Part shown: in pieces, positions 1 through 64,000 of the stretch
Layout of the letters: each line of letters starts with the position of its first letter
Position numbering within the stretch: the first letter of the stretch is position 1
From: Bradyrhizobium icense
GTDB lineage: Bacteria > Pseudomonadota > Alphaproteobacteria > Rhizobiales > Xanthobacteraceae
DNA: 64,000 nt
Assembly: GCF_001693385.1 (NCBI RefSeq)
Contig: NZ_CP016428.1
Span: forward strand, 6,262,001 to 6,326,000
Direction of reading: 5' to 3'
Translations under genes and position numbers: made by a program
Notes under the pieces: model-generated
The model's input: the letters and a program-made list of their open reading frames with translations, nothing else
Told to the model about the DNA's origin: nothing
Database searches by the model: none

Positions 1-1297
1 CGGAAATGACAAACAGTTCGAGCTTCTTCAGGGCCTCGCGAACACCGTCGGCGTTCGGCAGCGACACCGCCGGATTGGTGCCCATCACCCACAACGCCTT
101 GATTTCGCCGCGCGCTATGGCCTCGAACATCTTTACCGCCTTCAAACCCTCATGGGTAGCGATGCGCGGCGCCTTCCAGAATCGGCGCACGCGATCGATA
201 TCGGGCGGCGTGAAGCCCATATGGGCGGCGAGCTGGTTGGCGAGCCCGCCCACCTCGCGTCCGCCCATCGCATTGGGCTGCCCGGTCAGCGAGAACGGCG
301 ACGCGCCTGGCAGGCCGATCCGCCCGGTCGCGAGGTGGCAATTGAGGATGGCGTTGACCTTGTCGGTGCCCTGCGCCGACTGGTTGACGCCCTGCGAATA
401 GAGCGTCGCGACGCGCGGCGTATTGGCAAACATCTGGAAGAACGTTGCGACGTCCTGCTCGGACAGGCCAGTCGCCAGCGCCGTCGCGCCGGCGCTGCCT
501 GCGATGTTGCGCGCGCGGGCGATGGCGTCGTCGAAGCCGGTGGTGTGGAGTTCGATGTAGTCGCGGTCGAGCACGCCATTGTCCGCGAGGTAAACCAGCA
601 AGCCACTGAACAGCGCCGTATCCGTGCCCGGCTTCAGTCCCAGGAATAGATCGTCGTCGCCAACGGTATCGGTGCAGCGCGGGTCGATCACGACGATGCG
701 CGCGCCGCGCTTCTGCTTGTTGGCGAGCATGCGCTGGTACAGCACCGGGTGGCACCAGGCCGCGTTGGAGCCGACCAGCACCAAAAGGTCGGCCTCGTCG
801 AGGTCCTCGTAGCATCCGGGCACGGTATCGGCGCCGAACGCACGGCGGTGGCCGGCGACCGATGAGGCCATGCACAGGCGCGAATTGGTGTCGACATTGG
901 CGCTGCCGATAAAGCCCTTCATCAACTTGTTCGCGACGTAGTAGTCCTCGGTCAGCAACTGGCCGGAGAGATAGAACGCGACCGCGCCCGGTCCGTCGCG
1001 CGCGATGATGTGCTGAAACCTGTGGGCAACATGGTCGAGCGCGTCGCCCCAGGCGACCCGCTCCATGGTTCCTTTGCCGCAGCGGATCATCGGATAGAGC
1101 AGCCGGTTCGTTAGCCCGAGCGTCTCGCCAAGCGCCGAACCCTTCGAGCACAGCCGGCCGAAATTGGCGGGATGATCTGGGTCGCCCGAGATCGCCGCCC
1201 CGCCCCGCCCGTCCGGCGTCGCCAGAATGCCGCAGCCGACGCCGCAATAGGCGCAGGTGGATCTGACAGCGCGGAGATCGGGATCGACGACGGTCAT
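1..1297 (-). CDS. nasA: Assimilatory nitrate reductase, catalytic subunit (C-terminus cut by window edge)
   Basis: Reading the minus strand from the ATG at 1297 gives an open frame running off the left edge. The N-terminus carries four cysteines (C15, C18, C22, C50) spaced as the 4Fe-4S site of the NasA/NapA molybdopterin oxidoreductases. It is followed by 'NSRLCMASS', where the cysteine is the expected molybdenum ligand, and by 'VIDPRCTDT' and 'TGRIGLPGASPFSLTGQPNAM', typical of bis-MGD nitrate reductases. It reduces nitrate to nitrite in the cytoplasm. It starts 13 nt after the flavoprotein stop, so the two are surely cotranscribed. Bradyrhizobium literature calls this subunit NasC. No nitrite reductase is visible; it may lie beyond the edge. 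Confidence 0.93.
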   Translation of the reverse strand, partial: MTVVDPDLRAVRSTCAYCGVGCGILATPDGRGGAAISGDPDHPANFGRLCSKGSALGETLGLTNRLLYPMIRCGKGTMERVAWGDALDHVAHRFQHIIARDGPGAVAFYLSGQLLTEDYYVANKLMKGFIGSANVDTNSRLCMASSVAGHRRAFGADTVPGCYEDLDEADLLVLVGSNAAWCHPVLYQRMLANKQKRGARIVVIDPRCTDTVGDDDLFLGLKPGTDTALFSGLLVYLADNGVLDRDYIELHTTGFDDAIARARNIAGSAGATALATGLSEQDVATFFQMFANTPRVATLYSQGVNQSAQGTDKVNAILNCHLATGRIGLPGASPFSLTGQPNAMGGREVGGLANQLAAHMGFTPPDIDRVRRFWKAPRIATHEGLKAVKMFEAIARGEIKALWVMGTNPAVSLPNADGVREALKKLELFVIS

Positions 1298-1310
1298 GCA
1301 GGCAACCGGA

Positions 1311-2528
1311 TCATGCAGCTTCCGAGCGGATCGCGAGCGAGCGGCCGAACATCATGTCGGCGCGAATTCGGGCCGTTGGCTGACGCGTGCGGATCAATTC
1401 GAGGTACCAGAGCGCGTCGGCGACATCGCCGATCAGCACCGCGCCGGTCAACCGCCCATCCGCGATCACCAGCTTCTTGTAGGTGCCGTGGTTGACGTCG
1501 GAGAGCACGATCGCCTCGCTGCCGTCGGCCCCCATGAAATCGCCGCCGGAGAACACGCTGACGCCCGAGACTTTCAGATTGGTCGCAACGATGCTTCCGC
1601 TGTACGACGCTTCACGCCCCGCGAGATGCCGCGCCAGCACCCTCGCCTGCTCATAGGCCGGCTCGACCAGGCCGTAGCAGACCCCACGATGCTCGGCGCA
1701 TTCACCGATCGCGAATATGTCGGCCGCGCCGGTCTGCAGGTGATCGTCGACCACGATGCCGCGGTTGACGGCGATGCCGGCTTCCTTCGCCAGCGCGATG
1801 TTCGGACGAATGCCTGCGGCAAAGATCACGGCGTCGGCATCGATCCGACGTCCATCCGCCAGTTCGACGCCCTCGACGCGCGTGGCGCCGTGGATGCGTG
1901 CGGTATTGGCGTTGAGGAGGATCTCGATGCCCTTGCGCTCTACGAGGGATTTTAACAGCGCCGCCGCAGGCGCATCGAGCTGACGCTCCATCAGGCGGTC
2001 CATCAGATGCACAAGCGTCACCGGCGCGCCGCCCTTGGCGAGGCCATAAGCCGCTTCGAGGCCCAATAGTCCGCCGCCGACCACCACCACGCGCTTTTTC
2101 TGCGCGGCCAGCGTCAGCAGCAGATCGACGTCACGGCTGTCGCGAAACGTGTGGATGCCGGGGAGATCGGCGCCGGGTACATTCAGCCGCAGCGGCGACG
2201 AGCCTGTGGTCAGCACCAGTTTCGAAAACGGAATGCTCTCGTCGTTCTCGATCTTGAGTTCGCGGCGGCCGACATCAATCTCGGTCGCCACGCAGCCATA
2301 TTTCAGGGTGACGCCGCGGTCGCGCCACCAGGACGCCGGCCGCAGCTCGATATCCTCTGAGGTGGTTTCGCCGGCCAGCACCGATGACAACAGCACGCGA
2401 TTATAGGCGAGCCGCGGCTCGTCGCCGATCACGGCGATGGCGTAGCGGCCCAGGGCCACCTTGGCGAGTTCATCGACCAGGCGGGCAGCGGCCATGCCGT
2501 TGCCGACGATGACAAGCGGTTCGCTCAT
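1311..2528 (-). CDS. NirB-like FAD/NAD(P)H oxidoreductase, likely electron donor to nitrate reductase
   Basis: A 405-residue pyridine-nucleotide disulfide-type flavoprotein without a redox disulfide. It has an FAD dinucleotide fold at the N-terminus (GNGMAAARLVDEL, about residues 8-20), a central NAD(P)H fold (VVVGGGLLGLEAAYGL, about 147-162) and a second FAD motif near 'IFAIGECAEHRG'. It resembles the N-terminal part of NirB and the Flp protein of Bradyrhizobium nitrate loci. Position between nrtC and nasA, with a 13 nt gap to nasA, implies it passes NAD(P)H electrons to the nitrate reductase. It lacks the siroheme domain, so it is not itself a nitrite reductase. Confidence 0.85.
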   Translation of the reverse strand: MSEPLVIVGNGMAAARLVDELAKVALGRYAIAVIGDEPRLAYNRVLLSSVLAGETTSEDIELRPASWWRDRGVTLKYGCVATEIDVGRRELKIENDESIPFSKLVLTTGSSPLRLNVPGADLPGIHTFRDSRDVDLLLTLAAQKKRVVVVGGGLLGLEAAYGLAKGGAPVTLVHLMDRLMERQLDAPAAALLKSLVERKGIEILLNANTARIHGATRVEGVELADGRRIDADAVIFAAGIRPNIALAKEAGIAVNRGIVVDDHLQTGAADIFAIGECAEHRGVCYGLVEPAYEQARVLARHLAGREASYSGSIVATNLKVSGVSVFSGGDFMGADGSEAIVLSDVNHGTYKKLVIADGRLTGAVLIGDVADALWYLELIRTRQPTARIRADMMFGRSLAIRSEAA

Positions 2529-2562
2529 GGCACGTCCTTACCCTCGCCACTTTCGTGTGGAC

Positions 2563-3357
2563 CTAGGCCGCCTCGACGAAGCGATGCCGCTCGTAGAGGA
2601 ATTCGAGCACGCGCTGCCGGCACTTGAGGTAGCCGGGGTTGGTCGCGAGCTCGAGCCGCTTGCGCGGCCGCGCCAGCGGCACCTCCAGCACCTCGCCGAT
2701 CCGCGCGCTCGGACCGTTGGTCATCATCACGATGCGGTCCGACAGCAGCACGGCCTCGTCGACGTCGTGCGTGATCATCAGGATGGTGTTGCCGAGCTTC
2801 TGGTGCAGCGCCATCACCGAGTCCTGCAGATGCGCACGGGTCAGCGCGTCGAGCGCGCCGAACGGCTCGTCGAGCAAAAGCACCTTCGGTTCCATCGCCA
2901 GTGCCCGTGCAATGCCGACGCGCTGCTTCATGCCGCCGGAAATTTCCGACGGGCGCTTGTCCTTGGCATGCGCCATCTGCACCAGGTTGAGATTGTGCAT
3001 CACCCAGGCGTCGCGCTCGGCACGGGTTTTGGTCGATGAAAACACCTTGTCGACGCCAAGCTTGACGTTTTCGTACACCGTCAGCCACGGCAGCAGGCTG
3101 TGGTTCTGGAACACCACCGCGCGATCCGGGCCCGGCGAATTGACCTCGCGGTTCTCCAAGAGCACGCCACCATTGGTGGCGCCGGTGAGGCCGGCCACGA
3201 TGTTGAGCAGCGTGGACTTGCCGCAGCCGGAATGGCCGATGATCGAGACGTATTCGCCCTTCTCGATGGTCAGGCTGATGTCCTTCAACACTTCGGTCGT
3301 GGCGTTGCCGCGGGTGAAGGTCTTGTCGATATGGTCGAGCTTCAGATAGGCCTGCAT
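2563..3357 (-). CDS. nrtC: Nitrate/nitrite ABC transporter ATP-binding protein
   Basis: A 264-residue ABC ATPase. Walker A GHSGCGKST lies at about 41-49, the signature is ISGGMKQR, Walker B is [12 protein letters not shown], and the switch histidine is in 'MITHDVDEA'. It has the NrtD/TauB-type core without the extra binding-protein-like domain of cyanobacterial NrtC. The frame stays open upstream, but the ATG at 3357 fits the family start; the longer reading only overlaps the permease out of frame. The gap to nrtB is 11 nt. It powers uptake through NrtB with NrtA as binding protein. Confidence 0.93.
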   Translation of the reverse strand: MQAYLKLDHIDKTFTRGNATTEVLKDISLTIEKGEYVSIIGHSGCGKSTLLNIVAGLTGATNGGVLLENREVNSPGPDRAVVFQNHSLLPWLTVYENVKLGVDKVFSSTKTRAERDAWVMHNLNLVQMAHAKDKRPSEISGGMKQRVGIARALAMEPKVLLLDEPFGALDALTRAHLQDSVMALHQKLGNTILMITHDVDEAVLLSDRIVMMTNGPSARIGEVLEVPLARPRKRLELATNPGYLKCRQRVLEFLYERHRFVEAA

Positions 3358-3368
3358 GATTTGATCCT

Positions 3369-4280
3369 TCAGTTCAGCGCGGTGCCGCGGGTCACGATCT
3401 TCGCCAGTCCCGCGATCACGCGGTCGAGCACGAAGCCGATGATGCCGACATAGAACAGCGCCAGGATGATTTCGCTGATGTGCGAGGAATTCCAGGCGTC
3501 CCAGATGAAGAAGCCGATGCCGACGCCGCCGATCAGCATCTCCGCCGCGACGATCGCCAGCCACGACAGGCCGATGCCAATGCGAAGGCCCGTGAAGATG
3601 TAGGGCGCCGCCGCCGGGATCATGATCTTGGCGAAGAACTCCAGCGGATTGAGCTGCACGACGGCTGCGACGTTGCGGTAATCCTGCGGAATGTTGCGGA
3701 TGCCGACCGCGGTGTTGATGATGATCGGCCATACCGAGGTGATGAAGATGACGAAGATCGCCGAGGGCTGACCGTCACGGAATGCGGCAAGCGACAGCGG
3801 CAGCCAGGCAAGCGGCGGAATGGTGCGCAGCACCTGAAACAGCGGATCGAGGCCGCGCATCGCCCACACCGATTGCCCGACCAGCGTGCCGAGCGCGATG
3901 CCGACGATCGCGGCAATCGAGTAACCATACGCGACGCGCTGAAGGCTGGCCGACAGATGCCAGAACAGGCCCTTGTCGATGCCGCCGTTATCGAAGAACG
4001 GATCGAAGATCAGTTCCTTGGTGTCGCTGAAAACGCGCGACGGCGGCGGCAGGGTCGAGCCGGTGCGGCGGCAGACCAGTTCCCAGAACAGCAACAGGAG
4101 CGCGAGCACGACCAGCGGCGGTACGACGCGCACCGCGGTCTCCTTCGCCATCTTGACGTATTTCTCCGCACGAGGCGCCTGCTTCGGCGTCATCGTCACC
4201 ACCGGCGCCGCAGAGGTCGGCGGCGAGGCAGCAGGAAGGGCTACAGCGGTGGCTTCGGCTTTGATCGCATGCATCGACAT
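3369..4280 (-). CDS. nrtB: Nitrate/nitrite ABC transporter permease
   Basis: A BPD_transp_1-type inner-membrane permease of about 303 residues. After a Pro/Ala/Thr-rich cytoplasmic N-terminus there are roughly six hydrophobic segments, starting with 'VVPPLVVLALLLLFWELVC'. The coupling loop reads EFFAKIMIPAAAPYIFTGLRIG, close to the EAA motif of NrtB/SsuC permeases. I chose the ATG at 4280 because GGAG lies about 11 nt upstream; an in-frame TTG at 4304 would add eight residues. It is the second gene of the nrt operon, separated from nrtA by 63 nt holding a strong hairpin. Confidence 0.92.
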   Translation of the reverse strand: MSMHAIKAEATAVALPAASPPTSAAPVVTMTPKQAPRAEKYVKMAKETAVRVVPPLVVLALLLLFWELVCRRTGSTLPPPSRVFSDTKELIFDPFFDNGGIDKGLFWHLSASLQRVAYGYSIAAIVGIALGTLVGQSVWAMRGLDPLFQVLRTIPPLAWLPLSLAAFRDGQPSAIFVIFITSVWPIIINTAVGIRNIPQDYRNVAAVVQLNPLEFFAKIMIPAAAPYIFTGLRIGIGLSWLAIVAAEMLIGGVGIGFFIWDAWNSSHISEIILALFYVGIIGFVLDRVIAGLAKIVTRGTALN

Positions 4281-4308
4281 TGAAATTTTATCTCCGCGTT
4301 TCAATGAG

Positions 4309-4336
4309 CGGGCCGCGCGCTGCTGCGCGCGGCCCG
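4309..4336 (-). promoter_or_regulatory. Intercistronic hairpin between nrtA and nrtB
   Basis: Arms CGGGCCGCGCGC (4309-4320) and GCGCGCGGCCCG (4325-4336) are perfectly complementary, giving a 12-bp all-GC stem with a 4-nt loop. It sits after the nrtA stop and before the nrtB ribosome site. No T-run follows on the transcribed strand, so it looks more like an mRNA-stabilising or attenuating stem than a full terminator. Such stems often keep binding-protein mRNA more abundant than permease mRNA. Confidence 0.7.
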
Positions 4337-4343
4337 GTTTGAA

Positions 4344-5663
4344 TCAGACCTCAACACGCTTGATCGAAAGTGATTTCAGATACGCAGCCGGATTTTCCGG
4401 ATCGAACACCTTGCCGTCGAAGAAGGTTTCCTTGCCGCGCGAGGTCGAGGTCGGGATGTCCGCCGCCGCAACGCCGAGCGTCTTGGCGGCCTCTTTCCAG
4501 AGATCCTCGCGGTTGACCTTGCCGATCAGTGCCTTGGTGTCCAAGCCCGCGTCATATTTGCCCCAACGGATATCCTCGGTGAGGAACCAGAGATCGTGGC
4601 TCTGGAACGGATAGGAGGCGTGGTCGCGCCAGTACTTCATGATGTGCGGCGAGTTCTCGACCACCTTGCCGGGGATGCCGTAGTCGAACTTGCCAGCCGA
4701 ACGGTCGTAGACGTCGTCGACCGGGCAATTCATCCATTGCCGCTTGCCCATGATGGTGGCCAGCTCTTTCTTGTTCTCCGCCTTGTCGGCCCATTGCTGC
4801 GCCTCCATCACTGCCATCAGGATCGCCTTGGCGGCTTTCGGATATTTATCGACCCAGGCAGCGCGCATACCCAATGATTTCTCGGGATGCTTGGCCCAGA
4901 TTTCGCCGGTGTTAACGGCGGTGTAGCCGATCTTCTGATTGATCAGTTGCAGGTTCCACGGCTCGCCGACGCAGAAGCAATCCATGGTGCCGACTTTCAT
5001 GTTCGCGACCATTTGCGGCGGCGGCACCACGATGGTTTCGATATCCTTGTCGGGATCGATGCCGCCGGCAGCGAGCCAGTAGCGGAGCCAGAGATCGTGG
5101 GTCCCGCCCGGGAACGTCATGGCGGCCTTGATCGACTTGCCGGCGGCCTTCTTCTTCTCAAGCGCCACCTTGAACGGCGCGGTGTCGACGCCGAGCTTGA
5201 GGTCGGCATATTCGTTCGAAACGGAGATGCACTGGCTGTCGAGATTGAGGCGCGCCAGGATGTACATCGGCGTCGGCACGTTGTTCTGCGTCACCTTGCC
5301 GGCCGAGATCAGATACGGCATCGGCGTCAGGATATGCGCGCCGTCGATGCCGTTGCCTTCCGAGCCGAGCACGAGATTGTCGCGGGTGGTGCCCCAGGAG
5401 GCCTGCTTGGCGACCTCGACGTCAGACATGCCGTGCTTGGCGAAGAAGCCCTTGTCCTTGGCGACGAACAGCGGCCCGGCGTCGCTCAGCGCAATGAACC
5501 CGAGGATCGCCTTCTTCACTTCCGGACCCGCGCCTTGCGCTAACGCGCCGGCCGGGAGATTCAGCTTGGCGGCGGCAAGCAATGCCGCCGTACCGCCGGT
5601 GGCCTTGAGGAGCTGGCGGCGGCTGAAACCGCGGCGCGAGGTCGGATGGGTAGGCTTCGTCAT
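4344..5663 (-). CDS. nrtA: Nitrate/nitrite ABC transporter substrate-binding protein, Tat-exported
   Basis: A 439-residue periplasmic binding protein. The N-terminus has a twin-arginine signal (SRRGFSRRQLLKA, residues 9-21), then a hydrophobic stretch ending near 'AGALAQG'. The body matches NrtA/CmpA: 'ILGFIALSDAGPLFVAKDKGFF', 'THDLWLRYWLAAGGIDPD', 'FCVGEPWNLQLI'. I chose the ATG at 5663 because it places the Tat motif at the N-terminus; the longer open frame (to 5819) reads leader sequence. First gene of the nrt-nas operon, with the leader at 5797-5840 upstream. Nitrate specificity is inferred from the linked nasA. Confidence 0.95.
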   Translation of the reverse strand: MTKPTHPTSRRGFSRRQLLKATGGTAALLAAAKLNLPAGALAQGAGPEVKKAILGFIALSDAGPLFVAKDKGFFAKHGMSDVEVAKQASWGTTRDNLVLGSEGNGIDGAHILTPMPYLISAGKVTQNNVPTPMYILARLNLDSQCISVSNEYADLKLGVDTAPFKVALEKKKAAGKSIKAAMTFPGGTHDLWLRYWLAAGGIDPDKDIETIVVPPPQMVANMKVGTMDCFCVGEPWNLQLINQKIGYTAVNTGEIWAKHPEKSLGMRAAWVDKYPKAAKAILMAVMEAQQWADKAENKKELATIMGKRQWMNCPVDDVYDRSAGKFDYGIPGKVVENSPHIMKYWRDHASYPFQSHDLWFLTEDIRWGKYDAGLDTKALIGKVNREDLWKEAAKTLGVAAADIPTSTSRGKETFFDGKVFDPENPAAYLKSLSIKRVEV

Positions 5664-5796
5664 GGGCGTCGTTGTCCTTTGCGTCGGTGCGTTGAAACGG
5701 GGCCGTCCGATTGGGTCGCCGCGCCAGGCGCAGAAAGGCGCGTTCCAGGGAGGCCCCGGAATGGCGGCGTCACAATTCGGATGAGTGGTCTCGAGG

Positions 5797-5840
5797 GACG
5801 GCTTCAATGGCGTCGGCACAAGCTATTCAAGCTTCGTGCC
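5797..5840 (-). promoter_or_regulatory. Tandem-hairpin leader of nrtA (candidate NasT/ANTAR antitermination target)
   Basis: On the nrtA-sense (minus) strand two hairpins abut. The first, 5840-5815, pairs GGCAC-AAGCT with AGCTT-GTGCC (one bulged base, 5-nt loop TGAAT). The second, 5814-5797, pairs GACG with CGTC plus an inner C-G pair around a mismatch, leaving hexaloop ATTGAA. The A1/G4 pattern of that hexaloop matches the described ANTAR target rule. Downstream, before the nrtA start, arms 5752-5757 and 5699-5704 (GGGGCC/GGCCCC) enclose a second 6-bp stem and are followed by GTTTC, a possible terminator. A TATAGT box lies at 5861-5866 (minus). Function is inferred. Confidence 0.5.
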
Positions 5841-5949
5841 AAGCCTCCCGCAGTGCAAAAACTATAGCTATGTCAATGGATTATTCGTTTGTCGCTGCGA
5901 AATCCGGCAGCGAATGGGATACCGGTTCCGCATTCAAAATTTGCTATTC

Positions 5950-5982
5950 GCCCAATTCTTGTGCGGCGCACAAGGATTGGGC
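5950..5982 (-). terminator. Strong hairpin after the intradiol dioxygenase gene
   Basis: Arms 5950-5964 and 5968-5982 form a 15-bp stem with one G-T wobble and a 3-nt loop. It begins 18 nt past the dioxygenase stop on the minus strand and is followed by an AT-rich tract ('GAATAGCAAATTTTG'). Most likely it ends dioxygenase transcription and insulates the nrt operon. It lacks an uninterrupted T-run. Confidence 0.6.
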
Positions 5983-6000
5983 AAGCAGAAAACAGGCGTC

Positions 6001-6915
6001 CTACGCGTCCTCTATGGCCTTCGCCATCATCGGCTTCGGCGCGCTTCCCTCGCCTGGCTTCATGCGGAATTCGTAGGTCATCAGATGCCACGGCTCGCCC
6101 GCGGGCTTGCCGTCCGGCATCGTTGGATCGGTGCGCTTTTCGATCCTGGCGACCAGCTCGTCCTTGACCCCGAACACCACGTCGGAATCGAGATATTTGT
6201 CGCCTTCGATGAAGACGTGGGTGATCAGCGGCTGGTGGCCGGGGGCATCGACAAGGAAATGCACATGGGCCGGCCGCATCGGGTGACGGCCGGTCTGCAC
6301 GATCATCTCGCCCACCGGGCCATCGGTCGGAATCGGGTAGCTGCACGGCAGGATGGTGCGGAAAAAGAATCTTCCATCGGCACCGGTGATGAAGCGCGCC
6401 CGCGATGACGGCCCCTCCGTCGCATAGGCCGGCTTCTGGGAATCATAGAATCCATCATCATCGGCATGCCAGACATCCACCGGCACGCCGACCAGCGGCT
6501 TACCCTCGAGATCGGTGACGCGGCTCTGCACGAACATCCGCTCGCCGGGTAGCGTGGCCGAGATATCGGTGCCGTGCGGCGTCACCTTGTGTTCGCCGAC
6601 ATAGAATGGTCCGAGCACCGTGGTCTCGGTCGCGCCTTCGCGCTCGCGATGGTTCACGGCATCGACCAGCATGGAGACGCCGAGCACGTCGGACAGCAAA
6701 ATGAACTCCTGCCGGATCGGGGTGCATTTCTGGCCTGTCCGCGTCAGAAACTCGATCGCGTATTCCCATTCCTCGAAGGTGAGGTCGGTCTTGCGGACAT
6801 AGTCGTGGAGCGACTTCGCCAGTTCCTGCAGCAGGAATTTGGCGCGCGGGTCCGGCGTGTCGTCGAAGCTGCGGATGACGGCGGTTGTCAGTTCGGTCTC
6901 ACTGAATTGGCGCAT
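6001..6915 (-). CDS. Intradiol ring-cleavage dioxygenase, hydroxyquinol/catechol 1,2-dioxygenase type
   Basis: About 304 residues. The N-terminal helical domain ('FEEWEYAIEFLTRTGQKCT', 'EFILLSDVLGVSMLVDAVNH') is that of intradiol dioxygenases, especially hydroxyquinol types. The catalytic beta-sandwich has 'GVPVDVWHADDDGFYD' and 'SYPIPTDGPVG', each with an expected Fe(III)-ligand tyrosine, and 'RPAHVHF' with the histidine ligands. It would open a catecholic or hydroxyquinol ring between the hydroxyls. The ATG at 6915 (AGGA seven bases upstream) is preferred over one 13 codons upstream. No maleylacetate reductase or other ring-pathway gene is adjacent, so substrate is open. Divergent from the hydrolase at 7049. 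Confidence 0.87.
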   Translation of the reverse strand: MRQFSETELTTAVIRSFDDTPDPRAKFLLQELAKSLHDYVRKTDLTFEEWEYAIEFLTRTGQKCTPIRQEFILLSDVLGVSMLVDAVNHREREGATETTVLGPFYVGEHKVTPHGTDISATLPGERMFVQSRVTDLEGKPLVGVPVDVWHADDDGFYDSQKPAYATEGPSSRARFITGADGRFFFRTILPCSYPIPTDGPVGEMIVQTGRHPMRPAHVHFLVDAPGHQPLITHVFIEGDKYLDSDVVFGVKDELVARIEKRTDPTMPDGKPAGEPWHLMTYEFRMKPGEGSAPKPMMAKAIEDA

Positions 6916-7048
6916 TTTGCTGTCCTGCGGGGGATACGCGATGGCTGGAGTCAACCTATACCACCCTTCCAGCCCGCATAAGCATGGCCCGTTGGAACAG
7001 AGGACACTTTTCGGCTATCAAAGCCGCAGTCGCCAGCCGGAGATGCCG

Positions 7049-8323
7049 ATGTTAGCCCCCACCCCCGCCTCACCCGAGTCCGCCGGAATGTCCAAGGCGG
7101 CGCTCGATCGCCTCGAAAATCACCTGAAGCAGCGCTACATCGATGCCGGCCGCTTTCCGGGGACGCAGCTCCTGATCTATCGCCGCGGCAAGGTCGTCCA
7201 TTCGATCGCGCAGGGCTTTGCCGACATCGAGCGCAGGGTGCCGGTCAAGGACGACACGATCTTCCGCATCTATTCGATGACCAAGCCGCTCACTTCCGTC
7301 GCCTTCATGATGCTGGTCGAGGAAGGCCGCGTCGCGCTCGACGAGCCCGTGCACAAATACATACCGGAATGGAAGAACCTCGGCGTGTTCGTGGCCGGCA
7401 CACATCCGGCGTTCCTGACCCGGCCACCATCGCGGCCGATGCTGATCGTGGACCTGTTGCGGCACACCTCCGGCCTGACATACGGCTTCCAGCAGCGCAG
7501 CAATGTCGATGCGGCCTATCGCGAGAACAAGATCGGCGAAGTCGTCAAGGCCGGCACGCTGCAAGGCATGATCGACGACCTCGCAAAAATTCCGCTGGAA
7601 TTTTCGCCGGGCGAGGCCTGGAACTATTCGGTCGCCACCGACGTGATCGGCTATCTTATCGGGTTGATCAGCGGCAGGCCGTTCGAGCAGTTTCTGAAGG
7701 AGCGCATCCTCGATCCGCTTGGGATGAAGGATACCGATTTCTTCGTGCCCAAGGACAAGGCGCATCGGTTCGCGGCGTGTTATTCGGCCGATCCACAAGG
7801 CGGCATGACGTTCCACGCCACCGAGCGCAAGGGCACGCTGACGCTGCAGGACGACCCGACGACGAGTTCGTTCCTGTCGCCGCCCTCCTTCATCTCCGGC
7901 GGCGGCGGCCTGTGCTCGACCACGGCCGACTATCTCACCTTCTGCCGGGCGCTGCTCAATGGCGGCGAACTCGGCGGCGTCAGATTGTTGGGCCCGAAGA
8001 CGCTGAAGCTAATGACATCGAACCATCTGCCCGGTGGGGTCGACCTGCCGGCGATGTCGCGCTCGCTGTTCTCGGAAGCTGCCTATAACGGCATCGGCTT
8101 CGGCCTCGGATTTGCCGTCACCATGAGCCCGGCGCAGACGCTGATTGCCGGCAGTCCCGGCGAATATAACTGGGGCGGTGCGGCAACGACCTCGTTCTTC
8201 ATCGATCCGGCGGAAGAGCTGATCACAATCTTCATGACGCAGGTGTTGCCGTCGAGCGCCTATCCCTTGCGGCGCGAGCTGCGCACCATGGTGTATGCCG
8301 CGATCACGGACAGCAATCTTTAG
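7049..8323 (+). CDS. Serine hydrolase of the beta-lactamase/EstB (family VIII esterase) fold
   Basis: A 424-residue protein. The nucleophile motif S-M-T-K is at residues 76-79. The second motif is 'WNYSVAT', with Tyr in the YxN position, and 'YNWGGAATT' stands for the third (KTG/HxG) box, as in class C-like esterases. 'DLLRHTSGLTYG' is also typical. No signal peptide is evident, so it is probably a cytoplasmic esterase rather than a drug-resistance beta-lactamase. The start at 7049 is supported by GGAG six bases upstream. Divergent from the dioxygenase with 133 bp between. Confidence 0.87.
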   Translation: MLAPTPASPESAGMSKAALDRLENHLKQRYIDAGRFPGTQLLIYRRGKVVHSIAQGFADIERRVPVKDDTIFRIYSMTKPLTSVAFMMLVEEGRVALDEPVHKYIPEWKNLGVFVAGTHPAFLTRPPSRPMLIVDLLRHTSGLTYGFQQRSNVDAAYRENKIGEVVKAGTLQGMIDDLAKIPLEFSPGEAWNYSVATDVIGYLIGLISGRPFEQFLKERILDPLGMKDTDFFVPKDKAHRFAACYSADPQGGMTFHATERKGTLTLQDDPTTSSFLSPPSFISGGGGLCSTTADYLTFCRALLNGGELGGVRLLGPKTLKLMTSNHLPGGVDLPAMSRSLFSEAAYNGIGFGLGFAVTMSPAQTLIAGSPGEYNWGGAATTSFFIDPAEELITIFMTQVLPSSAYPLRRELRTMVYAAITDSNL

Positions 8324-8447
8324 AGCAAAAGACAATGGCGTGGTGTTCCGCCGCGCGAGGCTGCCGCTGCGGAACCCGACGCTCTGCCGATAGCGCACCA
8401 AACATCCTACTAATATTCTTGGCGAAATTCGGCGGCTTCTCCTATGC

Positions 8448-9989
8448 TTGCCCCGATTTGGCGCCGATCCGGGGCTTGCGTTGCCGAAACTCTCACTGCC
8501 AGTGCGTCTTGCCCTTCTGGTCGCGGGAACCACGCTGCCATTGATTGTTTTCGCGGCCGGCATCGTTTTCAACCATTACAAGCAGGACCGCCAGAACGCG
8601 ACACAGCGCGTCCTTGAAACGGTCCGCAGCATTCGCCTCGTGCTCGATTCCGAGATACAGCGCATGACGGGTGCACTGCAGGTGCTGTCGCTGACGAATG
8701 AACTGCGCGACGGGGACTTCGAGGGATTCCGCCGTATCTGCCAGGGCTTCCTCGACCAGTATGGCGAAGGCGGCGTCGTGCTGGTGGCGAACCGCGACGG
8801 CCGCCAAGTGTTCTCTTCCCTCACGCCTGATACTGCCAACCTGCCATCCCGCAACAACCTCCCGATGGTCGAGAGGGTGTTCGCGGAAAAGAAGCCGGTC
8901 TATTCCAACCTGTTCTTTGGGACCGTCAAGAAACGCTTGATCGTAACGGTCGAGGTGCCCGTTATCCGCGACGACGAGGTGCTTTACGACATCTCCTTCA
9001 GTCCGCCGATCGAAATATTCCAGGCCATGATCGAGCAGCAGCGGCCAAGCATGGACTGGACGATTTCGATCTTCGACGGCGAAGGCACCAATTTCGCGCG
9101 AGTGCCTAACCCGCAGGAAACGGTCGGCAAGCGTGCATCGCCTTCGCTCTATGCGGAGATGTTCCGAAATCCCGAAGCCACCCTGCCGACGGTATCGCTC
9201 GAAGGCGTGCCGCTGATCACGAGCTTTGCCCGCTCCTCGCTCACCGGCTGGACGGTGGCCGCCGGCATCGCCGAAAGTTCGCTGGTCGCGCCGCTCTGGC
9301 GCAACCTCGCGATCACCAGCGTGATGGGCGCCGTTCTCCTGATGATCGGTCTCGCCTTCGCGGTGCGGATGGCGACCCAGATCGCCCGCGGCGAGATGCT
9401 CCACAATCTCCTGATCGAGGAACTCAATCATCGCGTCAAGAATACGCTCGCGGTCCTGCAGTCGATCGCCACCCAGACCTTCCGCAGCGCGAGCCGGGCG
9501 GAGCGCGAGAAGTTCGAGGGACGGCTCGGCGCACTGGCGGAGGCACATAACCTGCTGAGCCAGGAGAAGTGGCTGGGCGCGGAGCTGCGGGAAGTGATTG
9601 CGCGGGTGCTGCAGCCCTATCTGCTCAACAATCCCGAGCGGGTGCGGATGTTCGGACCGCGGGTTCCGCTGTCACCACGGCTCGCCGTGGTGCTGTCGAT
9701 GATCGTGCACGAGATCGCAACCAATGCCGCCAAATACGGCGCACTCTCGAACGACACCGGGACCGTGGCGGTGGATTGGGAGATCCTCGAAGAGAGCGAC
9801 GGGCGCAGGTTGCGCTTGATCTGGACCGAGGCAGGCGGCCCGCCCGTCACGGCACCGGTGCAGCGCGGCTTCGGCTCGCGGCTGATCGAGCGCAGCGCGC
9901 GCGACCAGCTCGGCGGCGAAGCAACCGTCGACTTTCTGCCGCGCGGCGTTGTGTACACGGTAAGCTGCGCGCTCGACAGGGAAGAATAG
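8448..9989 (+). CDS. Membrane sensor histidine kinase, HWE family
   Basis: About 513 residues. TM1 lies near 20-40 ('LALLVAGTTLPLIVFAAGIVF'), followed by a 240-residue periplasmic sensory region (probably a Cache-like fold) and TM2 ('LAITSVMGAVLLMIGLAFAV'). The cytoplasmic kinase has the H-box 'IEELNHRVKNTLAVLQSIA', an N-box 'IVHEIATNAAKYGALS', the W-x-E motif 'WTEAGG' and 'GFGSRLIER', together defining HWE kinases. The start is uncertain: the open frame begins with TTG at 8448 and no clear Shine-Dalgarno is visible. No response regulator is adjacent. It abuts the convergent dctM-like gene with no bases between the stops. Confidence 0.88.
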   Translation: MPRFGADPGLALPKLSLPVRLALLVAGTTLPLIVFAAGIVFNHYKQDRQNATQRVLETVRSIRLVLDSEIQRMTGALQVLSLTNELRDGDFEGFRRICQGFLDQYGEGGVVLVANRDGRQVFSSLTPDTANLPSRNNLPMVERVFAEKKPVYSNLFFGTVKKRLIVTVEVPVIRDDEVLYDISFSPPIEIFQAMIEQQRPSMDWTISIFDGEGTNFARVPNPQETVGKRASPSLYAEMFRNPEATLPTVSLEGVPLITSFARSSLTGWTVAAGIAESSLVAPLWRNLAITSVMGAVLLMIGLAFAVRMATQIARGEMLHNLLIEELNHRVKNTLAVLQSIATQTFRSASRAEREKFEGRLGALAEAHNLLSQEKWLGAELREVIARVLQPYLLNNPERVRMFGPRVPLSPRLAVVLSMIVHEIATNAAKYGALSNDTGTVAVDWEILEESDGRRLRLIWTEAGGPPVTAPVQRGFGSRLIERSARDQLGGEATVDFLPRGVVYTVSCALDREE

Positions 9990-11309
9990 CTACTTAAGCA
10001 TCTCCGGCACGATCAGGCGCGGCAGGAACAACGAGACGCTCGGCCAGATGATGACGGCGACCAACACCAGCAGCATCGGTATCAGCATGATCACCGTGTC
10101 TTTCAGCGCGTAGCGCAGCCGTACGCCCGCGATCGAGCAGGCGATCATCAGGCACAGGCCATAGGGCGGCGTCACCAGTCCGAACGCCAGCGACACGATC
10201 GAGATGATCGCAAACTGAACGGGATGCAGGTCGACCGACTTCGCTAAGGGCTCCAGCACGGTGCCGACAATCACGATCGCCGGAATGGCGTCGAGGAAAC
10301 AGCCTACGACCAGGAAGCAGAACGCGATGAAGAAGCCGGCCGCAACCGCGCCCATTCCCCAGGTCGAAACGTTGGCCAAGAGCTCCTGCGGTATCTTGTA
10401 ATAGGCCAGCAGCCAGCCGAACGCGCTCGCGGTGCCGATGCAGAACAGCGCAACGCCGGCCAGGCGCCCGGTGTCGAGCAGCGCCTTGTAGAGTTCGCGC
10501 GGGCCGGTTTCGCGGTAAAAGAACGCCGACAGCACCACGGAATAGAGCACCGCGACGCAGGCGGATTCGGTAGCGGTGAACCATCCGAGCAGGATGCCGC
10601 CGACGATGATGAACGGCGTCATCAGCGCCGGTATCGATCGCAAGATGGCGTAGCCGATATCGGTCCAGCTCGATTTCGGGTAGGTCGGATAGCCGCGCCG
10701 CACGGCATAGACATGCACCGTCGCCATCTGCGCACCCGCGATCAACAGGCCGGGCACGATGCCGGCCAGATACATCGCGGCGATCGAGGTCGAGATCAGT
10801 CCGCCCCAGACGATCATCAGGATCGAGGGCGGGATGATGACGGCGAGCACCGCTGTTACCGCCGTGATGGCGATCGAAAACGAGAGGTCGTAGCCTTCCT
10901 TGGTCTGGGCGTCGATGAAGATCTTGGATTGGCTGGCGGCATCCGCGGTGGAGGAGCCGGAAATGCCGGCAAAGAACACCGACAGCACGACATTGATCTG
11001 CGCCAGCGAGCCCGGCCAATGCCCGACCATCGAACGCGACAACGCCACCAGGCGGTCGGTGATGCCGCCGATCCCCATCAGGTTGGCGGTCAACAGGAAG
11101 AACGGCACCGCGAGCAGGATGAACGAGTTATAGGCGTTGAAGGTCTCCTGCGCGAGGGCCATCATCGACAGGCGCGGCTCGATCAGCAGGATCGGTACGC
11201 AGGCAAGGCCAAGCGCGAAGGCGACCGGCACGCGCACGATGAGCAGGCCAACGAAAACGCCGAACAGGACCAGCGCGGCCTCTCCGGCGGAAAGTACATT
11301 ACCGCTCAT
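9990..11309 (-). CDS. dctM: TRAP transporter large permease subunit (DctM family)
   Basis: A very hydrophobic 439-residue protein with about 12 membrane segments and DctM signatures: 'FFAGISGSSTADAASQSKI', 'IPPSILMIVWG', 'FITPPYG'-like 'LVTPPYGLCLMIAC'. It is the Na+- or H+-coupled permease that imports the ligand delivered by DctP. The ATG at 11309 overlaps the dctQ end by 11 nt, so translation is probably coupled; a longer reading to 11339 is unlikely. Third gene of dctP-dctQ-dctM. Confidence 0.93.
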   Translation of the reverse strand: MSGNVLSAGEAALVLFGVFVGLLIVRVPVAFALGLACVPILLIEPRLSMMALAQETFNAYNSFILLAVPFFLLTANLMGIGGITDRLVALSRSMVGHWPGSLAQINVVLSVFFAGISGSSTADAASQSKIFIDAQTKEGYDLSFSIAITAVTAVLAVIIPPSILMIVWGGLISTSIAAMYLAGIVPGLLIAGAQMATVHVYAVRRGYPTYPKSSWTDIGYAILRSIPALMTPFIIVGGILLGWFTATESACVAVLYSVVLSAFFYRETGPRELYKALLDTGRLAGVALFCIGTASAFGWLLAYYKIPQELLANVSTWGMGAVAAGFFIAFCFLVVGCFLDAIPAIVIVGTVLEPLAKSVDLHPVQFAIISIVSLAFGLVTPPYGLCLMIACSIAGVRLRYALKDTVIMLIPMLLVLVAVIIWPSVSLFLPRLIVPEMLK

Positions 11310-11820
11310 TGCTTGCCCCAAGCAGAATCCGGGTTTCATCGAGGATCTGTTCGCCCGCGAACACGATCCAGGTCACGCCCGCCGCCGGCCATGCGACATG
11401 GATCATCCAGAGCGGCAGATCGGCCAGTTCCGACGTCCTGTTCCAGGCAAACCGTGTGAATTCGAGTCCGGCCCATACGAACACCAGCGCCAGCGCCAGA
11501 ATGCCGAGGCGCGCGACGATCCGCACCGCGGCTTCCGCCCGCCGCGACAGATGAGGCCAGAGGTCGATTTCGAAATGCTGCGCCTCCCTGACCCCGACCA
11601 TGGCGCCGATCATGATGGTCCAGACGAACAGGAAACGCGCCATCTCCTCGGTCCAGATGTAGGACGGAATGAACGGCGTGTAGCGCGAGACGACCTGCAG
11701 GGTGACCGGAACGACCAGAATGCCGACGCATGCGGCGAGCAGGATTTCCAACAGTTTTGCATAGGCCGCCGTCGCGCGTCGCCATAGCGACGGGTTCGGC
11801 GGCATCGGTATTTCAGTCAT
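11299..11820 (-). CDS. dctQ: TRAP transporter small permease subunit (DctQ family)
   Basis: A 173-residue protein with four hydrophobic segments and the DctQ hallmark 'YIWTEEMARFLFVWTIMIGA' in the first half. It pairs with DctM as the small membrane subunit. GGAG lies about five bases before the ATG at 11820. It follows dctP after 80 nt containing a perfect hairpin, and its 3' end overlaps dctM. Confidence 0.92.
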   Translation of the reverse strand: MTEIPMPPNPSLWRRATAAYAKLLEILLAACVGILVVPVTLQVVSRYTPFIPSYIWTEEMARFLFVWTIMIGAMVGVREAQHFEIDLWPHLSRRAEAAVRIVARLGILALALVFVWAGLEFTRFAWNRTSELADLPLWMIHVAWPAAGVTWIVFAGEQILDETRILLGASNER

Positions 11821-11845
11821 CGTGGCTCCGGGAGGTAACGATCAC

Positions 11846-11879
11846 GGAATGGGGCAAGCCGCATGGCTTGCCCCATTCC
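11846..11879 (-). promoter_or_regulatory. Perfect 15-bp hairpin between dctP and dctQ
   Basis: GGAATGGGGCAAGCC (11846-11860) and its exact complement (11865-11879) flank a 4-nt loop. It lies 21 nt past the dctP stop and 25 nt before the dctQ start. No T-run follows on the minus strand, so partial termination or 3'-end protection of dctP mRNA is more likely than full termination. It parallels the nrtA-nrtB hairpin. Confidence 0.75.
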
Positions 11880-11900
11880 TGTCGCTCGGCGCGACAATTC

Positions 11901-12899
11901 TCAGGCGACGTTGATCTTCTCGAAGATGGCTTCGGCGCCGATTTCCTTGGCGTAGACAGCCATCACGGGATCGGCGAGCTTCTTCATGGCGTCGCGCTCC
12001 TCGAAGGGAACGCGCTTGAGCTTGCCCGCCTTCTCCAAAGTGTCGAGCTTGACGACTTCCTCGCTCGACTCGAGCTGGCGGCCGTAGTCGCCGGCTTCCT
12101 TGCCGGCCTTCATGATCGCGTCCTGCAGATCCTTCGGCAGGGTCTTCAGCGTCTTCACCGAGAAACAGATCGGCCGGATCGAGACCGCGTGCTGCGTGAG
12201 GTTGAGATGGGGCGCGACTTCGTAGAACTTCATCGCTTCGACACCTGCAGCCTCGTTCTCGCCGGCGGCGATCACGCCGTTCTGGATGGCGTTGTAGACC
12301 TCGTTGTAGGCAATCACGGTCGGGCTCATGCCGACGGCTGCAAACGTCTTCGACCAGATCGGCGCGCCCTGCACGCGCACCTTGAGTCCCTTGAGGTCGG
12401 CGAGGTTCCTGAGCGGCTTGTTGGCGAAGATGTTACGGATTCCGCCGCCCGCGTAACCGATCAGGACCACCTCGGCCTTGACAGCGATTTCATCGGCGAC
12501 CGGCGCGAGGATATTCTTCTCGACGACTTTGTTCATGTGCTCGATGCCCTTAAACACGAAGGGCGCATCGATGAAGGGGGCCGCCTTGGCGAAGGTCGAC
12601 ATGTGGGCCGGCGAGACGATGCCGTAATCGACCGCCTTGCCCTGGGACATGTATTCGAAATATTGCTTCTCGAGGCCGAGCGACGAATTCTTGTGCAGCG
12701 TGAAGTTCACGGGCTTGCCGTAATACTTCTTCACCAGCTCTTCGAACCTGGTCAGCGCCTTGGTAAAGGCGTGGTCGTCGTTGAACTGCACGGCGCCGTT
12801 AAGCGTGACGGGCGCCTGAGCCCTGACGATCGATGGCATGCCGAAGGCGCCGGCAACAGCCGTCGCACCAAGGCCCGCAAGTACGGTTCTTCGCTTCAT
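11901..12899 (-). CDS. dctP: TRAP transporter substrate-binding protein (DctP family)
   Basis: A 332-residue exported solute-binding protein. The signal begins MKRRTVLAGLGAT, with a hydrophobic stretch to 'SIVRAQA' (possible Tat or Sec). DctP features include 'GLKVRVQGAPIWSKTFAAVGMSPTVI' with the conserved arginine that pairs with a ligand carboxylate, and 'YNEVYNAIQNGVIAAGEN'. The ligand is probably an organic acid but cannot be named. GGGAGG lies seven bases before the ATG. First gene of the TRAP operon, with its promoter presumably in the long gap upstream. Confidence 0.92.
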   Translation of the reverse strand: MKRRTVLAGLGATAVAGAFGMPSIVRAQAPVTLNGAVQFNDDHAFTKALTRFEELVKKYYGKPVNFTLHKNSSLGLEKQYFEYMSQGKAVDYGIVSPAHMSTFAKAAPFIDAPFVFKGIEHMNKVVEKNILAPVADEIAVKAEVVLIGYAGGGIRNIFANKPLRNLADLKGLKVRVQGAPIWSKTFAAVGMSPTVIAYNEVYNAIQNGVIAAGENEAAGVEAMKFYEVAPHLNLTQHAVSIRPICFSVKTLKTLPKDLQDAIMKAGKEAGDYGRQLESSEEVVKLDTLEKAGKLKRVPFEERDAMKKLADPVMAVYAKEIGAEAIFEKINVA

Positions 12900-13814
12900 G
12901 GCAATCCTCCCCTTTAATGCCTGTCCCTTGTGAGCGGGACTTTGGCCTGGCCGACGGCGCGGCCACTATCGCAAAGCGTATGCAAAACGATGCGGCTGTG
13001 GAAGCCAATTTAAGTAGTACCCAAGGCCAATAAGCCGCACACGGCCAGGGCCGATGATTGCAATCACCTTGGGCAAATCCCGCCCCGGGCTCGGGCCGAA
13101 CCTGCGTCCCCGGCGTCAATAGCCGTAGGCGCGAGACGGCTTCGCGGCATGCGCGTCGCCGCGCGACATCGGTCGATCCGTGCATGCCGCCGGCACCTGC
13201 AGCCGATCGACACGTCGCAAATATTGCGCGATGTCGGATCCGGGCCATCCCTCGCGTGCAAGACGTTCCCGTTAGAGCGGCGCTGCGCCAGAGCCATTTT
13301 TGCAGGATTCCGATAGCGCTGCGAGCGCGCGGCTTGCTGCTATTTCCCAGCACGCCTGATCCGAAGGCGGAGCTGAACCCTGCTGCATTTTATCAGGCAT
13401 CAGTGTCTGCGGAAAATTTCCAGCAACAACCGCCGATGTGCTGCGAACGATCGCACGATCAGCCCGCAAAGCCCGTAGAAATCCGGTGCTTGATCGCGAC
13501 ACAGTAAGTATGCTGGCCAAAATCTGTGGCCTTTGAACTCGCGGTGGTTGTGGTTTGTCGAATATTTTGCCAAATGTATAGGGCGGGGTTTGCCAATACA
13601 CGCCCCGGGTGCCGACAGCTTTAGGTAGTTGGCGGCGCCGGTATCAGGATGCTTCCAATACGCGTAGGCGTTTGGCGACCATCCCGCAAATCTCAGGAAT
13701 TCCGTGGTTCCCTATACCAACTCACGGACCGGACTGACTTTAACGCGGTACATATGGATGAACCCCTGACCTACTTTTGCCAGGGTTTCCCGATCGAAGG
13801 ACGGTAAAACCAGA
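12900..13814. other. Long intergenic region between dctP and the XRE regulator
   Basis: Short open frames exist here (for example 13058-13507 on plus and 13272-13601 on minus), but none has a recognisable domain, a good ribosome site or coding character like its neighbours. The region should hold the dctP promoter (right to left) and the XRE gene promoter near 13750-13800. An imperfect inverted repeat, CCCTG(13766-13770)...CAGGG(13782-13786), lies just upstream of the XRE gene. I see no RNA gene or mobile element. Confidence 0.5.
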
Positions 13815-14210
13815 ATGAACAGATCAGCAGCAAAGAAGATGAAGCAGCGCAGCGCCGGCAAACCCGATATCGAATTGGGCAAGCGGATTCGCCTGCGGCG
13901 TGTGGAACAAAAAATCTCGCAAGCGGAGCTTGGCGACAAGCTCGGCGTCAGCTTCCAGCAGGTTCAGAAGTACGAGAAGGGCGTCAATCGCGTCGGCGCT
14001 GCTCGTCTTCAGCAAATCGCTACCGCGCTCGACGTGCCGGTGACGTTCTTCTACGACGGCGACGGCAAGGCGCGCGAGGTCGAGAGCCTGCTCTTCCTGG
14101 ACAGCGCGTTCAGCCTTAGGCTGTTGCGTGCCTACAGCAAGATCAAGGACCAGACTGTACAGCGTCAGTTGGTGTCTTTGATGGAATCGATCGCCGCCAA
14201 CGAGAGCTAG
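13815..14210 (+). CDS. XRE-family helix-turn-helix transcriptional regulator
   Basis: A 131-residue protein. Residues about 20-75 form a Cro/CI-type HTH: 'LGKRIRLRRVEQKISQAELGDKLGVSFQQVQKYEKG' followed by 'LQQIATALDVPVTFFY'. The short C-terminal tail ('LLRAYSKIKDQTVQRQLVSLMES') is typical of small rhizobial regulators of this type. The N-terminus is lysine-rich. AAGGACGG lies about ten bases before the ATG. No neighbour is an obvious target; it may control itself or the convergent region. Monocistronic. Confidence 0.88.
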   Translation: MNRSAAKKMKQRSAGKPDIELGKRIRLRRVEQKISQAELGDKLGVSFQQVQKYEKGVNRVGAARLQQIATALDVPVTFFYDGDGKAREVESLLFLDSAFSLRLLRAYSKIKDQTVQRQLVSLMESIAANES

Positions 14211-14604
14211 GCATATCGCGCCTGGATCGCAGCACCGCGGACCCGATCAATCGACGCGAGAAATCGCCGGGTAGCCTGTTGCTGCGCTGGGCCAAATCTT
14301 GAGCTGGCCGGGACGAGACCCGTGCGACGCCATCAGGATGGGGATGGCGGAGTCCGGATCCACCGCAGCGAAAAGCCGACGCGGCAGGTCTCCGACGACC
14401 ACCGCCGGTTCGACCATCAACAACGACTGCATCACCGCCACGCCGATATCCCGCTACACGCGATGCGGGTGAGCCGGCTCATGCCCTGACGACCTCACCA
14501 TTGCCCTGCACCCTCTGCTGGTCGCGCCTGCAAATGCGGCGATTGACCTCGGCGCGAAGCTTGTCCGACAATGGACCAAGCCTCACGAGTGGAAGCCGCA
14601 ACCG
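14211..14604. other. Intergenic region upstream of the crotonase gene
   Basis: About 390 bp between the XRE stop and the crotonase ATG. One small minus-strand frame (14247-14441, 64 residues) has no recognisable domain or clear ribosome site, and I do not call it a gene. The region presumably contains the crotonase promoter. No repeat or RNA gene is evident. Confidence 0.45.
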
Positions 14605-15426
14605 ATGCTCGACATCGCCCAAACTGCCGAACTATCCCATGCCGACGGCAAGATCCTGCAAAGCGTCAGCGATGGCGTTGGCGTCATCGCCTTCAACAAT
14701 CCCGACAAGCGCAATGCGATGTCGCTCGAAATGTGGGAAGGCCTCGGCCACGCGCTGACCGAACTGCGCGACAACGCTGACGTGCGCGTCGTGATCCTCG
14801 TTGGCGCCGGCGACAAGGCCTTCGTCTCGGGTGCCGACATCAGCCAGTTTGAAAAGACCCGCCATAACGCGGCGGCGTCGGAGGAATATTCGAAACGGAG
14901 CGAGGCGCAGCGTGCGCTGCTCGCGAGTTACCCGAAGCCAACGATTGCCTGCATTCGCGGCTTCTGTCTCGGCGGCGGGATGCAGGTCGCGATGCTCACG
15001 GACATCCGTATCGCCTCCGACAACAGCGAGTTCGGCATTCCAGCCGCCAAGCTCGGCATCGCCTATGGCTATGACGGCCTGCGCCACCTCGTCTCGCTGG
15101 TCGGCCCATCCTGGGCGCGGCTCATTATGTACACGGGTATGCGGATCGACGCTGCGGAAGCGTTGCGGATCGGATTGGTCGACCGCGTGTTGCCGAACGC
15201 GGAACTATGGGGCGCGACCATGCAGATCGCCCGCACCATCTCCGGCAACGCGCCGCTCGCCATCAAGGCAGCCAAGATCACCATCGCCGAGGTGCTGAAG
15301 GACGAAAGCCAGCGCGACATGGAAGCGATCAAGGCGATCGGCCGCGCCTGCATGGATTCGGAGGATTTCCGCGAAGGCCGCACGGCGTTCATGGAAAAGC
15401 GCAAGCCGCAGTTCAAGGGGAAGTAG
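14605..15426 (+). CDS. Crotonase-superfamily protein (enoyl-CoA hydratase/isomerase-like) lacking both catalytic Glu
   Basis: A 273-residue crotonase fold with CoA/oxyanion-hole segments 'AFVSGADISQF' (about 72-82) and 'GFCLGGGMQVAM' (119-130). In classical hydratases the two catalytic acids sit in GGGCELAM and FGQPE; here these read GGGMQVAM (Gln127) and FGIPAA (Ala147), so both glutamates are absent. The protein should bind an acyl-CoA but probably catalyses something other than standard hydration. Not in an operon; convergent with the dehydrogenase at 15554 across a palindromic repeat. Confidence 0.87.
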   Translation: MLDIAQTAELSHADGKILQSVSDGVGVIAFNNPDKRNAMSLEMWEGLGHALTELRDNADVRVVILVGAGDKAFVSGADISQFEKTRHNAAASEEYSKRSEAQRALLASYPKPTIACIRGFCLGGGMQVAMLTDIRIASDNSEFGIPAAKLGIAYGYDGLRHLVSLVGPSWARLIMYTGMRIDAAEALRIGLVDRVLPNAELWGATMQIARTISGNAPLAIKAAKITIAEVLKDESQRDMEAIKAIGRACMDSEDFREGRTAFMEKRKPQFKGK

Positions 15427-15433
15427 TGAGCAA

Positions 15434-15553
15434 CGTCATTGCGGGGCGATGCGCAGCATCGAATTGCGATGTGCGATTGCACATCGGAGAATCTCGATAT
15501 CCCAACCTCTGGATTCCGGGTCCGTCTGCTTCGCAGCCGTCCCGGAATGACGG
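15434..15553. repeat. Interspersed palindromic repeat, copy 1
   Basis: About 120 bp filling the gap between convergent genes. It starts CGTCATTGCGGGG and ends CCCGGAATGACGG, with internal 'GGATTCCGGGTC' and stem-loops such as TCTGCTTCGCAG. Its right half closely resembles the element at 16657. Short extragenic palindromes of this form are typical of Bradyrhizobium-type genomes. It may also act as a bidirectional terminator. Confidence 0.75.
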
Positions 15554-16636
15554 TTACAACGCTGCCAGCACCGCCTTCGCAATATCCGCCGTGCCGTTGC
15601 TGCCACCGAATTCCATCGGCTTGATCCCTCCGGCATAGGCCTTGTCCACTGCGCGCTCGATGCGCTCGCCGGCTTCGGCTGCGCTTTCGAGCCCGTGCTT
15701 GTCGCCGAGCCAGTCCAGCATCATCGCGGCCGACAAAATCATCGCCGTCGGGTTGGCCTTGCCCTGCCCCATGATATCGGGCGCGGTGCCGTGGCACGGC
15801 TGGAACACGGCGTAGCGGTCGCCGATATCGGCCGAGGGCGCCATGCCGAGCCCGCCGATCAGGCCGGCAGCGAGGTCGGAGAGAATGTCGCCGAACATGT
15901 TCTCCGTCACCATGACGTCGAAGTCCCAGGGGCGCTTCACCAGCATCAGCGAACAGGCATCGACATAAAGCCGATCGGCCTTGACGTCAGGATGGCGTTT
16001 TGCAGCCTCATCGAACATCTCGCGAAAGAACGCGAACGCTCTGAACACGTTCGCCTTGTCGACACAGGTCAGGCCGCCATTCGCTCGTCCCCGCGCTTTG
16101 CGGCGTTCGGCGAGCCTGAACGAAAACTCGAACAGCCGCTCCGAGGTCTTGCGGGTGATGACGAGCGTCTCGCGCGCCTCGGCATCGGTGACGACGCCCT
16201 TGCCCATCGAGGCGAACAGGCCTTCGGTCGATTCCCGGATCAGTACGAGATCGATGCCGCGCTGGTCGGCGCCGACGATCGGGCTCGGCACGCCCGGTAT
16301 CAGCCGCGCCGGGCGCACGCCGGCATAGAGATCGAAATGGAAGCGCAGCTCGATCTGCGGCGCGATCTCGGTGTTGTCGGGGTAGCGCACCGACGGCAGG
16401 CCGCAGGCGCCGAGCAGGATGGCGTCCGCCTCCTCGCACAGCCGCACGGTGCTGTCGGGCATCGACTTGCCGGTCGCGAGATAATTGTTGGCGCCGGCCG
16501 GCGCCTCGGTGAAGCGAAATTTCAGCTCGCTCGTCGCCTCGATCTTGCGCAGCACTTCCAGCGCCGGCGCCATCACTTCAGGGCCGATGCCATCGCCGCC
16601 GAGCACGGCGATGTGGAAGGTATTGTTTGCGGACAT
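15554..16636 (-). CDS. Isocitrate/isopropylmalate dehydrogenase-family decarboxylating dehydrogenase
   Basis: A 360-residue beta-hydroxyacid oxidative decarboxylase. It has the N-terminal 'AVLGGDGIGPEVMAPALEVL', a substrate segment 'LYAGVRPARLIPG', 'RESTEGLFASMGKG' and a C-terminal cofactor region 'HGTAPDIMGQGKANPTAMILSAAMMLDWLG'. The NAD-type residue pattern and length resemble LeuB, tartrate dehydrogenase and related enzymes. The absence of leuC/leuD and the divergent substrate loop make a tartrate/malate-like role as likely as leucine synthesis. Its stop lies at the edge of repeat copy 1 and repeat copy 2 is just upstream of its start. Confidence 0.85.
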   Translation of the reverse strand: MSANNTFHIAVLGGDGIGPEVMAPALEVLRKIEATSELKFRFTEAPAGANNYLATGKSMPDSTVRLCEEADAILLGACGLPSVRYPDNTEIAPQIELRFHFDLYAGVRPARLIPGVPSPIVGADQRGIDLVLIRESTEGLFASMGKGVVTDAEARETLVITRKTSERLFEFSFRLAERRKARGRANGGLTCVDKANVFRAFAFFREMFDEAAKRHPDVKADRLYVDACSLMLVKRPWDFDVMVTENMFGDILSDLAAGLIGGLGMAPSADIGDRYAVFQPCHGTAPDIMGQGKANPTAMILSAAMMLDWLGDKHGLESAAEAGERIERAVDKAYAGGIKPMEFGGSNGTADIAKAVLAAL

Positions 16637-16656
16637 GGGGGTTCCTTACATGGGCA

Positions 16657-16738
16657 GTCATTCCGGGGCGCATCGAAGATGCGAACCCGGAATCTCGAGA
16701 TTCCGGGTCTGGTCCTTCGGACCATCCCGGAATGACGG
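16657..16738. repeat. Interspersed palindromic repeat, copy 2
   Basis: GTCATTCCGGGG at the left and CCCGGAATGACGG at the right form outer arms. Inner arms CCCGGAATCTCGAGATTCCGGG form a perfect 22-bp palindrome, and TGGTCC-TTCG-GGACCA forms another stem. The right third matches copy 1 at 15434-15553. It lies between the dehydrogenase start and the alcohol dehydrogenase stop, both on the minus strand. Confidence 0.8.
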
Positions 16739-16742
16739 ACAG

Positions 16743-17813
16743 TTACGGCGTCAGCACCGCACGGCCGACCAATTTGCCCTTCTGCAAATCGGCGAGCGCT
16801 TCGTTGGCTTTCGCGAGCGGCATCGTCGTCACCGGAATCGGCGCGATCATCTTGTTGCGCACGAGTTCGAGCAATTCCTGTGTTTCGCGCAGATTGCCGA
16901 CATAGCTGCCCTGGATCGTGATCGCCTTGATCGGGATCAGCGGCAACGCCCAGGGCGCGCCGCCGCCGAACAGGCCGACGATCACGAGCTTGCCGCCCTT
17001 GGTCAGGCAGTCGAAGCCAAGCTGCGTGGTCTGCGCATTGCCGACGAGGTCGATCACGGCGCGAATCGGTTCGCCGGCCTTTTTCGCGAGCTGCTCCAGC
17101 GCGTCCGGCGCCTTGCCGTCGACGGTTGCAAGCGCACCGGCAGCCTCGGCCGCTTCGCGCTTGCGCGCATCGATGTCGACGACGATGGCGCCCTTGCCGC
17201 CCATCGCCTTTAGCAGCGACAGCGCCATCAGGCCGAGGCCGCCGGCGCCGAAGATGACGATCGGCGAGTTGAAAGCGAATTCGACCTTCTTCAGCGCGCT
17301 ATAGGTAGTGACGCCGGAACAGGCATAGGGCGCCGCGGTGACGGGATCGAGTCCCTTCAGATTCAGGAGATATTTCGGGTTCGGCACCGTCATGTGGTCG
17401 GCATAGCCGCCGTCGCAGTAGACGCCGAGCGAATTTGGTTTCACCACGCACATGTTCTCGTCGCCGCCTACGCAGGTAGCGCATTTGCCGCAGCCGAGCC
17501 AGGGATAGACCAGCGCGACGTCGCCTATCTTGAGATCGCCCTTGTCGGCGGCGGTGACGTCGGGCCCGAACGCCACGACCTCGCCGACCGTCTCGTGGCC
17601 CATCGTGCGCGGCAGCGACACGCCGCGGTCCTTCAGCGACAGCGGCTTGCGGCCATGGCCGAGATCGTAACCGCCTTCCCAGATGTGGAGATCGCTATGG
17701 CAGACGCCGGCGGCCTTCACCTTGATCAGTACCTGCGTGCCCGTCGGCTGCGGCGTCTCCTGATCCACCTCTTTCAGAGGTGCGTTGAACTCGGCGACCT
17801 GAAAACTCTTCAT
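16743..17813 (-). CDS. Zinc-dependent alcohol dehydrogenase
   Basis: A 356-residue medium-chain dehydrogenase. The catalytic zinc region is 'AAGVCHSDLHIWEGG' with 'GHETVGEV'; the structural zinc site is C-x2-C-x2-C-type 'CGKCATCVGGDENMC'; the NAD fold is 'VIFGAGGLGLMALSLLKAMGG'. It should oxidise an alcohol to an aldehyde or ketone with NAD(P). The ATG at 17813 is preceded by GGGAGAG, and upstream in-frame codons belong to the out-of-frame reading. It follows the ABC importer operon after 119 bp and may or may not be cotranscribed. Confidence 0.9.
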   Translation of the reverse strand: MKSFQVAEFNAPLKEVDQETPQPTGTQVLIKVKAAGVCHSDLHIWEGGYDLGHGRKPLSLKDRGVSLPRTMGHETVGEVVAFGPDVTAADKGDLKIGDVALVYPWLGCGKCATCVGGDENMCVVKPNSLGVYCDGGYADHMTVPNPKYLLNLKGLDPVTAAPYACSGVTTYSALKKVEFAFNSPIVIFGAGGLGLMALSLLKAMGGKGAIVVDIDARKREAAEAAGALATVDGKAPDALEQLAKKAGEPIRAVIDLVGNAQTTQLGFDCLTKGGKLVIVGLFGGGAPWALPLIPIKAITIQGSYVGNLRETQELLELVRNKMIAPIPVTTMPLAKANEALADLQKGKLVGRAVLTP

Positions 17814-17932
17814 CGCTTCTCTCCCGTCATTCTTGTTCTTGGACCAATTTCTTGGGCGTAGACACTTCCTGAGGACGGACATTGCCACGTCCGTCCCGTC
17901 GAGACAAACGCGGGCGGTGCTCCTCCCGGTAT

Positions 17933-18913
17933 TCAGATCAGCGGGTGATGGCAAGCCACGAACTGGCCTGGCGCCACGGCGCGCAGTTCCGGCATCTCGT
18001 CGCTGCATCGCTGATCCGCGCGGGGACAGCGGGTGCGAAACCGGCAGCCGGACGGCGGCGCGATCGGCGACGGCGGCTCCCCCACGGGCACGGTCTCGGC
18101 GGGGCGCACATCCGGATCGGGCATCGGGATCGCCTCGATCAAGAGCGCAGTATAGGGATGCGCCGGCCTGGCAAAGAGCTGCTCGGAGGGACCGACCTCG
18201 CAGAGCCGCCCCAGATACATCACCGCGACGCGGTCGCTCACGGCTTTCACCACCGCGAGATCGTGCGCAATAAACAGCAGCGTCAGTCCGAACCGGGCCT
18301 TCATCTCCTCGAGCAGATTGAGGATCTGGGCGCGAATCGAAACATCGAGCGCGGAAACCGGCTCGTCGCAGACGATGAACTCGGGATTGAGAATGAGCGC
18401 GCGCGCGATGCAGATGCGCTGGCACTGGCCACCGGAAAACTCATGCGGCAGCCGCCCGACGACGAGCGTCGGGTCAAGCCCGACCGCACTCAACACCTCG
18501 TGGACGAGCTGCTTGCGCTTCTCCGGATCCTTCACACCCGCGATCACCAGCGGCTCGGCGACGATGTCGCCGATCTTGCGGCGCGGATTGAGCGAGGCGA
18601 TCGGATCCTGGAAGATCAACTGCACGCGCCGGCGCATCAACCGCAAGGTATCGCCGTGCATCATCGTGAGATCGTGGCCGTCGAACAGCACACGCCCGGC
18701 GGTTGGGCGGCGCAGTTGCAGGACCGCGCGGCCGAGCGTCGATTTCCCGCAGCCGGATTCGCCGACCAGACCCAGCGTTTCGCCGCGGGCGATCTGCAAG
18801 GAGACGCCGGACACGGCATGAACGATCCTGGAACCGACAGGATACTCGACAACGAGGTTGTCGACCTCGAGCAACGCGTCAGACGAAATCGATGGAGCGG
18901 ATTGCAACATCAT
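17933..18913 (-). CDS. Oligopeptide/dipeptide ABC importer ATPase, OppF/DppF type
   Basis: A 326-residue ATPase. Walker A GESGCGKST, signature 'EFSGGQCQRICIARAL', Walker B 'FIVCDEPVSALD', and the C-terminal Opp domain with its cysteine cluster ('GCRFRTRCPRADQRC...ACHHP'), which in this family can bind an iron-sulfur cluster. The ATG at 18913 overlaps the upstream stop as ATGA, indicating translational coupling. Last gene of the binding-protein-BCDF operon. The signature glycine/glutamine segment has an unusual Cys (GGQCQR). Confidence 0.9.
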   Translation of the reverse strand: MMLQSAPSISSDALLEVDNLVVEYPVGSRIVHAVSGVSLQIARGETLGLVGESGCGKSTLGRAVLQLRRPTAGRVLFDGHDLTMMHGDTLRLMRRRVQLIFQDPIASLNPRRKIGDIVAEPLVIAGVKDPEKRKQLVHEVLSAVGLDPTLVVGRLPHEFSGGQCQRICIARALILNPEFIVCDEPVSALDVSIRAQILNLLEEMKARFGLTLLFIAHDLAVVKAVSDRVAVMYLGRLCEVGPSEQLFARPAHPYTALLIEAIPMPDPDVRPAETVPVGEPPSPIAPPSGCRFRTRCPRADQRCSDEMPELRAVAPGQFVACHHPLI

Positions 18914-19905
18914 GCGTTGGCATCCGCATGGGCTTCTATCGGGTGGAAGCAGGCGAACTGATGCGCGCTCGTCTCTGCCGCTTCGAGCGCGGGCTTCTCG
19001 TTCTGGCAGCGGGCCACCGCATAGCGGCAGCGCGGCGAGAACGAACACCCCTTCAGCGGCCGCGTCGGATCCGGCGGACGTCCCGATATCGCCGGCAGCG
19101 GTGTGTGGGGTGCGGCATCGAGTTTGGGCAGCGCCGCCAGAAGCGCCTCGGTATAGGGCATCCGCATCTTCTTGAACAACGCAAGCGTCGGGGCGCGCTC
19201 GACGACGCGGCCGGCATACATCACCGCGACCTCGTCGGTGCGTCCGGCGACGACGCCGAGGTCGTGGGTGATGATAATCATCGCCATGTGCCGGCGGCGC
19301 TGCTCCCGCGCCAGGAGATCGAGGATCTGCGCCTGGATCGTCACGTCGAGCGCGGTGGTCGGTTCGTCCGCGATCAGGAGTTTCGGTTCGCATGACAGCG
19401 CAATCGCGATTGCCACGCGCTGCCGCATGCCGCCGGAAAGCTGGTGCGGATACTGCGCCAGCCGCTGCTCGGGCGCGGGGATTCCGACCGCGGCGAGCAG
19501 CTCGACGCTGCGTCTGGTCGCGGCGGCATCGTCCAGCTCGAGATGCTCCTGCAGCGTCTCGATCAATTGGGTGCCGATCGTCAGCACCGGGTTGAGCGAG
19601 GTCATGGGATCCTGGAACACGACCGCCAGCGACCGGCCGCGCAGCTTGCGCAGTTTCTCCGGCGGAAGCTGCAGCAGGTCCTGCCCGTCAAACATCACCC
19701 GGCCGGAGAGCTTTGCCTTTTTGGGCAGCAGTTGCAGGACCGCGCGCGACAGCATGGTCTTGCCGCAGCCGGATTCGCCGACGATGCCGAGCGTGCGCCC
19801 GGCGCCGACGGTGAGGTCGACGTGATCCACCGCGCGCAGATTGCCGCGCGGCGTCGGCAGATCGACGACGACATCTTCGACAGAGAGCAAACTATTCCCG
19901 TTCAC
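18910..19905 (-). CDS. Oligopeptide/dipeptide ABC importer ATPase, OppD/DppD type
   Basis: A 331-residue ATPase with Walker A GESGCGKTM, signature 'QLSGGMRQRVAIAIAL', Walker B 'LLIADEPTTALD', H-loop 'IIITHDLGVVAG' and a C-terminal OppD/F cysteine region ('GCSFSPRCRYAVARC'). I start it at the GTG at 19905, which overlaps the preceding permease stop as GTGA; the longer open frame upstream reads the permease gene out of frame. Coupled at both ends to its neighbours. The Walker A final Ser/Thr position is Thr-Met rather than Ser-Thr. Confidence 0.89.
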   Translation of the reverse strand: MNGNSLLSVEDVVVDLPTPRGNLRAVDHVDLTVGAGRTLGIVGESGCGKTMLSRAVLQLLPKKAKLSGRVMFDGQDLLQLPPEKLRKLRGRSLAVVFQDPMTSLNPVLTIGTQLIETLQEHLELDDAAATRRSVELLAAVGIPAPEQRLAQYPHQLSGGMRQRVAIAIALSCEPKLLIADEPTTALDVTIQAQILDLLAREQRRRHMAMIIITHDLGVVAGRTDEVAVMYAGRVVERAPTLALFKKMRMPYTEALLAALPKLDAAPHTPLPAISGRPPDPTRPLKGCSFSPRCRYAVARCQNEKPALEAAETSAHQFACFHPIEAHADANA

Positions 19906-20774
19906 AGCGCGCCCTGACGTGGGTCGGTCAGCGCACGCAAGGTGTCGCCGACCAGATTGAAGGAAAGCACGGTGAGGAACATGGCCGCTGCCGGCAGGAA
20001 AGCGAGCCGCGGCGCCACATCGAGACTCTCGCGCCCCTCCCCGATCATGCTGCCCCAGCTCGATATCGGCGGGGGCACGCCGAGTCCGAGGAATGACAAC
20101 GAGCCCTCGACGACGATCGTGATGGCAACACCGAGCAGGAAGAAGGCAAACAGCGGCAGGATCACGTTCGGCAACAGTTCGCGCAGCAGGATCCGCGCAT
20201 GCGTGGCACCCAGTGCCTGCGCCGCGATGACGAATTCGCGCCGCGACAGCGTCAGCGTCGCAGCGCGCGCCACACGCATGAAGGCGGGAACGCCAAGGAA
20301 ACCGAGAATGAGAGTGAGATTCAGAATCGACTGCCCGAGATACGCCGTTACGGCAAGCGCCAGGATAAGCGGCGGGAACGCCAGCAGCACGTCCATGCTG
20401 CCGACAACGATCGATTCGAACCGGCCGCGGAAATAGCCTGCGAGCATGCCGAGCGCGCCGCCGATGGTAAGCCCGATTACAGGCGCGCAGAGACCGACCA
20501 CCAGCGAAATCCGCGCGCCGTAGATCAGGCGCGAAAGTTCGTCGCGGCCGAGCCCGTCGGTGCCGAGCCAATGCTCCGCCGAGAACGGGGCCCGCCGCTC
20601 CAGCATGTCCATGTCGGTCGGGCTCGGCAGCGGTAGGAGAGGCGCAAGGACTGCCATCGCGAAAACGAAAGTCATCCAGCCGATCGCCGCCCAGAACAGC
20701 ATGCCAAGCCGCCGGCCCTTGCGGGCGGGCTGGGTTACGGCCACTTCGGCAACATCGAGTTCAAGCGTGGCCAT
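19902..20774 (-). CDS. Dipeptide/oligopeptide ABC importer permease, DppC type
   Basis: A 290-residue permease with six hydrophobic segments and DppC features: 'HWLGTDGLGRDELSRLIYGARISL' in the N-terminal part, the EAA loop 'FVIAAQALGATHARILLRELLPNV', and 'SLSFLGLGVPPPISSWGSMIGEG'. It forms the membrane channel with the DppB-type subunit. Its start overlaps the upstream permease by 14 nt and its stop overlaps the downstream ATPase start. Confidence 0.92.
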   Translation of the reverse strand: MATLELDVAEVAVTQPARKGRRLGMLFWAAIGWMTFVFAMAVLAPLLPLPSPTDMDMLERRAPFSAEHWLGTDGLGRDELSRLIYGARISLVVGLCAPVIGLTIGGALGMLAGYFRGRFESIVVGSMDVLLAFPPLILALAVTAYLGQSILNLTLILGFLGVPAFMRVARAATLTLSRREFVIAAQALGATHARILLRELLPNVILPLFAFFLLGVAITIVVEGSLSFLGLGVPPPISSWGSMIGEGRESLDVAPRLAFLPAAAMFLTVLSFNLVGDTLRALTDPRQGAL

Positions 20775-21711
20775 GGCGAATCCTGGGATCGAGAACCGCG
20801 TAGAGCATGTCGACGATGAAGTTCATGATGACGAAGCCCGCCCCGACCAACAGCACCACCCCCTGCAGAATGATCAGATCGCGCGTCAGAATCGCGCCGA
20901 TCAGCAGCCGGCCAATGCCGGGAAGCGCAAAGATCGTCTCGACGATGACAGCGCCGCCGATCAACCGGCCGATATTGATGCCGGTGATCGTGACCAAGGT
21001 CAGCGATGATGGTTTGAGGGCATGCACGAAGAGGATTCGCGCCGGTGTCAGGCCTTTTGCCTTGGCGAGCGCGATATAGTCTTCCTGCAGGGTCGCAATC
21101 ATGTCGGAACGCAGCACGCGCATGATGGTCGGCCATTCCGCCAATGCCAGTGTCAGCGCGGGCAGCACCATGAAGCGCAGGTTGGCGAGCGGGTCTTCGG
21201 CAAACGGCACATAGCCGGTGGCCGGCAGCCAGCGCAGTTCGACCGCGAAAAAATAGATCAGCAGGATCGCCGACAGGAAGGTCGGCACCGACAGCATGCC
21301 GAAAGCAGTGCCGGTCATGAAGCGGTCGAACGGTCCACCGCTACGCGCCGCGCAGATGATCGCCAGGGGAACGCCGATTCCAAGCGCACCGAGTTGTGCC
21401 AGCAACATCAGTTCGATCGAGACCGGCAGCCGCTCGGCGACCGCCTGCAACACTGTCTGCCCAGTGCGGAACGAACGGCCGAAATCGCCCTGCAGCACAT
21501 TGCCGAGCCAGCTCAGGTAGCGCCACCAGATCGGCTGATCCAGCCCCATGTCGTGCCGCAACGCCGCCACGTTCTCCGGCGTCGCCTGGTCGCCGAGGAT
21601 GGTATACGCAAGATCGCCCGGCAGCAGCGACGCGATGGAGAAGGTGAGCAGCGAAACCGCGATCAGCACCGGCAACAGGTACAAGAGCCGGCGTGCGACG
21701 AAGAACGTCAT
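20761..21711 (-). CDS. Dipeptide/oligopeptide ABC importer permease, DppB type
   Basis: A 316-residue permease with the DppB N-terminus 'FVARRLLYLLPVLIAVSLLTFSI', 'LGLDQPIWWRYLSWLGNVLQGDFGRSF', and the EAA loop 'YIALAKAKGLTPARILFVHALKPS'. It starts six nt after the binding-protein stop and overlaps the DppC-type gene by 14 nt, so the operon is tightly packed. Confidence 0.92.
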   Translation of the reverse strand: MTFFVARRLLYLLPVLIAVSLLTFSIASLLPGDLAYTILGDQATPENVAALRHDMGLDQPIWWRYLSWLGNVLQGDFGRSFRTGQTVLQAVAERLPVSIELMLLAQLGALGIGVPLAIICAARSGGPFDRFMTGTAFGMLSVPTFLSAILLIYFFAVELRWLPATGYVPFAEDPLANLRFMVLPALTLALAEWPTIMRVLRSDMIATLQEDYIALAKAKGLTPARILFVHALKPSSLTLVTITGINIGRLIGGAVIVETIFALPGIGRLLIGAILTRDLIILQGVVLLVGAGFVIMNFIVDMLYAVLDPRIRHGHA

Positions 21712-21717
21712 AAGCGG

Positions 21718-23259
21718 TTATTCCTTCCAGGCGCGTGATACGTCGATCACCCCGCTATACATCTTGGGAAGTCCCTTAACCTTGGCGCTCGAGATTGCGT
21801 AGTAGGTGTTCTGGAAGGTCCAGAACCAGATCGCCTCCTTGTTGATCAGCCGCGTGATCTCGCAATAGTCCTCAATGCGCTTGTTCTGGTCGGCGGTGAC
21901 CCGCGCGCGATCAAGCAGCTTGTCGAGTTCCGGATTGGAGTAGTTGGCGAGCGCGACCGGGCTGCCGGTGCGGAAATTGGCATACATCTGGATGTCAGGA
22001 TCGGCGAGATCGACGATCCGCCACGGTGTCATCTGGAACTGGCGCATGAAGGCGCGCGGCGGAATGGTCGCCTGGTCGACCTGCTCGATCTCCATGTTGG
22101 CACCGGCCCGCTTCCACAATTGTTGCAGCACCTGGCCAACGGTGCGCCCACGCGGCGTCGCCGTGACGAGCATCTTGAACTCGACAGGCTTGCCGTAGTC
22201 CTTGATCAGCGCCTTGGCTTTCTCGAGGTCTTCGGGAAGCGCGCCGTCGTCCTTGCACTTGACCCAGGAGCCTTCGCCATAGGGGTTGCTGGCGGGTCTA
22301 GCGAGACCATTGGTAATGGCCTGCGACATCTTCTTGCGGTCAAGCGCCATGACCAGCGCCTGGCGCACGCGTACGTCGTCGAACGGCGGTGTCTTGGTGT
22401 TCATGGCATAAACCGCTGCACCCGAACCGGCATAGGTGTGCACGGTCAACTTGGAGTCCTTTTGCGCCTTCTGGATGTTATCGGCGGAATATTCATCATC
22501 CCAGACCAGGTCGACCTCGCCGGATTGCAGGCTGGCAAAGCGCGATTGCGCGTCCGGCAGCGGCTTCAGCGTGATGCGGTCGAAGTTGACCTTGTCCTTG
22601 TCCCAGTAGTCCGGATTTTTCTCCAGGATCATGCGATCGCCGGCCGTCCAGGATTTCAGAATGTAGGGGCCGGTGCCGACAGGATTGCGGTTGTAGTCGT
22701 CGCCCTTGGTTTTCCAGGCGGTCGGGGAGTGAACCGCGCTGTTCTGGCTCGCGTAAGACACCAACGATGGGAAGTTTACCGAGGGGTCTTTGAGATTATA
22801 GACCAGCGTCAGTTCGTCCGGCGCCTGAACGTTGTTGATGTTGGAGATATAGAAGGCACAGCGGCACTTGTTGACAGGATCCTTCTGCCGGTCGAAATTG
22901 GCCTTGTAGGCTTCGGCGTTGAACGGCGTGCCGTCGTGGAATTTGACGCCGGGGCGCAGCTTGAAGGTCCAGGTCTTGAAGTCTTCCGAACTGGACCAGG
23001 ACAATGCGAGCTTGGGCTGCGGCTTGCCGTTGGCATCGAGATAGGTGAGCGTATCGAAGATTGCCGATGACGCGGTAAGTGCCGCGGTGTCGTAAACACC
23101 GACTTTCAAGGGATCGAAACCGGGAATATCGAGTTCGAGACCGACGGTGATGCTGCCGCCTGCCTTCTGCGCGCTGGCGGGCATCGCCGACAATGCCACG
23201 CCAAATCCCGCCACAAGAAATATACGCGCAAGCGCGCTCGAACGGATCGCCGCTTTCAT
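21718..23259 (-). CDS. ABC importer substrate-binding protein, peptide/nickel family (SBP_bac_5)
   Basis: A 513-residue exported protein with a Sec signal (hydrophobic 10-28, cleavage near 'ASAQKAG'). The family 5 core is clear: 'TWTFKLRPGVKFHDGTPFNAE', 'NPVGTGPYILKSW', 'DDVRVRQALVMALDRKK'. Such proteins deliver oligopeptides, opines, glutathione or similar ligands; the substrate here is unknown. A Cys pair (CRCAF) sits in the 'DPVNKC' loop. GGGAGGG precedes the ATG. First gene of the BCDF operon, 153 bp after the CoA transferase. Confidence 0.92.
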   Translation of the reverse strand: MKAAIRSSALARIFLVAGFGVALSAMPASAQKAGGSITVGLELDIPGFDPLKVGVYDTAALTASSAIFDTLTYLDANGKPQPKLALSWSSSEDFKTWTFKLRPGVKFHDGTPFNAEAYKANFDRQKDPVNKCRCAFYISNINNVQAPDELTLVYNLKDPSVNFPSLVSYASQNSAVHSPTAWKTKGDDYNRNPVGTGPYILKSWTAGDRMILEKNPDYWDKDKVNFDRITLKPLPDAQSRFASLQSGEVDLVWDDEYSADNIQKAQKDSKLTVHTYAGSGAAVYAMNTKTPPFDDVRVRQALVMALDRKKMSQAITNGLARPASNPYGEGSWVKCKDDGALPEDLEKAKALIKDYGKPVEFKMLVTATPRGRTVGQVLQQLWKRAGANMEIEQVDQATIPPRAFMRQFQMTPWRIVDLADPDIQMYANFRTGSPVALANYSNPELDKLLDRARVTADQNKRIEDYCEITRLINKEAIWFWTFQNTYYAISSAKVKGLPKMYSGVIDVSRAWKE

Positions 23260-23413
23260 TGATGTTCCCTCCCATGTGTCGTTCGTTCGTCCGGTTTTCC
23301 GGATCGTCGATGGCTATCGGAGATTGTCCGGAAACGCCGTCGCGGGCAAGGGCGTTTGCAAGCCGCGGATGAAAAGCCGCAGCATCGACACCCTTGCGTC
23401 GCGACGCGCGCTG

Positions 23414-24622
23414 TCAGCCGCGCACGGCGATCTGCGCCTTCCCGGCAAAGGATGCGATTTCATCCTCCGACAGGCCGGTCTCCTTCAGATACGCCCGCGT
23501 GTGCTCACCGAGCGTCGACATGCGCTTCGCCGCCGACACCTTGGCACCCGACATGCGGAACGGCAGGTTGAGCACCCTGAAGGTGCCGCCGCCGTCCTCG
23601 ACCTCGGCCAACGCGCCGCGATGGGCAATCTGCGGATCGCGCAACGCTTCGGCCACGGTGCGGTAGGCCGACGACGGGACACCTTGCGCATTGAGCGCGG
23701 CGAGGCATTGCGCGGTCGTCACGGTGCGCGACCACGCTTCCACTCCTTCCATCAGGCTCGTCCAGTTTTCTCTCCGATCGGAATATTTGGCAAAGCGCGG
23801 ATCGCTCACCCACTCCGGATGACCGATCACCTGCATCAGGCTCTGGAAGGTTTTCTCGCTGGCGATTGCCATCATGACATAGCCGTCCGTCGTCTCGATC
23901 GGACCGAACATCGGCCGTTGCGTCGGCTTCACGTCGAATTGCGACCATTGCAGTTCGTTCAGCGTCAGGCTCAGCATGGCTTCCAGCATCGAGACGTCAA
24001 TGTGCTGTCCCTGCCCGGTTGCCGTGCGCTGATACAGTGCGGCCGAGATCGCGCCGAACGCATATACGCCGGTCAGCACGTCGGCGTGATAGATGCCGCA
24101 ATAGTCCGGCCGGCTTCGTCCGGGCTGGTAAGCCAGATGCGCCATCTCATAGCCCGACGCCGCGTGAATCACCGGCGCATAGGCCGGCAGCTCCGCCGAC
24201 GGCCCTGTCTGGCCATATCCGGAGATCGAGCAATAGACCAGTTTCGGATTGAGACTGTGCAGGGAAGCGTAATCGAGCTTCAATCGCCGCATCACCCCCG
24301 GACGGAAATTCTCGACCAGCACGTCAGCATTCGCGACCAATCGGCGAACCGCCTCCAAACCCTTGGACGACTTCAGATCCAGAACCAGGCTGTTCTTGCC
24401 GACATTGAGTTGGCCGAACGCGGTTGAGCAATTGTTCCGCACCGGCGGGCGGGTGCGCATCGTCTCGCCCTCCTCGGTTTCAATCTTGATGACCTCCGCC
24501 CCCATATCGGCTAACATGCGTGTGCAGTGAGGCCCGGCAATCGTGGTTGAGAAATCGAGGACGCGTAGGCCTGCAAAGCTGCCTGTCATACTCCTCTGAT
24601 CGTTACCGGCTATCGTCATCAT
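23414..24622 (-). CDS. CaiB/BaiF-family (class III) CoA transferase
   Basis: About 402 residues. N-terminal Rossmann-type 'GLRVLDFSTTIAGPHCTRMLADMGAEVIKIE', followed by 'LNVGKNSLVLDLKS', 'ADVLVENFRPGVM' and 'YCGIYHADVLTGVYA', where the aspartate fits the catalytic residue that forms the acyl-anhydride intermediate. It moves CoA between carboxylic acids. The ATG pair at 24622/24619 has GAGGAG about ten bases upstream; a third ATG at 24589 is possible. It sits upstream of the peptide-type importer on the same strand, suggesting the importer supplies an acid activated by this enzyme. Confidence 0.88.
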   Translation of the reverse strand: MMTIAGNDQRSMTGSFAGLRVLDFSTTIAGPHCTRMLADMGAEVIKIETEEGETMRTRPPVRNNCSTAFGQLNVGKNSLVLDLKSSKGLEAVRRLVANADVLVENFRPGVMRRLKLDYASLHSLNPKLVYCSISGYGQTGPSAELPAYAPVIHAASGYEMAHLAYQPGRSRPDYCGIYHADVLTGVYAFGAISAALYQRTATGQGQHIDVSMLEAMLSLTLNELQWSQFDVKPTQRPMFGPIETTDGYVMMAIASEKTFQSLMQVIGHPEWVSDPRFAKYSDRRENWTSLMEGVEAWSRTVTTAQCLAALNAQGVPSSAYRTVAEALRDPQIAHRGALAEVEDGGGTFRVLNLPFRMSGAKVSAAKRMSTLGEHTRAYLKETGLSEDEIASFAGKAQIAVRG

Positions 24623-24745
24623 TATCTTGTAGCTCCTCGGGCCTGACGGCACTTGTTGTTGGCGCAGCGAGACCCTAAAGGGCGCCGCCGCGACAGGAAA
24701 GCCTTTAGCTAGGAACCGATAGCGAGGGCCCGGCATTATCGCCAG

Positions 24746-24781
24746 GTAAACTGGACCCTTGGAGTAAACTGGACCCTTTCT
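24746..24781. repeat. Two-copy tandem repeat, 18-bp unit
   Basis: GTAAACTGGACCCTT occurs at 24746-24760 and again at 24764-24778, an 18-bp period. It lies between the divergent CoA-transferase and glycogen synthase genes, 40-75 bp before the likely glgA start, where it could serve as paired protein-binding sites or be a simple slippage duplication. Confidence 0.7.
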
Positions 24782-24819
24782 TGCATTTCCCCTCATCAAG
24801 GCTGGTAGAGGGCGTTCCT

Positions 24820-26247
24820 TTGAGAGTCTTATTCATCACTACGGAAATGGATGATTTCGTCCGGGTGGGCGGGCTCGCTGCCGTCTCGGCCGCCCTGCCC
24901 CGGGCGCTTCGCCGGCGGAGCGACGTCCGGGTCATGCTGCCCGGCTACCGCGACATCGTCGAGCAACTCACCCATATTGATATCGTTGGACAATGTGACG
25001 CGCTGGCGGAGATGCCGGCCTGCTCGGTCGGGCGGGCAGCGACAAAGGACGGCCTGCCGGTCTACGTCCTGCTCTGCCCGCAATTATATGACCGGCCCGG
25101 CAATCCCTATGGCGATGAATCCGGCCAGGACTGGCCTGATAATGACATCCGCTTTGGACGGTTTGCGTCGGCCGCCGCCGAACTTGCCTTGGGCAAGGTG
25201 GACAAGAATTGGGCAGCGGACCTGGTCCACGCCAATGACTGGCAGGCTGCATTGACGCCGGCCTACCTGGCCTGGAAAGGGGCGAAGGTTCCTTCGATCC
25301 TGACCATCCACAACCTCGCCTATCAGGGACTGTTTCCCCCGGACTCGCTGCGCCGCATCGGGGCGCCCGAAAGCTCCTTCCACATCGACGGGCTCGAATT
25401 CTACGACCACGTGTCGTTCCTGAAGGGCGGCCTCGTCTACGCCTCGCATCTGACCACCGTCAGCGCCACCTACGCGAAGGAAATCACGACGCGCGAGCTC
25501 GGCTGCGGCCTCGAAGGCCTGCTGAAGCGCCGCTCGGATGCCGACCAACTGACCGGCATCCTCAACGGCATCGACGAAAGCTGGGATCCGCGGGCCTGCG
25601 CACAGTTGGCGCAGACCTTTGGCGCCGGCGATTGGGCAGGCAAGCAGGCGAACGCGGATTACGTCCGCAAGCAGTTTGGCCTGGCGCTGTCACGCGGACC
25701 GATATTCGCGCTCGTCGCCCGCCTGGTCCACCAGAAGGGCGTCGACCTCGTATTGTCGGCCGCCGATAAAATCATCGATGCCGGCGGCCAGATCGTCGTG
25801 ACCGGCAGCGGCGAGCCCCACATCGAGAAGGCGCTGGTCGAGGCACATCTGCGCCGGCCGGACGCGATCGGTGTCGTCATCGGCTTCAACGACGGACAGG
25901 CGCGGCGAATGTTTGCCGGCAGCGATTTCACGCTGATGCCGTCGCGGTTCGAACCGTGCGGGCTGAGCCAGATGTATGCGCAGCGGTTCGGATCGCTGCC
26001 GATCGGTCACCAGACCGGTGGGTTGGCGGAAACCATCAAGGATGGCGAAACCGGTTTCCTGTTTTCGAAGCCCTCGCCGGAGTCGTTTCTCGGCGGCGTG
26101 CAGCGGGCGTTCGAAGCCTTCCGCGCCAAGGACCGGCTCGACACGATGCGGCGCAACGCAATGGCGCGATCGTTTAGCTGGGATCTTTCGGCCGCCTGCT
26201 ACAACGCGCTCTACCGCAAGACGGTCGCGCCTTCCATCGCCGCATAA
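24820..26247 (+). CDS. glgA: Glycogen synthase (GT5), divergent N-terminal motif
   Basis: About 475 residues. GT5 features include 'DLVHANDWQAALTPAYL', 'TIHNLAYQG', 'LNGIDESWDP', 'RLVHQKGVDLV' and 'PSRFEPCGLSQMYAQRFGSLPIGHQTGGLAET', with the catalytic-site glutamate in the latter. It transfers glucose from ADP-glucose to a growing alpha-1,4-glucan. I prefer the TTG at 24820 because it lines up exactly with GlgA N-termini: Arg15 falls at the K15 position of the KTGGLADV motif, which here reads RVGGLAAV. An in-frame TTG at 24781 adds 13 residues. Other glg genes are not adjacent. Confidence 0.88.
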   Translation: MRVLFITTEMDDFVRVGGLAAVSAALPRALRRRSDVRVMLPGYRDIVEQLTHIDIVGQCDALAEMPACSVGRAATKDGLPVYVLLCPQLYDRPGNPYGDESGQDWPDNDIRFGRFASAAAELALGKVDKNWAADLVHANDWQAALTPAYLAWKGAKVPSILTIHNLAYQGLFPPDSLRRIGAPESSFHIDGLEFYDHVSFLKGGLVYASHLTTVSATYAKEITTRELGCGLEGLLKRRSDADQLTGILNGIDESWDPRACAQLAQTFGAGDWAGKQANADYVRKQFGLALSRGPIFALVARLVHQKGVDLVLSAADKIIDAGGQIVVTGSGEPHIEKALVEAHLRRPDAIGVVIGFNDGQARRMFAGSDFTLMPSRFEPCGLSQMYAQRFGSLPIGHQTGGLAETIKDGETGFLFSKPSPESFLGGVQRAFEAFRAKDRLDTMRRNAMARSFSWDLSAACYNALYRKTVAPSIAA

Positions 26248-26254
26248 CTCCCCA

Positions 26255-27418
26255 CTACTCCGCCGCTTCCGGCATCGCCTCCATCTGCTCGTGGAGGATG
26301 ACGCCGGACAGCGGATCGAACTCGCCGACCCAGGGCTTCTTCTCGAGGACTGCTTTGGTGTGGCGGTAACCGGCGTCCCAGCGCTGCATGATGCCGGACG
26401 GACTGAAATCGATGTCCTTGGTGTGGTCCTCCCGGCTGAGCTGCGGGGCGAGCAGCCGCACCACGTGCATCCGGGTCGGACAGCCATAACCCGTCAGCTC
26501 CCGCACCGTCTCGCTGTTGCGCTCGGCCTCCGGCAAGCGCGCCGCGAGCTGGTTGATGACATGTCGCAGGCGATGCGCCTGCTGCTGTCGCGCGATGTGG
26601 CTGGCGATCCGGCTCGAGTACTGCACGTCCTTGTGCCGGTTCAGCACTTCCGCCATCGTGGTCGGCTCGGCGCCGGACGGATTCCAAAGGTGCACGGCGA
26701 AGATCAGCGAGTTCTTGCGCGGATTGTCGTCGAAGACAGCTTCCGTCGGCGTGTTCGACAATATGCCGCCGTCCCAGTAAAGCTCGCCGTCGATGCGGAT
26801 CGCCGGGAATGCCGGCGGCAGCGCGCCCGACGCCATGATGTGCCTGACGCCGAGCTCGCAGTCCCGGCTGTCGAAATAGCTCATCTGGCTGGTGCGGACG
26901 TGGGCGGCGCCGACCGTCAGGCGCGGGGTGCATTGATTGACCAGCTTGAAATCGACCAGCTCGCTCAAAGTTCGCTCCAGCGGCGCGGTCGAGTAGTAGC
27001 CGGCGCTGTCGGCGCCGAGCGGATAGGAATCGCCGGCATGGGCCAGCGGGTTGGGCCTGAAGAAACCCGGAATGCCGTTGGTCACGGTCGACCAGTAGGA
27101 AAGCTTTTCGTTGAAGCCCGGAAAGATGTCGCGAAAGCTCCAGACCGGATTCTGCTCCATCTTCTTCCAGAACTCGCGAAGGCGCGACAGCCGGTTCGGC
27201 GGCGCATTGCCGGCGATCAGGCTGGCGTTGATGGCGCCGATCGAAGTGCCGATGATCCAGTCCGGCTCGATCCCCGCCTCATGCAGCGCCTGGTAGACGC
27301 CGGCCTGATAGGAGCCCAGCGCGCCGCCGCCCTGCAGCACCAACACGATCTGACCCGGCTCGGACCTGGCCAGCGCTCGCAAGTTCGGCGAAGCACCGAC
27401 GTCCTGAACGTCCTTCAT
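26255..27418 (-). CDS. Patatin-like phospholipase/acylhydrolase
   Basis: A 387-residue protein with the patatin Ser-Asp dyad: an oxyanion loop 'LQGGGALGSYQAGV' (about 28-41), nucleophile G-T-S-I-G (57-61, Ser59) and 'WDGGILSN' carrying the catalytic Asp. A C-terminal domain of about 180 residues follows. The ATG at 27418 has GAGGGAG upstream. It lies 28 nt after the 3-hydroxybutyrate dehydrogenase on the same strand, so they form an operon. This pairing suggests a role in polyhydroxybutyrate or lipid turnover, which is inference. The 3' end is seven bases from that of glgA. Confidence 0.89.
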   Translation of the reverse strand: MKDVQDVGASPNLRALARSEPGQIVLVLQGGGALGSYQAGVYQALHEAGIEPDWIIGTSIGAINASLIAGNAPPNRLSRLREFWKKMEQNPVWSFRDIFPGFNEKLSYWSTVTNGIPGFFRPNPLAHAGDSYPLGADSAGYYSTAPLERTLSELVDFKLVNQCTPRLTVGAAHVRTSQMSYFDSRDCELGVRHIMASGALPPAFPAIRIDGELYWDGGILSNTPTEAVFDDNPRKNSLIFAVHLWNPSGAEPTTMAEVLNRHKDVQYSSRIASHIARQQQAHRLRHVINQLAARLPEAERNSETVRELTGYGCPTRMHVVRLLAPQLSREDHTKDIDFSPSGIMQRWDAGYRHTKAVLEKKPWVGEFDPLSGVILHEQMEAMPEAAE

Positions 27419-27446
27419 GTCACGCTCCCTCTGAAAATTCGTTGCG

Positions 27447-28271
27447 CTAGTGCGCGGTCCAGCCGCCATCGACCGGCAGCGCGATGCCGGTGACCGACGC
27501 CGCCGCGTCGCTGGCGAGAAACACCGTGAGCGCGCCGAGTTCTTCAACGGTGGCAAAACGCTTGTTCGGTTGCTGCGCCAGCAGCACATCGTGGATGACC
27601 TGCTCGCGGGAAATGCCGTGTGCCCTGGCCTGGCCGTCGATCTGCGCTTCGACCAGCGGCGTATAGACGTAGCCCGGGCAAATCGCGTTGCAGGTGATGC
27701 CGTCCTCCGCAGTCTCCAGTGCCGCTACCTTGGTCAGGCCGACGATGCCGTGCTTGGCCGCGACATAGGCCGCCTTGAACGGCGACGCGACCAGGCCGTG
27801 GGCGGACGCGATGTTGATGATGCGGCCGAATTTGTTCTGGCGCATCGCCGGCAATGCGAGCCGCGTGGTGTGAAACGCCGATGACAGGTTGATCGACAGG
27901 ATCGCGTCCCACTTCTCGACCGGGAACTGATCGAGCGGCGCGACGTGTTGAATGCCGGCATTGTTGACCAGAATATCGAGCCGGCCGTGACTGGCGACCG
28001 TGTTAGCAATCATCTCGGCGATTGCCGCGGGGCTCGTCATGTCGGCCGTGGAATGGCTGACCTCGACGCCGAACTCAGCGGAAAGCTGATCGCGGGTCTT
28101 GGCGATCTCTGCAGCGATGCCGAGCCCGTTCAGCACCACGGCCGAACCGGCGTCGGCCAACGCGCGGGCGATCCCGAGCCCGATACCGCTGGTCGAGCCC
28201 GTGACCAACGAGACCTTGCCCGTCAGCGGCCGCAAGGCCGAAGCGTCCTGTGTCTTGAGCTGAATGTTCAT
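27447..28271 (-). CDS. 3-hydroxybutyrate dehydrogenase (SDR family)
   Basis: A 274-residue short-chain dehydrogenase. NAD site 'TGSTSGIGLGIARALADAG'; 'ILVNNAGIQHVAPLDQFPVEKWDAI'; catalytic S-Y-K in 'NIASAHGLVASPFKAAYVAAKHG'; and 'CPGYVYTPLVEAQI', strongly resembling BdhA. It interconverts 3-hydroxybutyrate and acetoacetate with NAD. AAGGA lies seven bases before the ATG at 28271. It is upstream of the patatin gene and divergent from the LysR regulator, its likely controller. Confidence 0.9.
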   Translation of the reverse strand: MNIQLKTQDASALRPLTGKVSLVTGSTSGIGLGIARALADAGSAVVLNGLGIAAEIAKTRDQLSAEFGVEVSHSTADMTSPAAIAEMIANTVASHGRLDILVNNAGIQHVAPLDQFPVEKWDAILSINLSSAFHTTRLALPAMRQNKFGRIINIASAHGLVASPFKAAYVAAKHGIVGLTKVAALETAEDGITCNAICPGYVYTPLVEAQIDGQARAHGISREQVIHDVLLAQQPNKRFATVEELGALTVFLASDAAASVTGIALPVDGGWTAH

Positions 28272-28457
28272 GGGCCATCCTTTCGTGTGGCTGGTCAGCG
28301 TCGTAACGAGACCATTTCCGCAAATCTGCACACGGGGCACGGCTTCAAGGAAATGCCGTTTGGCTTCCAAAACCATACGCTGGCGCTATGGCGGTTTGGG
28401 TAGTCATCGGGGGGCGCAATCGGGTAGCTTTCCTGCACGACAGACCGGGGCACGGCC

Positions 28458-29360
28458 ATGGAGATGCATCAGGTTCGCTACTTCCTTGCGGTTGCGCGCG
28501 TGCTCAACTTCACGCGCGCCGCCGACGATTGCAACGTTACGCAGCCGTCGCTGACGCGGGCCATCAAGCAGCTCGAAGCCGAACTCGGTGGCGACCTGTT
28601 TCGCCGCGAGCGCCCCGCCGCGCAATTGACAGAACTCGGACAGCGCATGCATCCGCTGCTCAAGCAATGCTATGAGGCGGCGACCGGCGCGCGCGAGCTC
28701 GCTTCTTCCTTCAAGAGCGGCGAAGTCGGTGCGCTTCGGATCGCACTGACCCATTCGGTCGATCTGTCGCTGTTGATTCCGCATCTCGAGCAGATCAAGC
28801 GGATGTTCAATCGTCTGGAGTTTCGCTTCTTGCGCGGCAACGCCCGCGAAGTCGCGGAATATCTCAAGAAGGGCGAAGCCGAGCTTGGCATTGCCGCCGA
28901 AATCAGCGAGGACTGGAACCGGCTCGACACCTGGCCGCTGTTTACTGAAAACTTTCAGCTCGTCATCAACAGGAATCATCCGTTGTCGGCGCGCGACAAG
29001 ATCGATTTCGGCGATCTTCGCGCCGAACAATTGCTGTCGCGGAACTACTGCGAGCACGCAGCGCGGTTAAACTCTTCGCTTCGCGAACACGGCCTTGACG
29101 TCGATCGTAGCCACGAGATCGCATCCGAGCGCGATCTGATCGAACTGTTGGAGGCCGATATCGGCGTCGCCGTGGTGCCCGATACGGCGCCGATCCCGCC
29201 GACGCTGAAGCGCGCCGGCGTCGAAGGGCTGGATGCGCGGCGAACGGTAAACCTTTACGGCGTGGCCGGGCGTGAACGGACTGCCGTGGCGTCCACCGTG
29301 ATGCGAATGCTGCGCGGCACCAATTGGCAGCAATTCATCGACAGGAATGGAACTCCGTAA
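28458..29360 (+). CDS. LysR-family transcriptional regulator
   Basis: A 300-residue LTTR. The N-terminal HTH reads 'HQVRYFLAVARVLNFTRAADDCNVTQPSLTRAIKQLEAELGGDLFRRE', followed by a periplasmic-binding-like effector domain. It is divergent from the bdhA-patatin operon with 186 bp between, the usual layout for an LTTR and its target. The ATG at 28458 or the in-frame ATG at 28464 could start it. The effector is unknown; CoA or ketone-body metabolites are guesses. Confidence 0.92.
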   Translation: MEMHQVRYFLAVARVLNFTRAADDCNVTQPSLTRAIKQLEAELGGDLFRRERPAAQLTELGQRMHPLLKQCYEAATGARELASSFKSGEVGALRIALTHSVDLSLLIPHLEQIKRMFNRLEFRFLRGNAREVAEYLKKGEAELGIAAEISEDWNRLDTWPLFTENFQLVINRNHPLSARDKIDFGDLRAEQLLSRNYCEHAARLNSSLREHGLDVDRSHEIASERDLIELLEADIGVAVVPDTAPIPPTLKRAGVEGLDARRTVNLYGVAGRERTAVASTVMRMLRGTNWQQFIDRNGTP

Positions 29361-29472
29361 AGGTCCGCCGGGATTGGCCCGCTTTTCTGCCGCATTTCCA
29401 CTGACGTCGGTCCCCTTACAATCCGGGACGGCCGCACCACATAGGGAACATGGCTGGGAGTCGGAGGGACCG

Positions 29473-29658
29473 ATGAAACCTCATCTACGCCCGAACCGCA
29501 AAGCTTGGGAACAGATCGCTGAGGATTTACAGGAGACCGCGGATAGCCTTCCGCCCGGCGATGACAAGGAAGCCGCCAAACGCAAGGCGTTGCAAATGAG
29601 GAAGGCAGTCGAAATCAGAAACTGGCTGACTTCCCCGGGCATGCAACCGCCCCGCTGA
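29473..29658 (+). CDS. Small hypothetical protein
   Basis: A 61-residue soluble, charged protein beginning MKPHLRPNRKAWEQIAEDLQ and ending with MQPPR. GGAGGGACCG directly before the ATG is an excellent ribosome site and argues for a real gene; the longer frame from 29347 overlaps the LysR stop and is less likely. Predicted mainly helical. I recognise no domain. A hairpin at 29711-29741 follows. Confidence 0.6.
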   Translation: MKPHLRPNRKAWEQIAEDLQETADSLPPGDDKEAAKRKALQMRKAVEIRNWLTSPGMQPPR

Positions 29659-29710
29659 TGCGGCGTTCCGCCCGGCAAAATCGCGTTGAATGCTGCTCAA
29701 CAAAGAGCGA

Positions 29711-29741
29711 CCCCGCCATTTGAAATCGCAAAATGACGGGG
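29711..29741 (+). terminator. Probable terminator after the small hypothetical gene
   Basis: CCCCGCCATTT (29711-29721) pairs with AAATGACGGGG (29731-29741), with one mismatch and a 9-nt loop. CCTTAGGAGCATTTTC follows, a weak T tract. Position 53 bp after the stop at 29658 fits a terminator. Confidence 0.5.
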
Positions 29742-30039
29742 CCTTAGGAGCATTTTCGCCTTTCCATGAAGGTTACTTGCTCCTTGCCGACATAACCATC
29801 GACGGGCGATCACGTTCCGGGGTTTCTTCGAGATTTTCTTCCCGGGAATTTTTCATTCTCGAAGACTTTTCGACCGGTTCCACCTCCATGAAGGCCTGTA
29901 TCCGGTCGACCGCCCGCCGCGCTTGTGCCGCAGCAGCAATCTTGTTTTCGGGAGTCTTGCACGGCCTCAGGCAATTTCCGGAACTGCTTCCCCTTCCCGG
30001 AATTTCCGTAATTGAGGCGAAGTCGCCATGATTGAAACT

Positions 30040-30068
30040 GCGGGCCGGCGTCGCCGACGCCGGCCCGC
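30040..30068. repeat. Perfect GC-rich palindrome upstream of the monooxygenase-like gene
   Basis: A 13-nt arm starting GCGGGCCGG (30040-30052) and its exact complement (30056-30068) flank three bases. It lies 83 bp before the ATG at 30151. No T-run follows on either strand, so function (operator, RNA stem or remnant repeat) is unclear. Confidence 0.6.
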
Positions 30069-30150
30069 GCCAGCAACGCATGGGGACCTGCGCCAGGCGC
30101 TGCCCCACAAAGCTGCGCTGAACCCGGTTTCGATCAAAGGGAGATCAGCC

Positions 30151-30477
30151 ATGCCGCAGATCCACGCCGACAGACAACACGTTACCCAGATCACGATCGT
30201 CGAGTCGGAGCCCGACAAGCAGGCGGAGGCGTTGTCGGTCATGACCGAGCGCGCCCGCTTCATGGCGCGTCAGCCGGGCTTCATTTCGATCAGCCTGCAT
30301 CGCAGTCTGGATGGACGCCGCATCGTCAATTACGTGCAATGGCAGAACAGCGATCTGCTGCGATCGGCCCATCAATCGCCGGAGTTTCGCAAGCAGTGGG
30401 GCCACTTCGACGAAATCACGAGCGAGATCGATCCGCACCTGTACGAAGTTTCTGCTGTCATAGATGGGAAAGCGTAA
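30151..30477 (+). CDS. Antibiotic biosynthesis monooxygenase (ABM)-domain protein
   Basis: A 108-residue single-domain protein of the dimeric alpha/beta-barrel ABM fold: 'VTQITIVESEPDKQAEALSVMTERARFMARQPGFISISLHRSLDGRRIVNYVQWQNSDLLRSAHQSPEF' matches the beta-alpha-beta pattern with the conserved 'W...S' strand. Family members include quinol and haem oxygenases and proteins without known activity. AAAGGGAG seven bases upstream fixes the ATG at 30151. Thirty bases separate it from nuoB on the same strand. Confidence 0.8.
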   Translation: MPQIHADRQHVTQITIVESEPDKQAEALSVMTERARFMARQPGFISISLHRSLDGRRIVNYVQWQNSDLLRSAHQSPEFRKQWGHFDEITSEIDPHLYEVSAVIDGKA

Positions 30478-30507
30478 GCATCGCAAACAACCCGTGGGCG
30501 CAACCAG

Positions 30508-31077
30508 ATGCAGGACTCCCGACCATTGATCACGCCCTCCGGAAGGGGAATCTTGGACCCGGGAACCGGCGCGCCGATGCGTGATGACTACTTCCTTGCC
30601 GGATTGAACAGCGAGCTCAGCGACAAAGGCTTCTTCGTTACCGCCGCCGATGATTTGATCACCTGGGCCCGCGGCGGTTCGTTGATGTGGATGACATTTG
30701 GTCTCGCTTGCTGCGCGATCGAAATGATGCAGATGGCGATGCCCCGCTACGACGCCGAACGGTTTGGATTTGCCCCCCGCGCCAGTCCACGGCAGTCGGA
30801 TGTAATGATCGTCGCCGGTACTCTATGCAACAAGATGGCTCCCGCGCTCCGCAAAGTCTATGATCAGATGCCCGAACCCCGCTATGTGATTTCGATGGGT
30901 TCGTGCGCCAACGGCGGCGGCTACTACCACTACTCGTACTCGGTCGTGCGCGGGTGCGACCGCATCGTTCCTGTCGACATCTATGTTCCCGGCTGCCCGC
31001 CGACCGCCGAAGCGCTGCTGTACGGCGTGATGCTGTTGCAGAAGAAGATTCGGCGTTCAGGCACCATCGAACGTTGA
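30508..31077 (+). CDS. nuoB: NADH-quinone oxidoreductase subunit B, stand-alone copy
   Basis: A 189-residue NuoB with all cluster N2 cysteines: the CC pair in '[11 protein letters not shown]', '[21 protein letters not shown]' and '[22 protein letters not shown]'. In complex I this subunit passes electrons from N2 to quinone. No nuoA, nuoC or other nuo gene is adjacent, so this is an orphan copy. The usual AGTLTNKMAPAL segment reads [12 protein letters not shown], adding a cysteine close to the cluster region. The N-terminus is longer than the core and the start could be internal. Confidence 0.92.
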
Positions 31078-31158
31078 GATCGAATCGCCTGGAAAGCGGG
31101 AACCTTGCCAGAATCCTCGTGTTGACAACATGTCGGAACCAACAGTGGGGAGTTCACG

Positions 31159-31674
31159 ATGGCAACGGCAAAGCAAAAGGCCGCAGCGAAAAAGAACATT
31201 AGCAAGGCGCGCACGGCAGGGCGCGGCATGTCGGCGCAAGCCCATGCAAGGGCTCAGCCCGAGGGGCGACGCCGCGCCAAGCCCGGAGCCCGCAGCGGCG
31301 GCAGCTTCTTCCATATCGAGGTGCGACCGCGGCGAGAATTCAAGACGTTCCGCACCTAGGATATCGGAGAGAAAGGCGGAATCGAACGGGTCGCCGGCAA
31401 GCGCGGCAGCGGTTCCTGGGATACTCAGAAATGGCTGATCAGCAAGGAGCATGCCCATCGCGTCGGCGCCCGTCTGGTGCCAGATACTGCCGATGCGCGA
31501 AAGGTTCTCAAAACTCTTGGCGCACCGCCGCGCCATCTTTCCGGTGACCGCTTCAAGGCGACGGATCGGCCCAACGTACCCGAACGCGCCAAGCCGACGC
31601 CGGCCATGCGGCGCGCGCGGACTCGCAATATACGCAAGGCCCAGGCAACGAAGCGCAAGCGCGCCTCCCGCTAA
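31159..31674 (+). pseudogene. Small basic protein gene interrupted by an in-frame amber codon
   Basis: From the ATG at 31159 (GGGGAG six bases upstream) the frame reads 66 residues, meets TAG at 31357-31359, then stays open in the same frame for 104 more codons to TAA at 31672-31674. Both halves read as one coherent product: 'FHIEVRPRREFKTFRT' then 'DIGEKGGIERVAGKRGSGSWDTQKWLI' and a Lys/Arg-rich tail. A CAG to TAG change of codon 67 would explain it. The N-terminus (MATAKQKAAAKKN) and tail resemble small basic rhizobial proteins. No domain I can name. It may be a pseudogene, a 66-residue protein, or read through. Confidence 0.75.
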
Positions 31675-31683
31675 GGGATATTG

Positions 31684-32403
31684 CTATCGCTCCTCGCTCG
31701 CGCTTTTCAACGCGGCGATCAGGTCGTCGATTTCCATACGTTTGCGGAAATCGGGATCGACGAAGCGGGCTTTCACCAATCCATCGCGGCCGACCACGAA
31801 GGTAGCCGGGATCGGCAGCACCCAGCCGTCATTGCCCTGAAAACTCGCCATATCCTGATACGAAAGCAGCCGCTGGATTTCGGTGCCGAGCCAGATCGCG
31901 AGATTGAGCGACAGCGCGTAGCCGTTGTCGAGATCGGTCAGTACGGGGAACGGCGCTTCGGCCTCGGATTTGAATTTCTCGGTATAGGCCTGCGTCTCCG
32001 GCATGATCGCAACCGTCTGCGCGCCCAAGGCCCTGATCCGGTCCTGGGCCTGGATCACCGCCCGCACGTTCAGCCCGCAGTAAGGGCACCAATGGCCGCG
32101 GTAGAACATCACGGCGACTGGACCGTGATCGAGGAGCGATTTCAGGCTGATCAACCGGCCGGTTTCGTCCGGCAACAGGAACGGCGGCATCACCTCGCCC
32201 GGCCTTGGCGCGTTTTCGCCGCCGCCGTTCTCATTGAGCCGCGTCACCAGCCGGTCGACGGCTTCGCCATAGGCCGGAAAGATCTCCCTCCCCGCCGCGG
32301 CGTAGGCCTCGAGCTGCTCGCGCAAGGTGCCCTCCATGTCGCGGCATTGCTGGAACGCTTCCTTGAGACGCTCGGCGTTGACTGGCGATAGGGTTGTCGT
32401 CAT
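31684..32403 (-). CDS. Peroxiredoxin-like (AhpC/TSA) redoxin
   Basis: A 239-residue protein. After a helical N-terminal region of about 70 residues comes a redoxin domain: 'PPFLLPDETGRLISLKSLLDHGPVAVMFYRGHWCPYCGLNVRAVIQAQDRI' with a C-P-Y-C motif, 'AIMPETQAYTEKF' and 'ATFVVGRDGLVKARFVDPDF'. Likely a thiol peroxidase or thioredoxin-like reductase in the cytoplasm. The ATG at 32403 has GGAG six bases upstream, better than the ATG at 32418. Monocistronic; convergent with the interrupted gene, nine bases between. Confidence 0.85.
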   Translation of the reverse strand: MTTTLSPVNAERLKEAFQQCRDMEGTLREQLEAYAAAGREIFPAYGEAVDRLVTRLNENGGGENAPRPGEVMPPFLLPDETGRLISLKSLLDHGPVAVMFYRGHWCPYCGLNVRAVIQAQDRIRALGAQTVAIMPETQAYTEKFKSEAEAPFPVLTDLDNGYALSLNLAIWLGTEIQRLLSYQDMASFQGNDGWVLPIPATFVVGRDGLVKARFVDPDFRKRMEIDDLIAALKSASEER

Positions 32404-32483
32404 GGCTTGCTCCGGCATTTCTGTATTATTTTCCGGCTCGGGCCGCCCCGCAAGGGCGGCCCGAGCGCTGCAGCGCTCCCGCT

Positions 32484-32768
32484 TCAGGGCAGATAGAAAT
32501 TGCCGGTCGGGTCGAGCATGCCGGAGGTCGAATAGAGCTGGCCCTTGTCCATGAAGAACACGGTGTTGTTCGGCACCTTCTTGGCGTTCCTCATCATGGC
32601 GTCGTGGTTTTTGGGCGTGGCCGCCATGGCCATCGCCGACATCTTGCCGGGGCCGGCATACATGTAGGCCATGCCCGGATTGAATTCCCAGGGAACTTGC
32701 GAGAAGGCGGTCGTGGCGACGGCAGCAAAGGCCGCAGCGGCAATCAGGGTCTTGGAAAGGGTGGTCAT
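32484..32768 (-). CDS. Small exported hypothetical protein, Met-rich
   Basis: A 94-residue protein with a Sec signal (MTTLSKTLIAAAAFAAVATTAFSQ, cut after about residue 23). The mature part has several methionines ('GMAYMYAGPGKMSAMAMAATPKNHDAMMRNAKKVPNNTVFFMDKGQLY'). Met/His content could suggest metal handling, but I recognise no family. GGA lies about nine bases before the ATG at 32768. Upstream of the redoxin on the same strand and divergent from the DUF302 gene. Confidence 0.7.
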   Translation of the reverse strand: MTTLSKTLIAAAAFAAVATTAFSQVPWEFNPGMAYMYAGPGKMSAMAMAATPKNHDAMMRNAKKVPNNTVFFMDKGQLYSTSGMLDPTGNFYLP

Positions 32769-33009
32769 GGGAAATTCCTCAAGATTGACATCACGCCCGC
32801 CAATCGGGCGCTGACCCATCAGAGGATGGACGGCCGTTGATTTGAAATGCCGTTGCACAATCGGTTCGATAGCCATGGCGTATTGAGCGGCACCGATAGT
32901 CCGCCGCTATCGACTTGAGAGCGGATGCGCATTTCATATCGGCCGGCGGAACGCTCATCCTCTCCTCGATGGCATGCGGAGGGCATGCGCCACCGACAGG
33001 AGATTTCCG

Positions 33010-33501
33010 ATGACACGCCATTCGACGAACCGCTTTGCAAATTTCTTCGCCACGCTGCTGCTGACGGCGCTCGTGCTTTCCGTCGCGTCGGCAGCACGGG
33101 CCGACAGCGACGACGGTATCGTTCGCGTCAAGAGCGCGGTGCCGATGGCTGAGGCGATCAGCCGCATCAAGGCCGATATCGCAGCCAAGGGCATTAAGTT
33201 CTTCAGCGAGATCGACCAGTCGAAACTTGCGGCCGAAGCCGGCATAAAACTGCGTCCCTCGACGTTATTGGTGTTCGGCAATCCACCGCTCGGGACGCAG
33301 TTCATCACCTCGAACCCGAACGCCGGACTTGACTGGCCGGTCCGGCTATTGCTGACGCAGGACGACAATGGCGACGTCTGGGCGGTCTGGACCGATTTCG
33401 GCTGGATCGCCAGGCGCCACAACATCAGGGACCGAGCGGCGCAGTTCGAGATGGCGACCAAGGTGGTGGGCTCGATCACCTCGACCATCGCAACCAAGTA
33501 A
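33010..33501 (+). CDS. Exported DUF302 protein
   Basis: A 163-residue protein with a Sec signal ('FFATLLLTALVLSVASAARAD', ending about residue 30). The mature region matches DUF302: 'PMAEAISRIKADIAAKGIKFFSEIDQSKLAAEAGIKLRPSTLLVFGNPPLGTQFI' and 'LPVRLL'-like 'WPVRLLLTQDDNGDVWAVWTDF'. The function of DUF302 is unknown. AGGAG lies eight bases before the ATG. It begins a run of three rightward genes with the flavoprotein and the cupin. Confidence 0.85.
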   Translation: MTRHSTNRFANFFATLLLTALVLSVASAARADSDDGIVRVKSAVPMAEAISRIKADIAAKGIKFFSEIDQSKLAAEAGIKLRPSTLLVFGNPPLGTQFITSNPNAGLDWPVRLLLTQDDNGDVWAVWTDFGWIARRHNIRDRAAQFEMATKVVGSITSTIATK

Positions 33502-33591
33502 CAGCGTCGGGCCGCTCGACGTAAGCTCATCAGGTTGCGCAGCCGGCGTGGCCTGATCGCATCCGGCGTTGCCAACGGAGGGGTTAGTTCG

Positions 33592-34953
33592 ATGACATCA
33601 GAGAAATTTGACGTGGTCGTTCTCGGCGGCGGCAATGCCGGCATCGGCGTCACCGGACCGGTCCGGCGCGCGGGAATGTCGGTCGCGATGATCGAGGCCG
33701 ATCTGCTCGGCGGCACCTGCCCGAACCGGGGCTGCACCCCGAAGAAGGTGCTGGTCGCCGCCGGACACGCGCTGCACGAAATCGAGCGCGCATCCATCCA
33801 TCACATTGCCATCGGCAAGCCGAAACTCGACTGGGCCGCGCTGATCGATCGCGAGAAGGACATGATCAAGGACATTCCTGCCAATCTCGCCCGCGCGATG
33901 GCCAAGCGCAATGTCGAGGTCATCAAGGGCCACGGCGCGTTCACTGGCCCCAATACCGTCCGCGTCGGAAGCCGGATACTCGAGGCCAGGCAAATCGTGA
34001 TTGCGACGGGATCAAAGCCGCGACCGCTGCCAATTCCGGGGGCCGAGCTCATGATCACCTCGGATGAAATGCTCAGCGAACGCGAATTGCCGGCTTCCGT
34101 GATCTTCATCGGCGGCGGCGTCATCGCGCTCGAATTTGGCCACGTCTATGCCCGCGCCGGCGCTGACGTCGCCATCCTCGAAGCGCTGCCGCAGCTATTG
34201 CCGGCCATGGATGCCGACGCCGTCGCGCGCTTGCAGGCCGAGAGCGAGCGCATCGGCATACGCCTCAGAACCACAGTGAGCGTCAAGCGAATTGAACAGG
34301 CGAACGGCCGCCTGCGTGTCGTCTTCAGCCATGACGGCGCCGAGCACGCAACCGAGGCCGACCGCGTCGTCAACGGCGCGGGACGCATCGCCAATGTCGA
34401 TACGCTGGATCTCTCCGCAGGCCAGGTCGAACACGCCAATGGCCGCGTCGCGATCGACGGCCATTTGCGGTCGACCTCCAATCCCAACGTATATGTCTGT
34501 GGTGATGCGGTACCGACCTCCCCGCAACTGTCGCCGATCGCGACCTATGAGGGCGACATCGTCGGCCGAAACATCGTCGAACGCGCGAAATACAGCCCGG
34601 ACTACGCCAGCATGGCGACATCTGTCTACACGGTGCCGCCGCTCGCCTCGGTCGGCCTGACGGAAGCCGTCGCCAGACAGAAAGGTTTTGCGATCGACGT
34701 CCACGTCAACGACATGCTCGACTGGTTCTCCGCGAAGACCTATGCCGAAACCGTTGCGTGGTCGAAGGTGATCGTCGATCGATCAACCGACCGCATCCTT
34801 GGCGCCCATTTCGTCGGGCATTCCGGGCAGGAGCTCGTGAACATCTTCGGGCTGGCGATGCGCTTTGGCATCACCGCGCGCCAGATCCGGGAAAACGTCT
34901 ACGCCTATCCAACGTTTTCCTCCGACATCAAGCACATGCTCGGCCACGGCTAG
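33592..34953 (+). CDS. Disulfide-type FAD oxidoreductase (GR/LPD/MerA superfamily), atypical C-terminus
   Basis: A 453-residue class I flavoprotein. FAD motif 'VVVLGGGNAGIGV' (8-20), redox pair C43-x4-C48 in 'GGTCPNRGCTPKK', NAD(P) fold 'VIFIGGGVIALEFGHVYARAG' and second FAD motif 'NVYVCGDAV'. The C-terminal dimer interface, where glutathione and dihydrolipoyl reductases have H-x4-E, reads 'YAYPTFSSDIKHML', so the acid-base His and Glu are missing. It could be a MerA- or RclA-like reductase of a non-thiol substrate. The ATG at 33592 is preceded by GGAGGGG. Confidence 0.87.
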   Translation: MTSEKFDVVVLGGGNAGIGVTGPVRRAGMSVAMIEADLLGGTCPNRGCTPKKVLVAAGHALHEIERASIHHIAIGKPKLDWAALIDREKDMIKDIPANLARAMAKRNVEVIKGHGAFTGPNTVRVGSRILEARQIVIATGSKPRPLPIPGAELMITSDEMLSERELPASVIFIGGGVIALEFGHVYARAGADVAILEALPQLLPAMDADAVARLQAESERIGIRLRTTVSVKRIEQANGRLRVVFSHDGAEHATEADRVVNGAGRIANVDTLDLSAGQVEHANGRVAIDGHLRSTSNPNVYVCGDAVPTSPQLSPIATYEGDIVGRNIVERAKYSPDYASMATSVYTVPPLASVGLTEAVARQKGFAIDVHVNDMLDWFSAKTYAETVAWSKVIVDRSTDRILGAHFVGHSGQELVNIFGLAMRFGITARQIRENVYAYPTFSSDIKHMLGHG

Positions 34954-35083
34954 CGACATAGCGCAGCGCTATGGAGTTGAGAGCCAACCGGCATTTCCTC
35001 CTGCACGCAAATTCGATGATTGTTGTGGATGTAGCCGGCCGGTTCGTTCAGGGCCGGGGCAAACCTGAAGAGGAGACCACGAC

Positions 35084-35575
35084 ATGTCCATATCGAACAT
35101 CACGTCACGCCCGATCCGGCAAGGCCTCGCACTTGCCGCGCTTGTCGCAGGCTCGCTTGCGATGACCTCCCTCGCCAGCGCGGGCGAATGCCCGGCCGCC
35201 AAGATGCAGCCCAACGTACGCGCCATGGTCGACCACAAGCCGGTCGGCGTCACCGATGTGACGCTCGGCTCGATCAACCTCGAAAAGCAGCCGGCCAAGA
35301 TCAACGATCGCGAGCTGCGCTTCCGCAAGCTGACCATCGAGCCCGGCGGCATTGTGCCCTGGCACAGCCATGACGACCGGCCTGCGCTGATCTACATCCA
35401 ACAGGGCGAGATTGTCGAATACGCCAGCAACTGCTCGGAGCCGATCGTGCACAAGGCCGGCGAGATCAGGCCGGAAGTCGCCGGCACCTCGCACTGGTGG
35501 AAGAATCTCGGCAAGGAGACCGTCATTCTCTATGTCGGCGACGTCCGCAAGGATCCGCACGACCACAATATGTAA
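35084..35575 (+). CDS. Exported cupin-domain protein
   Basis: A 163-residue protein with a Sec signal (about residues 1-33, ending 'SLASAGE'). The mature part is a small beta-barrel cupin: 'ELRFRKLTIEPGGIVPWHSHDDRPALIYIQQGEIVEY', with the first metal-binding motif (H-S-H, then E in 'GEIVEY'), and 'PEVAGTSHWWKN' giving the second histidine. Probably a periplasmic metal-binding cupin of unknown substrate. GAGGAG lies about ten bases upstream. A strong terminator follows. Confidence 0.85.
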   Translation: MSISNITSRPIRQGLALAALVAGSLAMTSLASAGECPAAKMQPNVRAMVDHKPVGVTDVTLGSINLEKQPAKINDRELRFRKLTIEPGGIVPWHSHDDRPALIYIQQGEIVEYASNCSEPIVHKAGEIRPEVAGTSHWWKNLGKETVILYVGDVRKDPHDHNM

Positions 35576-35611
35576 GGAGCTGTAACGAGCGCCACCCGAC
35601 GTCTCGTTGCA

Positions 35612-35672
35612 GGATGTGACGGCCTGGGGTCCCGTGTCGCCCCACACGCCCAGGCGTCACATCCTTCTTTCT
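35612..35672 (+). terminator. Intrinsic terminator after the cupin gene
   Basis: GGATGTGACG (35612-35621) plus CCTGGG (35623-35628) pairs with CCCAGG (35649-35654) plus CGTCACATCC (35655-35664): 16 bp with a single bulged G. TTCTTTCTC follows directly. One of the clearest terminators in the window; it separates the cupin gene from the MFS gene. Confidence 0.88.
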
Positions 35673-35692
35673 CGATAAGATGTTGAAGCACC

Positions 35693-36922
35693 ATGACCAG
35701 CATGTCCGCGCCGATGAAATCCGAAACGATGGAGATCCATGGTCATTCGCCGGGCGCAGCGCTGCGATCCCTGGTTATTGGCCTGACGGCGTTTCTGACC
35801 GTGGTGGATCTGTTCGCGACGCAGGCCATTCTTCCTTCGTTGACCCGGCACTACAATGTAACCCCGGCTGCTATGGGTATCGCGGTCAATGCCAGTACCA
35901 TCGGCATGGCCGTCGCCAGCCTTGTTGTCGGCTTCCTGAGCCCGCATATCGATCGCCGGATCGGCATTCTCGTCAGCCTGGTCGTGCTCGCAATCCCCAC
36001 CACGTTGCTGGCGATCGCGCCTGATCTCACGACGTTTACGGTACTTCGCATCGCCCAGGGCCTCTGCATGGCCTCGGCGTTCGCTCTGACCCTGGCCTAC
36101 CTCGGCGAGCAATGCAGTTCGATGGATGCGGGCGGCGCGTTCGCGGCCTATATCACCGGCAACGTCGCGAGCAATCTGATCGGCCGGCTCGTATCGGCCG
36201 CGGTGGTCGATACGCTCGGGCTGGCCTCGAACTTCTATTTCTTCGCGCTGCTCAATCTCGCCGGCGCCGTGCTGGTCTATTTCACCATCCATCGGGTCGA
36301 GCCGATGCACGCGATGCACGCGACACGATCGCCGTTCGCGGCAACAATCGAGCATTGGCGTAATCCGGCGCTACGTTCGGCTTTCGCTATCGGCTTCTGC
36401 ATCCTGTTTGCCTTCATCGGGACCTTTACTTTTGTCAATTTTGTGCTGGTGCGTGCGCCGCTCTCGCTCGGACGGATGGATCTCGGCCTTGTCTACTTCG
36501 TCTTCGCGCCTTCCGTGCTCACGACACTGCTCGCCGGCAGGGCAGCAGCGCGCTTTGGCACGCGGCCGGCGATCTGGGGCGCGCTTGCGGTCGCCGCTGT
36601 GGGCCTGCCGCTGATGCTGTCTTCGCATCTCCCGGAAGTTTTGACCGGCATGGTGCTGGTGGGCGTCGGCACGTTCTTCGCGCAGGCCTGCGCCACCAGC
36701 TTCGTCGGCCAAGCCGCCAGCGACCACCGCGGCATCGCCAGCGGCACATACCTCGCCTGCTATTTCCTCGGCGGCCTCGTTGGCAGCGCCGTGCTGGGCC
36801 AGTTGTTCGACCGCTTCGGATGGAGCGCCTGCATCGCCGGCGTCGCCGCGTCGCTGGTCATCGCGGCACTTTTGACCGTGCGCCTCACGCTCGAATCTCA
36901 GTCCGCCGGGTCTCCGGCATGA
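35693..36922 (+). CDS. MFS transporter, YnfM-like
   Basis: A 409-residue protein with about 12 membrane segments. It has the MFS A-motif region 'VVGFLSPHIDRRIGILVSL' after TM2 and 'GTYLACYFLGGLVGSAVLGQLFDRFGW' in the second half. The overall pattern resembles the YnfM/arabinose-efflux-like subgroup of exporters. Substrate unknown. It follows the terminator, so it is its own unit. Its last 38 bp overlap the 3' end of the convergent MFS gene. Confidence 0.88.
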   Translation: MTSMSAPMKSETMEIHGHSPGAALRSLVIGLTAFLTVVDLFATQAILPSLTRHYNVTPAAMGIAVNASTIGMAVASLVVGFLSPHIDRRIGILVSLVVLAIPTTLLAIAPDLTTFTVLRIAQGLCMASAFALTLAYLGEQCSSMDAGGAFAAYITGNVASNLIGRLVSAAVVDTLGLASNFYFFALLNLAGAVLVYFTIHRVEPMHAMHATRSPFAATIEHWRNPALRSAFAIGFCILFAFIGTFTFVNFVLVRAPLSLGRMDLGLVYFVFAPSVLTTLLAGRAAARFGTRPAIWGALAVAAVGLPLMLSSHLPEVLTGMVLVGVGTFFAQACATSFVGQAASDHRGIASGTYLACYFLGGLVGSAVLGQLFDRFGWSACIAGVAASLVIAALLTVRLTLESQSAGSPA

Positions 36923-38183
36923 ACGCCCAGATCACCGTAAGGCCAAGGCTTGCGATCCCCGCCAGCCCGACGAACGCGACACTGCTGCCAAAGACATCAC
37001 TGATATAGCCCGCCAATACCGTGCTCAGCGAAGCACCAATGCCCGTCGCAGTTCCGACGATTCCCTGCGCCAGATTGAAGTGGCCGCTGCCGTAGGCGAC
37101 ATCGGCCACGATCAGCGGCACCATCACGCTGAGCACGGCCGCGGTAATGCCGTCGAACACCTGCACGAGAACCAGAAGAAAGGGATCGCTCACGACAGCA
37201 AACAACAGGCCACGGATTGCCAGTGCGCCGAACGCCAACAGCAGCAGCGGCCGCCTTCCCCACGCCTGCGCCTTGCGTCCGACCGAGGGTGAGGTCAACG
37301 CGACGATCGCTTGAGGTACGATGATGCAGGCCGCAATCAGCACCGGCGCCCATTGAGCCGATCGTGTCGTGACCACGCCGGCCATCAGCGGCAGCATGGC
37401 GGCGTTGGCGAGTTGGAACAGCGATACGCCGCCGGCGAAGATCAGCAGCGGGCGCTGCCGAAGGAGACGAAGCACACTGGTCGCCTCCTTGTCGGCGGCC
37501 GTGGTGCCGCCGCCGTCCTCGCTCAAGGCACCGTGCGCCTGCGCCACGTTAATTTCCTGGCCGCGAATCCGGGCAAGCGCCAACAAGGTGGGAATTACAA
37601 GAAGGGCGGTGACGAAGAAGACCGACTGGCTTGACAACAGATAGCCGCATGCGCCCATCAGCGCCGCCGCTGAACCATTGCCGAGGGACGCGAAACGGGC
37701 ATTGCGCCCGAGCCGTTCCCCGATCGCAAGCGGCCCGACCAGGCCGAGGCTAATGGCGGCGATGGCCGGACCCAGCACGCAGCTCGCAAGCGCATGCAAC
37801 GTTGCGGCCGCCGTCACTACCGGGAAGATCGGCCACAAGGCGTAGGCCAGCGCGGCGCAGCCGATGGTGGAGAGGGCGAGCCCCGCTACCAGCCGCTCGG
37901 AACGGGCGGCATCGACGACGGCTCCGCCCGGCATCTGCCCGAGCAGGCCGATGATCCCCCCGATCGACAGCACGAAGCCGATCTCGACCTGCGTCCATTT
38001 CTGCGTGGTGAGGTAAACCGCTATAAACGGACCGAATCCGGTCTGCACGTCGGCGAGAAAGAAGATGAACCAGTCAAGGCCGCGCTGGCTCTCGCGCGAC
38101 GGTTTAGGCCGCTCGCTGGGCGCGGGCGGCAGCGGCACAACATTACTCTCCCCGGCGGATCGCCCATGGCGATCGTCGTTCAT
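36885..38183 (-). CDS. MFS transporter, 432 residues
   Basis: About 12 membrane segments with a cytoplasmic, charged N-terminus (first 35 residues) and a central loop ('DGGGTTAADKEATSVLRLL'). Motif A-like 'LLGQMPGGAVVDAARSERLVAG' and 'PLIVADVAYGSGHFNLAQGIVGTATGIGASLS' suggest a distinct MFS group from its neighbour. Substrate unknown. The 3' end overlaps the convergent transporter by 38 bp. Upstream is the PRC-barrel gene on the same strand, 45 bp away. Confidence 0.88.
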   Translation of the reverse strand: MNDDRHGRSAGESNVVPLPPAPSERPKPSRESQRGLDWFIFFLADVQTGFGPFIAVYLTTQKWTQVEIGFVLSIGGIIGLLGQMPGGAVVDAARSERLVAGLALSTIGCAALAYALWPIFPVVTAAATLHALASCVLGPAIAAISLGLVGPLAIGERLGRNARFASLGNGSAAALMGACGYLLSSQSVFFVTALLVIPTLLALARIRGQEINVAQAHGALSEDGGGTTAADKEATSVLRLLRQRPLLIFAGGVSLFQLANAAMLPLMAGVVTTRSAQWAPVLIAACIIVPQAIVALTSPSVGRKAQAWGRRPLLLLAFGALAIRGLLFAVVSDPFLLVLVQVFDGITAAVLSVMVPLIVADVAYGSGHFNLAQGIVGTATGIGASLSTVLAGYISDVFGSSVAFVGLAGIASLGLTVIWAFMPETRRTEIRA

Positions 38184-38228
38184 CGGATCGAGCGACTGGG
38201 AAGGGCGCGCGACCAGATCGTTTCTCCC

Positions 38229-38726
38229 TTATTTGTCGAAATCCCAAGGCTGCAAGCGGCCGGCCGCGCCGAGCACGATCACTGGCGCGTCCTGCTTGTA
38301 TTCCGGCGCCGCCGTTACCTGTTCCTTGGTCAGCTCGAGCGTGATACTGTCGCTCTTGTTGGCAACACGGCCAAAATGCAGCGCACTCCAGTCGACGACG
38401 ATCTTTCGGCTGCCGACACCGAGAAAGCCGCCGAAATCGATGACGGCGGCGCGTACAGTGCCCTCGCGGTTCACGATCACGTCGACGATCCGTCCCATAT
38501 TCTCATTGGCCGGACTGCGGACCTCGCGGCCCAGAATGCCGAGCGCGTCGCGGGCGCCGATCACAGTGACCGACGGCGGAGGCGCCGGTTCCTTTTTCGT
38601 GGCATCTTTCGCAGCATCGGCCGGTGCGGCTCGGCTTCCCTGCGTTCCATTATCTTCCGCTGCCGACACCGGAAGGCTCATCGCCAGCCCGGCGATCAGC
38701 GATATGATGACAATACCGGCGCGCAT
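38229..38726 (-). CDS. Exported PRC-barrel domain protein
   Basis: A 165-residue protein. The Sec signal (MRAGIVIISLIAGLAMSLPVSAAE) is followed by a low-complexity Ala/Lys/Pro linker to about residue 50, then a PRC-barrel: 'ILGREVRSPANENMGRIVDVIVNREGTVRAAVIDFGGFLGVGSRKIVVDWSAL'. PRC-barrels occur in photosynthetic reaction centres, RimM and many stress-linked periplasmic proteins. GGAGG lies four to five bases before the ATG at 38726. It sits 47 bp after the debranching enzyme, probably in its operon. Confidence 0.87.
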   Translation of the reverse strand: MRAGIVIISLIAGLAMSLPVSAAEDNGTQGSRAAPADAAKDATKKEPAPPPSVTVIGARDALGILGREVRSPANENMGRIVDVIVNREGTVRAAVIDFGGFLGVGSRKIVVDWSALHFGRVANKSDSITLELTKEQVTAAPEYKQDAPVIVLGAAGRLQPWDFDK

Positions 38727-38773
38727 ATGGCCTCCTGAACTCCGAAGACGCATGGATAGCGGATGCACGACCG

Positions 38774-40972
38774 CTAGTGCGTCAATACGATCGACACCTG
38801 AATCTGTCCACGCGTGCGCAATACCTCGAGCGACACTTCCTCGCCGTGGCGGCGGACCCTCAGGTCGACGCTGGAAGGCCCGAGCCGCAGATCGCGCAAT
38901 ACCACCTCGTTGAGGAATTCCGGCAGGCGCGGGTCGCGAAGGCGTATCTCGCCGCGCGCGGCATCGAATTCGAGGCCAAGCGCCGCTTCCAGCAGCGTAA
39001 AGGGCGTCGCGCTGGCCCAGGCCTGCGGCGCACAGGCGACCGGATAGAGCACCGGTCCACGCCGCTTTTCCCGCCGGAATCCGCAGAACAATTCCGGCAG
39101 CCGCCGCAAGTCCATGTAGCTTGCGGCGTCGAACAGGCCCTTGAACAGATGCGCCACCGAGTGCTTCAGGCCGTAGCGCGCAAAGCCGAGCGCGATCAGC
39201 GCGTTGTCGTGCGGCCAGATCGACCCGTCGTGATAGGACATCGGGTTGTAGCGCACCTCGCCGTAGGCCACGGTGCGGATACCCCATCCTGAAAAGAACT
39301 TCTGGCTCATCAGATCGGCCGCAACGCGGCGGGCACGATCGGTCCGGACGATGCCGGTGAAGAGAAGCTGGCCGGCATTGGACGTTCGGACCTTGCACGG
39401 CCGCTTGGCACCATCGAGCGCCAGCGCGTAGGTGCCGAGCTCCTCGCACCAGAACGCTTCCTCGAAGCGTTCGGCCAGCAGCAAGGCCTCGGATTCGAGC
39501 TTCGCCGCCTGGTCAATCTTTCCCAACCGCCGGGCGCAACGGGCCGCCAGCCGCTTGGCGGCGAAGACATAGCCCTGAACTTCCGCCAGCGCGATATAGC
39601 CTTCGGCGAGCTCCCCATCGGCGTGGAAGATCGCGTCGTAGGAATCCTTCCAGCCCTGGTTGGCAAGTCCCTGCTCGGTGGCGCGCTGGTATTCGACGAA
39701 GCCGTCATGATCGGGGTCGCCGGGACCGTCGATCCACCGTAACGCCGCCTCGATCGCGGACCACAGTTCGGCCAGCGTTTCCTCATCGCCGGTGCGCTCG
39801 ACGTAGAGGCCGGCCAGCAGCACGAACAGCGATGTCGAGTCGACGCTGCCGTAATACTGCGCGAACGGCACTTCGCGCAGCGCCGCCATTTCGCCACCGC
39901 GCATTTCGTGCAGGATCTTGCCCGGCTCGGCGTCAGCAAGTGGATCGGTGGTCTTGGCCTGGAAGAAGGCCAGCCGCCTCAGCACGCCTTGGGCAATACG
40001 CGGATCGATCCACAGCATCTGCAGTGCCGTGATCAGTCCATCGCGGCCGAACGTAGTCGAATACCAGGGAATGCCCGCATAGGGATATCGCCCCTGCGGC
40101 GTTTCGGTCATCAGCATGTTGAGGTCGCCCATCGCCTGGCACAGAACCTCGTTGAAGATGTCGTTCGACGTCTCGATGCTGGCTGCGCCGACGGTCGAAC
40201 GCCGCATCTCGCGGCGATGCGCCAAGAGGCCGCGAAAGAACGGTATCGGCTTCTGCATGGCCGGCTTGTTGCAGGACACCGCGACAAACAATGCGATTAC
40301 TTGCCTGGGCTCCAGCTCAAAATGGTGGGTTGCCGAATTAACGGAGAGCCGCGTCGGCCGCGGCTCAAAATGCAATGCTGTAATGCGGGTCTGACCGTCG
40401 AGCCCGCTGTACTCCAGCACGACATCGGTGGGGCCGAGCAACCGGCTGGAGCCCACGCCCCGGCGCGACCGGCGCTCGCCGCGCACCTCGAACAAATCGG
40501 CGAAATCATTGTCGAACAGCAGCGTCAGGTCGAAGCTCGCCGGCCGGTCGCCGTGATTCTGAAGGGCGATGCGCTGATAGGCCGTGCCGCGCCACAGGAA
40601 AATCGAGCGCACGATGTGCAGCGTGTCCTTCTGCAACGCCAGCCTGCCGTTGCGGTACACGTCCGAATTGGTGAGATCGACAGTCAGCGCCGAATTGTCG
40701 TCGCGCAGATTGGAGCCAAGCAACAGCGGCTGGACTTCGTCGAGCACCATCTCCAATCGGGCAAGATAACGTGTATCGGCATTGAACAGGCCATCGGGCC
40801 CGCCGGCAGAGGCGCCGATATCGCCATGGCTGTCCAGCACGATAAACGTATCGTCGTGCTTGAGGGAGCAGCGCGGCCGCGTCGCCGGGCCCGTCATCGG
40901 GATGTAGAAAGGCGATTCCGCGACGTGTTCGGCAGCCTCAATGGTGATCAATTGAGTGACTTCCGCTGTCAT
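38774..40972 (-). CDS. Amylo-alpha-1,6-glucosidase-like debranching enzyme
   Basis: A 732-residue protein. The N-terminal beta-sandwich domain ('FIVLDSHGDIGASAGGPDGLFNADTRYLARLEMVLD') matches the glycogen-debranching N-terminal domain. The C-terminal (alpha/alpha)6 barrel has 'GIPWYSTTFGRDGLITALQMLW', with the expected catalytic Asp, 'NQGWKDSYDAIFHADG' and 'YNPMSYHDGSIWPHDNALIA'. Predicted to act on alpha-1,6 or related glucans. First gene of a leftward set with the PRC-barrel gene; the ABC exporter lies upstream on the same strand. Confidence 0.88.
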   Translation of the reverse strand: MTAEVTQLITIEAAEHVAESPFYIPMTGPATRPRCSLKHDDTFIVLDSHGDIGASAGGPDGLFNADTRYLARLEMVLDEVQPLLLGSNLRDDNSALTVDLTNSDVYRNGRLALQKDTLHIVRSIFLWRGTAYQRIALQNHGDRPASFDLTLLFDNDFADLFEVRGERRSRRGVGSSRLLGPTDVVLEYSGLDGQTRITALHFEPRPTRLSVNSATHHFELEPRQVIALFVAVSCNKPAMQKPIPFFRGLLAHRREMRRSTVGAASIETSNDIFNEVLCQAMGDLNMLMTETPQGRYPYAGIPWYSTTFGRDGLITALQMLWIDPRIAQGVLRRLAFFQAKTTDPLADAEPGKILHEMRGGEMAALREVPFAQYYGSVDSTSLFVLLAGLYVERTGDEETLAELWSAIEAALRWIDGPGDPDHDGFVEYQRATEQGLANQGWKDSYDAIFHADGELAEGYIALAEVQGYVFAAKRLAARCARRLGKIDQAAKLESEALLLAERFEEAFWCEELGTYALALDGAKRPCKVRTSNAGQLLFTGIVRTDRARRVAADLMSQKFFSGWGIRTVAYGEVRYNPMSYHDGSIWPHDNALIALGFARYGLKHSVAHLFKGLFDAASYMDLRRLPELFCGFRREKRRGPVLYPVACAPQAWASATPFTLLEAALGLEFDAARGEIRLRDPRLPEFLNEVVLRDLRLGPSSVDLRVRRHGEEVSLEVLRTRGQIQVSIVLTH

Positions 40973-41040
40973 TTTGACCCCTCAAGCGATTTCCTTGCGT
41001 TGTGATGGACGCATCGGGACGCAAACGCTACTGCAGCAGA

Positions 41041-42804
41041 TCAGGCCGCGTGAGTGGCGAGACGGCCCATTTCACGCGCAACCAATTCGCGGTAAGGGCC
41101 CCTTCCCTGCAGGAGAATATCCGGCGGGCCGTCTTCGATGATCCGCCCGCCCTGCAATACCACCACACGGTCAAAATTGCGCAAGGTGGCGAGACGATGG
41201 GCGATGGCTATCACGGTGCGTCCGCGCATCAGCCGCGACAACGCCTCGCGGATCGCCTCTTCGGATTCGCTGTCGAGCGCAGCCGTTGCCTCGTCCAGCA
41301 ACAGGATCGGCGCGTCCTTCAGGAAGGCGCGTGCGATGGCGATCCGCTGCCGCTGCCCGCCGGAAACCTTGATACCGCGATCGCCAACCATTGTCGCCAT
41401 GCCATCGGGGAGATTTTCGATGAAATCGCACCGCGCTGCAATCGCCGCGCGCAGCACCTCGTCGTCGGTCGCGTTCGGACGTCCGTAGCGGATATTTTCC
41501 ATGATCGAACGGTGGAACAGCGAGATGTCCTGCGGCACCACCGAGATCGCCTCGCGCAGGCTCTGCTGCGTTACCCGCGAGATGTCCTGGCCGTCGATGG
41601 CGATGTTGCCGTGCTGGACGTCGTAGAACCGCTGCAGCAGCACAAACAGACTGGATTTGCCGCCGCCGGAATGGCCGACCAGCCCGACCCGTTGTCCCGG
41701 CTGTATGCGCAAGGAGAACTTCTCGAACACCTGAACGCCGCCGGGATAGTGGAACGAGACATTGTTGAAGGCGACGGCAGCGCCGCTGCGGATCAGCGGC
41801 TCGGCCTCTGGGTGATCCTTTAATTCGTGCGGCAACAGCAAGGTTGCAATCGCCTCCGTCAGGCGGGCGACGTGCTGGGTGACGTCGACCAGCGCCACCG
41901 CAAGATCGCGCGTCGCGCTCAGGATCGAGAGCCCGAGTGTGCATACCAGCACGACGTCGCCGGTTGTCGCCGCGCCCCGCTGCCAGAGCGCGATGGCCCA
42001 CGCCAGCAGCGCGATGGTCAGGACGATTGTCACGACGGCGTGAAGGATCCGCAGCTTTTCGAGATAGCGGAGGCTGCGTCCGCGGGCGTCGAGTTCCCGC
42101 TCAACGGTAGCGTCGAAACGGTCGTGTTCGTAGCTGAGGCCGCAGAACGCGCGGACCAGCGGCAGATTGCTGATGACATCGACCATCTCGCCGTCCACCG
42201 CAGCCGCCTTGTCGGCGAAATCATCATGCAGCGGCTTGCCCGCAGCGGCGAGCTGAAACATCGCCATCAGCATGATACCTGCGATGATGATCAAGCCCGC
42301 GGACATCGCCAGGCTGACTGTTCCTATAAGGAGTATCGCCGAAACGGTCGCGATACACGGCGGCAACACGTTCCATACGAACATGTTTTCGACAGTGAAG
42401 ACCGCGTTGGATGTCGCGGTGATACGGCTGGTCAGCATGCCTGGCAGCCGATCGGAGAAGTAGCTGGGGGCGTGACCGGTCAGATGGCGGAACATGTCGC
42501 GGCGAAGATCGCCGGTAACGCCGACGAAAGTGAAGCTGGCCGTCCAGCTCGCGACCCGCCACAGCAGATTATCCGCCGCGATGAGCGACATGAGAAAAGC
42601 GAATGCCAGCCATACGCTGTTTGCGTGCGACGAACCGGCCGTCAGGCTGTCGACCAGATTCTTCACGCCATATTGCGTGCCCACCGAGCAGGCAACTGCT
42701 GCAACGACGGCAGACACGATGACCACATGGGCCGCGCGGCGCCGGCGCAGATAGCGCAAGACAAACGGAAACGGCCGCCGCACATATCCTGAAAGATTGT
42801 CCAT
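41041..42804 (-). CDS. ABC exporter, fused membrane and ATPase domains
   Basis: A 587-residue half transporter. Residues about 1-320 hold six membrane helices; the ATPase follows with Walker A GHSGGGKSS, signature 'VSGGQRQRIAIARAFL', Walker B 'ILLLDEATAALD' and H-loop 'IAHRLAT'. It should homodimerise and export a lipid, sugar-lipid or drug. It lies between a debranching enzyme and a divergent glycosyltransferase, which suggests export of a glucan or glycoconjugate, as inference only. Confidence 0.9.
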   Translation of the reverse strand: MDNLSGYVRRPFPFVLRYLRRRRAAHVVIVSAVVAAVACSVGTQYGVKNLVDSLTAGSSHANSVWLAFAFLMSLIAADNLLWRVASWTASFTFVGVTGDLRRDMFRHLTGHAPSYFSDRLPGMLTSRITATSNAVFTVENMFVWNVLPPCIATVSAILLIGTVSLAMSAGLIIIAGIMLMAMFQLAAAGKPLHDDFADKAAAVDGEMVDVISNLPLVRAFCGLSYEHDRFDATVERELDARGRSLRYLEKLRILHAVVTIVLTIALLAWAIALWQRGAATTGDVVLVCTLGLSILSATRDLAVALVDVTQHVARLTEAIATLLLPHELKDHPEAEPLIRSGAAVAFNNVSFHYPGGVQVFEKFSLRIQPGQRVGLVGHSGGGKSSLFVLLQRFYDVQHGNIAIDGQDISRVTQQSLREAISVVPQDISLFHRSIMENIRYGRPNATDDEVLRAAIAARCDFIENLPDGMATMVGDRGIKVSGGQRQRIAIARAFLKDAPILLLDEATAALDSESEEAIREALSRLMRGRTVIAIAHRLATLRNFDRVVVLQGGRIIEDGPPDILLQGRGPYRELVAREMGRLATHAA

Positions 42805-43106
42805 GTCGTCTGCAAACCTGTTGAGAGTGAACGGAAATCCCTAACGTGTGTCGCGCACGAGGTCGTGAACGGTGCCGCTTCGGGTTTGCGGGAGCGCGGC
42901 CATCACCGCGCAACAATTCTGCAGCATCAAGTCGCCTTCTATCTGTTGGTGTCAGATGGCATCAGCAAGACAGCCGTGTGGAAGAACCAAGATGCGCCGA
43001 TGATTGGAACTTCGCAGATGCAAGAACGTTCCCAACTTCGGCACGCCGGTGCCGATCTGCGGGCTGAGGGCTTTATCCAACTAACATTCGAAACAGGAGA
43101 CGAAAG
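42805..43106. other. Divergent intergenic region, ABC exporter / glycosyltransferase
   Basis: About 300 bp between divergent starts. It should contain promoters in both directions. Small open frames (for example 42865-43134) have no domain and run into the glycosyltransferase out of frame. GAAACAGGAGACGAAAG just before 43107 supplies the glycosyltransferase ribosome site. I see no clear operator. Confidence 0.45.
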
Positions 43107-44174
43107 ATGCGCATCGCGCAGGTCGCCCCGCTGACGGAGGCTGTTCCCCCCAAACTGTACGGCGGCACCGAGCGGGTGGTGCACTGGCTGACCGAAGAAC
43201 TGGTAGCGTTGGGGCATGAAGTCACCTTGTTCGCCAGCGGCGATTCCCACACCTCGGCGAAACTCGATGCGACGTGGCCGAAGGCGTTACGCCTCGACGG
43301 CTCGGTCCGCGACCCTAACGCGCTGCACATGGTGATGCTGGAGCGCGTGCGGCGGAAATGCGACGACGAAGAGTTCGATTTTCTCCACTTCCATCTCGAT
43401 TACTATCCGTTCTCACTGTTCTACCGTCAGCCGACGCCGTTCCTGACGACGCTGCACGGCAGGCTGGATCTGCCGGAGCATCAGCCGGTATTCACCACCT
43501 TCTCCAAGGTCCCGGTGATATCGATTTCCAACGCGCAGCGGCGTCCTGTGCCGCTGGCCAACTGGGTGCGCACCATTCACCACGGGCTGCCGGAGGATTT
43601 GCTGACACCGCAACAGGTGCGGCCATCCTATCTCGCCGTGCTGGGACGGATCGCGCCGGAAAAGGGCGTCGATCGCGCCATCCGCATCGCGACAAGATGC
43701 GGTATTCCGCTCAAGATCGCAGCCAAGGTCGATCGTGCCGATCAGGAATATTACGACGAAGTGATCTCACCGCTCATCAAGGCCAATCCGCTGGTGGAAT
43801 ATATCGGCGAGATCAGCGATCGCGAAAAATCCGACTTTCTCAGCGGCGCGATCGGCCTCCTGGTCCCGATCGACTGGCCGGAGCCGTTCGGCCTCGTCAT
43901 GATCGAAGCCATGGCCTGCGGCACGCCGGTTATTGCCTATAACCGCGGCTCAGTGCCTGAGATCATCGACGCTGGCCTCACCGGCTTTGTCGTAGAGGAC
44001 GAGACCAGCGCAGTGGCCGTGGTCGACCGTCTTGCCGGCTTGGATCGGACCGCCATCCGCAAGCAGTTCGAAGCGCGTTTCACGGCGCGCCGAATGGCGC
44101 TCGACTATCTTGCTGCGTATCGCGGCCTGATGGAGGAAGAGCCGCGGATCAAGCTCGTGAGCAGCGCAGAGTAG
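43107..44174 (+). CDS. Glycosyltransferase family 4 protein
   Basis: A 355-residue GT-B glycosyltransferase. The N-terminal domain has 'QVAPLTEAVPPKLYGGTERVVHWLTEELVALGHEVTLFASG'; the C-terminal donor domain has 'LGRIAPEKGVDRAIRIA' and the E-x7-E motif in 'EPFGLVMIEAMACGTPVIAYNRGSVPEII'. It probably transfers a hexose from a nucleotide sugar. Divergent from the ABC exporter and near the debranching enzyme. The acceptor is unknown. AGGAG lies six bases upstream of the ATG. Confidence 0.9.
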   Translation: MRIAQVAPLTEAVPPKLYGGTERVVHWLTEELVALGHEVTLFASGDSHTSAKLDATWPKALRLDGSVRDPNALHMVMLERVRRKCDDEEFDFLHFHLDYYPFSLFYRQPTPFLTTLHGRLDLPEHQPVFTTFSKVPVISISNAQRRPVPLANWVRTIHHGLPEDLLTPQQVRPSYLAVLGRIAPEKGVDRAIRIATRCGIPLKIAAKVDRADQEYYDEVISPLIKANPLVEYIGEISDREKSDFLSGAIGLLVPIDWPEPFGLVMIEAMACGTPVIAYNRGSVPEIIDAGLTGFVVEDETSAVAVVDRLAGLDRTAIRKQFEARFTARRMALDYLAAYRGLMEEEPRIKLVSSAE

Positions 44175-44212
44175 CGATGCGATAACGCCCCCCTTGTCGT
44201 CGCAAGACGACC

Positions 44213-44302
44213 GTAGCGTGGGCAAAGCGAAGCGTGCCCACCATCGAGCAACACTCCGGACGGATGGTGGGCACGGCGCTGAAGCGCCTTTGCCCACCCT
44301 AC
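44213..44302. repeat. Nested inverted repeat between convergent genes
   Basis: GTGGGCAAAG near the left end pairs with CTTTGCCCAC near the right end, and inner arms GTGCCCACCAT and ATGGTGGGCAC pair with each other, giving a long two-part hairpin of about 90 bp. It fills the gap between the convergent glycosyltransferase and alkyl sulfatase genes, so it may end transcription both ways. Elements with 'GTGGGCAAAGCGAAGCG' cores are a familiar dispersed repeat of rhizobial genomes. It is unrelated to the repeats at 15.4 and 16.7 kb. Confidence 0.82.
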
Positions 44303-44324
44303 AATCTACAAGTTCGCAACCACG

Positions 44325-46271
44325 TCAGGAGACCGCCGCCCGTTTCGGCTCGACGATCTCGAACATCCGCGGGAATTCGTCCATCAGCATCATCAGCTCG
44401 CCGAGCCGCGCCGCATTGCCGCTGACCTCGATCTTGCCGCTTCCGACCGCTTCGGGAAACGTCGTCAACTTGGCAATCACCTCGTCGAGCACGCCACGCG
44501 GCAACACGAAGCTGGCGTCGGCATCGGCGGCTTGCGTGCCGGCGACATAGGTCAGCGCGCAGTTTTCCAGGTTGAGAACGAAGCTCTCCCTGGTATCGGT
44601 GAAATTCCAGTTCAGCACGATGCGCTTGCCTTCGGCCTTCGGACCGTTGAGGCGCACGCCGAGCACGTCCCAGAGCTGTTCGGTGCGCAGCGCAGCCAGC
44701 GTTTCACGCGGCATCGCGGCGCGCGGCGGCGTCTTGGGCATCCCCTGCCGCAATTCCTGCGCGCCGAACAGATAGGCATTGCGCCAGGTCGAACTTTCCG
44801 AGGCATAGCCGAGTTGTTCGAACGTATCGGCAAGCAACGCACGTGCCGCCTGGTTGTCGGGATCGGCAAACACCAGGTGGCTCACGGCTTGCGCGACGAA
44901 GCGGAATTCGCCCTTGGCAAAATCCGCTCTCGCGCGCGCCAGGACCGCGTCCGCGCCGCCCATATACTCGACATACTTTTTGCCCGATTCGACCGGCGGA
45001 AGTGGATCGAGGTTGACGGGATTGGCGTCGTACCAGCCGAGGTACTTCTGGTAGATCGCCTTCACATTGTGCCTGATGTGGCCGTAATAACCACGGCCAT
45101 GCCATGCGCCCTCGAGGCTCGCCGGCAGGCGGATGGCTTCGGCAATCTCGGCTGCGGTCAGCCCGTGGTTCATCAGGCGGATGGTCTGGTCATGCGCGAA
45201 TTTATAGAGATCGCGCTGCTGGCGGATCATGGTGTCGATCCGCTCCCGGCCCCACACCGGCCAATGGTGCTGGCCGCACATCGCATCCGCCTTGCCGCCC
45301 CACATCTGCAGGGCCTCGCCGAGATATTTTGACCAGGCCAGTGCGTCGCGCACGTCAGCGCCGCGGAACGGCAGCAGATTGTGAAAATTATGCGTGCAGT
45401 TTTCCGCGAGGTTGAGCAGCTTGTAACGCGGGATGAAGAAATGCATCTCCGCCGGCGCTTCGCTGTTCGGCGCCATCTGGAATTCGAATTCGACCCCGTC
45501 GATGATCCGCCTGTCGCCGGTCGCCATGATCAGGTCGGTCGGGCGCACGAGCGCGACCGCTCCCGCCGCCATGGTCTTGCCCAGCCCGCAATCGACCTGC
45601 CCGTGGACGCCCTTGGCAAGAAACGGTCCGAACTGATATTGCGCCCGCCGGAGCATCGCCGGGCCGGCGATGATGTTTTCCGAAACCGCATGCTCCATGA
45701 ACAGATTGGGCGCAATGATCGGCACGGTGCCGCCGGTAAGCGCCGCATCGTCGAGTACGCCGCGCGCGCCGCCCCAATGATCGGTATGGGTATGGGTGAA
45801 GATCACTGCCGCAACGGGGCGCTTGCCCCGGTGCTGGAAGTAGAGCTCCATCGCCGCCCGCGCGCCTTCGATCGAGGTCAGCGTATCCACCACGATCACG
45901 CCGCGGTCGCCCTCGATCAGCGTCATGTTGGCGATATCCAGCCCGCGCACCTGATAGACACCGGGCACCACCTCGAACAGGCCGTGATGCATGTTGAGCC
46001 GCGACTGCCGCCACAGGCTGGGATCGACCGTCGGCGGCGCTTCTTCCGCGGACAGGAAGCCATACGGCTCCAGGCTCCAGACCACCCTGCCCTGCGGCGA
46101 AGTGATCTTCGCGTTCTCGATCGTGCCGAGGAAGCCGCGCGCGGCGTCGTCGAAATCGCGCGTGTCGGAAAACGGCAACGCCTTCAGCGTCGCCACGTGC
46201 TGCGCGATGACGGAGGCGGAAGCCTCCTTTGGAGATTCCTTAAGCGCTTCGATCGTGGCTGGTTGGCTCAT
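44325..46271 (-). CDS. Alkyl sulfatase, SdsA1-like metallo-beta-lactamase-fold hydrolase
   Basis: A 648-residue protein. The zinc motif T-H-T-H-T-D-H-W-G-G is at 159-168; further ligands lie in 'ENCTHNFHNLLPFRG' and 'GQHHWPVWG'. The middle region matches the alkyl sulfatase dimerisation domain ('YYGHIRHNVKAIYQKYLGWYDANP') and the end is an SCP2-like domain. SdsA1 hydrolyses sulfate esters such as dodecyl sulfate and needs export; no signal peptide is obvious here, so it may be cytoplasmic. First of a leftward set only if read with the monooxygenase upstream, 51 bp away. Confidence 0.9.
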   Translation of the reverse strand: MSQPATIEALKESPKEASASVIAQHVATLKALPFSDTRDFDDAARGFLGTIENAKITSPQGRVVWSLEPYGFLSAEEAPPTVDPSLWRQSRLNMHHGLFEVVPGVYQVRGLDIANMTLIEGDRGVIVVDTLTSIEGARAAMELYFQHRGKRPVAAVIFTHTHTDHWGGARGVLDDAALTGGTVPIIAPNLFMEHAVSENIIAGPAMLRRAQYQFGPFLAKGVHGQVDCGLGKTMAAGAVALVRPTDLIMATGDRRIIDGVEFEFQMAPNSEAPAEMHFFIPRYKLLNLAENCTHNFHNLLPFRGADVRDALAWSKYLGEALQMWGGKADAMCGQHHWPVWGRERIDTMIRQQRDLYKFAHDQTIRLMNHGLTAAEIAEAIRLPASLEGAWHGRGYYGHIRHNVKAIYQKYLGWYDANPVNLDPLPPVESGKKYVEYMGGADAVLARARADFAKGEFRFVAQAVSHLVFADPDNQAARALLADTFEQLGYASESSTWRNAYLFGAQELRQGMPKTPPRAAMPRETLAALRTEQLWDVLGVRLNGPKAEGKRIVLNWNFTDTRESFVLNLENCALTYVAGTQAADADASFVLPRGVLDEVIAKLTTFPEAVGSGKIEVSGNAARLGELMMLMDEFPRMFEIVEPKRAAVS

Positions 46272-46322
46272 TGTTGTGTGCTCCCTTACGCAGAAGAAAC
46301 AGAAGGTCGAATTCGAACAGCC

Positions 46323-48143
46323 TCAGCGAAACTCCAGCCCCTCGAACTGGCCGGCGTTGCGCCAAGCGTCGATGTACTTGAAATAAGCCATCGGGCCCGC
46401 CGGATGGCCGACATTGAGATTGGCCGCGGGGCCGGGCTCGCGTCCTTCATTGTTGTAGTAGCCCGGCGTGCAGTCGGGCGAGCCGATCATCCGGCCGGCG
46501 CCGGTCAGCAACAGTTCGACCCAGCGATCCTCGGCTTCCTTGGTGACTTCGATCTCCCTGAAGCCGTTCGCCTGCGCATGCCGAACCATCAGCGCAATCG
46601 TCTTTGCGGCCTCGGACAGGTTATGCGGTACATTGGAGATGAGATTGGCGCCCTGCGTCGGCTGCACGAAGAACGCGTTCGGAAAACCGTGGACGTGGAT
46701 GCCGTGCTTGGTGCGCATGCCCGACGCCCAATAATCCGATAACTTGACGCCGCCTCGTCCTGTCAGGTCGAAGCCGGCGCGCCGCTTGTACTCGGTGCCG
46801 ACTTCGAATCCCGAGGCGTAGATGATGCAGTCGAGCTGGTACTCCGTCCCTGCGACAACGACGCTATTCTCGGTGATGCGCTCGACGCCCTTGCCGTCGG
46901 TATCGACCAGACGGGTGCGTGGGGTGTTGAAGGCTTGCAGATAGGAATCATGGAAGCACGGCCGCTTGCAGAGCTGGCGATACCAGGCCTCGAGCTTGGC
47001 GGCCGTTTCGCGATCCTGCACGATGCTGTCGACCCGGGCGCGGATTTCCTCCATCTTCTCGAAATCGGAATCCTCGAACGCCGCGAGCATGTTTGGTGGC
47101 GTCCGCTGCTCGCGCGGCAGGTCCATGATTCTGGCGCGAATGCGCCGCGACAAATCGGTCCAGCCGTCCTGCACCAGATCTTCTTCCGCGGAGCCGCCGG
47201 CCTGGTTGGCGGTAAAGTTCTCCAGCCAGCGCTGCTGCCAGCCGGGTGTCGCGATCCCCGAAAACCATTTCGGATCGATCGGCGCGTTGGCGCGGACGTC
47301 GACCGAGGATGGCGTGCGCTGAAAAACATAGAGCTCTTTGCAGGCGCGTGCGAGATGCGGCACGCACTGCACGGAAGTGGCGCCGGTGCCGATGATGCCG
47401 ACGCGTTTATCGGCAAGTTTTTCCATCAGTGCGCCGGATGGATCGCCGCCGGTGTAGCCATAATCCCAGCGGCTGGTGTGGAACGAGTGCCCCTTGAAAG
47501 ACTCGATGCCGGAAATGCCGGGCAGTTTCGGCACGTGCAGCGGCCCCGTGCCCATGCCGACGAATTGGGTGGTGAAGTCATCGCCGCGGCTGGTGCGAAT
47601 GCGCCAGCGTGACGCCGCCTCGTCCCAATCGAGGCTCACGACCTCGGTGTGGAATAGCGCGTTGTCGTAAAGCCCATATTGTTTGCCGATGCGCTGGCAG
47701 TGCGCCAGGATTTCCGGCGCATGCGCATACTTCTCCGACGGCATGTGGCCCGTTTCCTCGAGCAACGGCATGTAGACCATCGACGCAGTATCGCATTGCG
47801 CGCCGGGATAGCGGTTCCAGTACCAGGTACCGCCGAAGTCGCCGCCCTTCTCGATGACGCGGACGTCCTTCACGCCAACTTCCGACAGCCGCGCCGCGGT
47901 GACCAGCCCGGCAAACCCACCGCCGATAAAGGCGACGGTGACGTGATCGGTTTCCGGTTCGCGCGCGGTGACCGGCGTATAGGGATCGTCGAGATAATGC
48001 GCTAGCCGTCCCGCGACGCGCAGATACTGATCGTTGCCGTCGGGACGCAGCCGCTTGTTGCGCTCCTCAAGATATTTCTGGCGCAGCCGCGCCTTGTCGA
48101 TCGCAGCGTTTTGCGCGGCCTGGGATTGATCCGTGATGGTCAT
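46323..48143 (-). CDS. Flavin monooxygenase, Baeyer-Villiger type
   Basis: A 606-residue FAD/NADPH monooxygenase. FAD fold 'VAFIGGGFAGLVTAARLSEVG' (about 68-88), BVMO fingerprint 'FKGHSFHTSRWD' (F-x-G-x3-H-x3-W), NADP fold 'VGIIGTGATSVQCVPHLA', and a long N-terminal extension typical of larger BVMOs. It should insert oxygen next to a ketone, giving an ester or lactone. The ATG at 48143 is preferred to an ATG pair at 48176/48173. It lies between an acyl-CoA dehydrogenase and the alkyl sulfatase, all leftward, gaps about 50 bp. Confidence 0.88.
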   Translation of the reverse strand: MTITDQSQAAQNAAIDKARLRQKYLEERNKRLRPDGNDQYLRVAGRLAHYLDDPYTPVTAREPETDHVTVAFIGGGFAGLVTAARLSEVGVKDVRVIEKGGDFGGTWYWNRYPGAQCDTASMVYMPLLEETGHMPSEKYAHAPEILAHCQRIGKQYGLYDNALFHTEVVSLDWDEAASRWRIRTSRGDDFTTQFVGMGTGPLHVPKLPGISGIESFKGHSFHTSRWDYGYTGGDPSGALMEKLADKRVGIIGTGATSVQCVPHLARACKELYVFQRTPSSVDVRANAPIDPKWFSGIATPGWQQRWLENFTANQAGGSAEEDLVQDGWTDLSRRIRARIMDLPREQRTPPNMLAAFEDSDFEKMEEIRARVDSIVQDRETAAKLEAWYRQLCKRPCFHDSYLQAFNTPRTRLVDTDGKGVERITENSVVVAGTEYQLDCIIYASGFEVGTEYKRRAGFDLTGRGGVKLSDYWASGMRTKHGIHVHGFPNAFFVQPTQGANLISNVPHNLSEAAKTIALMVRHAQANGFREIEVTKEAEDRWVELLLTGAGRMIGSPDCTPGYYNNEGREPGPAANLNVGHPAGPMAYFKYIDAWRNAGQFEGLEFR

Positions 48144-48191
48144 GCGAAGGCGCCCTTTCAGGAAATCACACATCACCGTCGCTGTCGCCGC

Positions 48192-49433
48192 TCAGGACGG
48201 ATGGGCGGACAGATACGGCGAGTTGGCAATCGACCAGGACGGCATCGGCTCCATGCGAAAGATCTGCCGCAGATGGACTTCATCGGGCCCGTCACCAATC
48301 CGCAACAGGCGCCCCCAGGCCAGCGCCTGATGGATCGGCGTATCGTCGGAGCCGCCCATGGCGCCGAACACCTGCATGGCGCGGTCGGCGATCTTCTGCA
48401 GCATCGCGGGCACTGCCACCTTGATCAAGGACACATCGCGCCAGGCGCCGTGATGGCCGGCCTGATCGAGGCGCCATGCGCAACGATAGGTCAGCAGGCG
48501 GGCCTGCTCGAGCTCGACGCGGGATTCCGCGATCCAGCGCTGCACGGTGTCGTACTGCATCACGGTACGTCCGAACGCGGACCGCTCGGATGACCGCACC
48601 ATCATCAATTCGATCAGCAGTTCGCATAGCCCGATCGAGCGCATGCAGTGATGGATACGCGCCGGCCCCAAACGAATCTGCGCGACCTTGAAGCCGTCGC
48701 CTTCCGCGCCGAGCAGGTTCGCGCGGGGCACGCGCACGTTTTCGAACGAAAGCTCGCCGATCGGCGCGACGTGATCTTCGCACCCCATCCAGCGCAGCCG
48801 GCGCACCAGCCGAACGCCTGGCGTATCCATCGGCACGATAATGCAGGAATGGCGCCGCGTCCGGTCGGCGTCGGAATCGGTCACGCCCATCACGATCAGG
48901 AAGCTGCATTTCGGATGCGCCGCGCCGGTGATGAACCATTTCCGCCCGTTGATGACGTAGTCATTGCCGTCCCGGACCATGCGGGTGGCGATGTTGGTCG
49001 CATCGGATGAAGCCACGTCCGGCTCGGTCATGCCGAACGCCGAGCGTGTCCTGGCTTCCAGCAGCGGCTGCAGCCAGCGCGCCTTCTGCTCGGGCGTCGC
49101 GCAATTCTGCAGCGCGATCATGTTGGGCACGTCGGGCGCCTGGCAATTGAAGACCTCAGGCGCCCAGAACAGCCGGCCCATGATCTCGGCCAATGGCGCA
49201 TATTCGAGGTTGGAAAGACGCGTGCCGGGTTCGTCTTCTCCGAGTTCAGGAAGCCCGAGATTCCATAGCCCCGCCGCACGCGCCTTGCGCTGTAGGTCCT
49301 GCATGAAGGGCGCGTCCTCGCCTTCAGCCGTGTGATCGAGCCAGGCGCGATGGCGCGGCAACACTTCGCGGTCGAAAAACGCCTGAAGTCTCTCCCGCCA
49401 CTCTTCCGATCGTTTGGAAAGGTCGAAATCCAT
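48192..49433 (-). CDS. Acyl-CoA dehydrogenase (ACAD11-like)
   Basis: A 413-residue flavoprotein. N-terminal helices, then 'RSAFGMTEPDVASSDATNIATRM' (FAD/substrate loop), 'INGRKWFITGAAHPKCSF' and a C-terminal 'QVFGAMGGSDDTPIHQALAWGRLLRIGDGPDEVHLRQI'. It oxidises an acyl-CoA to the enoyl-CoA, passing electrons to ETF. The sequence is nearest the ACAD10/11-like subgroup. First gene of the leftward catabolic set with the monooxygenase and sulfatase, and divergent from the IclR regulator. Confidence 0.9.
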   Translation of the reverse strand: MDFDLSKRSEEWRERLQAFFDREVLPRHRAWLDHTAEGEDAPFMQDLQRKARAAGLWNLGLPELGEDEPGTRLSNLEYAPLAEIMGRLFWAPEVFNCQAPDVPNMIALQNCATPEQKARWLQPLLEARTRSAFGMTEPDVASSDATNIATRMVRDGNDYVINGRKWFITGAAHPKCSFLIVMGVTDSDADRTRRHSCIIVPMDTPGVRLVRRLRWMGCEDHVAPIGELSFENVRVPRANLLGAEGDGFKVAQIRLGPARIHHCMRSIGLCELLIELMMVRSSERSAFGRTVMQYDTVQRWIAESRVELEQARLLTYRCAWRLDQAGHHGAWRDVSLIKVAVPAMLQKIADRAMQVFGAMGGSDDTPIHQALAWGRLLRIGDGPDEVHLRQIFRMEPMPSWSIANSPYLSAHPS

Positions 49434-49464
49434 GCCGCCTCCCGATTTTTCGGGAACCTAAGCG

Positions 49465-49500
49465 TATATCGACACAATATGCAAATTTCATTTCGATATA
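49465..49500. promoter_or_regulatory. Candidate IclR operator in the divergent control region
   Basis: TATATCGA (49465-49472) and TCGATATA (49493-49500) are perfect 8-bp inverted arms with a 20-bp AT-rich spacer. They lie between the divergent acyl-CoA dehydrogenase start (49433) and IclR start (49536). The 28-bp arm spacing is long for one IclR dimer, so it may be two half sites or a looped site. Confidence 0.6.
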
Positions 49501-49535
49501 TTGACAGATTTGGGGAACCATGGCCCACTTCGGTC

Positions 49536-50348
49536 ATGGCGACGATTTCCAATATCGATCCCTCGATACCCCGGACTGCGGAGGACCAGGCCGATCCCTC
49601 CTTCGCGACCACGCTGGCGCACGGGCTCGACGTGCTGGCGGCGTTCCGCAACCGGGCGGGCTCGCTGTCGAACGCGGAGCTTGCGCTCCATACAGGCCTG
49701 TCGCGGCCGACGGTGTCGCGGTTGACCTACACGCTGGCGCAGCTTGGCTATCTCAAGCGCGACGCCAAGGGACGCTTCCAGCTCGGGCTCGGCATTCTGG
49801 CCGCGGCCTATCCGGTGCTGTCGGCGCTGAAGGTGCGGCAATTGGCACGCCCGCTGATGCGCGATTTCGCGGCCTACACCGGCGGCACGGTTTCGATCGC
49901 GATGCCGTTCGGGCTCGACTTCATCTATGTCGAAACGCTGCGCACCACCGACGCCGTGGCGCATCTGCCAGATGTCGGTTTTGCCAGCTCGCTGGCGCCC
50001 ACCGCCGTCGGCCGCGCTCTGCTCGCGCTCTTCACCGCGGAAGAACTCGACGCGTACGTGGCGAAGGTGAAGGCCGAGCGCCCGGAAGAGGCCGATTATG
50101 TCGAGCGGCGGACGCTGCCGGACGTCGCGCTTTGCAAGGAGCGCGGCTTTGCGATTTCGCTCGGCGAATGGCGGCGCGAGATTTTTGGTGTCGCCGCGCC
50201 GCTGTACCGCACGCCGTCGGGCGATTGCCTCTCGGTCAATTGCGGCATTCCCTCGTTTCGCTTCAATGCCGAACAGATCGAGCGTGAATGCGGGCCGCGC
50301 ATGCTCGGCTTGGCGCGCAGCATCCGCTCGCTGGTAGCCAACGACTGA
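49536..50348 (+). CDS. IclR-family transcriptional regulator
   Basis: A 270-residue regulator. The N-terminal winged helix ('GLDVLAAFRNRAGSLSNAELALHTGLSRPTVSRLTYTLAQLGYL') is followed by the IclR effector domain ('FAAYTGGTVSIAMPFGLDFIYVETLRTTDAVAHLPDVGFASSLAPTAVGRALLA'). Divergent from the acyl-CoA dehydrogenase-monooxygenase-sulfatase set, its likely target. The ATG at 49536 is chosen; an in-frame ATG at 49479 would make a leader of 19 residues lying within the operator region. Confidence 0.9.
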   Translation: MATISNIDPSIPRTAEDQADPSFATTLAHGLDVLAAFRNRAGSLSNAELALHTGLSRPTVSRLTYTLAQLGYLKRDAKGRFQLGLGILAAAYPVLSALKVRQLARPLMRDFAAYTGGTVSIAMPFGLDFIYVETLRTTDAVAHLPDVGFASSLAPTAVGRALLALFTAEELDAYVAKVKAERPEEADYVERRTLPDVALCKERGFAISLGEWRREIFGVAAPLYRTPSGDCLSVNCGIPSFRFNAEQIERECGPRMLGLARSIRSLVAND

Positions 50349-50412
50349 ATACCCCCGTTAGAGGGGCAAAGGCGCACCGTTTCACCGGTGCGCAACATAT
50401 GGGGAGGGAAGA

Positions 50413-51411
50413 ATGAGCCGGATCAAAACCGTGCTGGGTTTTGCCATGAATCTTGCCCTGGGTATTGCGTTGGGCGTAGCCGTGCCGCTTGCCACGGCCG
50501 CGCAGGCGCAAATCAGCTATCCGAACCGACCGATCCGCATCATCGTTCCCTACCCCGCCGGCGGCATTGTCGACATCGTCGCGCGCGCGGTGACCGAGCA
50601 AGTCGGCCGCGACTGGAAACAGACGGTGGTCATCGAAGCAAGGCCCGGCGGCAACAGCAACATCGGCACCGCGTCGGTGGCGCGCAGCGAACCCGACGGT
50701 TACACCTGGCTGGTCACCGGCCCCGCGGCTTTGGTCAACCCGACGCTCTACAAGGACGCCGGCTGGGACGCGCTGAAGGATCTCAAATGCGTCGGCCTTG
50801 CGGTCTGGAATCAGAGTGTGGCGCTGGTCCATCCCTCGATGCCGGCCAGCACCATCAAGGAATTCGTCGAGATCGCGCGCAAGAAGCCGGGCGAACTCAA
50901 TTTCGGCAATCCCGGTACCGGCTCCTCCATCGATCTGAGCGCGCAAAAGCTGTTTCAGGCCGCCAATATCAAGCTGACCAATGTCGGCTACAAGGGGCAG
51001 CCGCAGGCGCTGATCGACCTGATGACCAACCTGATGCATTTCGAGATCGTCTCGCTCGAGCTGGCACTGCCGCACATCAGGGCCGGCAGCGTGAAACCGC
51101 TTGCTGTCATGACCGACAAACGTGTCGCCGATCTGCCAGATGTGCCGACGATTGCGGAAGCCGGATTTCCGGAAGCCACCTACGTGCCCTGGTATGGCAT
51201 CTACGTCCAGGCGGGAACGTCCGATGCCATCGTCGCGAAGATCAACGAGGCCATCAACAAGGCGCTGCAGAACCCGGAAGTGCGGCGCCAGCTCTCGGTC
51301 GCCAATATTCCGGGCAAGCCGATGCCGCTCGCCGACCTCGCCGCGCTGATGAAGGCAGACCACGAGAAGCTGACGAAGGTGATCGCGACATCAGGCATGG
51401 CGCTGCAGTGA
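50413..51411 (+). CDS. Bug/TctC-family periplasmic solute-binding protein
   Basis: A 332-residue exported protein. Sec signal (hydrophobic 8-33, ending 'ATAAQAQI'), then the Bug fold 'YPNRPIRIIVPYPAGGIVDIVARAV', 'VVIEARPGGNSNIGT', 'GTGSSIDLSAQKLFQAANI' and 'VGYKGQPQALIDLM'. TctC-type proteins bind carboxylates; here no tctA or tctB is adjacent, as for many Bug proteins. It follows the IclR gene by 64 bp. GGAGGG four bases before the ATG. Confidence 0.91.
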   Translation: MSRIKTVLGFAMNLALGIALGVAVPLATAAQAQISYPNRPIRIIVPYPAGGIVDIVARAVTEQVGRDWKQTVVIEARPGGNSNIGTASVARSEPDGYTWLVTGPAALVNPTLYKDAGWDALKDLKCVGLAVWNQSVALVHPSMPASTIKEFVEIARKKPGELNFGNPGTGSSIDLSAQKLFQAANIKLTNVGYKGQPQALIDLMTNLMHFEIVSLELALPHIRAGSVKPLAVMTDKRVADLPDVPTIAEAGFPEATYVPWYGIYVQAGTSDAIVAKINEAINKALQNPEVRRQLSVANIPGKPMPLADLAALMKADHEKLTKVIATSGMALQ

Positions 51412-51430
51412 TGTCTGCCTCCTAAATGAC

Positions 51431-52435
51431 TTACTTCTTCACCTTGCTGGCATCCATCTTGATGCTCGTATCCAGCATTTTGACAGAGAACGCAGTATTC
51501 ACGTCGAACGGCTTTTCCATGCCGAGATAGGTCTGCACCAGCTCGTAGTCCTTCTTCATCCGCTCGGCATCAATCCAGCCCAGCGCCTTGGTCGTCGTGA
51601 ATTCGTCTGTCATCAGGAACTTGATGCGCTCCCACTGCCGCTGCTGGTTTTCCTTGTCGAGACCCGAAGCCTGGTCGAGCAGCGCCTTGAGGCAGGGCGC
51701 GACGTCGGTGACGCAGGCAGCATAGGCCTTCTGGCTGATCTTGACGAAGTCCTCGACCAGTTTTGGATTCTTTTGCAGATAGGCGCCGTTGACGATCAGT
51801 GAATTGCCGTAAGGGTTCAGCCCGATATCCTTCCAGTTGACGTAGCCGAGATCGGCGCCGAACTCGATCACCTTCAGATCGTGCTCATTGTAGAAATCGC
51901 TGATGATATCGACGGTATGGCTCTTCAGCGCCGCGATCTTGGCGGTCGGACCGACATTGACGAAGCTCACCGAGTCCGGCGCGATGCCCGCCGCCTTGGC
52001 GAAGGCCGGCCACATCACCCGTGACGCGTCGCCCGGCGGATTGCCGATCTTGTGGTTCGGAAAGTCCTTCGGCCCGTTCACGCCATAGCTCTTCAGCCAA
52101 TAGAAGGTCTGTCCGGTGTTGGCGTAGATGCTCATCAGCGCCACCACGTCGGCGCCCTTGCTCTTGGCCACCAGCGCGGTCGCGAGATCCGCGATGCCGA
52201 ACGGCGAGCCGCCGGAGCCGACCCTCAGCGAGGAGACGCCGGAGCCTTTGCCGACCTCAATCGTCAGCTCGATGCCGGCCTTCTCGTACCAGCCCTGCGA
52301 TTTGGCGTAGTAGAACGGTGAGTGATCGGCGGTCGGGGTCCAGTTCAGGATCAGATTGACCTGCTCGGCCGCAGCGCAGGGAATGGCCGGCGCGGCAAGT
52401 GCAGCCGCCAATCCCGCAATTCGCAAAGCCTTCAT
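51431..52435 (-). CDS. ABC importer substrate-binding protein, NMT1/THI5-like
   Basis: A 334-residue exported protein. The Sec signal ('ALRIAGLAAALAAPAIPCAAAEQ') is followed by the NMT1-like core 'VNLILNWTPTADHSPFYYAKSQGWYEKAGIELTIEVGKGSG', 'GIADLATALVAKSKGADVVALMSIY' and 'GYVNWKDIGLNPYGNSLIV'. Such proteins bind pyrimidine-like or amine ligands. AGGAGG lies seven bases before the ATG at 52435. It is divergent from the TetR gene and belongs with the permease and ATPase at 53.3 and 57.0 kb, although it sits in a separate transcript. Confidence 0.9.
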   Translation of the reverse strand: MKALRIAGLAAALAAPAIPCAAAEQVNLILNWTPTADHSPFYYAKSQGWYEKAGIELTIEVGKGSGVSSLRVGSGGSPFGIADLATALVAKSKGADVVALMSIYANTGQTFYWLKSYGVNGPKDFPNHKIGNPPGDASRVMWPAFAKAAGIAPDSVSFVNVGPTAKIAALKSHTVDIISDFYNEHDLKVIEFGADLGYVNWKDIGLNPYGNSLIVNGAYLQKNPKLVEDFVKISQKAYAACVTDVAPCLKALLDQASGLDKENQQRQWERIKFLMTDEFTTTKALGWIDAERMKKDYELVQTYLGMEKPFDVNTAFSVKMLDTSIKMDASKVKK

Positions 52436-52516
52436 TGCACCCTCCTCGTTCTGCAACCCGATCTTGTCGTCGCTCCTCGGTGACGCTACCAATGCAACAA
52501 GGGACCACACGACTTG

Positions 52517-52532
52517 TCAACTATTTGGTTGG
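52517..52532. promoter_or_regulatory. TetR operator-like half palindrome in the divergent promoter region
   Basis: TCAACTA-TT-TGGTTGG resembles the perfect operator at 53181-53200 (TCAACCA-GA-TGGTTGA) at 13 of 16 positions or so, allowing the free centre. It overlaps the TetR gene start and, on the minus strand, contains TTGACA (52521-52516), a good -35 for the binding-protein gene, with TTGCAT 18 bp on. Binding would thus repress both directions. Confidence 0.65.
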
Positions 52533-52534
52533 AA

Positions 52535-53182
52535 ATGCCGAGAAAACGTTCTGACGATACCAGGCCGCAACGGCGCGATCCGGCCGCGACCCGCAAAAAA
52601 CTGCTGACGGCGGCGCGGCGCGAATTCGCCAGCAGCGGCCTCGCCGGAGCCCGGGTCGACGAGATCGCCGCCCGCGCGGGCGTCAACAAGCAGCTCGTCT
52701 ATCACTATTTCGGCGACAAGGACGCACTTTACCTTGCTGTGCTCGAGTGGGTTTACGAGGAAATCCGCGCCCAGGAACGCAAGCTCAATCTCGAGGGATT
52801 GCCGCCCGAGCAGGCGATCAAGAAGCTGATCGAAAGTTCCTTCGATCACCTCGCCGCACATCCTGATTTCATCGTGCTGCTGAACGACGAGAACCGCGGC
52901 GGCGCGCGCCATGTGCGCGGCTCGCGAAAACTGGAAGCGATGCATTCGCCGCTGGTCAGCCTCGTCTCGACCATTCTCGGCGAGGGCGTGAAGGCCGGCA
53001 TATTCCGTAAAGGTATCAACCCCGTACACCTCTATATCTCGATTGCCGGGCTCAGCTATTTTTACTTTTCGAACACGCCGACCCTGTCGGCGATCTTCGG
53101 CAAGGACCTGTCGAGCCGGGCCGCACGGCAGGCGCGCCGCAAACACGTGGTCGACCTGGTGATGCATTCGCTGCGCCCTTAA
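52535..53182 (+). CDS. TetR-family regulator, RutR/YcdC-like
   Basis: A 215-residue regulator. The N-terminal HTH reads 'ATRKKLLTAARREFASSGLAGARVDEIAARAGVNKQLVYHYFGDKDALYLAVL'. The C-terminal half ('PVHLYISIAGLSYFYFSNTPTLSAIFGKDL') resembles the RutR (YcdC) ligand domain. In E. coli RutR binds TTGACCA-n2-TGGTCAA and responds to pyrimidines; the operators here (TCAACCA-n2-TGGTTGA) are similar in shape. It lies between the divergent binding-protein gene and the downstream import/catabolic operon, with operators at both ends. The ATG at 52535 is chosen over one at 52514. Confidence 0.9.
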   Translation: MPRKRSDDTRPQRRDPAATRKKLLTAARREFASSGLAGARVDEIAARAGVNKQLVYHYFGDKDALYLAVLEWVYEEIRAQERKLNLEGLPPEQAIKKLIESSFDHLAAHPDFIVLLNDENRGGARHVRGSRKLEAMHSPLVSLVSTILGEGVKAGIFRKGINPVHLYISIAGLSYFYFSNTPTLSAIFGKDLSSRAARQARRKHVVDLVMHSLRP

Positions 53183-53223
53183 TCAACCAGATGGTTGATT
53201 ACCGGGAGAGGCCGCGCTAGATT
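53181..53223 (+). promoter_or_regulatory. TetR operator overlapping the promoter of the permease-SDR operon
   Basis: AATCAACCA-GA-TGGTTGATT (53181-53200) is a perfect 9+9 palindrome. TTGATT at 53195-53200, the right arm, is a plausible -35; TAGATT at 53218-53223 follows after exactly 17 bp as a -10. Its left end overlaps the TetR stop codon. The layout predicts direct repression of the operon starting at 53270. Confidence 0.8.
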
Positions 53224-53269
53224 GCCGCCGCGCGGCGGGGAACCGGCCGCGCATCCAAAGGAGCGCACG

Positions 53270-54040
53270 GTGTTCAGCGATGACGGACGATCGATACGGT
53301 CTTTCGCGATCATCCTGGTCGTGCATCTGGCCGTGATCGTGCTCTGGCAGGTTCTGGTCGACGCCTTCCAGGTACCGAAATTCATCCTTCCCTCCCCGCT
53401 CGCGACCGTCGCGACGCTGGGCTCGCCCAGCTACGCCTGGCTCTCCAATCTCTCTGTGACGGCGATCGAAATTCTCGGCGGGTTCTGCCTCGGCGCGCTG
53501 GTCGGCATTATGCTGGCCGTGCTGTTCACCTGGTCGCCGCTGGTCAGCCTTTTGCTGCTGCCGCTGTTCGTGACGCTGAATATGATTCCGAAAGTGGCGC
53601 TGGGACCGCTGTTCATCGTCTGGTTTTCCTACGGCATATTTCCGAACATCCTGATCGCGTTTTCCATTTGCTTCTTTCCGATCCTGCTCACCACTGCGCG
53701 TGGATTGAGTGAGGTGGAACCGGATCTGCTGGATCTCGTGAAGTCGCTGCGCGGTTCGCGCTGGACGCTGTTCCGGAAAATCCAGTTGCCGGGCGCGCTG
53801 CCATACGTGTTTTCCGGAATGAAGGTTGGCGCCATCCTGGCGGTGGCCGGCGCAATCGTCGGCGAGTTCATCGCTTCCGAGCGCGGGCTCGGCTACCTCA
53901 TGATCCAGGTGCAGTCCTCACTCGATACGCCGGCGATGGTGATGGCGGTGGTACTCCTGACATTGCTCGGTGTGGCGCTGTATGGCCTCGTTCTCGGCCT
54001 CGAACGGCTATTCGTCGTTCGGGACATCCGGCTGCAATGA
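53270..54040 (+). CDS. ABC importer permease, NitT/TauT type
   Basis: About 256 residues. Five to six membrane segments; EAA loop 'LLDLVKSLRGSRWTLFRKIQLPGALPYVFSGMKVGA', as in SsuC/TauC/ThiX-type permeases. I start it at GTG 53270, preceded by AAAGGAG with seven-base spacing; an ATG at 53195 lies inside the operator/promoter. First gene of the TetR-regulated operon. Works with the binding protein at 51.4-52.4 kb and the ATPase at 56.97 kb. Confidence 0.9.
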   Translation: MFSDDGRSIRSFAIILVVHLAVIVLWQVLVDAFQVPKFILPSPLATVATLGSPSYAWLSNLSVTAIEILGGFCLGALVGIMLAVLFTWSPLVSLLLLPLFVTLNMIPKVALGPLFIVWFSYGIFPNILIAFSICFFPILLTTARGLSEVEPDLLDLVKSLRGSRWTLFRKIQLPGALPYVFSGMKVGAILAVAGAIVGEFIASERGLGYLMIQVQSSLDTPAMVMAVVLLTLLGVALYGLVLGLERLFVVRDIRLQ

Positions 54041-54058
54041 CAAGATCAGGGAAGAAAC

Positions 54059-55096
54059 ATGCTGTTGACCCGCGATACCCTGCCCACAACAATTGCCGAT
54101 ATTGCAGCGCTCGATGAATTACTGTGCCGCCCGAGCCAGGCGTTGATCGACGATCTGCGCAAGGTCGACGGCGACATCATGATCCTGGGTGTTGCCGGCA
54201 AAATGGGACCGACGCTGGCCGGCCTTGCAAAAGCGGCCGTGCCGGAGCGCCGCGTGATCGGCGTGGCCCGGTTCAGCGAACCCGTCGTCAAGGACTGGCT
54301 GCAGGTGCGCGGAATCGAGACCATCAATTGCGATCTGCTCGACGAGGCCGCCATCAAAGCTTTGCCGAAGATTGCGAACATCGTGTTCATGGCCGGGCGC
54401 AAATTCGGCGCCGAGGGTGACCTCTCGCTGACCTGGGCAATGAATTCGCACGTCCCAGCCCTGGTCGCGCAAACCTTTGCGACCTCGCGTATCGTCGCGT
54501 TCTCGACCGGCTGCATTTATCCGTTCGTGCCGGTCTCCGGCAAGGGCTCGGCCGAGGATATGGCGCCCGATCCGCCGGGCGAATATGCGCAATCCTGCGT
54601 CGGGCGCGAGCGCATGTTCGAGTATTTCTCACGCAAGCATGGAACGCCCGGACGGCTGTTCCGGCTGAACTACGCGATCGACATGCGTTACGGCGTGCTG
54701 CACGATATAGCGAGCAAGGTGCTGCAGGGTCAGCCGATCGACGTCAGCCTCGGCCATGTCAATTTCATCTGGCAAGGCGACGCTTCCTCGCAGGCGCTGC
54801 GCTGTCTGGCGCATTGCGAGACGCCGACCTCGCCGATCAATGTCAGTGGTCATGAAATACTCGCCGTGCGCGATCTGGCCGCGAAATTCGGCCAGCGCTT
54901 CGGCCGCGCGCCAATCATCGCCGGCAAGGAAGAGCCGACGGCCTGGCTCACCGACACATCGCAGGCGGTGAAACTATTCGGCCTGCCGATCGTCGATACC
55001 GAGCAGCTCATCAATTGGACCGCCGATTGGGTGTCGCGATCGATGCCGAGCCTCGGCAAGCCCACTAAATACGAGGTGCGCGATGGCCGCTATTGA
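54059..55096 (+). CDS. NAD-dependent epimerase/dehydratase-like SDR, atypical active site
   Basis: A 345-residue extended SDR. Rossmann region 'IMILGVAGKMGPTLAGLAKAAVPERRVIGVARF' (about 41-73), then 'IVFMAGRKFGAEGDLSLTWAMNSHVPALVAQTF' and 'RIVAFSTGCIYPFVPVSG'. The family Y-x3-K reads 'YAQSCVGRERMF', so Lys is replaced by Cys. The substrate region ('FNYA'-like 'FRLNYAIDMRYGVL') fits the extended SDR fold. Catalysis by the usual mechanism is doubtful. Second gene of the operon; overlaps the next gene by 14 nt. Confidence 0.82.
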   Translation: MLLTRDTLPTTIADIAALDELLCRPSQALIDDLRKVDGDIMILGVAGKMGPTLAGLAKAAVPERRVIGVARFSEPVVKDWLQVRGIETINCDLLDEAAIKALPKIANIVFMAGRKFGAEGDLSLTWAMNSHVPALVAQTFATSRIVAFSTGCIYPFVPVSGKGSAEDMAPDPPGEYAQSCVGRERMFEYFSRKHGTPGRLFRLNYAIDMRYGVLHDIASKVLQGQPIDVSLGHVNFIWQGDASSQALRCLAHCETPTSPINVSGHEILAVRDLAAKFGQRFGRAPIIAGKEEPTAWLTDTSQAVKLFGLPIVDTEQLINWTADWVSRSMPSLGKPTKYEVRDGRY

Positions 55097-55907
55097 GCCC
55101 ATCGACATCGTCGAACTCGATGTCAGCGATGCGAAGGCCGGGCTCGTGCTGTCGACCGAAGCCGGCTGGAACCAGAACGAGGCCGACTGGCGCTTTTTCC
55201 TGAGCCAAGGGGTCGTATTCGGCGCGCGCGATGGCAACCGATTGGTGGCGACAGCGGCGCTGCTGCCCTACTCGGCGGGCAATGCCTGGATCAGCATGGT
55301 GCTGGTGACTGCCAACTTTCGCCGCCGCGGCCTTGCGACCAGGCTCGTCGATGCCTGCCTGGAAGTTGCCGCGCGGCGCGGGCTCACAAGCTGGCTTGAT
55401 GCCACACCGGCTGGCGCGGCCGTCTACGCTCCGCTCGGCTTTGCGCCGACGCTGCAATTGCGGCGGTTGCGGTTGGAGAAGCCGCAAGGCACCATCGCGA
55501 CGAGGCCACTAGCGGCCGACAACCTCGAGGCCCTGGCCGCGCGCGATGGCGGTGCCATGGGATTCGACCGCAGCACATTGCTGTCGGAATTTGCTGCGCG
55601 CCCGGGTTCGCGCATCGTGTCGGATGTCCGAGCCATGGCCCTCGTCCGCGATGGGCGCACCGCGCGGCACATCGGTCCAGTCTTAGCCGACCACGCCGAT
55701 CAGGCGCTGGGGTTGGTCGAAGCCATCACCGGCTCCGAAACCGGACCTTGGCTGATCGACGCCGTTCATTCTCAAGACGCGTTTCTGAACGGTCTCGTTC
55801 GCTCAGGCTGGAATATCGAGCGGCCGTTTCAGCGCATGCGTTTTGGCTCCGCGACCGCCTCGCCCGCGCAACCGCCGTTCGCCGTCGCCGGCCCGGAATT
55901 CGGATAG
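55083..55907 (+). CDS. GNAT-family N-acetyltransferase
   Basis: A 274-residue protein with a GNAT core in the first half: 'AWISMVLVTANFRRRGLATRLVDACLEVAARRGLTSWLDATPAGAAVYAPLGFAP', containing the acetyl-CoA pyrophosphate loop (R-R-R-G-L-A). The second half resembles the C-terminal domain seen in two-domain GNATs. It starts inside the SDR gene (14-nt overlap), consistent with coupling. Substrate unknown; within this set it may acetylate an imported amine. Confidence 0.85.
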   Translation: MAAIEPIDIVELDVSDAKAGLVLSTEAGWNQNEADWRFFLSQGVVFGARDGNRLVATAALLPYSAGNAWISMVLVTANFRRRGLATRLVDACLEVAARRGLTSWLDATPAGAAVYAPLGFAPTLQLRRLRLEKPQGTIATRPLAADNLEALAARDGGAMGFDRSTLLSEFAARPGSRIVSDVRAMALVRDGRTARHIGPVLADHADQALGLVEAITGSETGPWLIDAVHSQDAFLNGLVRSGWNIERPFQRMRFGSATASPAQPPFAVAGPEFG

Positions 55908-55918
55908 GAACAGCCGCC

Positions 55919-56974
55919 ATGCATCATAGCGAAATCAAAGCCGAGGTCCGAAAGCTGATCGCTGACGGCACCGTGCTGCCGGCGCATCCGCTCGCACTCG
56001 ACGCCAACCGCGCACTCGATGTGCGCCATCAGCGGGCACTGACGCGCTACTACCTCGATGCCGGCGCCGGAGGATTGGCAGTGGGCGTGCACACCACGCA
56101 ATTCGCGATCCGCGACGTCGGCATGTACCGTCCCGTGCTGGAGCTGGCGGCCGAGACCGCCGCATCATGGACCAAACGGCCAGTCGCGATGGTCGCTGGT
56201 TTGGCCGGTCCGACGCAGCAGGCTGTTGCAGAGGCGCAAACCGCACGCGGCATCGGCTATCACGCCGGCCTGCTCAGCCTGGCTGCGATGAAATCGGCAT
56301 CCGAGGATGACATCATTGCGCATTGCGAGGCAGTGGCACGCGAGATCCCACTGGTCGGCTTCTATTTGCAACCGGCCGTCGGCGGCGTGATCCTCAGCGC
56401 CGATTTCTGGAAGCGCTTTGCGGCCATCGATAACGTCATCGCCATCAAGGTGGCGCCGTTCAATCGCTATCGGACGCTGGACGTTCTGCGCGGAGTGGCG
56501 GCAGCGAACGCGCTCGACCGCGTCGCGCTCTATACCGGCAACGACGACCACATCCTGCTGGACCTCACGTTGCCGTTCGACCTCCGCGACAGCGGCGTCA
56601 CCACGCGAGCATACTTCAAGGGCGGCCTGCTCGGGCACTGGTCCGTGTGGACCGCGAGCGCGATCAGGCAGTTCGAGATGTGCAAGGCGGCGCGCGGCAA
56701 GGACACGGTGCCGGCCGACCTGCTGGCGCTCGACGCTCGTGTCACCGACTGCAACAGCGCGTTCTTCGACATCGCCAACAATTTCCACGGTTGCATCGCC
56801 GGTTGCCACGAAATCCTGCGGCGGCAGGGATTGATGCAGGGCCTCTGGTGTCTCGATCCCACCGAAGGGCTGAGCCCGGGCCAGATGCAGGAGATCGACC
56901 GCGTCTGCCGCGAGCATGCCGATCTCTCCGACGACGCATTCGTGAGGGAGAACCTGCACAAATGGCTGGCATGA
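55919..56974 (+). CDS. DapA-family aldolase/lyase, extended
   Basis: A 351-residue (beta/alpha)8 lyase of the dihydrodipicolinate synthase/N-acetylneuraminate lyase family. Schiff-base lysine in 'VIAIKVAPF' (Lys177), Tyr149 in 'GFYLQP' and the N-terminal 'PLALDANRALDVRHQRALTRYYLDAGAGGLAVGVHTTQF'. The C-terminal part is longer than in DapA (about 290). No lysine genes nearby, so it is probably a catabolic lyase. The ATG at 55919 (GGAA 11 bases upstream) is chosen over longer frames running from the GNAT gene. ATGA overlap with the following ATPase. Confidence 0.86.
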   Translation: MHHSEIKAEVRKLIADGTVLPAHPLALDANRALDVRHQRALTRYYLDAGAGGLAVGVHTTQFAIRDVGMYRPVLELAAETAASWTKRPVAMVAGLAGPTQQAVAEAQTARGIGYHAGLLSLAAMKSASEDDIIAHCEAVAREIPLVGFYLQPAVGGVILSADFWKRFAAIDNVIAIKVAPFNRYRTLDVLRGVAAANALDRVALYTGNDDHILLDLTLPFDLRDSGVTTRAYFKGGLLGHWSVWTASAIRQFEMCKAARGKDTVPADLLALDARVTDCNSAFFDIANNFHGCIAGCHEILRRQGLMQGLWCLDPTEGLSPGQMQEIDRVCREHADLSDDAFVRENLHKWLA

Positions 56975-57750
56975 CGGCGGAAGAGCCCTTCATCAGCCTG
57001 CGCAATGTCCGCAAGGTCTACCGGTCGAGGGGTGCGGAATTCCTCGCCGTCTCCGACGTCACCATGGACGTGAAAGAAGGCGAGCTGGTTTCGCTGGTCG
57101 GCCCGTCCGGCTGCGGCAAGACCACCGTGCTGAAGATTCTGGCCGGGCTGCACGAGGCCGATGGCGGCACCATCAAGATCGGCAATGCGAAAACATCGTT
57201 CGATCCAGCGCGCGACATCGGCATGGTGTTCCAGCAGGCCCTGCTTTTGAAATGGCGAACCATTTTGGACAACGTGCTGCTGCCGGCTGAAATCGTCGGC
57301 CTGCCGATGAAAGCCGCACGGAATCGCGCCCGCGATCTGCTCAACCTGGTCGGCCTCGCCGGCTATGAGGACAAATATCCGCAGCAATTGTCCGGCGGCA
57401 TGCAGCAGCGCACGGCGATTGCGCGCGCCTTCATCCACGATCCCAAGCTGATCCTGATGGACGAACCGTTCGGCGCGCTAGACGCGCTGACCCGCGAGCA
57501 GATGAACCTCGAAATGCTGCGGATCTGGCGCGAAAGCGGCAAGACCATCCTGTTCGTGACACACTCGATTCAGGAAGCGGTATTCCTCGCCTCGCATTGC
57601 GCCGTGCTCACGGCCGGTCCGGCGCGAATGGCGGAGTATTTTCCGATCGAGCTGCCGTTCCCGCGGGCACTGCCGATCAAGACCACGGATGAGTTCGGCG
57701 CCTATGCGCGGCGGATTTATACGAGGCTGGGGCTGAGCCCAGGGACATAG
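56971..57750 (+). CDS. ABC importer ATPase, NitT/TauT type
   Basis: About 259 residues. Walker [10 protein letters not shown], signature '[16 protein letters not shown]', Walker B '[18 protein letters not shown]', H-loop '[10 protein letters not shown]'. The ATG at 56971 overlaps the DapA-like stop as ATGA; an ATG at 56962 is an alternative. Last gene of the TetR-controlled operon; energises uptake with the permease at 53.3 kb. Confidence 0.9.
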
Positions 57751-57882
57751 CCTGCAGGCGCCAGAATTCCGCCGGCCCGCCTCGCATACGCATCATGCAA
57801 ACTGAGAGCCTGTGGTCAGCGCGGCGTCCGTAGTACACGCCACCCTAGGGCGCGTCCGCGCCGGCGTGGAGAGCCCGACAGA

Positions 57883-59274
57883 ATGTCCGCAGACGTAGCC
57901 CCAAAACCATCAGCCACGCCCATCGACGGCTTGCCGCCGGAACTCCGGCGCTGGGCGCTCGCGGCGATCTTTACCGCGCTGGCGCTGGCCTCGCTGGATA
58001 CGGCGATCGCCAACATCGCGCTGCCCGCCATCGCGGCCGACCTGCATGTCAGCCCGGCCGACGTGGTCTGGGTCGTCAATATCTACCAGATCGCGTTGGT
58101 CGCGACGCTGCTGCCGCTCGGCGCGCTCGGTGAAATCGTCGGCCATGAGCGGATCTATATCGGAGGCCTCGTGCTGTTCACGCTGGCCTCGCTCGGCTGC
58201 GCCCTGGCATGGTCGCTACCCAGCCTGACGGCGGCGCGGGCGCTGCAGGGGCTCGGCGCCAGCGGCATCATGAGCGTAAACGCGGCGCTGGTCCGCTTCG
58301 TCTATCCGACCCACACGCTGGGCCGCGGCTTCGGCCATAATGCGCTCGTGGTCGGAACGGCATTCACCTTCGGTCCGACGATTGCCTCCGCGGTCCTTGC
58401 GATCGGAACATGGCCGTGGCTGTTCGCGATCAACCTTCCCTTCGGCGTGATCGCAATCTGGATCGGCCTGAAAACCTTGCCCAAAACGCCGCGCGCGAAG
58501 CACGCGTTCGATTTTGCCAGCGCAGCGCTGACCGCAAGCTGCCTTGGGCTCTTCATCATCGGCATCGGCGGCGCGGCACATCAGGCCCCGCCCGTCCTTG
58601 TCGGAGTGGCGCTTGGCGCAGCATTGCTGCTCGGCTGGATCATGGCCCGCAGGGATGCGAACCATCCGGCGCCGATGTTGCCGATCGACCTGTTCCGGCG
58701 GCCGATGTTCGCGCTGTCGGCCGCCACATCGGTCTGTACATTCGCAGTGCAGGGACTGGCCTTCGTTTCGCTGCCCTTCTACTTCGAGGACGTGCTGCAC
58801 CGGTCCCAGGTCGAGACCGGCTTCTTCATGACGCCCTGGCCACTGGTGGTGGCGATCATGGCGCCGATCGGAGGCCGGCTCTCCGACCGCTATCCCGTCG
58901 GCATCCTCGGCGGCCTCGGGCTGGTATTGCTCGGCATCGGCATGGCGCTGCTGGCGGCGCTGCCACCGGACCCCGGCACAGCCGACATCGTCTGGCGCAC
59001 CGTGATTTGCGGAATCGGATTCGGCTTCTTTCAAACGCCCAATTTGCGGGCGCTGATGTCGAGCGCACCGCCGCACCGCAGTGGCAGCGCGAGCGGCATC
59101 GTCGCAACCGCCCGTCTGACCGGGCAAACACTCGGCGCCGCGCTCGCGGCCCTTTGCTTTGCGCTGGCCGGTCACGACGGTGCGACGGTCGCCCTGATGC
59201 TCGGCGCCGGATTTGCCGCGCTCGGAAGCCTGATGAGTTTTCTGCGTCTGGCGGTGGGCGCAGAACGGACATGA
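57883..59274 (+). CDS. MFS drug exporter, EmrB/QacA (14-TMS) type
   Basis: A 463-residue transporter with about 14 membrane segments. Motif D1-like 'LASLDTAIANIALPAIAADL' near the N-terminus, motif A-like 'LGALGEIVGHERIYIGGL' and motif C-like 'VGTAFTFGPTIASAVLAIGTWPWLFAINLPFG', as in DHA2 exporters. It probably expels toxic compounds by proton antiport. Downstream of the TetR operon by 132 bp on the same strand, so it may be separately expressed. Convergent with the DUF1772 remnant. Confidence 0.9.
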   Translation: MSADVAPKPSATPIDGLPPELRRWALAAIFTALALASLDTAIANIALPAIAADLHVSPADVVWVVNIYQIALVATLLPLGALGEIVGHERIYIGGLVLFTLASLGCALAWSLPSLTAARALQGLGASGIMSVNAALVRFVYPTHTLGRGFGHNALVVGTAFTFGPTIASAVLAIGTWPWLFAINLPFGVIAIWIGLKTLPKTPRAKHAFDFASAALTASCLGLFIIGIGGAAHQAPPVLVGVALGAALLLGWIMARRDANHPAPMLPIDLFRRPMFALSAATSVCTFAVQGLAFVSLPFYFEDVLHRSQVETGFFMTPWPLVVAIMAPIGGRLSDRYPVGILGGLGLVLLGIGMALLAALPPDPGTADIVWRTVICGIGFGFFQTPNLRALMSSAPPHRSGSASGIVATARLTGQTLGAALAALCFALAGHDGATVALMLGAGFAALGSLMSFLRLAVGAERT

Positions 59275-59307
59275 TCGCCGCGCGGGACACGCCCCAGTTC
59301 GCTGCGC

Positions 59308-59752
59308 CTAATTGAGCGCCCAAAGGTAAACCAGCGTTGCCGCGATCCCGAGGCCCGTCCTGACCGCGTGCAACCTTCCCCACTTGACGATCAGCGCACG
59401 TGACTGCGGGCCGGCGTCCTTTTCGTCGATGACGTTCAGCACGCGGTTGGTCGGCATGATGCCGATCAGCGTATAGGGCCAGTTGGCAAGAATGAGCACC
59501 GCGCCGACAATCCAGCGCCAGTCCCACGTCAGCCAGGCAGCGGTCAGGCCGAGCACGCCGGAAATGACTGCGCAGCTCGCCTGCATCGCAAAGCCGCGCG
59601 CGTAGCTTGGTTTCCACTGCCTCAAGAGGCTCCGGTCATCGAGGCCGAGACGCGCCGGCTGTTCGGCGAAGTTGATGAAGAAGGCGGCGCCGGCGAACGC
59701 GGCGGCGACAATCGTTGCAAGCTGTCCCGCAAACGTGACTCACACTCCACAT
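59308..59752 (-). pseudogene. DUF1772-family membrane protein, 5' frameshifted
   Basis: The open frame from TTG 59625 to 59308 gives 105 residues with '[24 protein letters not shown]', '[49 protein letters not shown]', clearly DUF1772 (anthrone-oxygenase-like). The same frame codes a proper first TM helix further upstream ('[38 protein letters not shown]') but meets TGA at 59742-59740 with no start codon. An ATG at 59752 (MWSVS) is one base out of frame with it. A one-base deletion near 59737 would explain this. It may still be translated from a non-standard start. Confidence 0.6.
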
Positions 59753-59775
59753 CTCGTTTTGCCAACTGACGATAT

Positions 59776-60110
59776 ATGCGCCCCTGGCAGGTGCCGGGCG
59801 CGATCGCGCTTGCGCCAAGCCCGCAACCGGTGGCCTGGCTCGCGCGCAGCATGGGCCTCAATCGACAGGGAGTTCAGCGCATTGTGAACGAGATGGCAGA
59901 GGATGGCCTCGTAGAGCTTGGGCCAATCCGAACCACCGCCGAGCACTCCTCGTCGCGCTAACCAAGCGTGGGCGGGATGCCTTCGAAACCGCCAGCGCGC
60001 TGCAGGTTCCGTGGGCAAATGCCCTTGCGAAGGGACTTATCCCCGAAGAACTCGCCACAACAAGCCGCATCGCGAAGCTGCTGAGCGAGCGCCTTGATAA
60101 GTCTGCCTAG
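59776..60110 (+). pseudogene. MarR-family regulator remnant, N-terminally truncated and frameshifted
   Basis: From 59776 one frame gives winged-helix sequence 'PWQVPGAIALAPSPQPVAWLARSMGLNRQGVQRIVNEMAEDGLVEL' and then leaves the MarR pattern for a TAA near 59961. A second frame from 59922 resumes it: 'ANPNHRRALLVALTKRGRDAFETASAL' to TAG at 60108-60110. One missing base near 59920 links them. The usual N-terminal helix before 'PWQV' is absent; TGA lies three codons upstream. It is divergent from the DUF1772 remnant with 23 bp between, too little for two promoters, so a deletion at their junction is likely. Confidence 0.75.
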
Positions 60111-60251
60111 CCTCTACCTCCAAACACGGACACCAATCGGCCAGGTTGCGGAAACTTGGCGCAACACCGGCGGATCGACTTTCTTCCCGTTCGTAAAACA
60201 CGCTTTTTCTTGATTTGAACTGTTCTATTTTTTCCGGTCACATCGCGCCCG

Positions 60252-60271
60252 GTTCAATTGGCGAATTGAAC
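60252..60271. promoter_or_regulatory. Perfect inverted repeat upstream of the molybdenum hydroxylase operon
   Basis: GTTCAATT (60252-60259) and AATTGAAC (60264-60271) flank GGCG. It ends 17 bp before the ATG at 60289, next to the ribosome site AAAAAGGGA, so it could be an operator or a 5'-UTR stem that affects translation. Confidence 0.65.
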
Positions 60272-60288
60272 TCAAAAAGGGACATGCG

Positions 60289-60738
60289 ATGGCAAACCTC
60301 ACAATAAACGGAAAAACAATCAATGTGGACGTCGAAGACGACACGCCACTGCTCTGGGCTATCAGGGAGAATGTCGGGCTGACCGGCACCAAATATGGAT
60401 GCGGCATAGCAATATGCGGCGCCTGCACCGTCCATATCGACGGAGTCGCGATGCGCTCCTGCGGCATGACGGTCAGCGAAGCAGCCGGCAAACAGATCAC
60501 CACGATCGAAGGACTCGCCAGCAACGGCGCGCTGCACAAGGTGCAGCAGGCATGGATCGCCAACGACGTCCCGCAATGCGGCTATTGCCAGAGCGGCATG
60601 ATCATGGCGGTCGCGGCGCTTCTAAAGGAGAAGCCGAAGCCGACCGATGAGGATATCGACGAGGCCATCACCAATATCTGCCGATGCGGGACCTTCCAGC
60701 AGGTCCGCGAGGCGATCCACGCCGCCGCGAGCGTTTGA
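60289..60738 (+). CDS. 2Fe-2S subunit of a molybdenum hydroxylase, IorA-like
   Basis: A 149-residue protein with both clusters of the xanthine-oxidase small subunit. The plant-ferredoxin-type site has C38, C43, C46 and C58 ('[15 protein letters not shown]', 'RSCGM'); the second uses C-G-Y-C and C-R-C-G ('[10 protein letters not shown]', 'NICRCGTF'). It passes electrons from the Mo centre. It matches isoquinoline 1-oxidoreductase alpha and aldehyde dehydrogenase small subunits. First gene of the operon, nine bases before the large subunit. Confidence 0.92.
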
Positions 60739-60747
60739 GGTGATGCC

Positions 60748-62934
60748 ATGAATCAGCACGTCATGCCCAAACTGAATCGCCGAGCCTTCGTGATCGGCAC
60801 CGCTGCCGCCGGCGCCGGGCTCGCGATTGGCCTCGATATTCCCTTCGGCGGACCGAAGGTCGTCCGCGCCGCCGATGGCTCACCAGAAGTCAATGTCTGG
60901 GTGGTGATCCGCCCCGATAACACCACCGTCGTTCGCGTCGCCCGCTCGGAGATGGGCCAGGGCACCCTTACCGGCCTCGCCCAGCTCGTCGCCGAAGAGC
61001 TCGAATGCGACTGGTCGAAGGTCGTCACCGAATATCCGACACCGGGTCAAAGTGTCGCACGCAAGCGCGCCTGGGGCGATTTTTCGACGGGCGGCAGCCG
61101 CGGCATTCGCTCCAGCCAGGACTATGTCCGCAAAGGCGGCGCCACCGCCCGCGTGATGCTGATACAGGCCGCCGCGAACGAGTGGAAAGTGCCTGCATCG
61201 GAATGCACCGCCGCCAACAGCATCATCACGCACACGCCATCGGGCAGGACCACGACCTACGGCAAGGTGGTGGAAGCCGCTGCGAAGCTCGAGCCCCCGG
61301 CGGACGTCAAGCTGAAGGATCCCAAGGACTGGAAGATCGTCGGCAAGGGCGTCAAGCGGCTCGACACCGTCGACAAGACCACCGGAGCGATGATCTACGG
61401 CGCCGACGTCAAGCTGCCTGGCATGCTCAACGCGGCGATCAAGGACGCGCCGGTCTTCGGCAGCAAGCTGAAGAGCTACGACGAGGCCAAGATCGCCGGC
61501 ATGAAGGGCGTCAAGAAGGTGGTGAAGGTCGGCGATAGCGCGGTCGCGGTCGTCGCCGATACCTGGTGGCACGCCAAGACTGCCCTTGATGCGCTGCCGA
61601 TCGTCTGGGACGAAGGCGAGAACGCCAAAGTCTCCAGCGAGTCGATCGCCAAATGGCTGGCCGAAGGCCTCGACAATTCGCAGCCGGCCTATATCGGCAA
61701 CCAGAACGGCGACGCCAAGGCTGCGATTGCAAGCGCCGCCAAGAAGGTCGAGGCGGTCTACGACTATCCCTACCAGAACCACGCCGCGATGGAGCCGATG
61801 AACGCCACCGCGCTCTATACCGCGGACAAATGCGAGGTTTGGTGCGGCACGCAGAATGGCGAGGCGGCCTTCGCCGCCACGCTCGAAGCGTCGGGATTGC
61901 CGGCCGAAAAATGCGAGGTGCACAAGCTGATGCTGGGCGGAGGCTTCGGCCGGCGCGGCATGACCGACTATGTGAGGCAAGCGGTTTTGATCGCCAAGGA
62001 GATGCCGGGCACGCCGGTCAAGCTGTTGTGGTCACGCGAAGAGGATATGGCGCAAGGCAAATTCCATCCGGTCACGCAATGCAAGCTGACCGGAGCCTTC
62101 GATGCCGACAACAATCTCACGGCGCTGCATGTGCGATTGTCCGGCCAGTCGATCCTCTACACGGTGCGTCCGGCGGCGCTGGTGAACGGCATGGATACGG
62201 TTGCGTTTCAGGGCTTGAGCCCTTCCGGCGATGCGGCGATTGGCTACGCCGTGCCGAACCTGCTGGTCGAGCATTCGATGCGCAATCCGCACGTCCCGCC
62301 AGGTTTCTGGCGCGGCGTCAACGTCAACCAGAATGCCATCTATATGGAATGCTTCATGGATGAACTGGCGCATTCGGTGGGCCAGGATCCGGTGGAATTC
62401 CGCCGCAAGCTGATGAGCAAGCATCCGAAACATCTCGCCGTGCTCAATGCGGTGGCCGACAAGATCGGTTGGGGCAAGCCCGCGCCGCAAGGCGTCTATC
62501 GAGGGATTGCGCAGGTGATGGGCTATGGCAGCTATGTCGCGGGTGCCGCGGAAATCTCTGTCACCGAGGGCAGCAAGATCAAGGTGCATCGCATCGTCGC
62601 TTCGACCGATCCCGGCTACATCGTCAACCCGGCGCAGGTCGAGCGGCAGATCGCGGGCTCCTTCGTCTATGGCCTGTCCGCGCTGTTCTACGGCGGCTGC
62701 ACGGTGAAGGACGGCAAGATCGAGCAGACCAACTTCGACACCTACAATTCCATGCGCATCGCCGAGATGCCGAAGGTGGAATGCGTCATGGTGCCGAGCG
62801 GCGGCTTCTGGGGCGGCGTCGGCGAGCCGACGATCGGTGTCGCCGCGCCTGCGGTGCTCAATGCCTACTTCGCGGCGACCGGCAAGCGTATACGTTCTGT
62901 GCCACTGAGGGACCAAAACATCTCGTTCGCCTGA
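60748..62934 (+). CDS. Molybdopterin-binding subunit of a xanthine dehydrogenase-family hydroxylase, IorB-like
   Basis: A 728-residue protein. The N-terminus has a Tat-like signal (LNRRAFVIGTAAAGAGLAIGL, about 9-29), as in isoquinoline 1-oxidoreductase beta and membrane/periplasmic aldehyde dehydrogenases. Mo-MCD regions: 'EMGQGTLTGLAQLVAEELECDWSKV', 'GGSRGIRSSQDYVRKGGATARVML', 'KLMLGGGFGRRGMTDYV' and 'GGFWGGVGEPTIGVAAPAVLNAYF' with the catalytic Glu in 'GVGEP'. It hydroxylates an N-heterocycle or aldehyde in the periplasm. No separate FAD subunit, so electrons go to the small subunit and then probably to cytochrome c. Confidence 0.92.
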   Translation: MNQHVMPKLNRRAFVIGTAAAGAGLAIGLDIPFGGPKVVRAADGSPEVNVWVVIRPDNTTVVRVARSEMGQGTLTGLAQLVAEELECDWSKVVTEYPTPGQSVARKRAWGDFSTGGSRGIRSSQDYVRKGGATARVMLIQAAANEWKVPASECTAANSIITHTPSGRTTTYGKVVEAAAKLEPPADVKLKDPKDWKIVGKGVKRLDTVDKTTGAMIYGADVKLPGMLNAAIKDAPVFGSKLKSYDEAKIAGMKGVKKVVKVGDSAVAVVADTWWHAKTALDALPIVWDEGENAKVSSESIAKWLAEGLDNSQPAYIGNQNGDAKAAIASAAKKVEAVYDYPYQNHAAMEPMNATALYTADKCEVWCGTQNGEAAFAATLEASGLPAEKCEVHKLMLGGGFGRRGMTDYVRQAVLIAKEMPGTPVKLLWSREEDMAQGKFHPVTQCKLTGAFDADNNLTALHVRLSGQSILYTVRPAALVNGMDTVAFQGLSPSGDAAIGYAVPNLLVEHSMRNPHVPPGFWRGVNVNQNAIYMECFMDELAHSVGQDPVEFRRKLMSKHPKHLAVLNAVADKIGWGKPAPQGVYRGIAQVMGYGSYVAGAAEISVTEGSKIKVHRIVASTDPGYIVNPAQVERQIAGSFVYGLSALFYGGCTVKDGKIEQTNFDTYNSMRIAEMPKVECVMVPSGGFWGGVGEPTIGVAAPAVLNAYFAATGKRIRSVPLRDQNISFA

Positions 62935-62987
62935 CAACAGCCAGCGGCGGCCTTCAGGCCGCCGCTCTATGATCGGGAGGTTCGCTG

Positions 62988-63281
62988 ATGAAAACGCTGC
63001 CTGCCATCCTCGGGATTGCAGCTATTGTCGCATCGTGCGGGCCGGGGCTGGCGGCTTCCCTACCTCCACCGGGCGCGGCATCCTGCTCCGGCTGTCATTC
63101 CACGGGGGCAACCGCGTCGTCGATCACGCGGCTGTCCGGTCGCAATGCCGAGGATATCAGCAAGGCGATGACCGGATTTCGCGACGGTACGCTTCCCGCG
63201 ACGGTCATGAACCGGATCGCCAAGGGGTTTACTGACGAAGAGTCGCGCGCGATTGCGGCGTGGCTCGCGGCACAGAAATAG
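62988..63281 (+). CDS. Class I cytochrome c, FccA-like
   Basis: A 97-residue exported monohaem cytochrome. Sec signal (residues 1-23), haem motif C33-S-G-C-H37, and a late Met ('LPATVMNRIAKGF') fitting the distal ligand. Resembles the small cytochrome subunit of flavocytochrome c sulfide dehydrogenase. It lies between the molybdenum hydroxylase and the FccB-like gene, so it may be the electron acceptor of either. Confidence 0.9.
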   Translation: MKTLPAILGIAAIVASCGPGLAASLPPPGAASCSGCHSTGATASSITRLSGRNAEDISKAMTGFRDGTLPATVMNRIAKGFTDEESRAIAAWLAAQK

Positions 63282-63293
63282 GGGGCCGCCGGC

Positions 63294-64000
63294 ATGGGCA
63301 CAGACAAGCGCATCAGCCGCCGGGATTTTTGCCACCTCAGTGCGGCCGTCGCAGCGACAGCGGCGTTTCCGCTGCCCACCTTCGCGCAAGCCGCAGCGCG
63401 TGTCGTCGTGATTGGCGGCGGCTTCGGCGGCGCGAGCTGCGCGCGGGCGCTGAAACAGATCGAGCCGAAACTGCAGGTCACGCTGATCGAGCCGAACCGA
63501 ACCTTCATCGCCTGCCCGTTCAGCAACAACGTCATTGCTGGCCTGCGTTCAATCGATCAGCAACAATTCGGCTATGACAAGATCGCCGCTGGTGGCGTAA
63601 CAGTAGTGCCGCAGGCGGCAACGGCCATCAACGCAGCGGCGCGGACCGTCGGGCTCGCCGACGGCACGTCGCTCGGCTACGACCGGCTGGTGTTGTCTCC
63701 CGGCATCGATCTGCGTTTCGACGCACTACAGGGTTACGACGAAGCTGCCGCGGCAAAGATGCCGCATGCCTGGAAAGCCGGCGAACAAACGCTGTTGCTG
63801 CGCAAGCAACTCGAGGCGATGGACGATGGCGGTCTCGTGGTGATCGCAGCTCCCGCCAACCCCTTCCGTTGTCCGCCGGGACCTTATGAACGGGCCTGCC
63901 TGATTGCGCACTATTTGAAGACCAAGAAGCCGCGCTCGAAGCTGCTTATCCTTGACGCAAAGGACACGTTTTCCAAGCAGCGCCTGTTTCAGAACGCCTG
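63294..64000 (+). CDS. Flavocytochrome c sulfide dehydrogenase flavoprotein-like subunit (cut by window edge)
   Basis: From the ATG at 63294 the frame stays open to the window end (about 235 residues). Tat signal '[20 protein letters not shown]', then FAD fold '[22 protein letters not shown]', '[18 protein letters not shown]' with a cysteine in the usual redox-active place, and '[17 protein letters not shown]', all matching FccB/SoxF. It would oxidise sulfide or a related thiol and pass electrons to the cytochrome at 62988. Twelve bases separate the two genes. Confidence 0.9.

Follow-up and report, generated by a model that had tools for sequence, protein, structure and literature searches.

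The seven genes and two palindromes considered here lie on the chromosome of Bradyrhizobium icense, in a 64-kb stretch referred to here as the window. The gene for an NMT1/THI5-like binding protein (SBP; 334 amino acids; PF09084, 134.3 bits against a cut-off of 20.5) is divergent from the other genes of the unit, running on the minus strand from an ATG at 52435 to its end at 51431 (51431..52435). The plus strand encodes a TetR-family regulator of 215 amino acids (52535..53182) with TetR_N and TetR_C_29 domains, the latter scoring 135 bits, followed by an ABC permease with a GTG start (53270..54040; BPD_transp_1, 95.5 bits), an extended SDR (54059..55096; PF01370), a two-domain GNAT protein (55083..55907; Acetyltransf_1 and Acetyltransf_18), a 351-amino-acid DapA-like protein of the DHDPS superfamily (55919..56974), and a TauB/SsuB-like ABC ATPase (56971..57750; ABC_tran, 116.3 bits), which reaches 216 of the 357 bits needed for the TauB model. 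As the initial annotation had it, the importer genes are split around those for the SDR, GNAT, and DapA-like proteins, all seven genes lie where it placed them, and the genes of the right operon overlap or abut: the SDR and GNAT genes share 14 nt (55083-55096), the letters ATGA (56971-56974) are common to the DapA-like stop and the ATPase start, and gaps of 18 and 11 nt separate permease from SDR and GNAT from DapA-like genes, respectively. An Rfam search of the window returned no match, and scans for promoter-like and terminator-like signals stayed at chance level. The TctC, IclR, and acyl-CoA dehydrogenase genes to the left (48195-51408) were considered as members of the unit and set aside, being inconstant neighbors across Bradyrhizobium.

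Two palindromes flank tetR. O1, TCAACTATTTGGTTGG (52517..52532), lies between the start codons of the SBP and tetR genes and differs at two positions from TCAACCANNTGGTTGA; O2, TCAACCAGATGGTTGA (53183..53198), is perfect and begins immediately after the tetR stop codon, in front of the permease operon. One palindrome therefore faces the SBP gene and the other the permease-to-ATPase operon. TCAACCANNTGGTTGA has a single exact match in the 8.3-Mb genome, which is O2. Two further genomic sites have one mismatch, and the open reading frames around them include nothing resembling the unit; at a tolerance of two mismatches the count is 46 per strand versus 12 for the reversed pattern, and this or other TetR proteins may have further sites. 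Across 91 related loci, a site with at most three mismatches was found upstream of tetR in 78 and downstream in 79 (73 with at most one mismatch), and both flanks carried one in 75, compared with a mean of 0.2 and a maximum of 5 for 50 scrambled palindromes. On a single flank, one scrambled palindrome reached 68/91 upstream and one 39/91 downstream. Such high scores arise because the loci are related, and we therefore regard only the operator pair as a strong test; by that measure, the proposal that tetR sits between two operator sites stands far above chance. A second operator consensus, TAACCANNTGGTTA, was derived from the very sites it describes and had no control.

The gene order itself is kept through Bradyrhizobium, where the DapA-like gene has all four tested companions in the same order at 65 of 69 Bradyrhizobium-type loci, and it recurs in Rhodoplanes, Ferrovibrio, Mangrovicella, Tistrella, and Sulfitobacter. 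The lack of co-occurrence in other genomes had been named beforehand as a result that would overturn the idea that importer, enzymes, and a TetR gene set between two operators make up one unit; the genes do keep company, and we are confident that they form a conserved, coregulated unit. At the sequence level, it comprises one importer (SBP, permease, and ATPase), two closely co-occurring enzymes (the SDR and the DapA-like protein), a GNAT protein, and tetR with a palindrome on either side, the two palindromes being similar.

An NMT1-type binding protein, a single BPD_transp_1 permease, and a TauB-like ABC ATPase encoded together identify the importer as one of the NitT/TauT type, like SsuABC, TauABC, and ThiXYZ-type systems. 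It differs from these in that its genes are split around enzymes and in that its scores lie under every NCBIfam cut-off compared, including those for the named substrate classes (taurine, sulfonate, nitrate). The SBP scores 47.8 bits against the 163.5 of the SsuA family, and the models nearest to the permease are SaoP (116.9, cut-off 295) and SsuC (79.5, cut-off 347). The best PDB relatives of the SBP are 4nmy (E 1.5e-17) and 3ix1 (E 7.7e-16), the latter a formyl-aminopyrimidine-binding protein; its closest solved relatives, yeast THI5/THI13 among them, bind or make pyrimidine-type thiamine precursors.

The SDR resembles the extended SDRs (UDP-sugar epimerases and dehydratases, and TerB of terfestatin biosynthesis) in its fold, its GxxGxxG nucleotide-binding motif (G44-V-A-G47-K-M-G50), and its active-site Tyr and Ser/Thr; in the fold comparison, TerB was ahead of the other SDRs by 1.7 Z among the matches listed. 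The catalytic Tyr176 is present in 100 of 100 SDR sequences. Unlike in extended SDRs, TerB included, the lysine of the YxxxK motif is replaced and Lys115 is invariant. The initial annotation had noted a changed active site, and the B. icense sequence bears this out: it reads Y176-A-Q-S-C180, with Cys at the position of the TerB (6d2v) lysine. Among the 137 SDRs found in one fetched stretch with a DapA-like gene, 134 have Cys at this position and 3 have Val. Because the usual catalytic lysine is missing, oxidation by this protein is putative.

The DapA-like protein belongs to the DHDPS superfamily by both its Pfam gathering score (PF00701) and its barrel fold. Lys161, Thr44, and Tyr133 of DHDPS map to its Lys177, Thr59 (of the pair Thr59-Thr60), and Tyr149, and all 104 aligned sequences, as well as all 10 plasmid copies, keep the Schiff-base Lys177. 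It thus shares the barrel, the Schiff-base lysine, Thr-Thr, and the Tyr133 equivalent with DapA, NanA, KdgD, and L-2-keto-3-deoxyarabonate dehydratase. It departs from the DHDPS/N-acetylneuraminate lyase superfamily in having HTTQF for GTTGE and Met124 for Tyr107. DapA proper has a T44-Y107-Y133 triad, which is incomplete here, and the dapA model scores 20.2 of 206 bits; the scores for KdgD (22.8 of 374) and NanA (19.6 of 382), sugar-acid lyases both, are also below their curated cut-offs, which weakens the name, not the predicted likeness of mechanism. A fold search with a model of moderate confidence (low pLDDT at 210-212, 238-243, and 270-281) put no single known enzyme ahead, DHDPS and N-acetylneuraminate lyase falling within about 1 Z of each other, and identity to the structural matches listed was 14-22%. 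On balance, the protein is probably a pyruvate-type Schiff-base lyase. In some relatives a DUF993 gene (PF06187) occurs in the same operon; the two proteins have a short motif in common, with an hhalign probability of 0.8% from very shallow profiles. In the fetched records the DapA-like group is called only "dihydrodipicolinate synthase family protein" and the SDR group only "NAD(P)-dependent oxidoreductase."

Outside the genus the transporter differs, and the SDR and DapA-like genes mostly remain together. At the cut-offs used, 12 of 398 genomes of the phylum have a match to the SDR, and the identical 12 have one to the DapA-like protein, although in one of them the two lie far apart; the pair is also found in Actinomycetota, Bacilli, and Planctomycetota. 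The association is not strict: at 11 of 148 DapA-like loci the stretch examined lacks an SDR, some of these being contig ends, and three haloarchaeal plasmids carry the SDR with no DapA-like match. The active-site letters of the two proteins are concordant in every one of the 137 pairs: where Cys180 of the SDR becomes Val, Tyr149/Gln151 of the lyase become Ala or Ser/Leu. The three carriers of this coupled switch form one clade, with support of 1.0 in both trees (built from 78 of the 137 pairs and rooted, by choice, on Prescottella); they therefore represent one event, not three, and independent repeats of the switch can be discounted.

Evidence on the substrate comes from the company that the pair keeps. 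Among 31 loci that supplied no queries, 22 have MR_MLE-, Gfo/Idh/MocA-, or xylose-isomerase-like neighbors, versus 1 of 40 control stretches hand-picked from the host genomes; the sole positive control adjoins a copy of the cluster. Sugar ABC transporter genes occur beside or near the pair in Paenibacillus, Streptomyces, and Glaciihabitans. In Bradyrhizobium each class of sugar-type gene stands beside the unit at 0 or 1 of 69 loci, TctA/C (13 of 69) being the exception, and since such genes are not beside the unit there, the link to sugars is made through relatives only. We consider it likely that the substrate is carbohydrate-derived and, by a narrower margin of belief, that the whole serves, under TetR control, to take up and catabolize a small molecule derived from a sugar. 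Our best reading is that this compound, which may bear an amino group, is imported and then broken down by a lyase-type reaction.

In such a scheme, TetR would sit on both palindromes and leave once an intermediate binds. A keto-, deoxy-, or amino-sugar acid, or something closely analogous, would enter through the importer and might then be oxidized or isomerized by the SDR, which has the glycine motif for NAD(P) binding but not the usual catalytic lysine; the DapA-like protein could form a Schiff base through Lys177 and then split or dehydrate a 2-oxo acid product, most simply with pyruvate as output. The GNAT protein may acetylate an amine on the substrate or on a by-product. We give the exact order of reactions in this scheme low odds; the order put forward in the initial annotation (uptake, acetylation, oxidoreduction, and retro-aldol cleavage) is conjectural. 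That annotation's remark that the enzyme set matches no known pathway has held, none having been found in searches, and the open-licence PMC literature, as represented by titles and abstract openings, offers no description of the operon, of DUF993, or of the SDR-DapA pair.

The GNAT protein is the most variable of the enzymes, with a mean identity of 71% versus 87-88% for the SDR and DapA-like proteins at the 69 Bradyrhizobium-type loci, and it went undetected at 21 of the 137 loci where the other two occur together (at E <= 1e-15 and 60% coverage, so that some of the 21 may hold diverged GNATs). An obligatory first acetylation is for these reasons doubtful. In 31 later loci, GNAT was as frequent as the SDR (25 each), and that only the SDR and DapA-like proteins are core is our judgment from the wider set. 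Variability might be expected of a detoxifier, and with TerB as the closest SDR fold among the matches listed, one could picture a biosynthetic or detoxifying unit that takes in a toxic amine or an antibiotic-like sugar, has it modified by the GNAT and SDR, and leaves its disposal to the lyase. The importer belongs to the same operon, however, and the loci with no detected GNAT also speak against this alternative, which we think improbable.

The idea that the unit degrades an aromatic or lignin-type acid fares slightly worse. The DHDPS superfamily includes hydratase-aldolases that act on aryl-pyruvate intermediates, a role the DapA-like protein might fill; some copies have TctC-like binding proteins nearby, and the Rhodococcus copy has an aromatic-ring dioxygenase gene within 10 kb. 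Nevertheless, the conserved unit is devoid of ring-cleavage and ring-hydroxylating genes, and the recurring neighbors are keto-sugar-type enzymes instead, so we rate this explanation as a poor competitor to catabolism of a sugar-derived compound.

The regulator had been read as RutR-like, hinting at a pyrimidine-like ligand. RutR operators have a ACCANNTGGT core, which the palindromic operator here shares, and TetR aligns with RutR (4x1e) over residues 12-215, nearly its whole length (55.8 bits). The RutR model is its best NCBIfam match, at 70.6 of the 368 bits needed, and no match in the genome passes the RutR curated cut-off. The RutR operator has been described as a palindrome of about 16 bp, and PMC10891134 names W77, Y97, W167, Q171, and Q179 as uracil contacts; these map to R78, L98, A171, Y175, and T183, so that, unlike RutR, the protein keeps none of the five contacts named there. 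A unit that imports and degrades a pyrimidine-like or other N-heterocyclic compound, with a RutR-like repressor as sensor, would suit the solved relatives of the SBP and the generic carbon-nitrogen hydrolase, amidohydrolase, and RidA genes in the haloarchaeal SDR stretches, but given the RutR score, the lost contacts, the absence of any gene named for pyrimidine breakdown among the annotated relatives examined, and the retention of the same two enzymes in relatives with sugar ABC transporters, we find it the least credible of the alternatives and judge the hint unsupported.

What was a vague operon for an unknown substrate becomes a testable two-enzyme module, present in organisms as far apart as soil Bradyrhizobium, Bacilli, Streptomyces, and Planctomycetota. 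The strongly conserved operator, with its one exact copy in the genome, is a ready reporter for finding the inducer, and an SDR with a consistently replaced catalytic lysine and, as its partner, a new subfamily of Schiff-base-type proteins make a good target for the assignment of function. In a larger context, we tentatively suggest that the SDR, lacking the classical lysine, and the DapA-like protein constitute an undescribed module, used across bacterial phyla and dedicated to a single class of keto- or amino-sugar intermediates, that would plug into different transporters (NMT1-ABC, sugar ABC, TctABC-like, and peptide-type ABC). Were this so, the joint change of Cys180 to Val and of Tyr149/Gln151 to Ala or Ser/Leu would be the signature of a second class of substrate for these two enzymes.

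All seven genes of the import and catabolic unit proposed in the initial annotation are recovered by open reading frame calls and Pfam matches: an NMT1-type solute-binding protein (SBP) at 51431-52435 on the minus strand, TetR (52535-53182), a permease beginning with GTG at 53270, an SDR (54059-55096), a two-domain GNAT protein (55083-55907), a DapA-like protein (55919-56974) and an ABC ATPase (56971-57750). The 14-nt and ATGA overlaps described there are both exact. The host genome is a single contig of 8.3 Mb and, among the matches listed, the nearest named relatives of the DapA-like protein are from Bradyrhizobium (97% identity). The TctC, IclR and acyl-CoA dehydrogenase genes to the left are, on comparison of loci, not part of the unit. 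Downstream, 60289-62934 (plus strand) probably encodes a large oxidoreductase subunit of molybdenum type, isoquinoline-oxidoreductase-like, together with a small 2Fe-2S protein. Elsewhere in the window, ARAGORN calls a selenocysteine tRNA at 23541-23618 (minus strand), inside a long open reading frame (23414-24799, minus strand) whose product presumably resembles a CaiB/BaiF CoA-transferase; the call is probably a false positive.

The genes of the unit do co-occur in other genomes, as had been predicted. A scan of named genomes matched a pattern at no fewer than 596 places, with 576 relatives among the matches listed, and 80 loci were kept. In 65 of 69 Bradyrhizobium-type loci (L031-L099, which include some metagenome-assembled genomes and one named Rhodopseudomonas) the DapA-like protein, SDR, GNAT, TetR and SBP are all present, and permease and ATPase keep the same order; three of the exceptions (L043, L053 and L082) stop at contig ends, and in the fourth (L092) TetR was not found. 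The same gene order also appears in Rhodoplanes, Ferrovibrio, Mangrovicella, Tistrella and Sulfitobacter. A full-length DapA-like relative at 85% identity or more is carried by 45 of 60 genomes of the genus, and when the class was sampled, 35 of 385 genomes, belonging to 20 of 276 genera, had the protein.

From the wider set of genomes, we judge the SDR and the DapA-like protein to be the core of the unit. Among 398 genomes sampled across the phylum, each was found in 12 (E ≤ 1e-15 for the SDR, E ≤ 1e-20 for the DapA-like protein), and these were the same 12 genomes, 8 of them from the window's own genus. Linkage alone does not account for this co-occurrence, since one genome outside the genus (G075) has the two genes far apart on a contig of 4.6 Mb, at 4.44 and 1.25 Mb. 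In plasmid records the DapA-like protein was found in 20 and the SDR in 23; 18 of the 20 are also in the SDR list, the other two being fragments of 1.2 and 0.5 kb. Strict mutual dependence is disfavored, because three haloarchaeal plasmids (L190, L191 and L208) carry the SDR with no DapA-like match. The neighborhood of the SDR in L191 and L208 includes genes for sulfatase, DegT aminotransferase, AAC(3) acetyltransferase and carbon-nitrogen hydrolase; L190 carries genes of the Gfo/Idh/MocA and fumarylacetoacetate hydrolase families. Within our collection of 152 loci (L194 and L252 are one replicon, counted twice), 148 have a near-full-length DapA-like gene; the SDR lies in the fetched stretch for 137 of these, at most 1.5 kb away in 121, and some of the 11 lacking it are at contig ends or unlinked. 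The other companions of the 148 are GNAT (122), TetR (120) and SBP (117). In annotated records the two core genes adjoin or have a single gene between them in Paenibacillus, Mesobacillus, Rhodococcus, Aquisphaera, Streptomyces, Glaciihabitans, Prescottella, Tistrella, Sulfitobacter and Nitratireductor.

In pairwise sequence alignment, Lys161, Thr44-Thr45 and Tyr133 of DHDPS are kept in the DapA-like protein as K177, T59-T60 and Y149, whereas Tyr107 is replaced by Met124 and GTTGE by HTTQF; K177 is never replaced, either in the 104 aligned sequences or in the 10 plasmid copies. The SDR retains GxxGxxG, Ser149-Thr150 and Tyr176, the lysine position of YxxxK is occupied by Cys180, and Lys115 is invariant (100 of 100 aligned sequences and 12 plasmid copies). 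Across 137 SDR/DapA-like pairs (136 distinct DapA-like sequences), 134 combine Tyr149/Gln151 with Cys180 and three combine Ala or Ser/Leu with Val180; no mixed combination occurs. The three Val180 pairs form one clade in both protein trees, built from 78 of the 137 pairs, and pair distances in these trees correlate at 0.89; we therefore read the change as a single joint active-site switch in a co-inherited pair. The structures predicted by AlphaFold, with pLDDT of 76 and 89, show the expected DHDPS-barrel and extended-SDR folds, respectively.

Among the three enzymes, variation is greatest in GNAT: its identity averages 71% over the 69 Bradyrhizobium-type loci, compared with 87% for the SDR and 88% for the DapA-like protein. 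Over all aligned relatives the lowest values are 34%, 48% and 56%, in that order (27% for the SBP). It was not detected in 21 of the 137 loci that keep the core pair, and in 6 loci it is present with the SDR absent from the stretch. In the 31 last-fetched loci, however, it is as frequent as the SDR (25 each), so GNAT is tied to the unit more closely than a mere accessory would be.

Two candidate palindromic operators flank tetR: O2 (53183-53198) is the sole exact match to TCAACCANNTGGTTGA in the genome, and O1 (52517-52532) has two mismatches. In 91 loci with TetR at 44% identity or more, sites with at most three mismatches lie on both flanks in 75, compared with a mean of 0.2 and a maximum of 5 for 50 scrambled palindromes with identical composition. 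With one flank alone the contrast shrinks: the scrambled palindromes average 2.0 and 1.4 of the 91 loci but reach as many as 68 and 39, because the loci are related. Both-flank sites follow TetR identity (64 of 66 at 75% or more, 11 of 16 at 54-75%, none of 9 below 54%); six of these last nine carry TAACCANNTGGTTA instead, with at most one mismatch to a consensus derived from the very sites that it describes. There is thus good evidence, from sequence, that TetR acts at the candidate sites, and by analogy with its family it may repress the unit until released by some inducer. At another place in the same genome (G000:C1:4847180-4847234, locus L182), two near-operator palindromes with 1 and 2 mismatches lie 39 bases apart; they are possibly sites of another TetR. 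The regulator had been called RutR-like, with a hint of a pyrimidine-like ligand; none of the uracil contacts of RutR given in PMC10891134 is kept in it.

Clues to the substrate come from relatives. Transporter type varies among them (NMT1-ABC and TctABC-like, with peptide-type and sugar ABC in annotated records). In 46 of the 78 loci outside L031-L099, the DapA-like gene has MR_MLE-, Gfo/Idh/MocA- or xylose-isomerase-like genes, or one for a sugar-ABC binding protein, in its vicinity. Some query proteins came from these loci themselves, and the fair figure is that for the 31 loci fetched later: 22 have such neighbors, as against 1 of 40 hand-picked control stretches from 40 host genomes (p about 3e-10, overstated in that the loci are not phylogenetically independent). 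The only control stretch to match, L308, itself borders on a copy of the cluster. The named solved relatives of these neighbors, most of which score low, comprise ketose 3-epimerases, a 3-keto-D-glucoside 4-epimerase, 1,5-anhydrofructose reductase and inositol-type dehydrogenases. DUF993 (15), PhyH (12) and Meth_synt_2 (10) also recur in the 78 loci. Three genes, for a Gfo/Idh oxidoreductase, a DUF993 protein and a xylose-isomerase-like protein, recur together beside the core pair in L159, L157, L123 and others; their products match the solved but uncharacterized entries 3oqb, 4dnh and 3ju2/3qc0. In listings of the open-licence literature we found no description of this operon or of the SDR-DapA pair, and no paper naming DUF993.

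We lean toward a sugar-derived substrate, and hold this no more firmly because neither the sugar-type genes nor DUF993, PhyH and Meth_synt_2 lie beside the unit in Bradyrhizobium. In the simplest scheme, the substrate would first be imported and then acted on by the SDR, after which the DapA-like protein, as a Schiff-base lyase, would release pyruvate or dehydrate a 2-oxo acid, while GNAT may deal with an amine.
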